Assembly: GCA_019753155.1 (NCBI GenBank) | Contig: JAIELG010000056.1 | Location: forward strand, 1 to 36,636 | Reading direction: 5' to 3' | Length of the DNA stretch: 36,636 nucleotides | Source of the DNA: Burkholderiales bacterium | GTDB lineage: Bacteria; Pseudomonadota; Gammaproteobacteria; Burkholderiales; JABEVD01 | Shown here: positions 1 to 36,636 of the stretch, one piece after another | Layout of the letters: the number at the start of each line of letters is the position of its first letter | How positions within the stretch are numbered: position 1 is the first letter of the stretch | Program-made: the position numbers and the translations under genes | The notes under the pieces: generated by a model | What the model saw: the letters and a program-made list of their open reading frames with translations, nothing else | Databases searched by the model: none | Told to the model about the DNA's origin: nothing

Positions 1-1
1 C

Positions 2-166
2 AGCCGCGCGAATGACCCGATGGGTCAGATGAGGGCGGTTGCGAAGAACCTGTCGGATGCGGACATCCAGAACGTGGCGGCTTATCTTGCGCTGGCGCCG
101 CAATCGACGGAAGGCGACAGCTACCAGTACACGAACTCGCCCGAGGAACTGCATGTAACGCCTTGA
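2..166 (+). CDS. C-terminal end of a c-type cytochrome (partial)
   Basis: Open reading frame entering from the left edge and ending in TGA at 164-166. The 54 visible residues (MGQMRAVAKNLSDADIQNVA and then AAYLALAP) match the C-terminal helix of class I cytochrome c domains, where a distal heme-ligand Met often comes just before an L-(S/T)-x-x-(D/E)-I-x-x-(V/L)-A-x-Y helix. The CxxCH heme site would lie upstream of the window and cannot be seen. The gene ends before a strong terminator, so it is probably the last gene of its own transcript, upstream of a second cytochrome gene at 277. The family (cytochrome c553/c4-like) is inferred from this short tail only. Confidence 0.6.
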   Translation, partial: SRANDPMGQMRAVAKNLSDADIQNVAAYLALAPQSTEGDSYQYTNSPEELHVTP

Positions 167-184
167 GCGGTTTGAAAGCGTATG

Positions 185-216
185 AAACGGGATCCTCAAG
201 GATCCCGTTTTGTTTT
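185..216 (+). terminator. Intrinsic terminator after the cytochrome gene
   Basis: Perfect 11-bp inverted repeat: AAACGGGATCC at 185-195, a TCAA tetraloop at 196-199 and GGATCCCGTTT at 200-210, followed by a T-rich tail (TGTTTT). It sits 19 bp after the stop codon at 166, the position and form of a Rho-independent terminator. Confidence 0.85.
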
Positions 217-276
217 GAGGGAACGAAACAGATTTCATGCTGTCAAGCATGAGAGCGGGAATCGGGCGGGGTCGCG

Positions 277-843
277 ATGGCGGAAGGCAAGCGGGGTTTG
301 AAAGTCGGGGAGAAAGTGCTCTTCGGAATATTCGGGGCGTTCGTGCTGCTCGCCGCAGTGGGATTTTATTTCATGGATGCGGCGGTGCAACAGCATCCCG
401 CGATGTTCAAGGTGACGACGCACTACAATCTGAGCGCGCTGGGGGAAGAAGGGTCTTCGATCTTCCTGAAGGAAGGCTGCACGGATTGCCATCGGGCGAT
501 GCAGGACGGGACGAACAGCGGACTGAGCCTGGACGGGGAAGGCTCGAAGCGGGATGCGAAGTGGATTTATGCTTTTCTGAAGCATCCGCAGGAAACTTAC
601 GGGGCCACGACGATAGACCACAGGGATGCGCCCGCAGCGGCGGCGTTCGTGGCGGCGCTGCCCGAGGAGAAGATCAGGGCGCTGGCGGCGTTTCTGTCGG
701 AGCTGACGGCGGATCGCGGCTCGGCTTCTTCCTCGCTGCCGCCGGAAGCGCATGACGATTTCGTCGACAAGATGGTGAGCATATGGGCGCCGGAGAGCTG
801 GAAGCTGAAGTACAAGGACGTGCGCAAGGAAGGAAAGCAATGA
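277..843 (+). CDS. Membrane-anchored monoheme cytochrome c
   Basis: 188 residues. An N-terminal hydrophobic segment (about residues 13-33) follows a short charged stretch and should anchor the protein with its heme domain in the periplasm. One CxxCH site (C68-T-D-C71-H72) binds heme c covalently, and the downstream W-I-Y-A-F-L-K-x-P-Q resembles the helix before the distal ligand in CcoO/CcoP-like cytochromes. Where those proteins carry a Met-Pro, this one has T-T-I-D-H-R-D-A-P; the only later Met residues are M75 and one near the C-terminus, so distal ligation is unusual. The stop codon overlaps the next gene (ATGA at 840-843). The likely role is electron transfer to or from the oxidase-like protein encoded next. 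The family is clear; the redox partner is inferred from position. Confidence 0.8.
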   Translation: MAEGKRGLKVGEKVLFGIFGAFVLLAAVGFYFMDAAVQQHPAMFKVTTHYNLSALGEEGSSIFLKEGCTDCHRAMQDGTNSGLSLDGEGSKRDAKWIYAFLKHPQETYGATTIDHRDAPAAAAFVAALPEEKIRALAAFLSELTADRGSASSSLPPEAHDDFVDKMVSIWAPESWKLKYKDVRKEGKQ

Positions 844-1376
844 GGGAACTCGTTCCGGAAGACAAGCCGCAGTGGGAAGCGGACAAGAGTTATACGCAGT
901 ACACGCTGATGTTCATTTACGCATGCGTGATCTACAGTTTCATCGGGTTCACGTGGGGCGCGGTGATGGGCGGCGTAGAGGACTTCCGCCATTTCGTGGA
1001 TCATCGCATGTACGGGAACCTTCTGGTTCGGGCGCATGCGCATGTCAACCTGCTGGGGTGGGTGGAATGCGCGATATTCGGCGCGATCTATTATCTTCTG
1101 CCGCGGCTGGTGAAAAAGCCGATCTACAGCATGAAGCTGGTGAAAGCGCATTTCTGGCTGCATAACTTCGGGCTGATCGGGATGGTGGTGTTTTTTTCGA
1201 CGGCAGGCGTGATCGGCGGCGCGGCGAGCCTGGTGGCGAGTCCCCAGGAGCTGGATTCCCTGGTGAAGCCCTGGCTTGCCCTGGTGGGAATATTCGGCAG
1301 CATAGTGCTTGCCGCTAACGTGATCTGGGGCTACAACATATTCCGTACCGCTTCGGGATGGAGGAAAACGACATGA
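840..1376 (+). CDS. Short heme-copper oxidase subunit I-like membrane protein
   Basis: 178 residues, starting at the ATG that overlaps the previous stop. Four hydrophobic segments are visible (about residues 18-40, 62-87, 103-127 and 146-168). The H-A-H-V-N-L-L-G-W motif followed by F-G-A-I-Y-Y-L-L-P resembles the helix with the low-spin heme ligand in NorB/CcoN-type oxidases, and A-H-F-W-L-H-N-F-G-L is also typical of the short COX1-like family. Full subunit I has at least 12 helices and the copper-site histidines; this protein is far too short for that, so it is not a complete oxidase. It may bind heme b and pass electrons to the coupled cytochrome c. Known: short COX1-like proteins of about 150-180 residues exist and are usually listed as cbb3 subunit I-like. 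Heme binding here is inferred. Confidence 0.75.
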   Translation: MRELVPEDKPQWEADKSYTQYTLMFIYACVIYSFIGFTWGAVMGGVEDFRHFVDHRMYGNLLVRAHAHVNLLGWVECAIFGAIYYLLPRLVKKPIYSMKLVKAHFWLHNFGLIGMVVFFSTAGVIGGAASLVASPQELDSLVKPWLALVGIFGSIVLAANVIWGYNIFRTASGWRKTT

Positions 1377-1879
1377 AATATATTGCCGTATTGACGCTGC
1401 TTCTTTGCGGCTGCGATCTGGGCATGCATGGCGGCAGCGGGGATCTTCAGGTGGGACAGAAAGCGCCCGTCCTCGCGACCAAGACGCTCGCGGATGTGGG
1501 CGGAGACCTGTCGAAAATCACGACTTACCGCTATCCCGATCCGCGCATGTACCAGTATTCGCTGGATCAGGCGCTGAAGACGGGAAAACCGGTCGTGCTC
1601 GCTTTTGCCACCCCCGCGCATTGCACGGTATGCGACAACCAGCTGGCGATGCTGAAGGGATTGCAGGACAAGTACGGAAGGAACGTGATTTTCCTGCACA
1701 TGGACGAATACGACAATCCCCAGGCATACAAGGCGTTTCGCGTGGTCGGCGATCCGTGGACCTTCGTGATCGGCAAGGAAGGTGTGGTGCGCTGCGTCGC
1801 GCCGGGTCGTGTGCTGTACAGCGAACTGGATACGGCGATCAAGGATGCGCTGGAGGGAAAGGTGGACCATGCGCTGTGA
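1373..1879 (+). CDS. Thioredoxin-fold lipoprotein
   Basis: 168 residues from the ATG at 1373, which overlaps the preceding stop (ATGA) and has GGAGG at 1360-1364. An in-frame ATG at 1358 lies before this ribosome site and is less likely. The N-terminus is a lipoprotein signal (M-K-Y-I-A-V-L-T-L-L-L-C-G-C) with the lipidated Cys at about position 14. A thioredoxin-like core follows: V-V-L-A-F-A-T-P then C84-T-V-C87, and later V-V-G-D-P-W-T-F-V-I with the usual cis-Pro region. It is probably a periplasm-facing thiol-disulfide or redox-assembly protein of the TlpA/Sco-like type, which would fit maturation of the neighbouring cytochrome. Sco copper-binding residues beyond the CxxC pair were not recognised. 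The last 11 bases overlap the next gene. Confidence 0.75.
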   Translation: MKYIAVLTLLLCGCDLGMHGGSGDLQVGQKAPVLATKTLADVGGDLSKITTYRYPDPRMYQYSLDQALKTGKPVVLAFATPAHCTVCDNQLAMLKGLQDKYGRNVIFLHMDEYDNPQAYKAFRVVGDPWTFVIGKEGVVRCVAPGRVLYSELDTAIKDALEGKVDHAL

Positions 1880-2318
1880 TCTGGTTCCGGACAGGAAGGG
1901 CGTGATCTGGGATCTTCTGCTTTACGTTCCGACCGTGTTTTTTCTTGCCCTGATCGCCACCAAATTCTGGTACGAGGACAGCAGGAATTTCGCATATCTG
2001 CTCGCCTTTCTGGCGAGTTTTTTCTTTCTGGCAGGCGTCAACCGCATACTGAAGACGCGACTGATGGTGCTCGGCAGCGCGCCCGTCGCCATCGATGCGG
2101 GGAAGGATAGCGTCAGGGTAACGCTGCGTTCGGGAGGAGACATCGCTCTGCTGAAAGAGATCAAGCGTTACGGCGACTATGCGGGCAAGAGCTTCGGCCT
2201 TTCCGGGCTCGACGGCAAGGGAAGCCGGCAGCAATTCGTGTTCCACAAGGCCCAGTTCGCGGGATCCGACTACGATGAAGTGCAGAAGGCCCTCGATGCG
2301 CTGCGCGCTGCGCGCTGA
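1869..2318 (+). CDS. Two-helix membrane protein of unknown function
   Basis: 149 residues. The start at 1869 overlaps the lipoprotein gene by 11 bp, as elsewhere in this operon; an ATG at 1782 lies deep inside the previous gene and was discarded. Two adjacent hydrophobic segments (about residues 13-32 and 38-58) form a hairpin in the membrane. A cytoplasmic-looking domain follows, with a beta-rich stretch (S-V-R-V-T-L-R-S-G-G-D) and a C-terminal helix. I recognise no family. Overlap with the cytochrome, oxidase-like and thioredoxin-like genes makes a role in the same redox module or its assembly likely, but that rests on context alone. Confidence 0.65.
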   Translation: MRCDLVPDRKGVIWDLLLYVPTVFFLALIATKFWYEDSRNFAYLLAFLASFFFLAGVNRILKTRLMVLGSAPVAIDAGKDSVRVTLRSGGDIALLKEIKRYGDYAGKSFGLSGLDGKGSRQQFVFHKAQFAGSDYDEVQKALDALRAAR

Positions 2319-2401
2319 ATCCTGAAGCGCGATATTCCTGCTGCTTGCGGTCCCCATCGGGGCCGATCTCATGGACGGGACAGTAAACCCGTGTTCGAGC
2401 C

Positions 2402-2431
2402 TTAACCTTTGCGCCGTATCGGAGCTACAAT
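2402..2431 (+). promoter_or_regulatory. Possible sigma-70 promoter for the che operon
   Basis: TTAACC at 2402-2407 and TACAAT at 2426-2431 with an 18-bp spacer, 33 bp before the GTG start of the tandem CheW gene. The -10 box is good, the -35 box weak. No flagellar sigma-28 pattern was seen. Confidence 0.3.
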
Positions 2432-2463
2432 GTAAAAGGCCCTTTCCTACAAGAGGAAAAGCA

Positions 2464-3459
2464 GTGACACCCGCCTCTCCCATGAGCCTGCTGATTTTTT
2501 ACCTCGATGGCGCGCGCTTCGGCCTCGACGCCCGGGTCGTCCGCGAATCGGTCTGGCTGCCGGAACTGACTCCCGCAGAAGAAGCGCCGCCTTATATTGC
2601 GGGGATCTTCAATCTGCGAGGACGGATCGTTCCCGTCACCGACCTCAATCTGCGTTTCGGCCATCCTGCACGGCCTTATCGACTCAGCGACCAGATCGTG
2701 GTGCTGGAACAGGACTCTCTGCTGATGGGCCTCGTCGTCAGCGAGGTGAGCGAAGTGGTCGAGTTTTCCGCCGAGGCCATTCAGGCGCTTTCTGAATTCG
2801 ATGCGGGAGCCTCCCATATTGCGGCGGGAGAAGCGCGTGTGGGGGAGGACATCGTGACGCTGCTGGACGCAGGCCGGCTGTTGCACCTGCCTCGGGATAT
2901 GGGGGAAAACCGGGGCTTCAGCTTCCCGCAGGCCGCGCCGGAAGACCGTGAAGCATTTCGCGCACGGGCGAGGGCGCTCATGGAGGCCGCCGCAGAAGAG
3001 GATGGCGCGCATCTTGCCCTCGCCGTGGCAGAGATGGGCGGCGAATATTTCGGCATCGAACTCGAAGCCGTGCAGGAATTCTGTGAAATCGATCGTCTCT
3101 GCCCGATACCCTGTTGCCCGCCGCATATTCTGGGCGCCATCAGCCTGCGCGGCAATCCCGTCACCCTGCTCGATCTGCGCGCCGCCCTCAACCTGTCGCC
3201 TGCCGGACAGAACTGCGACAAGGCGGTGATCGCCTGCGCTTCGAGCCGGCTCGGTCGGGAACAATCGGTCGGGATGGCGGTGGATGACGTGCTTGACGTG
3301 ATCTACCTGCGCGAAGCGCAATTGCAGATGCCGCCGGCAGAACTTCGCGGGACGGAAATCAGGGGTGCCGCGCTTTATCGCGGGAAAACGATGATGGTGC
3401 TGGATCTTACCGCGCTGCTGGCCCGGGAGGAATGGATAGTCGACGAAAACGTGCAATAG
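2464..3459 (+). CDS. cheW: Tandem CheW coupling protein
   Basis: 331 residues from GTG 2464, chosen because AGAGGA at 2452-2457 is well spaced before it; an in-frame ATG at 2482 is too far from that site. Two complete CheW-like SH3-type domains follow one another. The first (about residues 8-145) contains Y-I-A-G-I-F-N-L-R-G-R-I-V-P-V-T-D-L, and the second (about 180-325) contains H-I-L-G-A-I-S-L-R-G-N-P-V-T-L-L-D-L. The N-L-R-G/S-L-R-G turn with a following D-L is the CheW hallmark. CheW links receptor tips to CheA, and a double domain could bridge two kinase or receptor partners in the array. It is the first gene of the chemosensory operon, 6 bp before the MCP gene. Confidence 0.9.
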   Translation: MTPASPMSLLIFYLDGARFGLDARVVRESVWLPELTPAEEAPPYIAGIFNLRGRIVPVTDLNLRFGHPARPYRLSDQIVVLEQDSLLMGLVVSEVSEVVEFSAEAIQALSEFDAGASHIAAGEARVGEDIVTLLDAGRLLHLPRDMGENRGFSFPQAAPEDREAFRARARALMEAAAEEDGAHLALAVAEMGGEYFGIELEAVQEFCEIDRLCPIPCCPPHILGAISLRGNPVTLLDLRAALNLSPAGQNCDKAVIACASSRLGREQSVGMAVDDVLDVIYLREAQLQMPPAELRGTEIRGAALYRGKTMMVLDLTALLAREEWIVDENVQ

Positions 3460-3465
3460 GAGAAT

Positions 3466-4941
3466 ATGATGTTGACAAGAATGAAGCTGCGCCAGCGCAT
3501 CCTGCTGGGCTACCTCGCGCCTTTCCTGCTTTTGCTGGCGGTGATGGGGGCGGTCTATGTCGATGCGCGAACCGCCGATCAAAAAAATGTGGAACTGGAC
3601 GAAACAGCCCCTTTTCTAGAAGACGTGGTGGTCGCGGCAGACTCCCTGGTGCGCATGCAGCGCGCGTCTTTTGCATATGTGCTCACCAATGGAAAAGCCT
3701 ACGGGAACGGAAGCGGGTATCCGAAAAAAATCTACGAAGCCAGCGCATCGAGGTTCCAGGAGACGATGAATAAACTCGAACCTTTGGGCGAACGGGTCGG
3801 GCAACAGGATGCGCTTCGCCGGATGGCGACGATAGGCGACAACATCGCTCAGGTGACCCATCATTACATGGAGCTGGTCGATGCGGGCAGGGAGAAGGAA
3901 GCCGTCGCGGAGGCGCGCCGCGGCGAAAGCATCAGGCTTTCCAGTCAAATCGACCCGCTGATCGATTCCATAGTGAAAGACGAGACGGCGCGCCGGAACA
4001 GGCAACGCACGGAAGTGGGCGAGCTTATCGACAAGATCCAGAACACGGTCGAGATCGGGACATTGTCGGCCATCGCGCTGACCGTGATCCTGGGCTTGTC
4101 GATCGCCACGGTGGTGAGCCGCAGCATCACTTCCAGCGCCGCGCAGCTTTCCTCCGCCAGCAGCGAAATCGCCGCAACCATAGCCCAGCACGAACGCACC
4201 GCCAGCCAGCAGGCGGCTGCCGTCACACAGACTTCGGCCACTATCGCCCAGTTGTCCGCCTCGTCGCGCCAGTCTGCGGAGCAGGCGGCGAATTCGGCAA
4301 CGCTTGCGGAACGCGCCGCTTCCACCACGGCGGAGGGCAGCGATTCCACGATGCAGGTGGTGGCAGCGATGGGCCGCCTCAGGGAAAAGATCGGCGCCAT
4401 GGCTGACCAGACATTGCATCTGAGCGAGCAGACCGGGCAGATCGGGAATATCGCCACCCTGGTCAAGGATTTATCCGGGCAGATCAACATGCTGGCTTTG
4501 AATGCCGCAGTGGAAGCGGCGCGTGCCGGCGAACACGGCAAGGGGTTTGCCGTGGTGGCGAGCGAAATACGCAAGCTTGCCGACCAGAGCAAGAAATCGG
4601 CGGAACAGACCGCAATGCTGGTGACCGACATTCAAAAAGCCACCAATTCCTCCATCATGATTACGGAGGAAGGCAGTCGCACCGTTACCGATGTGACCCA
4701 ACTGGTGCAGAAGGTGGCCGAAATCTTCAATAACCTGGCAAACGTGGCGGGTCGCGTCAATGAAAATTCACAGCAGATGATGCTGAACACGAAACAGCAA
4801 TCCATCGCCTTCGCCCAGGTGGCGGACGCGGCCAACAGCATCGCTGCCGGCTCCAAGGAAACGGCCGCCGGCATCAGCCAGACCAAGGTCGGGGTGCAGA
4901 ACCTGAACGAGGTGGCGGAAAACCTCAAGGCGATAGCATGA
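3466..4941 (+). CDS. Methyl-accepting chemotaxis protein
   Basis: 491 residues. Two ATG codons are adjacent (3466 and 3469); AGGAG at 3458-3462 is better spaced for the second, so the true start may be 3469. Segment TM1 covers about residues 14-33, then a periplasmic helical domain of roughly 150 residues resembling a four-helix-bundle sensor, then TM2 at about 195-215. A canonical HAMP domain is not obvious: the helix runs almost directly into the signalling coiled coil. The hairpin tip ([20 protein letters not shown] and on through [12 protein letters not shown]) is fully conserved. Gln/Glu pairs suitable for methylation occur on both arms, and CheR and CheB are encoded in the operon. The ligand cannot be read from sequence. 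Confidence 0.93.
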
Positions 4942-4953
4942 TGGAATTTGTCG

Positions 4954-5283
4954 CCCCCACCCCAACCCTCCCCCGCGCTGTGCGCAAGGGAGGGTGCTTC
5001 GAATTTTCTCCCCGCCTGCCGGAGAAAGCCGCGTTCATTCTCCCCCGCGCTGTGCGCAAGGGAGGGTGCTTCGAATTTTTCCCGCGCCTGCCGGAGGTCG
5101 CGTTCACCTCCCTCCCCGCTGCGCGCAAGGGAGGGCGCTTCGAATTCTTCCCGCGCCTGCCGGAGGTTGCGTTCACCTCCCTCCCCGCTGCGCGCAAAGG
5201 AGGGCGCTCCGAATGATCCCCCCGCCTGCCGGAGGTCGCGTTCACCTCCCTCCCCCGCGTGCGGGGGAGGGTTGGGGTGGGGG
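4954..5283 (+). repeat. REP-like tandem repeat array bounded by a 23-bp inverted repeat
   Basis: About five units with starts near 4968, 5040, 5112, 5181 and 5250 (periods 72, 72, 69 and 69 bp). Each unit holds CCCTCCCC...AAGGGAGGG, then a TTCGAA core, then a second hairpin of the form GGAGGTCGCGTTCACCTCC. The last copy is a compact palindrome, CCCTCCCCCGC GT GCGGGGGAGGG (5248-5271). The ends, 4954-4976 and 5261-5283, are perfect 23-bp reverse complements. The array fills the 354-bp gap between the MCP gene and the DUF559 gene. In silico translations of such C/G-rich repeats give the P-x-P-T-L-P and A-G-E-G words seen scattered through many proteobacterial genomes. Unit lengths are multiples of three, so several frames stay open, but I regard these as non-coding. 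Confidence 0.88.
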
Positions 5284-5295
5284 TGCATAAAAGCC

Positions 5296-5643
5296 ATGCG
5301 TAACCCCATAACTCAAAACCACGCATGCACGCTGAGAAAACATGCGACGGACACCGAACGCCACCTTTGGCGCTATCTGCGCGATCGTCGGCTTGGAGGC
5401 TACCGTTTCAGACGTCAGGTGCCCATAGGCGACTACATCGCCGATCTCGCCTGCCTGGAGGCGAAGCTGATTATCGAACTGGATGGCGGGCAGCACCAGC
5501 GGGAATACGACGCGCACCGGGACAGACAAATCAGGGCGCAGGGGTTCCGGATCCTGCGATTCTGGGACAATCAGGTGTTTCAGGAGACACAGGCCGTTCT
5601 TGAGGTGATTCTGCAGGCATTGAAAACAGGTTCTCCACCATGA
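5296..5643 (+). CDS. DUF559 endonuclease-like protein
   Basis: 115 residues from ATG 5296, just after the repeat array; the same frame is open back to 4948 through the repeats, but that part is repeat sequence. Core motifs fit DUF559, a Vsr/restriction-endonuclease-like fold: T-E-R-H-L-W-R-Y-L-R-D-R-R-L-G-G-Y-R-F-R, then Q-V-P-I-G-D-Y-I-A-D-L-A-C, then L-I-I-E-L-D-G-G-Q-H and finally G-F-R-I-L-R-F-W-D-N-Q-V. The acidic D in I-A-D, the E-L-D-G and the Q-H form the expected nuclease core. DUF559 genes often lie beside such C/G-rich repeats. Its stop overlaps the cheA start (ATGA at 5640-5643), so cheA translation is probably coupled to it. It has no evident role in chemotaxis and looks like an inserted gene. 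Confidence 0.85.
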   Translation: MRNPITQNHACTLRKHATDTERHLWRYLRDRRLGGYRFRRQVPIGDYIADLACLEAKLIIELDGGQHQREYDAHRDRQIRAQGFRILRFWDNQVFQETQAVLEVILQALKTGSPP

Positions 5644-7688
5644 TCGCAGATAAGGAACTGGCCCAGCTCTTCAAGGCGGAAAGCGCCGAGCATCTCGCCT
5701 GCCTCGATGACGGCCTGCTGCGCCTGGAGAAGAATCCGGCCGATCAGTCGATACTGGAGGATGTGTTCAGGGAAGCCCACAGCATGAAGGGGGCTGCGCG
5801 CATGTTGGGGCTGGCCGGGATAGAAACCGCCGCGCATGGCCTGGAAAGCATCCTGAACGCTGCGCGCAAAGGGGATGCGCCGCTCACGCAGGAGGCGATC
5901 GAAGGCATGAATGCCGCGCTGCTCGAACTGCGCAAGCTGGTCGATATCGAATTCGCAATGGATCCAATCCGCGATCGGCAACCCGAAATCGACAATCGGC
6001 CGATCGGCAATCAGCAAGGCCCCGCCATCCCATATCCCCCATTCGATTCGTTCCATATTGAAACCGTGCGCGTGGAGACGCGCAAGCTCGATGATCTCCT
6101 GACCCTCGTGGGCGAACTCAGCGTGATCCAGGGGCGGGCGCAGCACAGGCTGTCGCTGATGGATGATTTGCAGGATCAATGGATGATGCTCGAACGCAGC
6201 CTCGGGAACGTGCGGAATACGGGATTGGGAAACAGGATCAGGCAGGCGCGCGACGCCTTGTACGAGGACGGAATGCGGTTTGAAACAACGGTCGGCATGC
6301 TGGAAGAGCAGGTGCTCGCCGCCCGCCTGCTGCCGCTTTCCACAGTTTTCGCGCTGTTTCCCCGCATGGTGCGCGATCTCGCCAGGGAGCAGGGCAAGGA
6401 AGCGGAACTTGTGGCCGAGGGCGGGGAGATCGGCGTGGACAAGTACATCCTCGAACAGATGAAAGACCCGTTGATGCACTTGCTGCGCAACGCCATCGAC
6501 CACGGGATCGAGCCGCCTGACGAGCGCGAACGCCAGGGCAAGCCGCCTGCGGGTAAAGTGCGGCTGCGCGCATCGAGGGAAAACGGCAAAGTGCTGCTGG
6601 AAGTGAGCGACGACGGCCGCGGCCTGGATCTGGAAGCGATCCGGCGGGCGGCATCGAAGCGCGGGCTGCACGATGAAGCAGCGCTTGCCGCCATGCCCCC
6701 CGCGCAACTGCAGCAACTGATCTTTTTGCCCGGCTTTTCCACCAGCGCCTTCGTTACGGAACTCTCCGGGCGCGGCGTGGGGCTGGATGTGGTCAGGGTC
6801 AACGTGGAGCGTCTCAAAGGCGACATCCGGATGGAATCCGTGCCGCACCGGGGCACTGCAATGCGGATGCGCCTGCCGCTCAGCCTCGCCACCACGCGCC
6901 TGCTGCTGGCAAGCGTGGGGGGGCGCGTATATGGCCTGCCTGTCGAATGCATCCATGTTTCGCGCGGACTGCGCGAAGAAGATGTTTTCACCCTCGAAGG
7001 CCACCCTGCCATCGATCTGGAGGGGCAAGCGCTGATCGCGCCCCGCCTTGCCGACCTTCTGGCTTTGCCCTCGGAAAGACGCGAGGCGGCATGCATTGTG
7101 CTACAGGTGGGCGAGGACCGATTGGGATTGCGTGTGGACGAAGTGCTGGACGAAGAAGAGGCGGTCGTCAAACCGCTGGGCGCTCCGCTCTCCCGCGTGC
7201 GCAATGTTGCCGGCCTGACCATGCTGGGCAGCGGGGAGATTTGCGTGGTGCTCAATCCCTCCGATCTGCTGCGCTCGGCAATGGCTGCGAAAGCGCAACC
7301 GGCAGCTCCCACAATCGGCACTTCCGCACCCCGCATTTTATTGGTGGAAGACTCCGCCCTGGTGCGCGCCATGGAAAAACGCATACTCGAAGAGGCCGGT
7401 TACGAAGCGGTTGCCGTCGCGGACGGAATGGACGCGCTCGATGCGCTGGGCAAACAAGGCTTCTCCGCGGTAGTGTCCGACATCGTGATGCCCAACATGG
7501 ACGGCCTGAGCCTCACTGCGAGCATCCGCAGGGATCCGCGCTACAAGGATCTGCCGGTGATACTCGTGACCACGCTTTCTTCTGACAGGGACAAACAGCA
7601 CGGGCTGGAAGCGGGCGCCAATGCCTACATCCCCAAGCCCTCATTCGACCAGCGCGTGCTGCTGGGAACCCTCAAGAAGCTGATATGA
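5640..7688 (+). CDS. cheA: Hybrid chemosensory kinase CheA with C-terminal receiver
   Basis: 682 residues. N-terminal Hpt domain with phospho-accepting His47 in F-R-E-A-H-S-M-K-G; no CheY/CheB-binding P2 domain is evident. A low-complexity linker (about 107-137) contains short DNA repeats. The dimerisation helices, with V-E-T-R-K-L-D-D-L-L-T-L-V-G-E-L, are followed by the HATPase domain: N box H280-L-L-R-N-A-I-D-H-G, then D-D-G-R-G-L-D and G-R-G-V-G-L-D-V-V. A CheW-like domain spans about 420-550, and a receiver has Asp614 in V-S-D-I-V-M-P and a conserved late K-P. It phosphorylates its own receiver and those of partner proteins in response to receptor state. The upstream ribosome site is weak, which fits coupling to the DUF559 gene. 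The end overlaps cheB by 4 bp. Confidence 0.93.
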   Translation: MIADKELAQLFKAESAEHLACLDDGLLRLEKNPADQSILEDVFREAHSMKGAARMLGLAGIETAAHGLESILNAARKGDAPLTQEAIEGMNAALLELRKLVDIEFAMDPIRDRQPEIDNRPIGNQQGPAIPYPPFDSFHIETVRVETRKLDDLLTLVGELSVIQGRAQHRLSLMDDLQDQWMMLERSLGNVRNTGLGNRIRQARDALYEDGMRFETTVGMLEEQVLAARLLPLSTVFALFPRMVRDLAREQGKEAELVAEGGEIGVDKYILEQMKDPLMHLLRNAIDHGIEPPDERERQGKPPAGKVRLRASRENGKVLLEVSDDGRGLDLEAIRRAASKRGLHDEAALAAMPPAQLQQLIFLPGFSTSAFVTELSGRGVGLDVVRVNVERLKGDIRMESVPHRGTAMRMRLPLSLATTRLLLASVGGRVYGLPVECIHVSRGLREEDVFTLEGHPAIDLEGQALIAPRLADLLALPSERREAACIVLQVGEDRLGLRVDEVLDEEEAVVKPLGAPLSRVRNVAGLTMLGSGEICVVLNPSDLLRSAMAAKAQPAAPTIGTSAPRILLVEDSALVRAMEKRILEEAGYEAVAVADGMDALDALGKQGFSAVVSDIVMPNMDGLSLTASIRRDPRYKDLPVILVTTLSSDRDKQHGLEAGANAYIPKPSFDQRVLLGTLKKLI

Positions 7689-8755
7689 GCGCGGATTGCG
7701 AAATTCAGGGTGCGGACTTGCCAATCCGGGTGTTGCTGGTGGACGATTCCCCGATCGTGCTGCGCGCCCTGCAGCGCCTGCTGTCGCGCTCTCCGGAAAT
7801 CCAGGTGGCAGGCACTGCCGCCAACGGCAGGGAAGCGCTCGAACTGCTGCCTGTCGTGAACCCGGACGTGATCTGCACCGATCTGTACATGCCGGTGATG
7901 AATGGGCTGGAGTTTACCCGCGCGGTGATGGCGAGTCATCCGCTCCCGATTCTGGTGGTGAGCGTGTCGGTGGAGCCGGGCTCGCCCAACGTATTCCATC
8001 TGCTCGAAGCGGGAGCCGTGGACATTCTGCCCAAGCCGCGCGATATTCTCTGCGCACATCCGGACAAGCTGGCCGACGAGCTGGCCAGCAAGATACGCAT
8101 TCTGGCCGGGGTGCGGGTATTCCGGCGCAAAATCGCGCCCGTCGTAGAGCCGCCTTCCCTGCCGCGCCCCCTCGCTCCCCTGCGCATGGTGGTGATCGGC
8201 GCATCCACAGGCGGACCGCAGGCCCTGAAGGAAATCCTGGAACATCTGCCCGTTTCCTTCCCCCTGCCCGTGGTGTGTGTCCAGCACATAGGTGGAAGCT
8301 TCTTATCGGGGATGGTGGCATGGCTGGCCGAGACCAGCCCGCTATCGGTGCGCAAGGCCATCCACGGCGAGCGACCGGAAGCGGGAACGGCTTATTTCGC
8401 GCCCGAAGATGCCCACCTGGAACTGGACGGAGGCGGGCGCTTCGTCTTCAGTCTGGCGTCGCCCTGCGACGGACACAGGCCGTCGGTCACCGTCTCCATG
8501 CGCGCGGCGGCGCGCTGTTTCGGCTCCGGCACGGTAGGGGTGCTGTTGACGGGCATGGGACAGGACGGCGCGGACGGCATGGTGAGCATCGCGGCGATGG
8601 ACGGCATCACGATCGCCCAGGACGAAGCCAGCAGCATCGTGTACGGCATGCCCAGAGAAGCTGTGGCGCGCGGCGCGGCGCGGTATGTGCTGCCGTTGGA
8701 GCAGATCGCCCCGGCGCTGATAACGGTTGCGCAATGCGGAAAAAATGTGGAATGA
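7685..8755 (+). CDS. cheB: CheB chemoreceptor methylesterase
   Basis: 356 residues, starting in the ATGA overlap with cheA. The N-terminal receiver (about 14-130) carries phospho-Asp66 in I-C-T-D-L-Y-M-P. After a linker comes the methylesterase domain (about 168-350) with the full catalytic triad: Ser174 in G-A-S-T-G-G, His201 in V-Q-H-I-G-G-S-F and Asp294 in G-M-G-Q-D-G-A-D-G. It demethylates or deamidates receptor glutamyl residues when its receiver is phosphorylated by CheA, giving adaptation against CheR. All catalytic residues are intact and the length is normal. It lies in one transcript with the kinase and the methyltransferase. Confidence 0.95.
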   Translation: MSADCEIQGADLPIRVLLVDDSPIVLRALQRLLSRSPEIQVAGTAANGREALELLPVVNPDVICTDLYMPVMNGLEFTRAVMASHPLPILVVSVSVEPGSPNVFHLLEAGAVDILPKPRDILCAHPDKLADELASKIRILAGVRVFRRKIAPVVEPPSLPRPLAPLRMVVIGASTGGPQALKEILEHLPVSFPLPVVCVQHIGGSFLSGMVAWLAETSPLSVRKAIHGERPEAGTAYFAPEDAHLELDGGGRFVFSLASPCDGHRPSVTVSMRAAARCFGSGTVGVLLTGMGQDGADGMVSIAAMDGITIAQDEASSIVYGMPREAVARGAARYVLPLEQIAPALITVAQCGKNVE

Positions 8756-8765
8756 AAGGTGAGGA

Positions 8766-10937
8766 ATGAACCGTGAGCAGAATGAATCGAGTGCGGAACA
8801 GACGCATATCCTGATCGTCGAGGATAGCCCGGTAGGGGCCGAACTGCTGCGCCGCGCCCTGGACAAGGCCGGCTACCGGGTAATCGTGGCGAAGAACGGC
8901 AGGGAAGGATTGCTGGCCGTGCACGAACACCGCCCCAACCTGGTGGTGAGCGACATCCGCATGCCGCTGATGAGCGGCTACGAACTGTGCCGGCAAATCA
9001 AGTATGACGAAGCGCTATGGGATATTCCGGTGATCCTGCTCACGGTGCTATCCGAGCCGGAAGACATCATGGAGGCGATCAATTCCGGCGCAGACAGTTA
9101 CATCATCAAGCCTTTCAACGAAAGCATCCTGCTGGAACGCGTCCGCGCCCTGATGGCCATGCCTATCCGCCGGAAACGCCGCGACGAGCGGCGATGGGAA
9201 GAGGTGGAATACAATGGCATGCGCCACAAAATCATGGGCGGCAGCCAGCAGATATTGAACCTGCTGCTTTCCATTTACCAAAATACCCTGGCCCAGAACC
9301 GCGAACTGGCCGACACCCAGGCTCAACTCAGGCTGCTCATCGAGAGCCTGGACGAACAGGTGCGGGCGCGAACCGAGGCGCTCTCGGAGAGCGAGGAAAA
9401 GTTCCGCTCCATGAGCGGCGCAGTGCTCGACGCGGTATTGATGGTGGATGGCGACGGCAGGCTGGTTTACTGGAACCCGGCCGCCGAACGCATCTTCGGC
9501 TATCGCGCCGAAGAAGTGCTCGGCCGGGATGTCCACCAGATGTTCGCACCGCCGCGCTACCTTGCCGATTTCGAGCGCGGCTTTGCCGCGTTTCGCGAAA
9601 CCGGAACAGGGCCGATTGTCGGCAAGACCCAGGAACTGGAGGCGCTGCACAAGGATGGGAGCGAATTTCCGGTAGAGCTTTCGGTTTCGGCGCTCAAGCT
9701 CCATGAGCGCTGGCATGCCGTCGGCATCCTGCACGACATCACCGAGCGCAAACGGGCGGAGCGGGCGCTCAAGCGCTCCAACCGGGCGCTCATGGCATTG
9801 TCCGCGTGCAATGCCGCCCTGATCCATGCCGACAACGAAACCAGTCTGCTCGGCGACATGTGCAGGGTGATCGTCGAGCAGGGCGGATACCGTTTCGCCT
9901 GGATCGGGTTCGTCGAGCACGACGAGGCGAAGAGCGTGCGGCCCGTGGCGCATGCGGGCTTCGAGGAGGGCTATCTCGAATCGGCGCGAATCACCTGGTC
10001 CGATACCGAGCGCGGACGCGGCCCCACGGGGCGCGCGGTACGCAGCGGCATCCCGCAGGCGGCGCGCGACATCGGCACCGATCCGCTTTTCGCGCCGTGG
10101 CGCATGGAGGCGCTCAAGCGCGGATACGCCTCCAGTCTGGTTCTGCCGCTCAAGGCAGAAAACGGCACGGTATTCGGGGCGCTCAGCATCTATTCCGCCG
10201 AAGCGGACGCATTCGACGAGGACGAATTGAGGCTGCTCGAAGAGCTTGCCGACGACCTCGCCTTCGGCATTCTGACGCTGCGCACCCGCTTCGAGCGCAA
10301 TCAGGCAGTGAAAGGGGAGCGCGATCAGGCCGTCAGGCTGCGCCATGCTCTGGAAGAAACCATTGCCGCCATCGCCCTCACTCTGGAAAAGCGCGATCCC
10401 TATACCGCAGGACATCAACAAAGGGTGGCCGCGATCGCGGCGGCCATTGCCAGGGAAATGGGATTGCCGCCGCATCAGGTGGAAGGCATTCATTTCGGCG
10501 CGCTGATCCACGATATCGGCAAGGTCTACGTGCCCTCCGAAATTCTCAACCGGCCCGGCAAGCTGACCGATCTGGAATTCGCCCTCATCAAGTCCCATCC
10601 CGAGGTCGGATTCGATATTGTCAAGGACATTCCCTTTCCCTGGCCGGTGGCGCAGATGGTGCGCCAGCACCACGAACGGCTGGATGGTTCGGGCTACCCG
10701 CAGGGACTCGAAAACGGGGCGATCATGCTGGAAGCGCGCATCCTGGCTGTCGCGGATACCGTGGAGGCCATGGCTGCACACCGTCCCTACCGCGCCGCGC
10801 TGGGACTGGATGCCGCCATGAATGAACTGGAACGGGAGCGCGGCAAGACCTTCGATCCTGAAGTGGTGGATGTCTGCCTGCGCATGGTCAGGGAAAAAGG
10901 TTTCGCTCTCCCCGGGGAATATGAACGGCTTGTTTGA
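8766..10937 (+). CDS. Response regulator REC-PAS-GAF-HD-GYP cyclic-di-GMP phosphodiesterase
   Basis: 723 residues. The receiver (about 12-130) has Asp63 in V-S-D-I-R-M-P and a conserved T and K-P. A helical linker follows (about 165-205), then a PAS domain (about 210-330, ending in the PAC-like D-I-T-E-R-K-R-A-E-R), a GAF domain (about 345-505, with G-P-T-G-R-A-V-R-S-G) and a C-terminal HD-GYP domain (about 535-720). The HD pair is His582-Asp583 in L-I-H-D-I-G-K, and the GYP motif is G643-Y644-P645 in H-H-E-R-L-D-G-S-G-Y-P. All signature residues are present, so hydrolysis of cyclic-di-GMP is expected. Lying between cheB and cheR, it is the likely output of this pathway, activated through its receiver by CheA. 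The PAS and GAF ligands are unknown. Confidence 0.92.
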   Translation: MNREQNESSAEQTHILIVEDSPVGAELLRRALDKAGYRVIVAKNGREGLLAVHEHRPNLVVSDIRMPLMSGYELCRQIKYDEALWDIPVILLTVLSEPEDIMEAINSGADSYIIKPFNESILLERVRALMAMPIRRKRRDERRWEEVEYNGMRHKIMGGSQQILNLLLSIYQNTLAQNRELADTQAQLRLLIESLDEQVRARTEALSESEEKFRSMSGAVLDAVLMVDGDGRLVYWNPAAERIFGYRAEEVLGRDVHQMFAPPRYLADFERGFAAFRETGTGPIVGKTQELEALHKDGSEFPVELSVSALKLHERWHAVGILHDITERKRAERALKRSNRALMALSACNAALIHADNETSLLGDMCRVIVEQGGYRFAWIGFVEHDEAKSVRPVAHAGFEEGYLESARITWSDTERGRGPTGRAVRSGIPQAARDIGTDPLFAPWRMEALKRGYASSLVLPLKAENGTVFGALSIYSAEADAFDEDELRLLEELADDLAFGILTLRTRFERNQAVKGERDQAVRLRHALEETIAAIALTLEKRDPYTAGHQQRVAAIAAAIAREMGLPPHQVEGIHFGALIHDIGKVYVPSEILNRPGKLTDLEFALIKSHPEVGFDIVKDIPFPWPVAQMVRQHHERLDGSGYPQGLENGAIMLEARILAVADTVEAMAAHRPYRAALGLDAAMNELERERGKTFDPEVVDVCLRMVREKGFALPGEYERLV

Positions 10938-12228
10938 TGAGATGGCGCAACTGGTTGCGCGGAAGATCGGCCTGCATATTCCCGATGAAGCGCAGGAGCG
11001 CTTCATGCGGGATTTGCGCGAACATGCCGCGCGCCGCGGTCATGCCGACCTGGAAGACTATCTGGAATTTCTCGCGGGAACCCAGGCAGCCGGGGAGTGG
11101 GAGGAGTTCGCCCGCGCCTTTACCAGCAGGGAAACATTCTTCTTTCGCGACCACGGGCAGTTCGATCTGCTGCGCCTGCGCCTGTTGCCCGAACTGATGG
11201 CCCGCAACGACAGAACCCTGCGCCTGTGGAGCGCAGGCTGCGCAAGCGGCGAGGAGGCGTATTCGCTCGCCATGCTGGTGGACATGCTCCTGCCTGAACG
11301 CAGCGGCTGGAACATCCTCATTCTCGGCACCGACATCGATTCCGAAGCGATTGCGAGAGCGCGGCATGGACACTACGGAAAATGGTCGTTCCGCATGGTT
11401 CCCCCTGAACTGCGGCAGCGTTACTTCAATGCGGAGTCCGGGAATCGGAGCGAGGCGCAATCGGCAGCCGGCAATCAGCATGTGCTGGACGAGCGCATCC
11501 GCAGCATGGTGACGTTCCGCGTTTCCAATCTTGTCAGCGAAGCATTTCCGGCACCTTGGACGGAACTGCACGACATGGATTTGATTCTCTGCCGCAACGT
11601 GTTCATCTATTTCGACCGGCAGGCCGTGTCCGAAGTTGCCTCGAAATTTGCGGCGACGCTGCGCGAAGGCGGCTATCTTCTGACCGCGCATACCGAACTC
11701 ATCGGTTATCCAGTACGGGAACTCGAACCCAGGCTGTTTGCAGAGGGCGTGGCATATCGGAAGCATGCCGCTCCCTGCCCGGCGCCTATCGCACCCCTCT
11801 TCGTGCCGATGCAGCCTGCGCCACTCGCGGCTCCGGCGCAGCCGCACGGCCAATCGCCGTTCGAGAAAGCCGTGGCGCATGCGGACAGGGGCGAATTCGA
11901 CCTGGCGGAGCAGGCATGCCGCGAAGCATTGGCTGCCGACCCTTTGGCGGCTGCACCTTATTTTCTGCTGGCGCAGCTTGCCGAGGTCAGGGAGGATTTC
12001 GGTCGGGCGAAAGAATGCCTGAACAAGGCCATCTATCTCGACCCTTGCTTCGTGGCGGCTTACCTGGAACTGGCGGTGCTATACGAACGCGCGGAGGATG
12101 TGCGGCGTGCCGGAACCTTGAGGCGCGCAGCCCTGGACATCGTGCGCTCCATGCCCTGCGATGCGGTGATCGCGCAGTACGGCGTGACGGCTGGGGAATT
12201 GAAGCCATGGCTGGAACAATGGGCATGA
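10921..12228 (+). CDS. cheR: CheR chemoreceptor methyltransferase with C-terminal TPR
   Basis: 435 residues from ATG 10921, which overlaps the previous gene by 17 bp; GGGG just upstream is a modest ribosome site, and ATG 10942 is an alternative. The N-terminal helical domain is followed by the SAM-binding domain with W103-S-A-G-C-A-S-G-E-E, then G-T-D-I-D, and the late C-R-N-V-F-I-Y-F of CheR enzymes. A short insert (G-N-R-S-E-A-Q-S-A-A-G-N-Q) lies before the V-x-F strand. The C-terminal 150 residues are an Ala/Pro linker and about three TPR-like helical pairs (for example A-E-Q-A-C-R-E-A-L-A-A-D-P), which mediate protein contacts in other CheR-TPR proteins. It methylates receptor glutamates. 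Last gene of the operon. Confidence 0.92.
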   Translation: MNGLFDEMAQLVARKIGLHIPDEAQERFMRDLREHAARRGHADLEDYLEFLAGTQAAGEWEEFARAFTSRETFFFRDHGQFDLLRLRLLPELMARNDRTLRLWSAGCASGEEAYSLAMLVDMLLPERSGWNILILGTDIDSEAIARARHGHYGKWSFRMVPPELRQRYFNAESGNRSEAQSAAGNQHVLDERIRSMVTFRVSNLVSEAFPAPWTELHDMDLILCRNVFIYFDRQAVSEVASKFAATLREGGYLLTAHTELIGYPVRELEPRLFAEGVAYRKHAAPCPAPIAPLFVPMQPAPLAAPAQPHGQSPFEKAVAHADRGEFDLAEQACREALAADPLAAAPYFLLAQLAEVREDFGRAKECLNKAIYLDPCFVAAYLELAVLYERAEDVRRAGTLRRAALDIVRSMPCDAVIAQYGVTAGELKPWLEQWA

Positions 12229-12236
12229 GTCGGGAT

Positions 12237-13013
12237 TCATTTCACCAGCCTTCCGAACATCGCCCTTCTGGAGAGAAAAAGAAGGAGAACAAGCCAGAAC
12301 AGGATGATGGGTATCGTCCTGATCTGGAAGGGAAAGCCCAGGGTCAGCGTCCGGGCGAGGGAGGCCACCGAAGTCAGGGGGAAAACCCAGGCGAGCACCT
12401 GCAGGGGGGCGGGCAGGCGCTCTATGGGATAGAACACCCCGCAGAACAGGAACATCGGGAAAACGAGGAGATACTGGGGATAGGAAAGCTGCTCGATGTT
12501 GCGGGCGAATCCCGCTGCGGCGAGTCCCATTCCCGAAAAGAGCAGGGAACCCAGGAAGGCGAGCGGAATGAGGGTGAAGAGGCAATGGAGCGGAAAGTCG
12601 CCCGAGGCGACCCCGATCAGCGCCACGACTTCGGCGGCAAGCGCGGCCTTGCTTGCATCCCAGAGGAGTTCCCCCCACAGCACTTCGGAAAGGGTGATGG
12701 GCGTCACGGATATCGCATGGAATATCTTCTGGTAGTACATGCGGATGAACCCGCCGTAAGCCCCTTCGTAGAATCCCTGGAAAAGCATGGTTTGGGCGAT
12801 GATCCCGGAAAAGACGAAACTTCTGTAGGAAAGGTGCATCCCGCCCGCGGAAAAGCTGCCTATCAGGCTCCCCACCCCCAGGCCGAAGGAGAGCATGTAG
12901 AGTATGGGTTCGATGAAAGTCGTGACGAGATAATAGCCGATACTCTTGTAGAAAACCGAGAAATACCTCAGCCAGACGCATCTTATCCCCCACAGGGCAT
13001 CCGGCATTCTCAT
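12237..13013 (-). CDS. ABC-2 type transporter permease, NodJ-like
   Basis: 258 residues from the ATG at 13013, which overlaps the stop of the ATPase gene (ATGA); upstream in-frame codons lie inside the ATPase gene. Six hydrophobic segments of the ABC-2 membrane fold are visible, with typical features: Y-F-S-V-F-Y-K-S-I-G near the N-terminus, E-P-I-L-Y-M-L-S-F-G-L-G-V-G, and F-P-M-F-L-F-C-G-V-F-Y-P-I-E-R-L-P. That last motif is characteristic of NodJ/drug-export permeases. With the ATPase it forms a two-gene exporter. NodIJ homologues occur widely in betaproteobacteria without any nodulation genes, and none is present here, so the substrate is unknown (a lipid-linked or polysaccharide-related molecule is possible). 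It ends 8 bp from the convergent cheR. Confidence 0.88.
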   Translation of the reverse strand: MRMPDALWGIRCVWLRYFSVFYKSIGYYLVTTFIEPILYMLSFGLGVGSLIGSFSAGGMHLSYRSFVFSGIIAQTMLFQGFYEGAYGGFIRMYYQKIFHAISVTPITLSEVLWGELLWDASKAALAAEVVALIGVASGDFPLHCLFTLIPLAFLGSLLFSGMGLAAAGFARNIEQLSYPQYLLVFPMFLFCGVFYPIERLPAPLQVLAWVFPLTSVASLARTLTLGFPFQIRTIPIILFWLVLLLFLSRRAMFGRLVK

Positions 13014-13807
13014 GCGACGCCCAGCCTGCTGCCCGTCAGCTTGAGGTAGACATCTTCGAGATTGGCCCTTCTTTTCCAGTACACTCCGGGACGAACTTCC
13101 TCCTCGACCGTCTCGCGGGATATGTGCCTGGAGATCAGATTCGCCGGGGAATCGGCGTCGATTATCCTGCCCTTGTGCAGAATTGCGACCCTGTCGCACA
13201 GCCTTTCGGCCTCGTCCATGTAATGGGTGCAGAGCAGGATCGCAGCGCCTCTTTCCCGCTCCCGTCCCAGCACTTCCCAGAGCATCCTGCGTGCATCCGG
13301 ATCGAGTCCTACAGTGGGTTCGTCGAGCACCAGCACGGCAGGGAAGGCAATCAGGGCGCGCGCGACCTGCAGCCGCCGCTTGAGTCCGCCCGAAAGATTT
13401 TCCACCGGCGCTTTTGCCTTGTCCGCAAGGCCGAATTCATCGAGCAGGCGCCTTGCGCGTTCCGCCGATGCCGTGCGGCCCATCCTGAAATAACTTGCGT
13501 GCCTCGCAAGCTGGTCGAATACGGTGAAATCGCTGTCCAGGGTTTCCTCCTGGCTGCATACCCCCAGGGATTGCCGCGCGAGCTTGGGTTCGAGGCTGAC
13601 ATCGTGACCATTCAGGAAGATGTGTCCGTTGGTCGCGGGATAAAAACCCGAGATGCACTGGATGGTCGTCGATTTTCCCGCGCCGTTCGGGCCGAGCAGA
13701 CCGAAACACTCGCCCCCGGCGACCTCGAAGGAAATATCGGAAACCGCCTCGAAATCGGCGTAGCGCTTGGTCAGGTGGGAGACGCTCAACGGGAATGAAG
13801 ATAGCAT
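13010..13807 (-). CDS. ABC transporter ATP-binding protein, NodI-like
   Basis: 265 residues. All nucleotide-binding motifs are intact: Walker A G39-P-N-G-A-G-K-S-T47, Q-loop region S-Q-E-E-T-L-D, signature L-S-G-G-L-K-R-R, Walker B V-L-V-L-D-E-P-T, D-loop G-L-D-P-D-A-R and H-loop C-T-H-Y-M-D-E-A-E-R-L-C-D-R. The H-loop region with Y-M-D-E-A-E-R-L-C-D-R is characteristic of NodI-type ATPases. It powers the coupled permease (4-bp overlap). No ribosome site or promoter stands out in the short flank before the MITE-like element at 13832-14106, 25 bp upstream of the start codon. Confidence 0.9.
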   Translation of the reverse strand: MLSSFPLSVSHLTKRYADFEAVSDISFEVAGGECFGLLGPNGAGKSTTIQCISGFYPATNGHIFLNGHDVSLEPKLARQSLGVCSQEETLDSDFTVFDQLARHASYFRMGRTASAERARRLLDEFGLADKAKAPVENLSGGLKRRLQVARALIAFPAVLVLDEPTVGLDPDARRMLWEVLGRERERGAAILLCTHYMDEAERLCDRVAILHKGRIIDADSPANLISRHISRETVEEEVRPGVYWKRRANLEDVYLKLTGSRLGVA

Positions 13808-13831
13808 TGCTGCCTTTGCCGAAAGTGATAG

Positions 13832-14106
13832 GGAACCGCTGATTTAATCCTCCGTAGGCGCGACGGCCGGCTTTGCGGGATGAGGCTCGCGAAGCGAGAC
13901 GCAGCGAATGGTTATTCCATTCGCAAATCGAGCGACAAAGAGCATCGCCCGCAAAGCCCCGTCCCTGTAGGGTTGCGTAAAAATCGAGCGCTCGCTTTGT
14001 CGCGCTCCTTGGTGTCGTAGACCTGGCTACGACCTGCGTCGCGCTTCGCGCGATCATCTCGATTTTCCCAGCAACGTGCTCCACGCAGGATTAAATCAGC
14101 GGTTCC
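13832..14106. mobile_element. MITE-like element, 275 bp, with 20-bp terminal inverted repeats
   Basis: The ends are perfect inverted repeats: GGAACCGCTGATTTAATCCT at 13832-13851 and its exact complement at 14087-14106. ATAG is repeated directly on both sides (13828-13831 and 14107-14110), as a 4-bp target duplication would be. No transposase gene lies inside. The interior is highly palindromic: GCGAATGG-TTATT-CCATTCGC, GGCTTTGCGGG paired with CCCGCAAAGCC, GTCGTAG paired with CTACGAC, and AAAATCGAG paired with CTCGATTTT. It fills most of the 378-bp gap between the exporter and the DUF1134 gene. Ends like these would be mobilised in trans by a transposase encoded elsewhere; which family cannot be decided here, although a 4-bp duplication is compatible with IS5-type enzymes. 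Confidence 0.82.
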
Positions 14107-14185
14107 ATAGTACAATATTACGGTATTTCGCATTCGATCCGATATTTCATGCGATGATACAATCGAACCTTTTCCGGGAGGGGGC

Positions 14186-14746
14186 ATGAAGTCCTGCAGA
14201 AACTGGGTTTTCTTCGGCATCCTGGTCCTGTCATCGATTTTGCCGGCGCATGCCGGGGACGAAGACACTTACGACCAGGATTCCATCGTCAAGGACGCGA
14301 CCGACTTTTTCGGGAGCACCGCCGAGGGACTTGCCAAACTCGTGGAGAAAGCCTTCAGGGAACACGGACGGCCCAACGGCTACATCAAGGGTGAAGAAGC
14401 GAGCGGAGCGATAGGCGTCGGGCTGCGTTACGGCGACGGGGAGCTGACGCTCAAGAGCGGTGGCGGCAGGAAGGTCTACTGGACCGGGCCGTCCATAGGC
14501 TTCGACCTCGGCGGCAACGCATCCAAGGTATTCATTCTCGTCTACCATCTGCCTTCGGCCGACAGGATTTTCCAGCGTTTTCCAGGGGTCGACGGCAGTC
14601 TGTATTACGTGGGCGGGGCGGGAATCAATTACCAGCGGCGGGGCGACATCGTGCTCGCACCGATCAGGTTGGGCGTCGGGCTGCGCACCGGCGCCAGCGT
14701 GGGTTACATGCACTACACCCGGAAAAAAACCTGGGTTCCGTTCTAA
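14186..14746 (+). CDS. EipA-like periplasmic protein (DUF1134)
   Basis: 186 residues with GGGAGGGGG just before the ATG. An N-terminal signal peptide (about residues 1-23, ending A-H-A before G-D-E-D) should export it. The mature part matches DUF1134 throughout: D-A-T-D-F-F-G, G-Y-I-K-G-E-E-A-S-G-A, G-R-K-V-Y-W-T-G-P-S-I-G-F-D, then V-G-G-A-G-I-N-Y-Q and the C-terminal G-A-S-V-G-Y-M-H-Y-T. The Brucella member EipA is a small beta-barrel-like periplasmic protein needed for envelope integrity. A similar role here is inferred from family membership. It is a single gene starting 80 bp after the MITE-like element, whose insertion may have changed its promoter. Confidence 0.88.
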   Translation: MKSCRNWVFFGILVLSSILPAHAGDEDTYDQDSIVKDATDFFGSTAEGLAKLVEKAFREHGRPNGYIKGEEASGAIGVGLRYGDGELTLKSGGGRKVYWTGPSIGFDLGGNASKVFILVYHLPSADRIFQRFPGVDGSLYYVGGAGINYQRRGDIVLAPIRLGVGLRTGASVGYMHYTRKKTWVPF

Positions 14747-14793
14747 TCCTGTTACATTCCGTTGCAATCCGCTCAAACTGGAAGAACATTAAA

Positions 14794-14822
14794 CCTGTAT
14801 AACTTATGGAAAATACAGGAGA
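14794..14822 (+). promoter_or_regulatory. Leader hairpin overlapping the SDR ribosome site
   Basis: CCTGTAT at 14794-14800 pairs perfectly with ATACAGG at 14813-14819 across a 12-nt loop. The 3' arm covers part of the ribosome-binding site AGGAGA (14817-14822) of the SDR gene. This could lower translation or be chance. Confidence 0.35.
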
Positions 14823-14828
14823 ATCATT

Positions 14829-15695
14829 ATGCCTATCCGGATGGACAACAGCCGCATTCTGCTGACCGGGGCGGGAAGCGGGATCGGGCGTAGTCTTGCG
14901 CTACAGCTCGCGAAAAAAGGCGCGATTCTGGCCCTTGTCGGCAGGAACGAAGCGAAGCTCGCAGACCTTGCGATGAATATCCGCGCGGCGGGCGGCAAGG
15001 CTTTTCCCCTGGTTTTCGATGTCTCCCGTTCGTCCGGCCAGAACAGGCTCTTTCTGGATGTCATGCAGTCGCTGGGGGGGCTCGACATCCTCATCAACAA
15101 TGCGGGGATTTCCGGATTCGGCGAATTTTCGCGTCAGCGCCCGGAGGAAATCGAGCGTCTGGTCGAAACCAATATCACCGGGCCGCTCCTCCTGACCCGC
15201 GCGGTATTGCCGCATTTCATCCAGCGGGGAAGCGGCACTATAGTCAATATCGGGTCGACCGTTGGCGCCGTCGGTTTCGGCCATTTTTCGGCATATTCGG
15301 CGACGAAATTCGCGTTGAGGGGATTTTCGGAGGCGCTGCGGAGGGAGCTGGACCACCCCGGAATCAATGTGACTTATGTCGCGCCGAGAGCAACGAGGAC
15401 TTCGCTCAACCCGGAGGCTGTGGTACAGTTGAACGAACGGATGGGCGTGACGATGGACGAAGCGGATGTCGTGGCTCGGGCGATCGTGAGGGCGATCGAA
15501 CAGGGGAAGCGGGAAAGCTATATCGGCTGGTCGGAAAAACTCCTGGTGAAGCTCAACGGCATGTTTCCGCGCCTGGTGGATGCCGCCCTCAAAAAGAACA
15601 ATCAGGTTGCAAGGGATCTTGCGAGCATCCCCGCCAAGGCGTGGAAATCCGGCAATGTACGGTATTACACGGACTTCCTGAAAAATGCGAAATGA
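14829..15695 (+). CDS. Short-chain dehydrogenase/reductase (SDR)
   Basis: 288 residues, preceded by AGGAGA with good spacing. Classical SDR signatures are complete: cofactor motif T13-G-A-G-S-G-I-G20, structural N-N-A-G (in L-I-N-N-A-G-I-S-G-F), catalytic Ser143 in N-I-G-S-T-V-G, and Tyr156-x-x-x-Lys160 in A-Y-S-A-T-K. R in V-G-R-N-E at the end of strand 2 suggests NADP(H). The C-terminal extension after about residue 230 (W-S-E-K-L-L-V-K-L-N-G-M-F-P) is common in SDRs acting on lipid-like or bulky substrates. Substrate not predictable. It ends 28 bp before the OmpR gene and may be co-transcribed with it. Confidence 0.88.
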   Translation: MPIRMDNSRILLTGAGSGIGRSLALQLAKKGAILALVGRNEAKLADLAMNIRAAGGKAFPLVFDVSRSSGQNRLFLDVMQSLGGLDILINNAGISGFGEFSRQRPEEIERLVETNITGPLLLTRAVLPHFIQRGSGTIVNIGSTVGAVGFGHFSAYSATKFALRGFSEALRRELDHPGINVTYVAPRATRTSLNPEAVVQLNERMGVTMDEADVVARAIVRAIEQGKRESYIGWSEKLLVKLNGMFPRLVDAALKKNNQVARDLASIPAKAWKSGNVRYYTDFLKNAK

Positions 15696-15723
15696 AGTCC
15701 TTTCCGATATATGCAAGGAGATC

Positions 15724-16446
15724 ATGATCACGAATGAACACATCCTGATCGTCGACGATGACAGGGATATCCGCGCGCTGCTTGGCGATTACCTCCAGAA
15801 AAACGGGTTCGAGGTCACGACTGTCGCCGACGGGGAAGGCATGCAGAAAGCTCTGGACAAGGGCGGCATCTCCCTCATCGTGCTCGATCTGATGCTGCCA
15901 GGCGAAGACGGCCTGATATTGTGCAGGAACATCCGGGCAACATCCGACATGCCGGTCCTGATGCTGACGGCAAAAGGCGACGACATGGACCGGATCCTCG
16001 GCCTCGAAATGGGGGCGGACGACTATCTTGCAAAGCCTTTCAATCCCAGGGAGCTCCTGGCCAGGATCAAGAGCATTTTGCGCCGCGCCAAATCCCTGCC
16101 CGAATCGCTCAAACCCGAAGAAGCCGACATCGTGCGATTCTCGGGGTGGCGTCTCGATACCCTGTCGAGGCAACTGACTTCGCCCGAAGGGGTCGCGGTT
16201 CCCTTGAGCGGATCCGAATACAGGCTGCTCAGGGTTTTCGTCGACCATGCCAACAGGATATTGAACAGGGATCTGCTGATGGATCTGTGCCGGGGCAGGG
16301 AGATGTTTCCCTTCGACAGGAGCATCGATGTCCAGGTCAGCCGGTTGCGCCAGAGGCTAGGCGACGATGCCAAGGAACCCCTCCTGATCAAGACCATACG
16401 CGGGGAAGGCTACATGCTCGCGGCCAAGGTGGAATTCGAGAAATAA
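15724..16446 (+). CDS. ompR: OmpR-type response regulator
   Basis: 240 residues from ATG 15724, preceded by AAGGAG at 15715-15720; the earlier ATG at 15685 lies in the SDR gene. The receiver has D11-D12, phospho-Asp55 in V-L-D-L-M-L-P-G-E-D-G, a conserved T and K-P-F-N-P-R-E-L. The C-terminal winged helix (about 137-235) ends with V-S-R-L-R-Q-R-L-G-D-D and I-K-T-I-R-G-E-G-Y-M, typical of OmpR/PhoB regulators. L-M-L-P-G-E-D-G and G-A-D-D-Y-L-A-K-P-F are close to proteobacterial OmpR. The gene overlaps the kinase gene by one base (TAATG), so the two form a pair, likely controlling envelope or osmotic functions. Calling it OmpR rather than another family member is probable but not proven. Confidence 0.87.
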   Translation: MITNEHILIVDDDRDIRALLGDYLQKNGFEVTTVADGEGMQKALDKGGISLIVLDLMLPGEDGLILCRNIRATSDMPVLMLTAKGDDMDRILGLEMGADDYLAKPFNPRELLARIKSILRRAKSLPESLKPEEADIVRFSGWRLDTLSRQLTSPEGVAVPLSGSEYRLLRVFVDHANRILNRDLLMDLCRGREMFPFDRSIDVQVSRLRQRLGDDAKEPLLIKTIRGEGYMLAAKVEFEK

Positions 16447-17756
16447 TGCCGAAATCCCTCTTCGGCAGGCTGATCCTGATCCTGGCAGGCGGGGTGATCG
16501 CGGGCCAGATATTGAGCGCGGCCCTCCAGATCAGCGAGCGGGAGAACTCGCTGTCGAAAATCATCTGGACCAATGCAGCCCAGGAAATCTCGGCCTATAT
16601 CCGGCTGCTAGAAGCGATGGATCCGGCCGACCGGAAGAACGCGACGGAGCGACTCGACGGCGCCCCTCTTTTCGTTGCTCTGGAAAAAAGATTCGGAAAC
16701 GAACCGATGCGGGGGGGGGATGCCGTCAGGCTGTCCGGCATTCTCCACCAGCGCCTCGGACAGAACAGGACCATCCATCTTTTTTCCACCGGGGAAAAAG
16801 TGCCGTTCTACTGGCCGGAACACGCCTCCTTCGACATGGAAACTCAGTTGAAGGACGGGCAATGGATTTTTTTCAGCTACCGCAGACCGGTCAGCCATAC
16901 TTTCCCCGAACGGCTTTTCACGAATCTCGCGATCCTGGTCGGCATCATACTCGTGCTTTCCCTGATCGCTGTACACTGGGTGACGCGCCCCCTCAATATC
17001 CTCGTGCAGGCTGCCGACGAACTCGGAAAAAACATCAACCGTCCCCCTCTGCCCGAGAGGGGATCGAGCGAAATGCAGCACGCCGCGCGGGTATTCAACA
17101 CGATGCAGACGAGGCTGCTCGAATACCTCCAATCCAGGGCCAGGATTCACGCCGCCATGTCGCATGACCTCAAAACCCCCATCACCAGGCTGAGACTTCG
17201 CGCCGAATTTCTCGAAGATGCCGAGCTGAAGGCGAAATTCATCAAGGATCTGGAAGAAATGGATACCATGGTGACGACGAGTCTGAACCTGATGCGCGGA
17301 ATAGGCAACGGCGAGCCGACCCAGCCTATTGACATCACTGCCCTGATCGAGAGCATCCAGGATGACCAGATGGAAATGGGCGGGAGCGTCGAAATCCATG
17401 GAACCGCGAAGACGCATTACTCCGGCAGGCCCCAGGCGTTGAAGCGCGCCATAAGCAATCTCGTCGAGAATGCGATCAAATACGGGCAGAGAGCGATCAT
17501 ATCCATAGAGGAGGACGCCGACATGCTCAAAATCAGGATCAGGGACGAGGGGCCGGGCATACCTGAGGACAAGCTGGAACTGGTCACCGAACCCTTCTAC
17601 CGCCTGGAAACATCCCGCTGCAGGGATACCGGCGGCACCGGTCTGGGGCTTTCCATCTCGAAAGCGATCGCCGAAACCCATCGCGGAACGCTGCTGCTGG
17701 CCAATTACCCGGAAGGCGGGCTCGAAGCAACCCTCGCATTGCCGCTCAGAACGTAA
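16446..17756 (+). CDS. envZ: EnvZ-type sensor histidine kinase
   Basis: 436 residues, starting in the TAATG junction with the regulator gene; a longer frame upstream is an artefact. TM1 lies at about residues 7-27, a periplasmic domain of about 130 residues follows, and TM2 lies near 156-178 (L-A-I-L-V-G-I-I-L-V-L-S-L-I-A). A HAMP domain (V-T-R-P-L-N-I-L-V-Q-A-A-D-E-L-G) precedes the dimerisation helix with His240 in M-S-H-D-L-K-T-P-I-T-R-L-R-L-R, the EnvZ-like H box. The HATPase domain has N-L-V-E-N-A-I-K-Y-G, D-E-G-P-G-I-P and G-G-T-G-L-G-L-S-I-S. It phosphorylates and dephosphorylates the coupled regulator. It ends 2 bp from the convergent orphan kinase gene. Confidence 0.9.
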   Translation: MPKSLFGRLILILAGGVIAGQILSAALQISERENSLSKIIWTNAAQEISAYIRLLEAMDPADRKNATERLDGAPLFVALEKRFGNEPMRGGDAVRLSGILHQRLGQNRTIHLFSTGEKVPFYWPEHASFDMETQLKDGQWIFFSYRRPVSHTFPERLFTNLAILVGIILVLSLIAVHWVTRPLNILVQAADELGKNINRPPLPERGSSEMQHAARVFNTMQTRLLEYLQSRARIHAAMSHDLKTPITRLRLRAEFLEDAELKAKFIKDLEEMDTMVTTSLNLMRGIGNGEPTQPIDITALIESIQDDQMEMGGSVEIHGTAKTHYSGRPQALKRAISNLVENAIKYGQRAIISIEEDADMLKIRIRDEGPGIPEDKLELVTEPFYRLETSRCRDTGGTGLGLSISKAIAETHRGTLLLANYPEGGLEATLALPLRT

Positions 17757-17758
17757 AT

Positions 17759-18874
17759 TCAGGGATGGCGGCTGGACGCGCGCCGCTCCAGGGGGATGGA
17801 GAGCGCGACTTCGGTTCCGCTCGGGCTTGCACGGCGCACCGAAAGCTCCCCCCCCAGCGCACGGGCCCGCTCGCTCATGCCGAGAATGCCCAGGGATTTC
17901 GAGGTCGCCCTGAGATCGATCCCCTTGCCGTCGTCGGTCACGACCAGACTGATATCCTCATTACTCACGTCGAATTTTACCAGGACATTTACCGCTTCGG
18001 CATGACGCGCGATGTTGGTAAGCGTTTCCTGGAAAATGCGGAAAATCCCGGTCGCCACGTCCTGCGGCACGGCAGGCTCGCTGCTCCCCGCATCGACCCT
18101 GCAGCGGATCCCGGTTTTCTTGCTGAATTCTCCCGCCTGCCATTCCAGCGCGGCGAAGAGGCCGAGATCGTCCAGGATGCTCGGCCTCAAGGCCGTGCAG
18201 ATTTTCTTGACGCTCCGTATGGCGGCATCCAGGCCCTGGAATACCCCATCGAATTCCGCCCGGTTGCCGGATTTCTCCACAGCCCAGCTCAGATCGAATT
18301 TGACCGAGGTGAGGAGCGAACCCAGTTCGTCGTGGATTTCACGCGCGATGCTTGTCCTTTCCGCTTCCCGCACATGCTGCAGCCTGAAGGAAAGCTCGCG
18401 CATCGCATTGTAGGATTGCTCCAGTTTTTCCCGCTGCTTCCTGCTTTCGCTGATGTCCGAAAACGAAACCATGATGGCGAAAGGCATCCTGTTCTCGGGA
18501 TTGGACAGGACTTCGGAATCGACGCGGACCCAGGTCAGGCCGCCTTCCGGTTTCTGCAACCCCATGACGACATTCCTGCATGGGTTCCCTGTGTTGAGGG
18601 TGACGGTCGGAGGCTGGTTCCTGTCCGGAAAAGCCGAGCCGTCCTCGCGAAAGAAACGGCACCCGAGTTCCGGGAAGTCTCGGTCCTGGATCATTTCCCT
18701 GGGAATGCCGAGTATGCGCTCTGCGCTGGGATTGCAGCCCATGATGATGCCGTCCATGTCGAGCAGGAGGATGCCCTCGGTCATGGCTGCGATCACCGAG
18801 CGGTATTTTCCATCGCTCTCCAGCAGCGCCTGCAATGCTCTTTTCGCCTTCAGTGGACTCGATGCGTCGATCAT
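17759..18874 (-). CDS. PAS histidine kinase of the NarX/DegS type (HisKA_3), orphan
   Basis: 371 residues, soluble, with no membrane segment. A PAS domain spans about 18-145 (Y-R-S-V-I-A-A-M-T-E-G-I-L-L-L-D, then N-P-S-A-E-R-I-L-G), followed by a helical linker and the HisKA_3 dimerisation domain with His181 in I-A-R-E-I-H-D-E-L-G-S-L-L-T-S. The HATPase domain has E-T-L-T-N-I-A-R-H-A, D-D-G-K-G-I-D and L-G-I-L-G-M-S-E-R-A. Such kinases normally phosphorylate NarL/FixJ-type regulators, and none is encoded nearby, so the partner must be elsewhere. The PAS domain suggests an intracellular signal (redox or a bound ligand). It is divergent from asmA with 92 bp between the two starts. Confidence 0.9.
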   Translation of the reverse strand: MIDASSPLKAKRALQALLESDGKYRSVIAAMTEGILLLDMDGIIMGCNPSAERILGIPREMIQDRDFPELGCRFFREDGSAFPDRNQPPTVTLNTGNPCRNVVMGLQKPEGGLTWVRVDSEVLSNPENRMPFAIMVSFSDISESRKQREKLEQSYNAMRELSFRLQHVREAERTSIAREIHDELGSLLTSVKFDLSWAVEKSGNRAEFDGVFQGLDAAIRSVKKICTALRPSILDDLGLFAALEWQAGEFSKKTGIRCRVDAGSSEPAVPQDVATGIFRIFQETLTNIARHAEAVNVLVKFDVSNEDISLVVTDDGKGIDLRATSKSLGILGMSERARALGGELSVRRASPSGTEVALSIPLERRASSRHP

Positions 18875-18966
18875 CGGTCGCCCGCCGCTTTCAGGACTTT
18901 TGCCGGAACATCGTCCATTTGTTCGCCTTTGGGGTAAAATTCAAACAATTATAGGACGATTCGGAA

Positions 18967-20688
18967 ATGAACAAGACACTCAAATACATGCTGCTCGCCG
19001 TCGCAACCCTGCTGCTTGCTTCAGTGGCGCTTCTCGCCTATATCGCCATAACGGTCAATCCGAACGACTACAAGCCGCAGATTGCGGATCTGGTCAGGGA
19101 GGAGACTCATCGCACCCTGACTTTCGAAGGCGACATCACGCTGAAACTTTTCCCGAGAATCGGGTTGAATCTCGGCAAGGCGGTATTGAGCGGACCGAAC
19201 GGGAAGGGCGAATTCGCCTCGGTAGGCAATGTCGGGCTCGACGTGGCGTGGTTCCCCTTGCTTCGAAGCCGGCTGGAAATAGACAGGATAGGCATCGATG
19301 GGCTGCATGTCGGCCTCGTCCGTTACAGGGACGGCACGACGAATTACGATGATTTGACGCGCAGCGGCGGTGGGGGAAAGATGGAATATGACATCGGGGG
19401 CGTGGAGATAAAAAACAGCGCCGCCTCCTTCGACGATGCGGGCAAGAGAATCGATATCGGCAACATTTTCCTCAAAACGGGGCGCCTGAAACAGGGCGAG
19501 CGCGTGGATTTCTCCCTCGGTTTCGATGTAAGAGCGGATAAGACGGAGGCTCGCCTGGATGTCGAAAAAGGACTCCTGGTCACGCCGGAGCACTATGCAC
19601 TCGATGGCATCGATCTGAAATACAAGAGCGGAAAGTACCAAGGTTCGATCAAGGGCAAAGCCGACATCGATCTTGCGAAGCAGGCTGTTTCCGCGGATAT
19701 TGCATCGAATTTCGACGAGAGCCATGTCAATGCGAAACTCGGCATGACGAATTTTTCATCGCCGGCCTACCGTTTCGATATCCGGATCGACAGGCTGGAT
19801 CTCGACAAATACCTTTCCGGAGACGGCGGCGCGGAGAAACCTTTCGATCTTTCCTTCCTGAAAAAATTGGATGCGAAAGGCGACCTCGCCATTGCGGCGA
19901 TGAAGGTGCAAAAGCTCAAACTCTCCAGCTTCGAGCTGAAGTTGAATACTTCCGGCGGGAAAATGGAATTGAATCCTGTCGCGGCCGATCTCTACCAGGG
20001 CAGGGCCTCGGGACGGGCCGTCGTGGAAGCGCTTTCGGTTCCGAGATTCTCGCTCAGGGAGAACCTTTCCGGAATCAGCATCGGGCCGCTTCTCAAGGAC
20101 ATGATGGACAAGGACATCCTCGAAGGCAAAGGGGATGTATCGCTGGACGTTGCCGCAAACGGCGATCTTGTCGGCACGCTGAAAAAGACGTTGAGCGGCA
20201 GGGCGGCGCTTCGCCTCTCAAATGGCGCAGTAAAGGGAATGGACCTGGCTGCGATGCTGCGCGGCATCCAATCGAAAGCCGGAACCCGGACCGGGGCCGT
20301 GAATGCTTCCGAGAAGACCGATTTTTCGGAGCTTTCCGCGAACTTCGATATCAAAAATGGCGTTGCCCACAATAACGATCTCTCGCTGAAATCCCCCCTC
20401 CTTCGCATGGGCGGCGAAGGCGATATCGATATCGGGGCAAGCGCCGTGAATTATCTTGCGAAGGTTTCGGTCGTCGCGACCCTGCAGGGACAGGGCGGCG
20501 CCGACCTGTCCTCGCTCAAGGGGGTCACAATTCCCGTCCGCATATCCGGCCCCTTTGATTCGTTGCATTATTCCGTGGATTTCGCATCCCTGGCCTCCGA
20601 TACGTTGAAAGCCAAGGTCGAGCAGAAAAAGACCGAGATCAGGGGCAAGATGAAAGACGAGCTGTTGAAAGGCATTTTCGGACGCTGA
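18967..20688 (+). CDS. asmA: AsmA family envelope protein
   Basis: 573 residues. One N-terminal membrane anchor (about 8-28) followed by V-N-P-N-D-Y-K-P-Q-I-A-D-L-V, the characteristic opening of AsmA proteins, then a long beta-rich periplasmic part with F-E-G-D-I-T-L-K-L-F-P-R-I-G-L-N-L-G. The C-terminal AsmA domain (about 380-540) includes G-D-V-S-L-D-V-A-A-N-G and L-R-M-G-G-E-G-D-I-D-I-G. It is slightly shorter than the E. coli protein (617 residues). AsmA-like proteins are thought to bridge inner and outer membranes and influence lipid transport and outer-membrane assembly. This would fit the envelope genes around it. It stands alone in its transcript unit, with oxyR starting 139 bp later from its own promoter. 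Confidence 0.88.
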   Translation: MNKTLKYMLLAVATLLLASVALLAYIAITVNPNDYKPQIADLVREETHRTLTFEGDITLKLFPRIGLNLGKAVLSGPNGKGEFASVGNVGLDVAWFPLLRSRLEIDRIGIDGLHVGLVRYRDGTTNYDDLTRSGGGGKMEYDIGGVEIKNSAASFDDAGKRIDIGNIFLKTGRLKQGERVDFSLGFDVRADKTEARLDVEKGLLVTPEHYALDGIDLKYKSGKYQGSIKGKADIDLAKQAVSADIASNFDESHVNAKLGMTNFSSPAYRFDIRIDRLDLDKYLSGDGGAEKPFDLSFLKKLDAKGDLAIAAMKVQKLKLSSFELKLNTSGGKMELNPVAADLYQGRASGRAVVEALSVPRFSLRENLSGISIGPLLKDMMDKDILEGKGDVSLDVAANGDLVGTLKKTLSGRAALRLSNGAVKGMDLAAMLRGIQSKAGTRTGAVNASEKTDFSELSANFDIKNGVAHNNDLSLKSPLLRMGGEGDIDIGASAVNYLAKVSVVATLQGQGGADLSSLKGVTIPVRISGPFDSLHYSVDFASLASDTLKAKVEQKKTEIRGKMKDELLKGIFGR

Positions 20689-20729
20689 CGACGCCGAAGG
20701 CCGGAATAGGGATTGTTCGCATTAATGGC

Positions 20730-20758
20730 TTGTCAAAAAAAGGAATTTTGGCTATATT
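20730..20758 (+). promoter_or_regulatory. Sigma-70 promoter of the oxyR-like gene
   Basis: TTGTCA at 20730-20735 and TATATT at 20753-20758 with a 17-bp spacer, 69 bp before the start codon. Both boxes match the consensus in at least five or four positions respectively. The AT-rich stretch contrasts with the GC-rich surroundings. Confidence 0.65.
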
Positions 20759-20827
20759 GATCAATTCGTCATTGTACTGTTACCAAGATGTTCTATGACC
20801 TAACCGGCTTTTCTGGCAAGGGATGCT

Positions 20828-21775
20828 ATGACACTCACAGAATTTAAATACATTGTCGCCTTGGCCCGCGAACGTCATTTCGGCAGGGCAGCCAAGGCAT
20901 GTTTCGTAAGCCAGCCTACCCTGAGCGTTGCGGTGAGAAAACTCGAGGACGAGCTCGGCGTGACCCTTTTCGAGCGCGGAATGAGCGAAGTGTCGGTGAC
21001 GCCCATGGGAGAGCAGATCGTTGTCCAGGCCAAGCGTGTTCTGGAAGAGACGACCGCGATCAGGCAGATGGCCCACAAGGGAAAAGAGCAGTTGAACGGC
21101 GCCCTGAGGGTGGGCGCGATCTATACCATAGCGCCCTACCTGTTTCCCAAGCTGATTCCCGTTCTGCATGAGAAGGCGCCCCTCATGCCGCTCCTGATCC
21201 AGGAGAATTTCACCAACCGCCTGGCGGACCTGCTCAAGCGCGGCGAACTCGATGTCGTCATTTTCTCCGCTCCTTTTTCCGAGCCCGGGATCATGACCCA
21301 GGAAGTCTACGAGGAGCCGTTTCGGGTGGCGCTTCCCGCGGGCCACAAATGGGCGTCGAAAGCGAGCATCTCGGCCGCCATGCTTGCCCAGGACAACCTC
21401 TTCCTTCTGGCTGCGGGCAACTGCTTCAGGGATCAGGTGCTGCAGGCGAGTCCGGCGCTGAGCCGCACCATCGCATCGTCCTCCGGCCTGCAAAAGACCG
21501 TGGAAGGCAGTTCTCTCGAGACGATCCGCTACATGGTCGCATCCGGCGCCGGAATCACTGTCCTGCCGTCCACTGCGGCGGATGCCGAAGAGTCGAAAAA
21601 TGCCCTGATAGAAGTCAGGCCATTTTCCTCGCCCGTGCCGTCGCGGCATGTGATACTGGCATGGCGCAAGAGCTTCTATCGGCCTCAGGCGGTGGAAGCC
21701 GTCAGGCAGGCCATCCTGGATTGCCCCCTTCCGGGCGTGACCAAGCTTGGGGAATCCGTCCCGTCTGTCGGGTGA
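20828..21775 (+). CDS. oxyR: OxyR-like LysR regulator lacking the resolving cysteine
   Basis: 315 residues. N-terminal winged helix-turn-helix (M-T-L-T-E-F-K-Y-I-V-A-L-A, then F-G-R-A-A-K-A-C-F-V-S-Q-P-T-L-S-V-A-V) as in OxyR, and a LysR effector domain from about residue 90. The peroxidatic Cys is kept at position 199 in G-N-C-F-R-D-Q-V-L-Q-A-S-P. In E. coli OxyR, Cys199 and Cys208 form a disulfide; here position 208 is Ser (codon AGT) and the residue before Cys199 is Asn, not His. The S-S-L-E-T-I-R-Y-M-V-A-S-G-A-G-I block is typical of OxyR. Rubrerythrin and rubredoxin genes follow, a peroxide-defence context. It may sense peroxide through one Cys or by another route. The OxyR subfamily call is firm; the sensing mechanism is inferred. 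Confidence 0.88.
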   Translation: MTLTEFKYIVALARERHFGRAAKACFVSQPTLSVAVRKLEDELGVTLFERGMSEVSVTPMGEQIVVQAKRVLEETTAIRQMAHKGKEQLNGALRVGAIYTIAPYLFPKLIPVLHEKAPLMPLLIQENFTNRLADLLKRGELDVVIFSAPFSEPGIMTQEVYEEPFRVALPAGHKWASKASISAAMLAQDNLFLLAAGNCFRDQVLQASPALSRTIASSSGLQKTVEGSSLETIRYMVASGAGITVLPSTAADAEESKNALIEVRPFSSPVPSRHVILAWRKSFYRPQAVEAVRQAILDCPLPGVTKLGESVPSVG

Positions 21776-21811
21776 ATAAGAGACAGCTATCGGGCTGACT
21801 CAAACAATCAA

Positions 21812-21841
21812 TTGGACCGAATCCTGTCTCCTTTGTAGGAT
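21812..21841 (+). promoter_or_regulatory. Possible promoter of the rubrerythrin operon
   Basis: TTGGAC at 21812-21817 and TAGGAT at 21836-21841 with an 18-bp spacer, 36 bp before the rubrerythrin start. The -35 box is good and the -10 box moderate, which would suit an activator such as the adjacent OxyR-like protein. No clear OxyR operator was recognised. Confidence 0.4.
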
Positions 21842-21844
21842 GGT

Positions 21845-21871
21845 TCCTGAGCATGTGCTCTAACTCAGGAG
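21845..21871 (+). promoter_or_regulatory. Leader hairpin covering the rubrerythrin ribosome site
   Basis: TCCTGAG (21845-21851) pairs with CTCAGGA (21864-21870), a 7-bp stem with a 12-nt loop. The 3' arm overlaps AGGAG (21867-21871), one of two possible ribosome sites before ATG 21878. A role in translation control is possible but unproven. Confidence 0.35.
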
Positions 21872-21877
21872 ACGAGG

Positions 21878-22348
21878 ATGAAACCATCACCGACCATCAG
21901 GAACATCGAATCGGCTTTCGCCGGCGAATCGATGGCGCACATCAAGTACCTTTATTTCGCCAGATGCTGCCGCGCCGCAGGGGATATCGAGACGGCGAAC
22001 GTGTTCGAGGAAACCGCCGCACAGGAAGTTCTGCACGCGTTCGGCCATCTCGATCTGCTCTACCCCGCCATTTCCCCCGAAACATGCCTGGAGATGGCCA
22101 TAGAGGGGGAGACCTACGAATACGCCGAGATGTACCCCGCTTTCAGGAGGGCAGCGGAAGAGGAAGGGCATGTCGGCGCGATATCCGAGATCGACGATCA
22201 GATTGTGGAGTCGAGGGCGCATGCCGAACGTTTCCAACTCACCCTGCAAAAGGCGGCAAAGCGTTTTTCCGCCCTCGCCAGGGTGGAGGAGCGCCATGCA
22301 GCCCGTTATCGCGAGACACTCGACGGTTTGAAAGGGAGAACAGCATGA
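21878..22348 (+). CDS. rbr: Rubrerythrin (diiron domain only)
   Basis: 156 residues. Four-helix ferritin-like protein with the diiron ligands in place: Glu17 in G-E-S-M-A-H, the [10 protein letters not shown] helix, the [10 protein letters not shown] segment and the final E-E-R-H helix. The usual C-terminal rubredoxin domain is missing from this polypeptide, but a separate rubredoxin gene follows with a 4-bp overlap, so electrons are probably supplied in trans. Rubrerythrins reduce hydrogen peroxide in the cytoplasm of anaerobic and microaerophilic bacteria. Location next to an OxyR-like gene supports a peroxide-defence operon. Two ribosome-site-like purine runs precede the start. Confidence 0.92.
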
Positions 22349-22512
22349 AAACATGGCAATGCGTGGTATGCGGCTTTGTTTATGACGAAGCGGCTGGAAT
22401 GCCCGAGGAGGGGTTTCCTGCTGGAACGCGCTGGGAGGATATCCCGGATGGCTGGAATTGCCCGGATTGCGGCGTGGCGAAAGCGGATTTCGAAATGATC
22501 GAATTGCCGTGA
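22345..22512 (+). CDS. Rubredoxin
   Basis: 55 residues, starting in the ATGA overlap with rubrerythrin. Both iron-binding pairs are intact: C-V-V-C-G near the N-terminus and C-P-D-C-G near residue 40, with the conserved Y-D and [11 protein letters not shown] between them. The single Fe(Cys)4 centre carries one electron. It is the natural electron donor for the coupled rubrerythrin, which lacks its own rubredoxin domain. Length and spacing are standard for small cytoplasmic rubredoxins. Confidence 0.96.
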
Positions 22513-22558
22513 TGTCTGGTCTGGGCTATGCTCAATGCAGGCATTTCCGGGAACGATA

Positions 22559-23191
22559 ATGTTTGCCGACAGGGACGAGGCCGCAAGGCTGCTGGCGAAA
22601 AAGCTCGAGCATTACCGCGGGAAATCCCCGTTGATATTCGCCATACCGCGAGGCGCCGTGCCCATGGCGAAAATCATCGCGGATGCGCTCCAGGGCGAGA
22701 TTGATGTCGTGCTGGTGAGAAAATTGAGATCGCCCTACAGCCCCGAATTCGCGGTCGGCTCTGTGGACGAATCGGGCTGGTGTTATGTCGCGGATTATGC
22801 GGACAGGGAAGGCGCGGGTCCGGAATACATCGAGCGGGAAAAATCCGCGCAGATGGCGATCCTCGCTCAAAGGCGCGCGAAATACACCCCGCCGTTGAAC
22901 CCCGGGGGGCGGATCGCGATCGTCATCGACGACGGACTCGCAACGGGTTCGACCATGATTTCGGCATTGCATGCCCTGCGCTCCAAAAATCCTTCCCGGC
23001 TGATCTGCGCGGTTCCGGTCGCGCCTCCCGAGACCCTCGCCAGGGTGAGCGAACTTGCAGACGAAACAGTATGTCTCGAAGCGCCGGAATTTTTCCAGGC
23101 AGTGGGGCAGTTCTACCGGCATTTTCCCCAGGTCGAAGACGATGAAGTGGTGAGCATACTCAAAGCCGCACATGAAAAACCGCTACGATGA
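22559..23191 (+). CDS. Phosphoribosyltransferase-domain protein
   Basis: 210 residues from ATG 22559, giving the usual M-F-A-D-R-x-E-A start of this family; ATG 22535 is an alternative with no better ribosome site. The PRPP-binding loop is intact (I-V-I-D-D-G-L-A-T-G-S-T-M). Y-S-P-E-F-A-V-G-S-V-D and I-P-R-G-A-V-P-M-A complete the type I phosphoribosyltransferase fold. Proteins of this group are common in proteobacteria, but their substrate is mostly unknown; a nucleobase salvage role cannot be assumed. It starts 46 bp after rubredoxin and overlaps the cupin gene by 20 bp, so it probably belongs to the same stress operon. Confidence 0.85.
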   Translation: MFADRDEAARLLAKKLEHYRGKSPLIFAIPRGAVPMAKIIADALQGEIDVVLVRKLRSPYSPEFAVGSVDESGWCYVADYADREGAGPEYIEREKSAQMAILAQRRAKYTPPLNPGGRIAIVIDDGLATGSTMISALHALRSKNPSRLICAVPVAPPETLARVSELADETVCLEAPEFFQAVGQFYRHFPQVEDDEVVSILKAAHEKPLR

Positions 23192-23537
23192 CATTCCCGC
23201 CTTCGTGACGAAGGACGGATCTCTGATCCGGGAACTGATGCACCCCCAAAGCCACGGCAACCGCATGCAGAGCTTTGCCGAAGCCATAGTCGGGGTCGGC
23301 ATGGGCACTGCATCGCACCGGCACCTGGAAAGCGAGGAGATTTACCACGTTACCCAGGGCAAGGGGGAGATGAGCCTCGGGGAGGCGATTTTCGAGGTTC
23401 ACGCCGGAGACACGATCTGCATTTTCCCGCAGACTCCGCACAGCATCAAAAACACCGGGGATATCGACCTCAGGATCATCTGCGCTTCATCCCCGCCCTA
23501 CTCCCACGGGGACACCGAACTTCTGAAAAACTCATAG
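23172..23537 (+). CDS. Small cupin-domain protein
   Basis: 121 residues, overlapping the phosphoribosyltransferase gene by 20 bp. A single beta-barrel cupin with motif 1 H-R-H-x-x-x-E-E-I-Y-H-V-T-Q-G-K-G-E-M and motif 2 G-D-T-I-C-I-F-P-Q-T-P-H-S-I-K-N. The three His and one Glu of the metal site are present, so it should bind a divalent metal such as iron or manganese. Enzymatic or sensory function is unknown; such cupins are often dioxygenase-like or isomerase-like. Last gene of the oxyR-side cluster; its end overlaps the convergent unknown gene by 6 bp. Confidence 0.87.
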   Translation: MKNRYDDIPAFVTKDGSLIRELMHPQSHGNRMQSFAEAIVGVGMGTASHRHLESEEIYHVTQGKGEMSLGEAIFEVHAGDTICIFPQTPHSIKNTGDIDLRIICASSPPYSHGDTELLKNS

Positions 23538-23849
23538 CCCGTATTCTACGCTGCGACTCCAGAGCCTGTTCCGCCCGGTCATCCCTTCCTTGCAGGCCAC
23601 CCGGTAATAGGAGGCGGCCGCTTCCCTGAAAGCTGCGAAATCGAGGAGGCCGTCGTAGTTGGTGGGGTAAGAGATTTCGAGCGGCGCGGTTTCGTCCACA
23701 GGTTGCAGTATCCTTGCCGAAAGCCCCTTGTTCAGCATGCCGTCGGCATCGAGATCGAAGTTTACGATGGAAACGATATGCTCGTTTTCGTTCCATTCAT
23801 AATCCTGCACGTTCCAGATGAGTTCCCGGAAAATCGCCCTTGCGATCAT
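23532..23849 (-). CDS. Hypothetical protein coupled to fumarase
   Basis: 105 residues from the ATG at 23849, which overlaps the fumC stop (ATGA); a longer frame running back to 24092 lies inside fumC. The protein has no signal peptide or membrane segment, and shows W-N-V-Q-D-Y-E-W-N-E-N-E-H and a D-L-D-A-D-G-M-L-N-K stretch with several Tyr and Trp residues. No family is recognised. Tight coupling to fumC suggests co-expression, but not a function. Confidence 0.7.
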   Translation of the reverse strand: MIARAIFRELIWNVQDYEWNENEHIVSIVNFDLDADGMLNKGLSARILQPVDETAPLEISYPTNYDGLLDFAAFREAAASYYRVACKEGMTGRNRLWSRSVEYGL

Positions 23850-25243
23850 CGTTGCTCCCCGGGCATTGTCATGGAAACAAGATCGAGCATTTCCTCCAGC
23901 TTTTGCGCTTCCATGAGACCCGAAGCCGCTTCCCTGATCGATATGCCCTCGCGGGAAGCCCTCTTCACCAGACTCGCAGCCCTGTCGTAACCGATGACCG
24001 AGGCAAGGCGCGTTCCGGCCATGAGCGAGAGTCCGGCCAGTTTTTCGCAGCGCCCGCCGTCGGCTTCGAGGCCGGGAAGAAGTTTCTCGCACAGGAGACG
24101 GGAAGATTCCGCAAGCAGCCGCGCAGACTCGATCACGCTATCCCCCATCAGCGGCATTGCGACGTTGAGTTCGAGTATGGAGCCCACGCCGCCGAAATCG
24201 CAAAAGGATGCGGCCATATCGTTTGCGACGATCCTGACGGACATCTGAATGACGGCCTCCGAAATGACGGGGTTCACCTTTCCCGGCATGATGGACGAAC
24301 CGGGCTGGATTTCGGGGAGAACGAGTTCTCCCAAACCGCAATTCGGGCCGCTTGCCATCAGCCTGATGTCGTTCGCGATTTTCGACAGGCTCGCGGCAGC
24401 TGTTCTGAGCGCCCCGGAGAAATGCAGCAGGGCGTTTTTCGATCCCTGAGCTTCGAAATGATCCACGGCTTCGAGAAACCTGATGCCCGTGGATTTTGAA
24501 AGCTCAGCCGCAACTCTTTTGCCGAATTCAGGATGGGTGTTGATCCCGGTTCCAACCGCCGTCCCGCCTATGGCAAGGAATTTCAGGCCTTCCAGCGCGG
24601 CTTCCAGGCGCTCGATGCCCTGCGCGATCTGCCCGGCGAATCCGCCGAAAACCTGCCCCATCCTGACCGGGGTCGCATCCATGAGGTGAGTCCTGCCGGG
24701 CTTCACGACATCGTCCCAGAGCCGAGCCTTCCCTTCCAGCATTGCCTGCAATCGGCAAAGAACGGGAAGGAGTTCCGATTTCGAAAAAACGCAAACCGCG
24801 ACATGAAGCGCGGTCGGAAAAACATCGTTGCTCGACTGGCCCATGTTCACATGATCGTTGGGATGAACCGGATCCTTCGCGCCTCGTGAAAATCCGGCGA
24901 TTTCGTTCGCCCTGTTGGCGATCACCTCGTTCGCATTCATGTTGGTGCTCGTCCCGGAACCCGTCTGGAACACGTCCAGCACGAAATGGCTGTCGTGCTC
25001 GCCTGCGGCAACTTCCCTCCCCGCCTTCAGGATGAGTTCGGCGCGCATTGCATCCAGTTTTTCAAGATCCAGATTGACGCGCGCGCAGGCTGCCTTGACG
25101 AAGCCCAGTGCGTGAATCGCTTCCAGGGGGATCAGGCGCCCGCTTTTTGCGAAATTGACCCTCGCCCGCTCCGTGCTCGCGCCCCAGAGCGCCTGCTCGG
25201 GAACGGCGATCGAACCCATGGAATCGGATTCGTTGCGCTCCAT
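23846..25243 (-). CDS. fumC: Class II fumarate hydratase
   Basis: 465 residues. The fumarase/aspartase signature G-S-S-I-M-P-G-K-V-N-P is intact, along with the start S-D-S-M-G-S-I-A-V-P-E-Q-A-L-W-G-A-S-T, the substrate-binding T-G-S-G-T-S-T-N-M-N-A-N-E-V and the N-M-G-Q-S-S-N-D segment. It converts fumarate and water to L-malate in the citric acid cycle and, being iron-free, works under oxidative stress. That matches its neighbourhood of peroxide-defence genes. Length is typical. Class II fumarase fits better than aspartase because of the H-P-N-D-H-V-N and T-H-L-M-D-A-T-P-V-R blocks. A 32-residue membrane peptide is encoded 4 bp upstream and an unknown protein overlaps its 3' end. Confidence 0.94.
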   Translation of the reverse strand: MERNESDSMGSIAVPEQALWGASTERARVNFAKSGRLIPLEAIHALGFVKAACARVNLDLEKLDAMRAELILKAGREVAAGEHDSHFVLDVFQTGSGTSTNMNANEVIANRANEIAGFSRGAKDPVHPNDHVNMGQSSNDVFPTALHVAVCVFSKSELLPVLCRLQAMLEGKARLWDDVVKPGRTHLMDATPVRMGQVFGGFAGQIAQGIERLEAALEGLKFLAIGGTAVGTGINTHPEFGKRVAAELSKSTGIRFLEAVDHFEAQGSKNALLHFSGALRTAAASLSKIANDIRLMASGPNCGLGELVLPEIQPGSSIMPGKVNPVISEAVIQMSVRIVANDMAASFCDFGGVGSILELNVAMPLMGDSVIESARLLAESSRLLCEKLLPGLEADGGRCEKLAGLSLMAGTRLASVIGYDRAASLVKRASREGISIREAASGLMEAQKLEEMLDLVSMTMPGEQR

Positions 25244-25247
25244 GCTT

Positions 25248-25346
25248 TCAGTGTCCTGCGAAAAAAATCAGTCCGATGATCATGATGACCGCAAGGAGCA
25301 CGATGAAAGCCCAGATGCTGCGCAATGTATCCATCAATGTTTCCAT
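25248..25346 (-). CDS. 32-residue single-span membrane peptide
   Basis: ATG at 25346, TGA at 25248-25250. An excellent ribosome site, AGGAGG, lies 5-6 bases before the start. The peptide begins M-E-T-L-M-D-T-L-R-S-I-W and continues as one uninterrupted hydrophobic helix, about residues 12-29 (F-I-V-L-L-A-V-I-M-I-I-G-L-I-F-F), ending in G-H. fumC begins 4 bp after its stop, so the two are probably translated from one mRNA. A plausible promoter lies 33 bp before the start. No homology is recognised; it does not resemble CydX. Strong ribosome site, membrane-like composition and operon position support it being real. Confidence 0.7.
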   Translation of the reverse strand: METLMDTLRSIWAFIVLLAVIMIIGLIFFAGH

Positions 25347-25378
25347 TTTTTCCTCCTGTTTTCAGGGTCGATACTTCA

Positions 25379-25406
25379 ATAATAGGAACTTTTCGCAATA
25401 ACTCAA
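25379..25406 (-). promoter_or_regulatory. Possible promoter of the small-peptide/fumC operon
   Basis: On the minus strand, TTGAGT (25406-25401) and TATTAT (25384-25379) are separated by 16 bp, 33 bp before the ATG of the 32-residue peptide. The -10 box fits well and the -35 moderately. Confidence 0.4.
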
Positions 25407-25500
25407 TCGGACTATGAAATACGGAGATTTGCGTGTAACATATCCGCCATGAAAAGGGGTTAAAGTGAGCGGTGCACCTCAACCAGCAGAAAGGAATGCC

Positions 25501-25692
25501 ATGTCCGTAAGTTCAGTCAGTTCCAGCAGCGTACAACAGATGCTTGCCCTGCAACAGTCGCAGCAGGTCAAGCCGAAAGGTTCCGACGGCGACAACGATG
25601 CGGCCGCTTCCGCAGCGTCTTCCAGCCAGCCTCAACCCACGACAAATTCCAGCGGACAAACCATAGGCACGATCGTCAATACGACAGCCTGA
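25501..25692 (+). CDS. Small Ser/Gln-rich protein of unknown function
   Basis: 63 residues from ATG 25501, preceded by AAAGGA with normal spacing; an in-frame ATG at 25465 gives a longer form but has a poorer ribosome site. Composition is strongly biased: V-S-S-V-S-S-S-S-V-Q-Q-M-L at the N-terminus, a central acidic D-G-D-N-D, an Ala/Ser/Gln/Pro stretch, and the ending T-I-G-T-I-V-N-T-T-A. The N- and C-terminal words recall short hypothetical proteins of betaproteobacteria, but I cannot name a function. It probably has little folded structure. It lies alone between the divergent fumC operon and waaC, with 49 bp to the latter. Confidence 0.6.
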   Translation: MSVSSVSSSSVQQMLALQQSQQVKPKGSDGDNDAAASAASSSQPQPTTNSSGQTIGTIVNTTA

Positions 25693-25741
25693 GTTTCTTC
25701 CGGCGTGAAAGGGGCGGGAAACCGCCCCATCCCTGCTGCCC

Positions 25742-26668
25742 ATGCCTGCAATCCTCCTGATCAAGACCTCGTCGATGGGGGATGTCATCCACAACCTCCC
25801 CGTTGCCAGCGACATTCACGAACATTATCCGAACGCCAGCGTGAGCTGGGTGGTGGAGGAAACTTTTTCCCCGATTCCGGCAATGCACCCCGCAGTGAGC
25901 AATGTCATTCCGGTTGCGATCAGGCGCTGGCGAAAATGTCCTTTCAGCCGGGCCACGCGGATCGAATTCGCCGAATTCAGGAATCGCATCAGGGAAGAGC
26001 AATACGACCTTGTCATCGATACGCAGGGGCTCTTCAAAAGCGCAGTCATTTCGAAACTTGCACGGGGCGCCCGATGCGGCTTCGACAGGAAGAGCGCTCG
26101 GGAGCCGGTCGCATCTTGTTTCTACGACCGGACCCAATTCGTGGACAGAAACTTTCATGCCGTGGCGAGAAACAGGATGCTGGCAGCGTCATGCCTAGGC
26201 TACTCCCTGGAAAACCCTATGGATTACGGCATCGGGGTCGAAGCGGCGCCCTGTGCGCCCTATGCCGTCCTGCTCCACGCCACCAGCCGCGCGGATAAGC
26301 TTTGGGCCGAACTCAACTGGATGGCGCTCGGGAAAAGCCTGGGCATGTCTGTCATGCTTCCATGGGGATGCGCGGAGGAAAAAGCCAGAAGCGAACGAAT
26401 CGCCGCAGCCATTCCCGATGCCGTGGTTCCACCGAAACTTTCGCTGCAGGATGCGGCGAAGCTCATCGGAGGCGCAAGAATCGTCGTCGGGGTGGATACG
26501 GGGCTATCTCATCTTGCGGCGGCTCTTGGCGTTCCCGTCGTCGGTATCTACTGTTCCACCGACCCCGGACTCACCGGGATAATGAGCCTGAAAAACGGCG
26601 TGAACCTCGGCGGCAAAACCTGTCCGCCGTCAGTGGAGGACGTTCTTTCGGCCTGCGAAAGCTTATGA
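25742..26668 (+). CDS. waaC: Lipopolysaccharide heptosyltransferase I
   Basis: 308 residues. Family GT9 features: N-terminal I-L-L-I-K-T-S-S-M-G-D-V-I-H-N-L-P-V-A, the catalytic Asp in the S-S-M-G-D loop, and the C-terminal donor-binding G-V-D-T-G-L-S-H-L-A-A-A-L-G-V-P. D-T-Q-G-L-F-K-S-A marks heptosyltransferase I rather than II. It adds the first L-glycero-D-manno-heptose to the Kdo residue of the LPS core at the cytoplasmic face of the inner membrane. waaA follows with a 4-bp overlap. The ribosome site before the start is weak. Length is close to the usual 315-320 residues. Confidence 0.9.
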   Translation: MPAILLIKTSSMGDVIHNLPVASDIHEHYPNASVSWVVEETFSPIPAMHPAVSNVIPVAIRRWRKCPFSRATRIEFAEFRNRIREEQYDLVIDTQGLFKSAVISKLARGARCGFDRKSAREPVASCFYDRTQFVDRNFHAVARNRMLAASCLGYSLENPMDYGIGVEAAPCAPYAVLLHATSRADKLWAELNWMALGKSLGMSVMLPWGCAEEKARSERIAAAIPDAVVPPKLSLQDAAKLIGGARIVVGVDTGLSHLAAALGVPVVGIYCSTDPGLTGIMSLKNGVNLGGKTCPPSVEDVLSACESL

Positions 26669-27894
26669 ACCGCTTTTTCTACACCCTCATCCTTCGCGCC
26701 CTGTTCCCCCTCGTTCTGGCGAGGCTCCTGCTGCGGGGATGGCGCCAGCGCGCCTACCGCTTCCACATCCCGGAACGCTTCGGCTTCTACGGACCCGTCC
26801 CCGAAGGCAAGGTCATCTGGCTGCACGCCGTATCGGTGGGGGAGACCAGGGCGGCAGCCCCGCTGATCGCGAAACTTGCTCAGGCCTGTCCCGGTCACCC
26901 TATACTGATCACCCACATGACCCCGACGGGAAGGGAAACAGGGGAAAGGCTTTACGGGGAATTCGCTTCGATATGTTATCTGCCCTACGATTATCCTTTC
27001 GCGGTGAAGCGTTTCCTGAAGCATTTCAAGCCGGAGATCGGACTCCTGATGGAAACCGAACTCTGGTTCAACCTGATCCATCTTTGCAAAAAAAACGATG
27101 TGCCGCTTTTTCTCGTCAATGCGAGGCTCTCCGAGAAATCCCTGAAGCGCTACGCGCGTTTCCCGAAGCTCGCAAAGCAGAGCCTGAATGACCTTGCCGC
27201 AATTGCCGCGCAAACCGGAGGCGACGCGGCCCGTCTTGAAAAGCTCGGGGCCGGGAACGTATCGGTCTGCGGCAACCTGAAATTCGACGTTCATCCTCCC
27301 GAAAACATCGCCGATTTCAGGGCGTTTTTCGACAAAAGGCCCGTTTTTCTCGCCGCGAGCACCAGGGAAGGCGAGGAAGCGTTGCTGCTGGACGCTTTCG
27401 GAGAAGACCTGCTCCTCGTCATCGTCCCGCGGCATCCGCAGCGTTTCATGGAAGTCGAAAATCTTCTGCGCTCGAAGGGGATCGCCTACGCAAAAAGGAG
27501 CGAAAACAAAAGCATCACGCCGGATGAGCGGGTATTTCTGGGGGACAGCATGGGGGAAATGTTTTCCTATTACGCTTCCTGCGACTGCGCCTACATAGGC
27601 GGGTCGCTGCTTCCTTTCGGGGGGCAGAATCTGATCGAGGCGGCATCCCTCGGAAAGCCGGTTTTCATCGGCCCCTATACCTACAATTTCGACGAAGCGG
27701 CGAGGCTCGCCTTGGAGGCGGGGGCTGCAATCAGGGTGGAAAACGCCGTCGAACTCGCGAAGGCGGCCGGGATGCTGCTCGAAGATCCGGAAAGGCTTGC
27801 CGAAATGGGGCGCGCAGGACTGAAATTCGCTGAAAGCAACCGCGGCGCTGCGCAAAAAATCATGGCCCTGATCGCCCCGGTTCTGAACCGGTGA
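26665..27894 (+). CDS. waaA: 3-deoxy-D-manno-octulosonic acid (Kdo) transferase
   Basis: 409 residues from ATG 26665 in the ATGA overlap with waaC; a longer frame upstream is an artefact. Typical WaaA motifs: N-terminal membrane anchor, R-F-G-F-Y-G, W-L-H-A-V-S-V-G-E-T-R-A-A with the catalytic Glu, M-E-T-E-L-W-F-N-L-I, and the nucleotide-binding G-G-S-L-L-P-F-G-G-Q-N-L-I-E-A-A. It transfers Kdo from CMP-Kdo to lipid A precursor, the first step of core assembly. With waaC it encodes consecutive steps of the inner core. Whether it is mono- or bifunctional cannot be told from sequence. Confidence 0.94.
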   Translation: MNRFFYTLILRALFPLVLARLLLRGWRQRAYRFHIPERFGFYGPVPEGKVIWLHAVSVGETRAAAPLIAKLAQACPGHPILITHMTPTGRETGERLYGEFASICYLPYDYPFAVKRFLKHFKPEIGLLMETELWFNLIHLCKKNDVPLFLVNARLSEKSLKRYARFPKLAKQSLNDLAAIAAQTGGDAARLEKLGAGNVSVCGNLKFDVHPPENIADFRAFFDKRPVFLAASTREGEEALLLDAFGEDLLLVIVPRHPQRFMEVENLLRSKGIAYAKRSENKSITPDERVFLGDSMGEMFSYYASCDCAYIGGSLLPFGGQNLIEAASLGKPVFIGPYTYNFDEAARLALEAGAAIRVENAVELAKAAGMLLEDPERLAEMGRAGLKFAESNRGAAQKIMALIAPVLNR

Positions 27895-27982
27895 TATTTT
27901 CGTGTCGATCGCGCCTTAGCCCATCGCTTCGCCAAATTTTCGGTAAATGCAGGGCTACAGAACCATGCGCGATCAAAACAGG

Positions 27983-29317
27983 TCAATGCAATGCCCGGTT
28001 GACGGCTTCCAGGTCAGCCAGTTGCAGGGAACCCGAAGCGGCTTTGAGCTTGAGTTCGCTGACGAGATAATCGTATCTCGCCTTGTAGAGGTCGCGCTTG
28101 GCCGAATAGAGCTGCTGCTGCGCATTCAGGACATCGACCGCAGTTCTTACGCCGACCTCCCGGCCGAGCTTGGTCGAATCGAGCGAACTCTGACTCGATA
28201 GAAGGGCCTGTTCCAGTGCTTTCACCTGGGCCATGCCGCTTTCGACCCCGAGAAATGCCTGACGGACGTTGAGTTCGGCGGCTCTTTTCGCATTTTCCGC
28301 TTCGTCCTTCGCTTTCTCCAGGTTTGCCACGGCCTCCCTTGCCTGGGAACTGATAGAGCCGCCCTGGTATATCGGAAGGTTCAACTGAAGGCCGATCGCA
28401 CTCGATTTCGTGCTGGTTCCCACATTGACCAGCATGCCTCCCGACGAGGAATTGTCGCCGTAGCTGGCGACGATGGCGATGGAAGGGTAATGGCCGGCAC
28501 GGCGGCGGTCGACTTCCTTCTCCGCGATTTTTTCGAGTATCCTTCGGCTCTCGAGATCGAGGTTGTTCTCGAGCGCCATGGCCACCCATTTATCCACGTC
28601 GTCTGGCAAAGGCAAGCCAGGCTCGAATTTCGGATCGATGGACGCAAGTCCTCCCGGCATTTTTCCGGTCAAAACCGCGAGCGCCCGCTTTTTGATTTCG
28701 AGGTCGCTGCGAACGGCGATTTCCTGGGCGGCAATCAGGTCGAATCTGGCCTGGGCTTCGTGGGTGTCGGTGATCGTTGCTGTTCCGACCTCGAAACTCA
28801 GCTTCGCCTGCTGCAACTGTTCCGAAATCGCCGCCTTCTGTGCCTGCACGAGCTCGGCATTGTCCTGAGCGAGCAGAACGTCGAAGTAGGCCGATCCCGT
28901 GCGCAAAATCAGATCCTGTTCGGAAGCATGGTACTGTGCTTCGGCTGCTGCAACCTGAAGATGCGCTTCGTCGAGCTGAATCCAGCTCTGCATCTGGAAT
29001 ACGGGCTGGGAAAGCGAAACGGTATAACCGTTCGAGTTGTAGCTGCCGCTCCCGCCCAGGGGAAGCGCGGCCGGAACCGGCGAAGTCAGGGCTGTGTTGA
29101 AATGGTTGTAGGTCGTGTTGGCGACAAGACCGACAACAGGCAGAAGGAGGGAACGGCCCTGCGGCACTTTTTCCAAGGCAGCCGCAAGCTGTGCTTTAGC
29201 CGCCAGGAAAACGGGATCCTGAACGAGCGCATCCCTGTAGGTTGACATGAGGTCCGCAGCATGAACCGAGGGACTCAAGGCAAGCAAAATCGTGCAAATC
29301 GGCTTCATTGTCATCAT
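27983..29317 (-). CDS. tolC: TolC-family outer membrane channel protein
   Basis: 444 residues. Three ATG codons occur at the start (29317, 29314, 29308); the last gives the cleanest signal peptide (M-K-P-I-C-T-I-L-L-A-L-S-P-S-V-H-A then A-D-L). The mature protein is the usual TolC duplication of coiled-coil helices and barrel strands: L-M-S-T-Y-R-D-A-L-V-Q-D-P, V-S-L-S-Q-P-V-F, I-G-L-Q-L-N-L-P-I-Y-Q-G-G and R-T-A-V-D-V-L-N-A-Q-Q-Q-L-Y-S-A-K-R. It forms the outer-membrane duct of tripartite efflux or type I secretion systems. It is convergent with waaA and downstream of a PIMT-like gene. Which pump it serves is unknown. Confidence 0.92.
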   Translation of the reverse strand: MMTMKPICTILLALSPSVHAADLMSTYRDALVQDPVFLAAKAQLAAALEKVPQGRSLLLPVVGLVANTTYNHFNTALTSPVPAALPLGGSGSYNSNGYTVSLSQPVFQMQSWIQLDEAHLQVAAAEAQYHASEQDLILRTGSAYFDVLLAQDNAELVQAQKAAISEQLQQAKLSFEVGTATITDTHEAQARFDLIAAQEIAVRSDLEIKKRALAVLTGKMPGGLASIDPKFEPGLPLPDDVDKWVAMALENNLDLESRRILEKIAEKEVDRRRAGHYPSIAIVASYGDNSSSGGMLVNVGTSTKSSAIGLQLNLPIYQGGSISSQAREAVANLEKAKDEAENAKRAAELNVRQAFLGVESGMAQVKALEQALLSSQSSLDSTKLGREVGVRTAVDVLNAQQQLYSAKRDLYKARYDYLVSELKLKAASGSLQLADLEAVNRALH

Positions 29318-29376
29318 GTCCTACCCATAAAATAAGACAATTCTAATATACTTTTCGCCTCTTTACATCTTTGTTT

Positions 29377-30036
29377 TTAGAACTCGAATTTCGGGGGCGT
29401 CAATGCATTCCTCAGGGCTGGGATGCATGTCTCGAACAGGTCCTGGGTGCGCCAGGATTCCTTGCCGATTCGGGTGACGAGGGTTGCCTTCATGAGGGGC
29501 TTGTCCCCGACTACGGCGAAAAGCCTGCCTCCGAGATGCAGAGACTTCAGAAATTCCTCGGGCAGGACGGGAACCGATCCAGTCAGCACGATGACATCAT
29601 AGGGACCATGCGCATCCCAGCCCTTGGCGCCGTCGCCGATTTCCAGGGTGACGTTCCTGACATGGTGCTCCTTCAGGTTTTTTTCCGCCATGGCGGAGAG
29701 TTCCGGCACGATCTCGACGCTGTAGACATGCTGACCGCCCTTGGCAAGGAGCGCGGTCATGTAGCCGCTTCCGCTCCCGATCTCGAGCACCCTGTCCGAC
29801 TTCCTCAGGCCGGCTTCCTGCAGGAGCTTCGCTTCCAGTTTCGGAGAAAGCATGGACTCCCCGAATCCGAGCGGAATTTCCATGTCCGCCAGGGCAAGCT
29901 CCCTGTACGCGGCGGGGACATACTCCTCGCGTCGCTCTTCCAGCAGCAAATTCAAAACCGTCTTGTCGAGTACGTCCCATGGCCGGATTTGTTGCTCGAC
30001 CATGTTGTAGCGCGCCTGTTCAAAGTCCATCATCAC
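29377..30036 (-). CDS. Protein-L-isoaspartate O-methyltransferase-like protein
   Basis: 219 residues. SAM-binding motif I is V-L-E-I-G-S-G-S-G-Y-M-T-A-L-L-A, followed by Y-S-V-E-I and the G-D-G-A-K-G-W-D and D-V-I-V-L-T-G-S motifs of the Pcm family. The N-terminal M-V-E-Q-Q-I-R-P-W-D-V-L-D is typical of the betaproteobacterial branch that lies next to tolC. The classical enzyme repairs isoaspartyl residues in aged proteins; this branch replaces the usual active-site T-A-A with L-T-G-S, so repair activity is uncertain. A tolC gene follows on the same strand 59 bp downstream. Confidence 0.88.
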   Translation of the reverse strand: MMMDFEQARYNMVEQQIRPWDVLDKTVLNLLLEERREEYVPAAYRELALADMEIPLGFGESMLSPKLEAKLLQEAGLRKSDRVLEIGSGSGYMTALLAKGGQHVYSVEIVPELSAMAEKNLKEHHVRNVTLEIGDGAKGWDAHGPYDVIVLTGSVPVLPEEFLKSLHLGGRLFAVVGDKPLMKATLVTRIGKESWRTQDLFETCIPALRNALTPPKFEF

Positions 30037-30079
30037 TCCAATCCGGGTTAGGTCGGGAAACTATAACAAAAAGGCGGCA

Positions 30080-31876
30080 TTATCCCAAGTTCTTGCCCAC
30101 CAGAAGCTGCTCGCATTTCAACAATTCCGTGAATTTTTCGGCGGCAATGGCTTCCGAGAAATAGTAACCCTGAACCTCGTCGCACCCTTGGGCGCGCAAA
30201 TAACCCAGTTGTTCCTCGGTCTCCACGCCTTCCGCAATCACCTTCAGCTTCAGGCTTTTCGCCATGTTTATGATGGCGCTTGCGATTGCCGCGGCATCGG
30301 AATTCGTCGTCAAATCGGCCACGAAGGAATGCGCAATCTTGAGTTTGTGTATCGGGAAGCTCCTGAGATAGCTCAGCGAGGAATAGCCTATGCCGAAATC
30401 GTCTATGGTGAGCTTCAGCCCCATCGCCTTGAGTTCCCGCATCATCAGTATGGTGGCTTCGACTTCGTGCATGATGGTGCTCTCGGTGAGTTCGAGTTCG
30501 AGGCAGGTCGGCGAAATCCCGGTTGTACGCAGCGCATGCGCGATGCTGCCCAGCAAGCCATGCCTGCGTATTTGCAATGCCGAGATATTGATTGCGACCG
30601 GGATCGAGGGCAAGCCCATGGACTGCCATATCTGGATCTGCAAACATACTTCACGCAACACCATGTCGAAAATCGGCACGATGAGTCCGCGTTCCTCGGC
30701 TATCGGGATGAATGCAGCGGGAGAAACCCATCCGTCGCCCGGACGATGCCAGCGGATCAATGCTTCCATCCCGACGATTTTCCCGCTCCCGATTTCGACC
30801 TGGGGCTGGTAATGCACGACGAGATCGCCGTTTTTCAGGGCCAGCCTCAGATCGTTTTCCATGGAAAGCGATTCCAGCGCCTTCGCATTCATTTCTTCGG
30901 AGTAAAATTGAAAGTTGTTGCGCCCTATTTTTTTTGCATGGTACATGGCGGAATCGGCGCTGCGGATCAATGCATTGAAGTCGCGTCCGTCGTTCGGATA
31001 GAGGCTGACACCGATGCTGACCGAAACGGAAATGGAGTGCCCTTCGATGGAAAATGGAGCGCGCATCACTTCGAGGATGTTTTCCGCCACGACGCAAACA
31101 TGCGCCTCCCCATCGATATCCGGAAGGACGAGGACGAATTCGTCTCCGGCCAGTCTGGCGACGGTATCGGCCTTGCGTATGCAGCCCTTGACCCTGTCTG
31201 CAATGTCCTTCAGCAACTGATCGCCCGCCGCATGGCCCAGCGAATCGTTGACACTTTTGAAACGATCGATATCCAGGAAAAGCAGGGCGCCCCCTGTTCC
31301 GTCTCGCCCGGCTGCGGCGAGCGCATGGGAGAGGCGATCCTGGAACAGGATGCGGTTGGGCAGGCCGGTCAATACATCGTATTGCGCAAGGTAGTGGATG
31401 CGCTCCTGCTTTCTCTTCTCCGTGATGTCGACCATGACGGTTCTGCAGACGTTGCCTTCCCGCTCGACGACCATGCTCTCCAGGCTGGCTTCGCGCATGC
31501 CTCCCCTGCATTTTATTTCCAGTTCCACGGTAGCCCTGCTCTTCTTCGAAGAAAAAACCGCCTGAATATGCTTGAAGAAATCCTGCGTGCTTTCTCTCGA
31601 AACCCAGATGGAAAAAGGCATCCCGACGATCTGCGAGCGCTCCGCGCCCAGCATGGATGCCCCGGTCAGGTTGATTTCAAGGACATTTCCGCTGATGCCG
31701 AGCGTGAGGTAGCCTACCGGGGCGAAATCGTAAAGGTCGGCGTAACGATCCCGCGCAACTTCGAGCGCATGCTGCATTTCGATGAGCTCATGGTTCCGCG
31801 CTTCGAGTTCGACCTGGTGGACTTGCAATTCATGCGCGAGATATTCGAGATCCCGGCACCTCGATTCTTCATCCAT
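30080..31876 (-). CDS. PAS-GGDEF-EAL cyclic-di-GMP signalling protein
   Basis: 598 residues, soluble. A short coiled coil (1-45) precedes a PAS domain (about 46-160) and a GGDEF domain (about 165-325) with the variant A243-G-D-E-F247 instead of G-G-D-E-F. An EAL domain (about 345-590) carries E371-A-L, E-L-T-E-S (462-466), D492-D-F-G-I-G-Y-S-S, A-E-G-V-E (548-552) and Q569-G-Y. At L-K-I-A-H-S-F (512-518) the Asp that normally follows K-I is Ala. Both activities are possible, and AGDEF enzymes can be active, but the EAL variant could be weakened. The start lies one base after the stop of the CheB/CheR remnant, suggesting it once followed an intact fusion gene. Confidence 0.9.
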   Translation of the reverse strand: MDEESRCRDLEYLAHELQVHQVELEARNHELIEMQHALEVARDRYADLYDFAPVGYLTLGISGNVLEINLTGASMLGAERSQIVGMPFSIWVSRESTQDFFKHIQAVFSSKKSRATVELEIKCRGGMREASLESMVVEREGNVCRTVMVDITEKRKQERIHYLAQYDVLTGLPNRILFQDRLSHALAAAGRDGTGGALLFLDIDRFKSVNDSLGHAAGDQLLKDIADRVKGCIRKADTVARLAGDEFVLVLPDIDGEAHVCVVAENILEVMRAPFSIEGHSISVSVSIGVSLYPNDGRDFNALIRSADSAMYHAKKIGRNNFQFYSEEMNAKALESLSMENDLRLALKNGDLVVHYQPQVEIGSGKIVGMEALIRWHRPGDGWVSPAAFIPIAEERGLIVPIFDMVLREVCLQIQIWQSMGLPSIPVAINISALQIRRHGLLGSIAHALRTTGISPTCLELELTESTIMHEVEATILMMRELKAMGLKLTIDDFGIGYSSLSYLRSFPIHKLKIAHSFVADLTTNSDAAAIASAIINMAKSLKLKVIAEGVETEEQLGYLRAQGCDEVQGYYFSEAIAAEKFTELLKCEQLLVGKNLG

Positions 31877-31877
31877 G

Positions 31878-32560
31878 TCATCTCACGCCAGCCGTCTCGA
31901 TTTGCATCAAGATCAGGACAGGGCGCTTCACTCCAGGCGGAGTCCTACGCCCGCTGATGGAAACCGTCGTTTCTCCGATATGCTCGAATTCATGCGCGAT
32001 CCTGAAATTGTCGAAGTCCTTCCCTTCTGTCAGCACATCCTCCAGAAGCGCACGCAGTTGGGGTATCGCCCACTGACCGTTGCCGAGGCGGTAAATCAGG
32101 TTATGGACCGTTTCCTTCGGAGATACCCTGAATGTCGCGTAATAGGTGCCGCTCGCAGAGACGACGCGCAGTTCATGGTCCAGAATCAAAAGCGAGTACT
32201 TCGCCGAAGCGACGATCGCTTCGGCGTAGTCCTGTGCGTCCTGCGCAATATCGAGCGCTTCCTTGATGTCGTCGACATCGATAAACGCGATCACTGCGCC
32301 TTCGATTTTGTTGTCCGGCGTGAGATAGGGTCGTACACGCATCGAATACCACCGTCCCGTATTGTCCCTGATTTCCATTTCTTTATAGCCCACGCTGTTT
32401 ACCGCGTCCAGAACGATTTGTCTGATCCCCTGAACTGGAGAATGTCCATCCGCGCATCGATCACGACCCCGGATGGGGCAAAGCGCTCCAGCAGAAGCTT
32501 GTCTATGTCTTCTGGAGGTCCGTCCGGCGTCGTTATTTCTTTCGGCTTTGTGCCGTTTTG
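31878..32560 (-). pseudogene. Decayed CheB/CheR/PAS fusion gene
   Basis: The downstream part, in the frame ending at 31878, encodes a PAS-like tail of CheB-CheR-PAS fusion proteins: I-R-D-N-T-G-R-W-Y-S-M-R-V-R-P-Y, then A-Q-D-Y-A-E-A-I-V-A-S-A-K-Y-S-L-L-I-L-D and L-G-N-G-Q-W-A-I-P-Q-L-R-A-L-L-E-D-V-L. The upstream part continues in a different frame (32560 to about 32425): D-I-D-K-L-L-L-E-R-F-A-P-S-G-V-V-I-D and D-I-L-Q-F-R-G, the block that precedes the PAS region in such proteins; that frame ends in TAA at 32401-32399. In intact fusions a few hundred residues separate these blocks, so a large internal deletion with a frame change has occurred, and the CheB and CheR enzymes are gone. A start codon at 32564 opens an out-of-context N-terminus, so the visible 228-residue frame is unlikely to be functional. 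Confidence 0.78.
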
Positions 32561-32644
32561 TCATTTATGGACTATATACCTTGGACATTGCGTGTGGGTG
32601 AAATCTTGCTTTTATCCCGGTTTTAAAGTAGCTTCTCGGTTTAA

Positions 32645-34516
<1,872 letters not shown>

Positions 34517-34567
34517 CGCTCCTGCCGGGCATGAAAAATCACATAATTCAATCAGGAAGTTAAGCAG

Positions 34568-35431
34568 ATGACATTATTTCAAATACTGGGCCTTGCGGTA
34601 ATTCAGGGGGCCGCAGAACTTTTGCCTGTATCGAGCTCGGCGCATGTGATCGTGGCTGAAAAACTGATGGGACTCGACCCAACCGCTCCGGAAATGACGC
34701 TTTTGTTGGTGATGCTACACACGGGCACCATGTTTGCAGTCATCGTATATTTCTGGAAGTCTTGGAAAGAGAGTTTTTTCGCTTCCAGAAAGGTTTTTTG
34801 GGAATCCGCAAGGTTTATTTTTGCGGCGACTCTGGTGACGGGCATCGTCGGGCTTGTACTCAAGTCATTGATTGAAAAAATATTCATGAAAGACGTGCCG
34901 CATGCGGAAATCGAGCAGCTTTTCGGCAACATGAACCTGATTTCCACCGCGCTTGCCGCAGTGGGTTTGTTGATTCTATATGCCGGGATCAGAACCCGCG
35001 CCGCTGCGGGGCGGGATTGCGCAATGGACTTGAAAAAGTCCTGCTATGTCGGCGCAATACAGGGGATCTGTCTGCCGTTTCGCGGCTTTTCGCGTTCGGG
35101 GGCCACCATATCCACGGGTTTGCTGCTGGGCATTTCGAGAAGGAAAATAGAAGAATTCAGCTTTGCCCTTGCGGTGGCGCTCACCCCGCCGGTTATTGCG
35201 CGCGAAGCGATGCGCCTGCTGCACGATAAACACGATCCATCGTTTTCAGCGGCAGGTCTTGCCGGCATGTTCATGCCCAGCATATTGGGCATGGTGTTCA
35301 GCTTCTTTGCCGGGCTTCTGGCGCTTAAATGGCTGTCGAGCTGGCTGGAAGTCGGACGGTGGCATCTGTTCGGGATATATTGCCTTGCAGCTTCGGCCGT
35401 GGTTTTCGCGCTTCACCAGAGCGGGTTTTAG
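34568..35431 (+). CDS. uppP: Undecaprenyl-diphosphate phosphatase
   Basis: 287 residues and about eight membrane helices. The two signature regions are present in a variant form: Q-G-A-A-E-L-L-P-V-S-S-S-A-H (usually Q-G-x-x-E-F-L-P-x-S-S-x-G-H) and R-G-F-S-R-S-G-A-T-I-S (usually P-G-x-S-R-S-G-A-T). Catalytic Glu, Ser, His and Arg are retained. It recycles the undecaprenyl carrier lipid for peptidoglycan and LPS synthesis by removing a phosphate from the diphosphate. AGGAAG precedes the start. The variant residues mark a distinct branch; a second, canonical copy elsewhere in the genome is possible. Confidence 0.9.
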   Translation: MTLFQILGLAVIQGAAELLPVSSSAHVIVAEKLMGLDPTAPEMTLLLVMLHTGTMFAVIVYFWKSWKESFFASRKVFWESARFIFAATLVTGIVGLVLKSLIEKIFMKDVPHAEIEQLFGNMNLISTALAAVGLLILYAGIRTRAAAGRDCAMDLKKSCYVGAIQGICLPFRGFSRSGATISTGLLLGISRRKIEEFSFALAVALTPPVIAREAMRLLHDKHDPSFSAAGLAGMFMPSILGMVFSFFAGLLALKWLSSWLEVGRWHLFGIYCLAASAVVFALHQSGF

Positions 35432-35880
35432 GTCTGTTCCCAGGGCAGGTCGGCGTGGCGCCAGCCATTGATCGCATTGCGGTGCTTTGCGACATCCTTG
35501 TCCCCCTCGAAACCCTCGAGAACATTGTAGCATTCGGCATAACCCGACCGGGCGGCGATCGCTGCGGCATTGTGTGAGCGCTGGCCGGAGCGGCAGATGA
35601 ACATGACAAGGGACTCCATGTCGACCTGTTGCTGGAGTTGATTGACGAAATTGGCGTTGGGCTGCATCCCGGGGTAGGACATCCACTCGATCTGGTTGCT
35701 TCCCGGTATGCGCCCCACCCAGTCGAGTTCGGCGCGGGTGCGCACGTCGACGAGCTTCGCCGCCGGTGCTGCCGTCAAGATGGCGTAAGCTTCCCGGGGC
35801 AGAAAAGCGCCTGTATAAGGCAGGTTCATTTCTTTCCCCCTGGCCCTTGCCCTGCTCAATATTTCGCTGATATGACCCAT
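35428..35880 (-). CDS. Rhodanese-domain protein
   Basis: 150 residues from the ATG at 35880, with AGGGGGA 8 bases upstream; a longer frame to 36000 was discarded because it overlaps the divergent transporter gene. One rhodanese domain with L-V-D-V-R-T-R-A-E-L-D-W-V-G and the active-site loop C-R-S-G-Q-R-S-H. The single Cys can carry a persulfide, so sulfur transfer is expected, but the acceptor is unknown. Soluble. In many betaproteobacteria a rhodanese gene of this sort sits between pcm and tolC; here it lies about 5 kb away. Its 3' end overlaps uppP by 4 bp (convergent). Confidence 0.88.
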   Translation of the reverse strand: MGHISEILSRARARGKEMNLPYTGAFLPREAYAILTAAPAAKLVDVRTRAELDWVGRIPGSNQIEWMSYPGMQPNANFVNQLQQQVDMESLVMFICRSGQRSHNAAAIAARSGYAECYNVLEGFEGDKDVAKHRNAINGWRHADLPWEQT

Positions 35881-35930
35881 GGAGCGAATCCCCCTGTTAA
35901 AAAGGCAAAAATAAGATATCCTTCCCTTAT

Positions 35931-36636
35931 ATGATAGTCCCAAACCAAACCGCACAGGAAGCCGATTCCTCCCGCTATCTGGCCGCGCGCAAAAGCACAC
36001 TGATCAGCATTGCCGTCAATCTGGCTTTGACCATGCTGCAGATCGTGGCGGGGTTCTTCGGACGCTCGCAGGCGCTGATGGCCGACGGCCTGCACTCGTT
36101 TTCCGACTTGCTCTCGGATATCCTCGTCCTTATCGCAAACCGCCATGGCAACCGCAGCGCTGACGAGAACCATCCCTACGGGCATGCCAGGATAGAAACC
36201 GCGACCACGCTGATCCTCGGCATCCTGATGGGTGCGATGGGACTCGCCCTGCTCTATGCCGCCGGTTCCAGGCTGCAGCAGCCCCACCAGGTGCAGCAGG
36301 TTCATTTTGCGACCTTGTGGGTCGCATTGGCAACGCTTTTGGCCAAGGAAATGCTCTTCCGCTACATGATCGCCGTGGCAAAGCGCGTCCGTTCGCAAAT
36401 GCTCGTGGCCAACGCATGGCATTCCCGGTCGGACGCGGCATCCTCCCTGGTCGTCTCGGTGGGTATAGCAGGCAATCTGGCGGGATACACTTTTCTCGAC
36501 CTCCTTGCGGCGGCCCTTGTCGCCTTCATGATCGTGCGCATGGGCTGGCAGCTTGGCTTCGAAGCATTCAGCGAACTCATAGACACGGGACTCTCCGAGG
36601 AAGGCGTCGCCGAGATCAGGGCGACGCTGGGGTCGA
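35931..36636 (+). CDS. CDF-family metal cation exporter (3' end outside window)
   Basis: At least 235 residues from ATG 35931; no strong ribosome site precedes it, so the start is provisional. Five to six membrane helices are visible, with the metal sites typical of cation diffusion facilitators: D52-G-L-H55-S-F-S-D59 in TM2 and H164-S-R-S-D168 in TM5. N-H-P-Y-G-H-A-R-I-E-T lies between TM2 and TM3. CDF proteins export divalent cations (Zn, Fe, Co, Cd or Mn) from the cytoplasm in exchange for protons; the H/D pattern fits zinc or iron transport, but specificity is not certain. The cytoplasmic C-terminal domain lies partly outside the window. Divergent from the rhodanese gene. Confidence 0.88.
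   Translation, partial: MIVPNQTAQEADSSRYLAARKSTLISIAVNLALTMLQIVAGFFGRSQALMADGLHSFSDLLSDILVLIANRHGNRSADENHPYGHARIETATTLILGILMGAMGLALLYAAGSRLQQPHQVQQVHFATLWVALATLLAKEMLFRYMIAVAKRVRSQMLVANAWHSRSDAASSLVVSVGIAGNLAGYTFLDLLAAALVAFMIVRMGWQLGFEAFSELIDTGLSEEGVAEIRATLGS

Follow-up and report, generated by a model that had tools for sequence, protein, structure and literature searches.

A putative genus-restricted small membrane protein gene, smp, at the head of a unit with a divergent fumC-like gene in Burkholderiales

The DNA analysed here, hereafter the window, is a stretch of 36,636 nucleotides from a Burkholderiales bacterium (GC content 58.7%). Three genes follow each other on its minus strand in the order smp (the name used here), a fumC-like gene and a gene for a 105-aa protein. 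The smp frame (25248 to 25346, minus strand, 99 nt with the stop included) starts with ATG and encodes a predicted product of 32 aa, METLMDTLRSIWAFIVLLAVIMIIGLIFFAGH. A ribosome-binding site, AGGAGG, is located at 25352 to 25357 (minus strand), five bases before the ATG, and a gap of 4 nt (25244-25247) separates the smp stop from the start of the fumC-like gene at 25243. The frame, the AGGAGG site and the gap are all present as an earlier note on this DNA had described them. The fumC-like gene (23846 to 25243, minus strand) codes for a 465-aa protein that falls in the class II fumarase/aspartase family (PF00206) as a divergent subtype, and its end is overlapped by 4 nt by the start of the third gene (23532 to 23849, minus strand), whose product has no family assigned. 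Upstream of smp, a conserved promoter-like block, TTGAGTTATTGCGAAAAGTTCCTATTATTG, lies at 25377 to 25406 (minus strand). At 99 nt, smp exceeds the default minimum of the gene caller Prodigal (90 nt); it has possibly been overlooked until now.

The AlphaFold2 model of Smp consists of one helix spanning residues 2-31 (mean pLDDT 94.6), and its best 18-residue Kyte-Doolittle mean is 3.2. Smp thus has the size (at most 50 residues) and the single predicted membrane helix that mark bacterial small single-pass membrane proteins, and the 9/9 genus genomes shown display the protein-level conservation across species expected of that group.

Other features of the window were recorded alongside this unit. 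Positions 277-1376 (plus strand) encode an unusual pair: one product is a membrane cytochrome c, the other a stand-alone protein of 197 aa that matches the last part of COX1 only (PF00115 positions 311-434 of 436). At about 4632-5643, overlapping frames contain repeated units that are nearly identical, among them NATSGRRG and LRAREGASN, and the ORF just after them has an end that we take to be of the DUF559-type endonuclease kind.

A protein search with Smp against 200 genomes, its own included, gave matches in 29 of them at E values up to 1. The good ones were the window's own and eight from the same genus (E 4e-10 to 2e-4); the remaining 20 had E values of 0.09 or worse and fell mostly within long frames. 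In 9/9 genus genomes shown (the window's own plus eight) the homologue has exactly 32 residues, with ATG and TGA in place, and in the relatives its identity to the window protein is 47-63%; the count rests on 151 of the genomes without a match being taken, from their order, to lie outside the genus. The stop codons and frameshifts in close relatives that the earlier note had proposed looking for were not found, the 32 codons, the ATG and the TGA being kept in all nine genomes. Six residues (M1, L8, R9, F14, F28 and G31) are invariant across the nine sequences.

The pattern of substitutions is that of a protein-coding gene. Summed over the 36 pairs, pS was 0.57 and pN 0.26; with the start codon left out the pN/pS ratio was 0.48, a value drawn from 32 residues and nine sequences whose 36 pairs are not independent, and none of 300 column shuffles, which preserve relatedness and column make-up, reached a ratio this low (shuffle mean 0.87). 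Of the six frames compared, the real one had the lowest ratio, the other five ranging over 0.67-1.71, and its mean BLOSUM62 score was the best; the mean pairwise difference at codon positions 1, 2 and 3 was 0.366, 0.194 and 0.476, respectively. The comparison of synonymous and non-synonymous changes in the frame upstream of fumC, which had been suggested as a check, therefore came out on the side of coding. Conservation of the C-terminal codons may in part be due to the ribosome site of the next gene. Stop codons were absent from the alignment against a mean of 9.6 in the shuffles, 14/300 of which were also stop-free. Two other frames of the stretch likewise lack stops in all nine sequences, so an open frame alone is weak evidence, and this is what could be said for smp being a chance open frame; the conserved length, residues and coding pattern speak against it, and we give that explanation practically no credence. 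It is the comparison of sequences from relatives, and not the openness of the frame, that lifts smp above chance. On this basis smp is almost certainly coding and very probably a real gene. The homologues in relatives, the pN/pS ratio, the upstream block and the helix model together support the earlier proposal that the fumC unit is headed by a genuine gene for a small membrane protein with a single helix.

The distribution of the family was explored with a profile built from the nine genus sequences. Among 399 genomes of the order, 115 matched at E values up to 0.5, only the nine genus genomes reaching 1e-15 or better and the next match standing at 0.0037. Among 369 genomes of the class, four matched at E values up to 0.01, with the window as the only strong match and 0.0025 as the best value besides it. 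Both of these next-best matches lie inside long frames. Nine weak loci with short frames were tested for fumC, the 105-aa gene and other window genes, none of which occurred within about 1.5 kb. In total, no convincing smp homologue was found outside the genus in the 399 order and 369 class genomes, and no family or solved relative with a meaningful score was found in Pfam, NCBIfam or PDB. The smp family is apparently restricted to one genus within the reach of a sequence search on 32 residues, which could miss distant relatives. One of the nine weak loci, a short hydrophobic frame in genome G194 (L125/L011, C25 near 107919) that ends in ...IGFFIAMLVIISLLGVVFLAAV, matched the profile at E 0.006 with no window genes nearby; it perhaps represents another, unrelated small membrane protein.

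Signals for expression are also conserved upstream of smp. The ribosome site is AGGAGG or GGAGG in 7/9 sequences, and the two weak sites are a GAGG in one sequence and only AGGT in another. In all nine, the conserved block TTGAGTTATTG-GAA-AG-TCCTATTATTG begins 58-63 nt before the smp ATG. It can be read as a sigma-70-like TTGAGT-16-TATTAT with 9 of 12 consensus matches, a pattern that is weak taken alone (2 sites in the region versus 0.8 expected). With three mismatches allowed, the core pattern had 10 sites in the nine genomes: each has a single site ahead of smp, and genome G003 has an extra one. A reversed control pattern had 2 matches in nine genomes and 0 in 6 in another scan. Because the control also gives matches, the single extra site means little. 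A wider regulon defined by the block was considered and set aside, as only this one additional site was found beyond smp. The extra block, nearly identical, lies ahead of a gene for a 120-aa protein whose start is hydrophobic (L163 1501-1914; C48 near 37050), for which there was no NCBIfam match.

The DNA further upstream varies among the relatives. Genomes G002 and G005 (L112 4012-5977, L115 759-2706) carry about 1.9 kb between a waaC-like gene and the smp unit, and both retain the promoter-like block, with 2 mismatches, despite this other DNA. In genome G001 the distance between smp and waaC is about 140 nt. In the window, a 63-aa Ser/Gln-rich ORF (25501-25692, plus strand) lies between smp and the waaC-like gene, and weak homologues of it (E 3e-8 to 1e-3) occur elsewhere in 3/8 relatives.

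Comparison of the unit across the genus was the most informative for the role of smp. The three genes are open in the same order in 7/9 genomes, fumC directly follows smp in 8/9, and in all nine a gap of 0-8 nt separates smp from the next start. G003 has no fumC at the locus; there the 105-aa gene comes directly after the smp stop, and another fumC, 49% identical, is located on a different contig. This genome nevertheless retains the promoter-like block, the ribosome site and Smp, and its smp has a pN/pS of 0.45 against the other eight; as this falls within the range over genomes (0.42-0.61), constraint is no looser there than elsewhere. In G001, smp and fumC are kept and the 105-aa gene retains its ends only, owing to an internal deletion (L111 about 7030-7150). 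Judged from these sequences, smp is the only member of the unit that is intact in all nine genomes, and it persists whether it is fumC that is absent (G003) or the 105-aa gene that is broken (G001). Such genomes amount to a natural experiment: because one or the other neighbour is absent or damaged while smp stays, a function of its own can be told apart by comparison from that of a neighbour's helper. A tree of WaaC and KdtA (KdtA absent from G005; WaaC partial in G005 and G006) is unrooted and gives no direction between loss of fumC in G003 and its gain in the others.

Being the constant member of the unit, smp argues against both a leader peptide for fumC and a tether for FumC only. A leader peptide controlling fumC by attenuation had been one of the roles proposed in the earlier note, and a short ORF heading an operon has the outward form of one. 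The gap, however, is 4 nt in the window and 0-8 nt in the relatives, which leaves no room, in any of the nine sequences, for the terminator or alternative hairpin that attenuation places between the leader and the first gene. In the window, two terminator-like hits were found versus 2.5 expected from shuffled sequence; one falls within fumC, the other upstream of the promoter-like block, and neither is between smp and fumC. In addition, no Rfam family matched in the smp region at E values up to 1, the constraint acts at the level of amino acids, and smp is retained without fumC, all of which make attenuation extremely improbable. The same short gap suits translational coupling, and smp could be viewed as a translational enhancer whose strong ribosome site recruits ribosomes for re-initiation at the following gene, the peptide itself mattering little. 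The AGGAGG before smp, the 0-8 nt to the next start and, in G003, a matching layout in front of the 105-aa gene are in agreement with this, but for mere ribosome loading there would be no need to keep a length of 32, or L8, R9, F14, F28 and G31, or a pN/pS of 0.48. As the whole explanation, enhancement seems to us unlikely; as an added effect of smp it may well operate.

The neighbouring enzyme has its own peculiarities. The closest solved relatives of the fumC-like product are class II fumarases; however, it misses the cut-off of the NCBIfam model fumC_II (TIGR00979) with 503.2 bits against 664.75, as does its counterpart in G001 (515 bits), and the unlinked fumC of G003 passes with 756.6 bits. 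A class I fumarase occurs in 8/9 genus genomes (one match is partial, and the ninth genome is 82% complete). Because of the missed cut-off and the class I enzyme, it is not safe to name the fumC-like gene the citric acid cycle fumarase. In the order, the subtype was matched at E values up to 1e-150 in 4/150 genomes, one of them outside the genus (G034, 57%). In a scan of genome contigs, the best 80 of 588 fumC relatives were at most 61% identical, and viral contigs held one relative at 46%.

We then consider whether a small membrane ORF commonly precedes such genes. Upstream regions of 82 fumC-type genes (the best 80 of 588, plus L187 and L152) were scanned for hydrophobic ORFs 20-70 codons long that start close to a ribosome-like site. 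Such an ORF was present in 3/82, none resembling smp by eye, and two of the three presumably correspond to one transporter tail. The closest fumC-type genes outside the genus among those scanned, L050 (61%) and L187 (58%), lacked any such ORF upstream. Among the entries listed in searches of open-licence PMC literature, no title or beginning of an abstract dealt with a small membrane protein encoded ahead of fumC. The specific pairing of a membrane peptide with a citric acid cycle enzyme, which had made the locus appear unexpected, is thus not supported, and the proposed link between the two is upheld only in part: smp is no less constrained in G003 without fumC, the enzyme is a divergent subtype, and by eye none of the 82 upstream regions contained a similar ORF.

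A role as membrane tether or regulator had also been put forward. In its dedicated form, the cytosolic N-terminal segment of Smp (about residues 1-12) would bind the FumC-like enzyme and keep it near membrane respiratory enzymes. The position of smp immediately before fumC in 8/9 genomes, with a gap of 0-8 nt, is what such a link would produce, and the divergent FumC subtype is kept together with smp, the genome that lacks it (G003) having a canonical FumC elsewhere. Against this, G003 keeps a constrained smp and its promoter-like block with no fumC at the locus, so that smp is not confined to genomes with that fumC subtype; L050 and L187 lack a comparable upstream ORF; and the 105-aa gene is equally possible as a partner. 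The adjacency behind the proposal stands, a tether for FumC only is disfavoured, and we regard the dedicated tether or regulator as unlikely. Given the adjacency in 8/9, smp may still have a role related to fumC, with the enzyme gene lost secondarily in G003.

The 105-aa protein gave no NCBIfam match, a Pfam match below the cut-off only (E 0.16) and no fold-search match with E below 0.001; YEATS-domain entries topping the fold search were set aside, with TM-scores near 0.2. Relatives outside the genus were found in 2/141 genomes searched. A more speculative and, in our view, very unlikely arrangement would make Smp the core of a genus-specific docking module, in which the membrane helix and exchangeable soluble partners (the divergent FumC and the 105-aa protein), all expressed from one promoter, form a fumarate-handling metabolon at a respiratory complex, with the 32-residue helix as the anchor that holds the partners there.

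All these data lead us to favour, by a modest balance of probability, the reading that smp is a real, apparently genus-restricted gene for a single-pass inner-membrane protein that acts on some other membrane target and heads a short unit with a promoter-like block. Sequence comparison supplies the coding constraint, the fixed length of 32 residues, the upstream block and, in most relatives, the ribosome site. Smp has one invariant Arg (R9), placed towards its N-terminus; about 20 hydrophobic residues come next, and the end is FFAG-H/S-like. It would be translated from the first gene of the unit and, judging from R9, would insert with its N-terminus in; by analogy with other small membrane proteins, its helix could then pack against a bigger membrane protein or complex and serve it as an accessory or regulatory subunit. 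Ribosomes finishing smp would be handed across the 0-8 nt gap to whichever gene comes next, and the link of smp to fumC would be mainly one of co-expression. It is the amino-acid constraint together with survival without fumC that points to work of its own in the membrane. Smp adds a small membrane protein family, apparently of one genus only, that heads an enzyme operon; should it prove no more than a further orphan of this kind, the addition is a modest one.

Several known small membrane proteins offer points of comparison. The LRSI-type start and single helix of Smp seem to us reminiscent of CcoQ/FixQ (PF05545); however, that family was absent from the matches of the nine Smp members at E values up to 5, a weak negative as HMMER filters most weak matches, and kinship was not retained. 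Clustered with a weakly FixQ-like ORF (L191, E 0.14; G000 C2 near 50649) are CxxCH proteins resembling cytochrome c, along with a membrane protein that we take to resemble the formylglycine-generating enzyme family. KdpF and AcrZ are accessory small membrane proteins that bind a larger membrane protein; Smp is likewise a small membrane protein, but its unit is without a membrane transporter.

YohP (27 aa) of E. coli is reported to lower membrane potential and fluidity and to bring about down-regulation of metabolic enzymes (PMC12719787). Smp is like YohP in size class, as a membrane protein and in having no catalytic part. A YohP-type stress peptide, that is, a free hydrophobic helix altering membrane fluidity and potential on induction, would agree with the similar size and single-helix build and with the unit's own conserved promoter-like block, but the position-specific conservation in Smp suggests a protein partner, and we hold this role to be quite unlikely. 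For the favoured role as an accessory protein, a further parallel is CydX, the 37-aa small subunit of cytochrome bd oxidase, whose homologues are often unannotated (80/306 in a table of that study; PMC4325964). No Pfam family scored near its cut-off for Smp. Like Smp, CydX is under 50 aa, operon-encoded and has few conserved residues (PMC4325964); the CydX gene adjoins the genes of its own membrane complex, whereas the neighbours of smp encode a probably soluble enzyme and the 105-aa protein.
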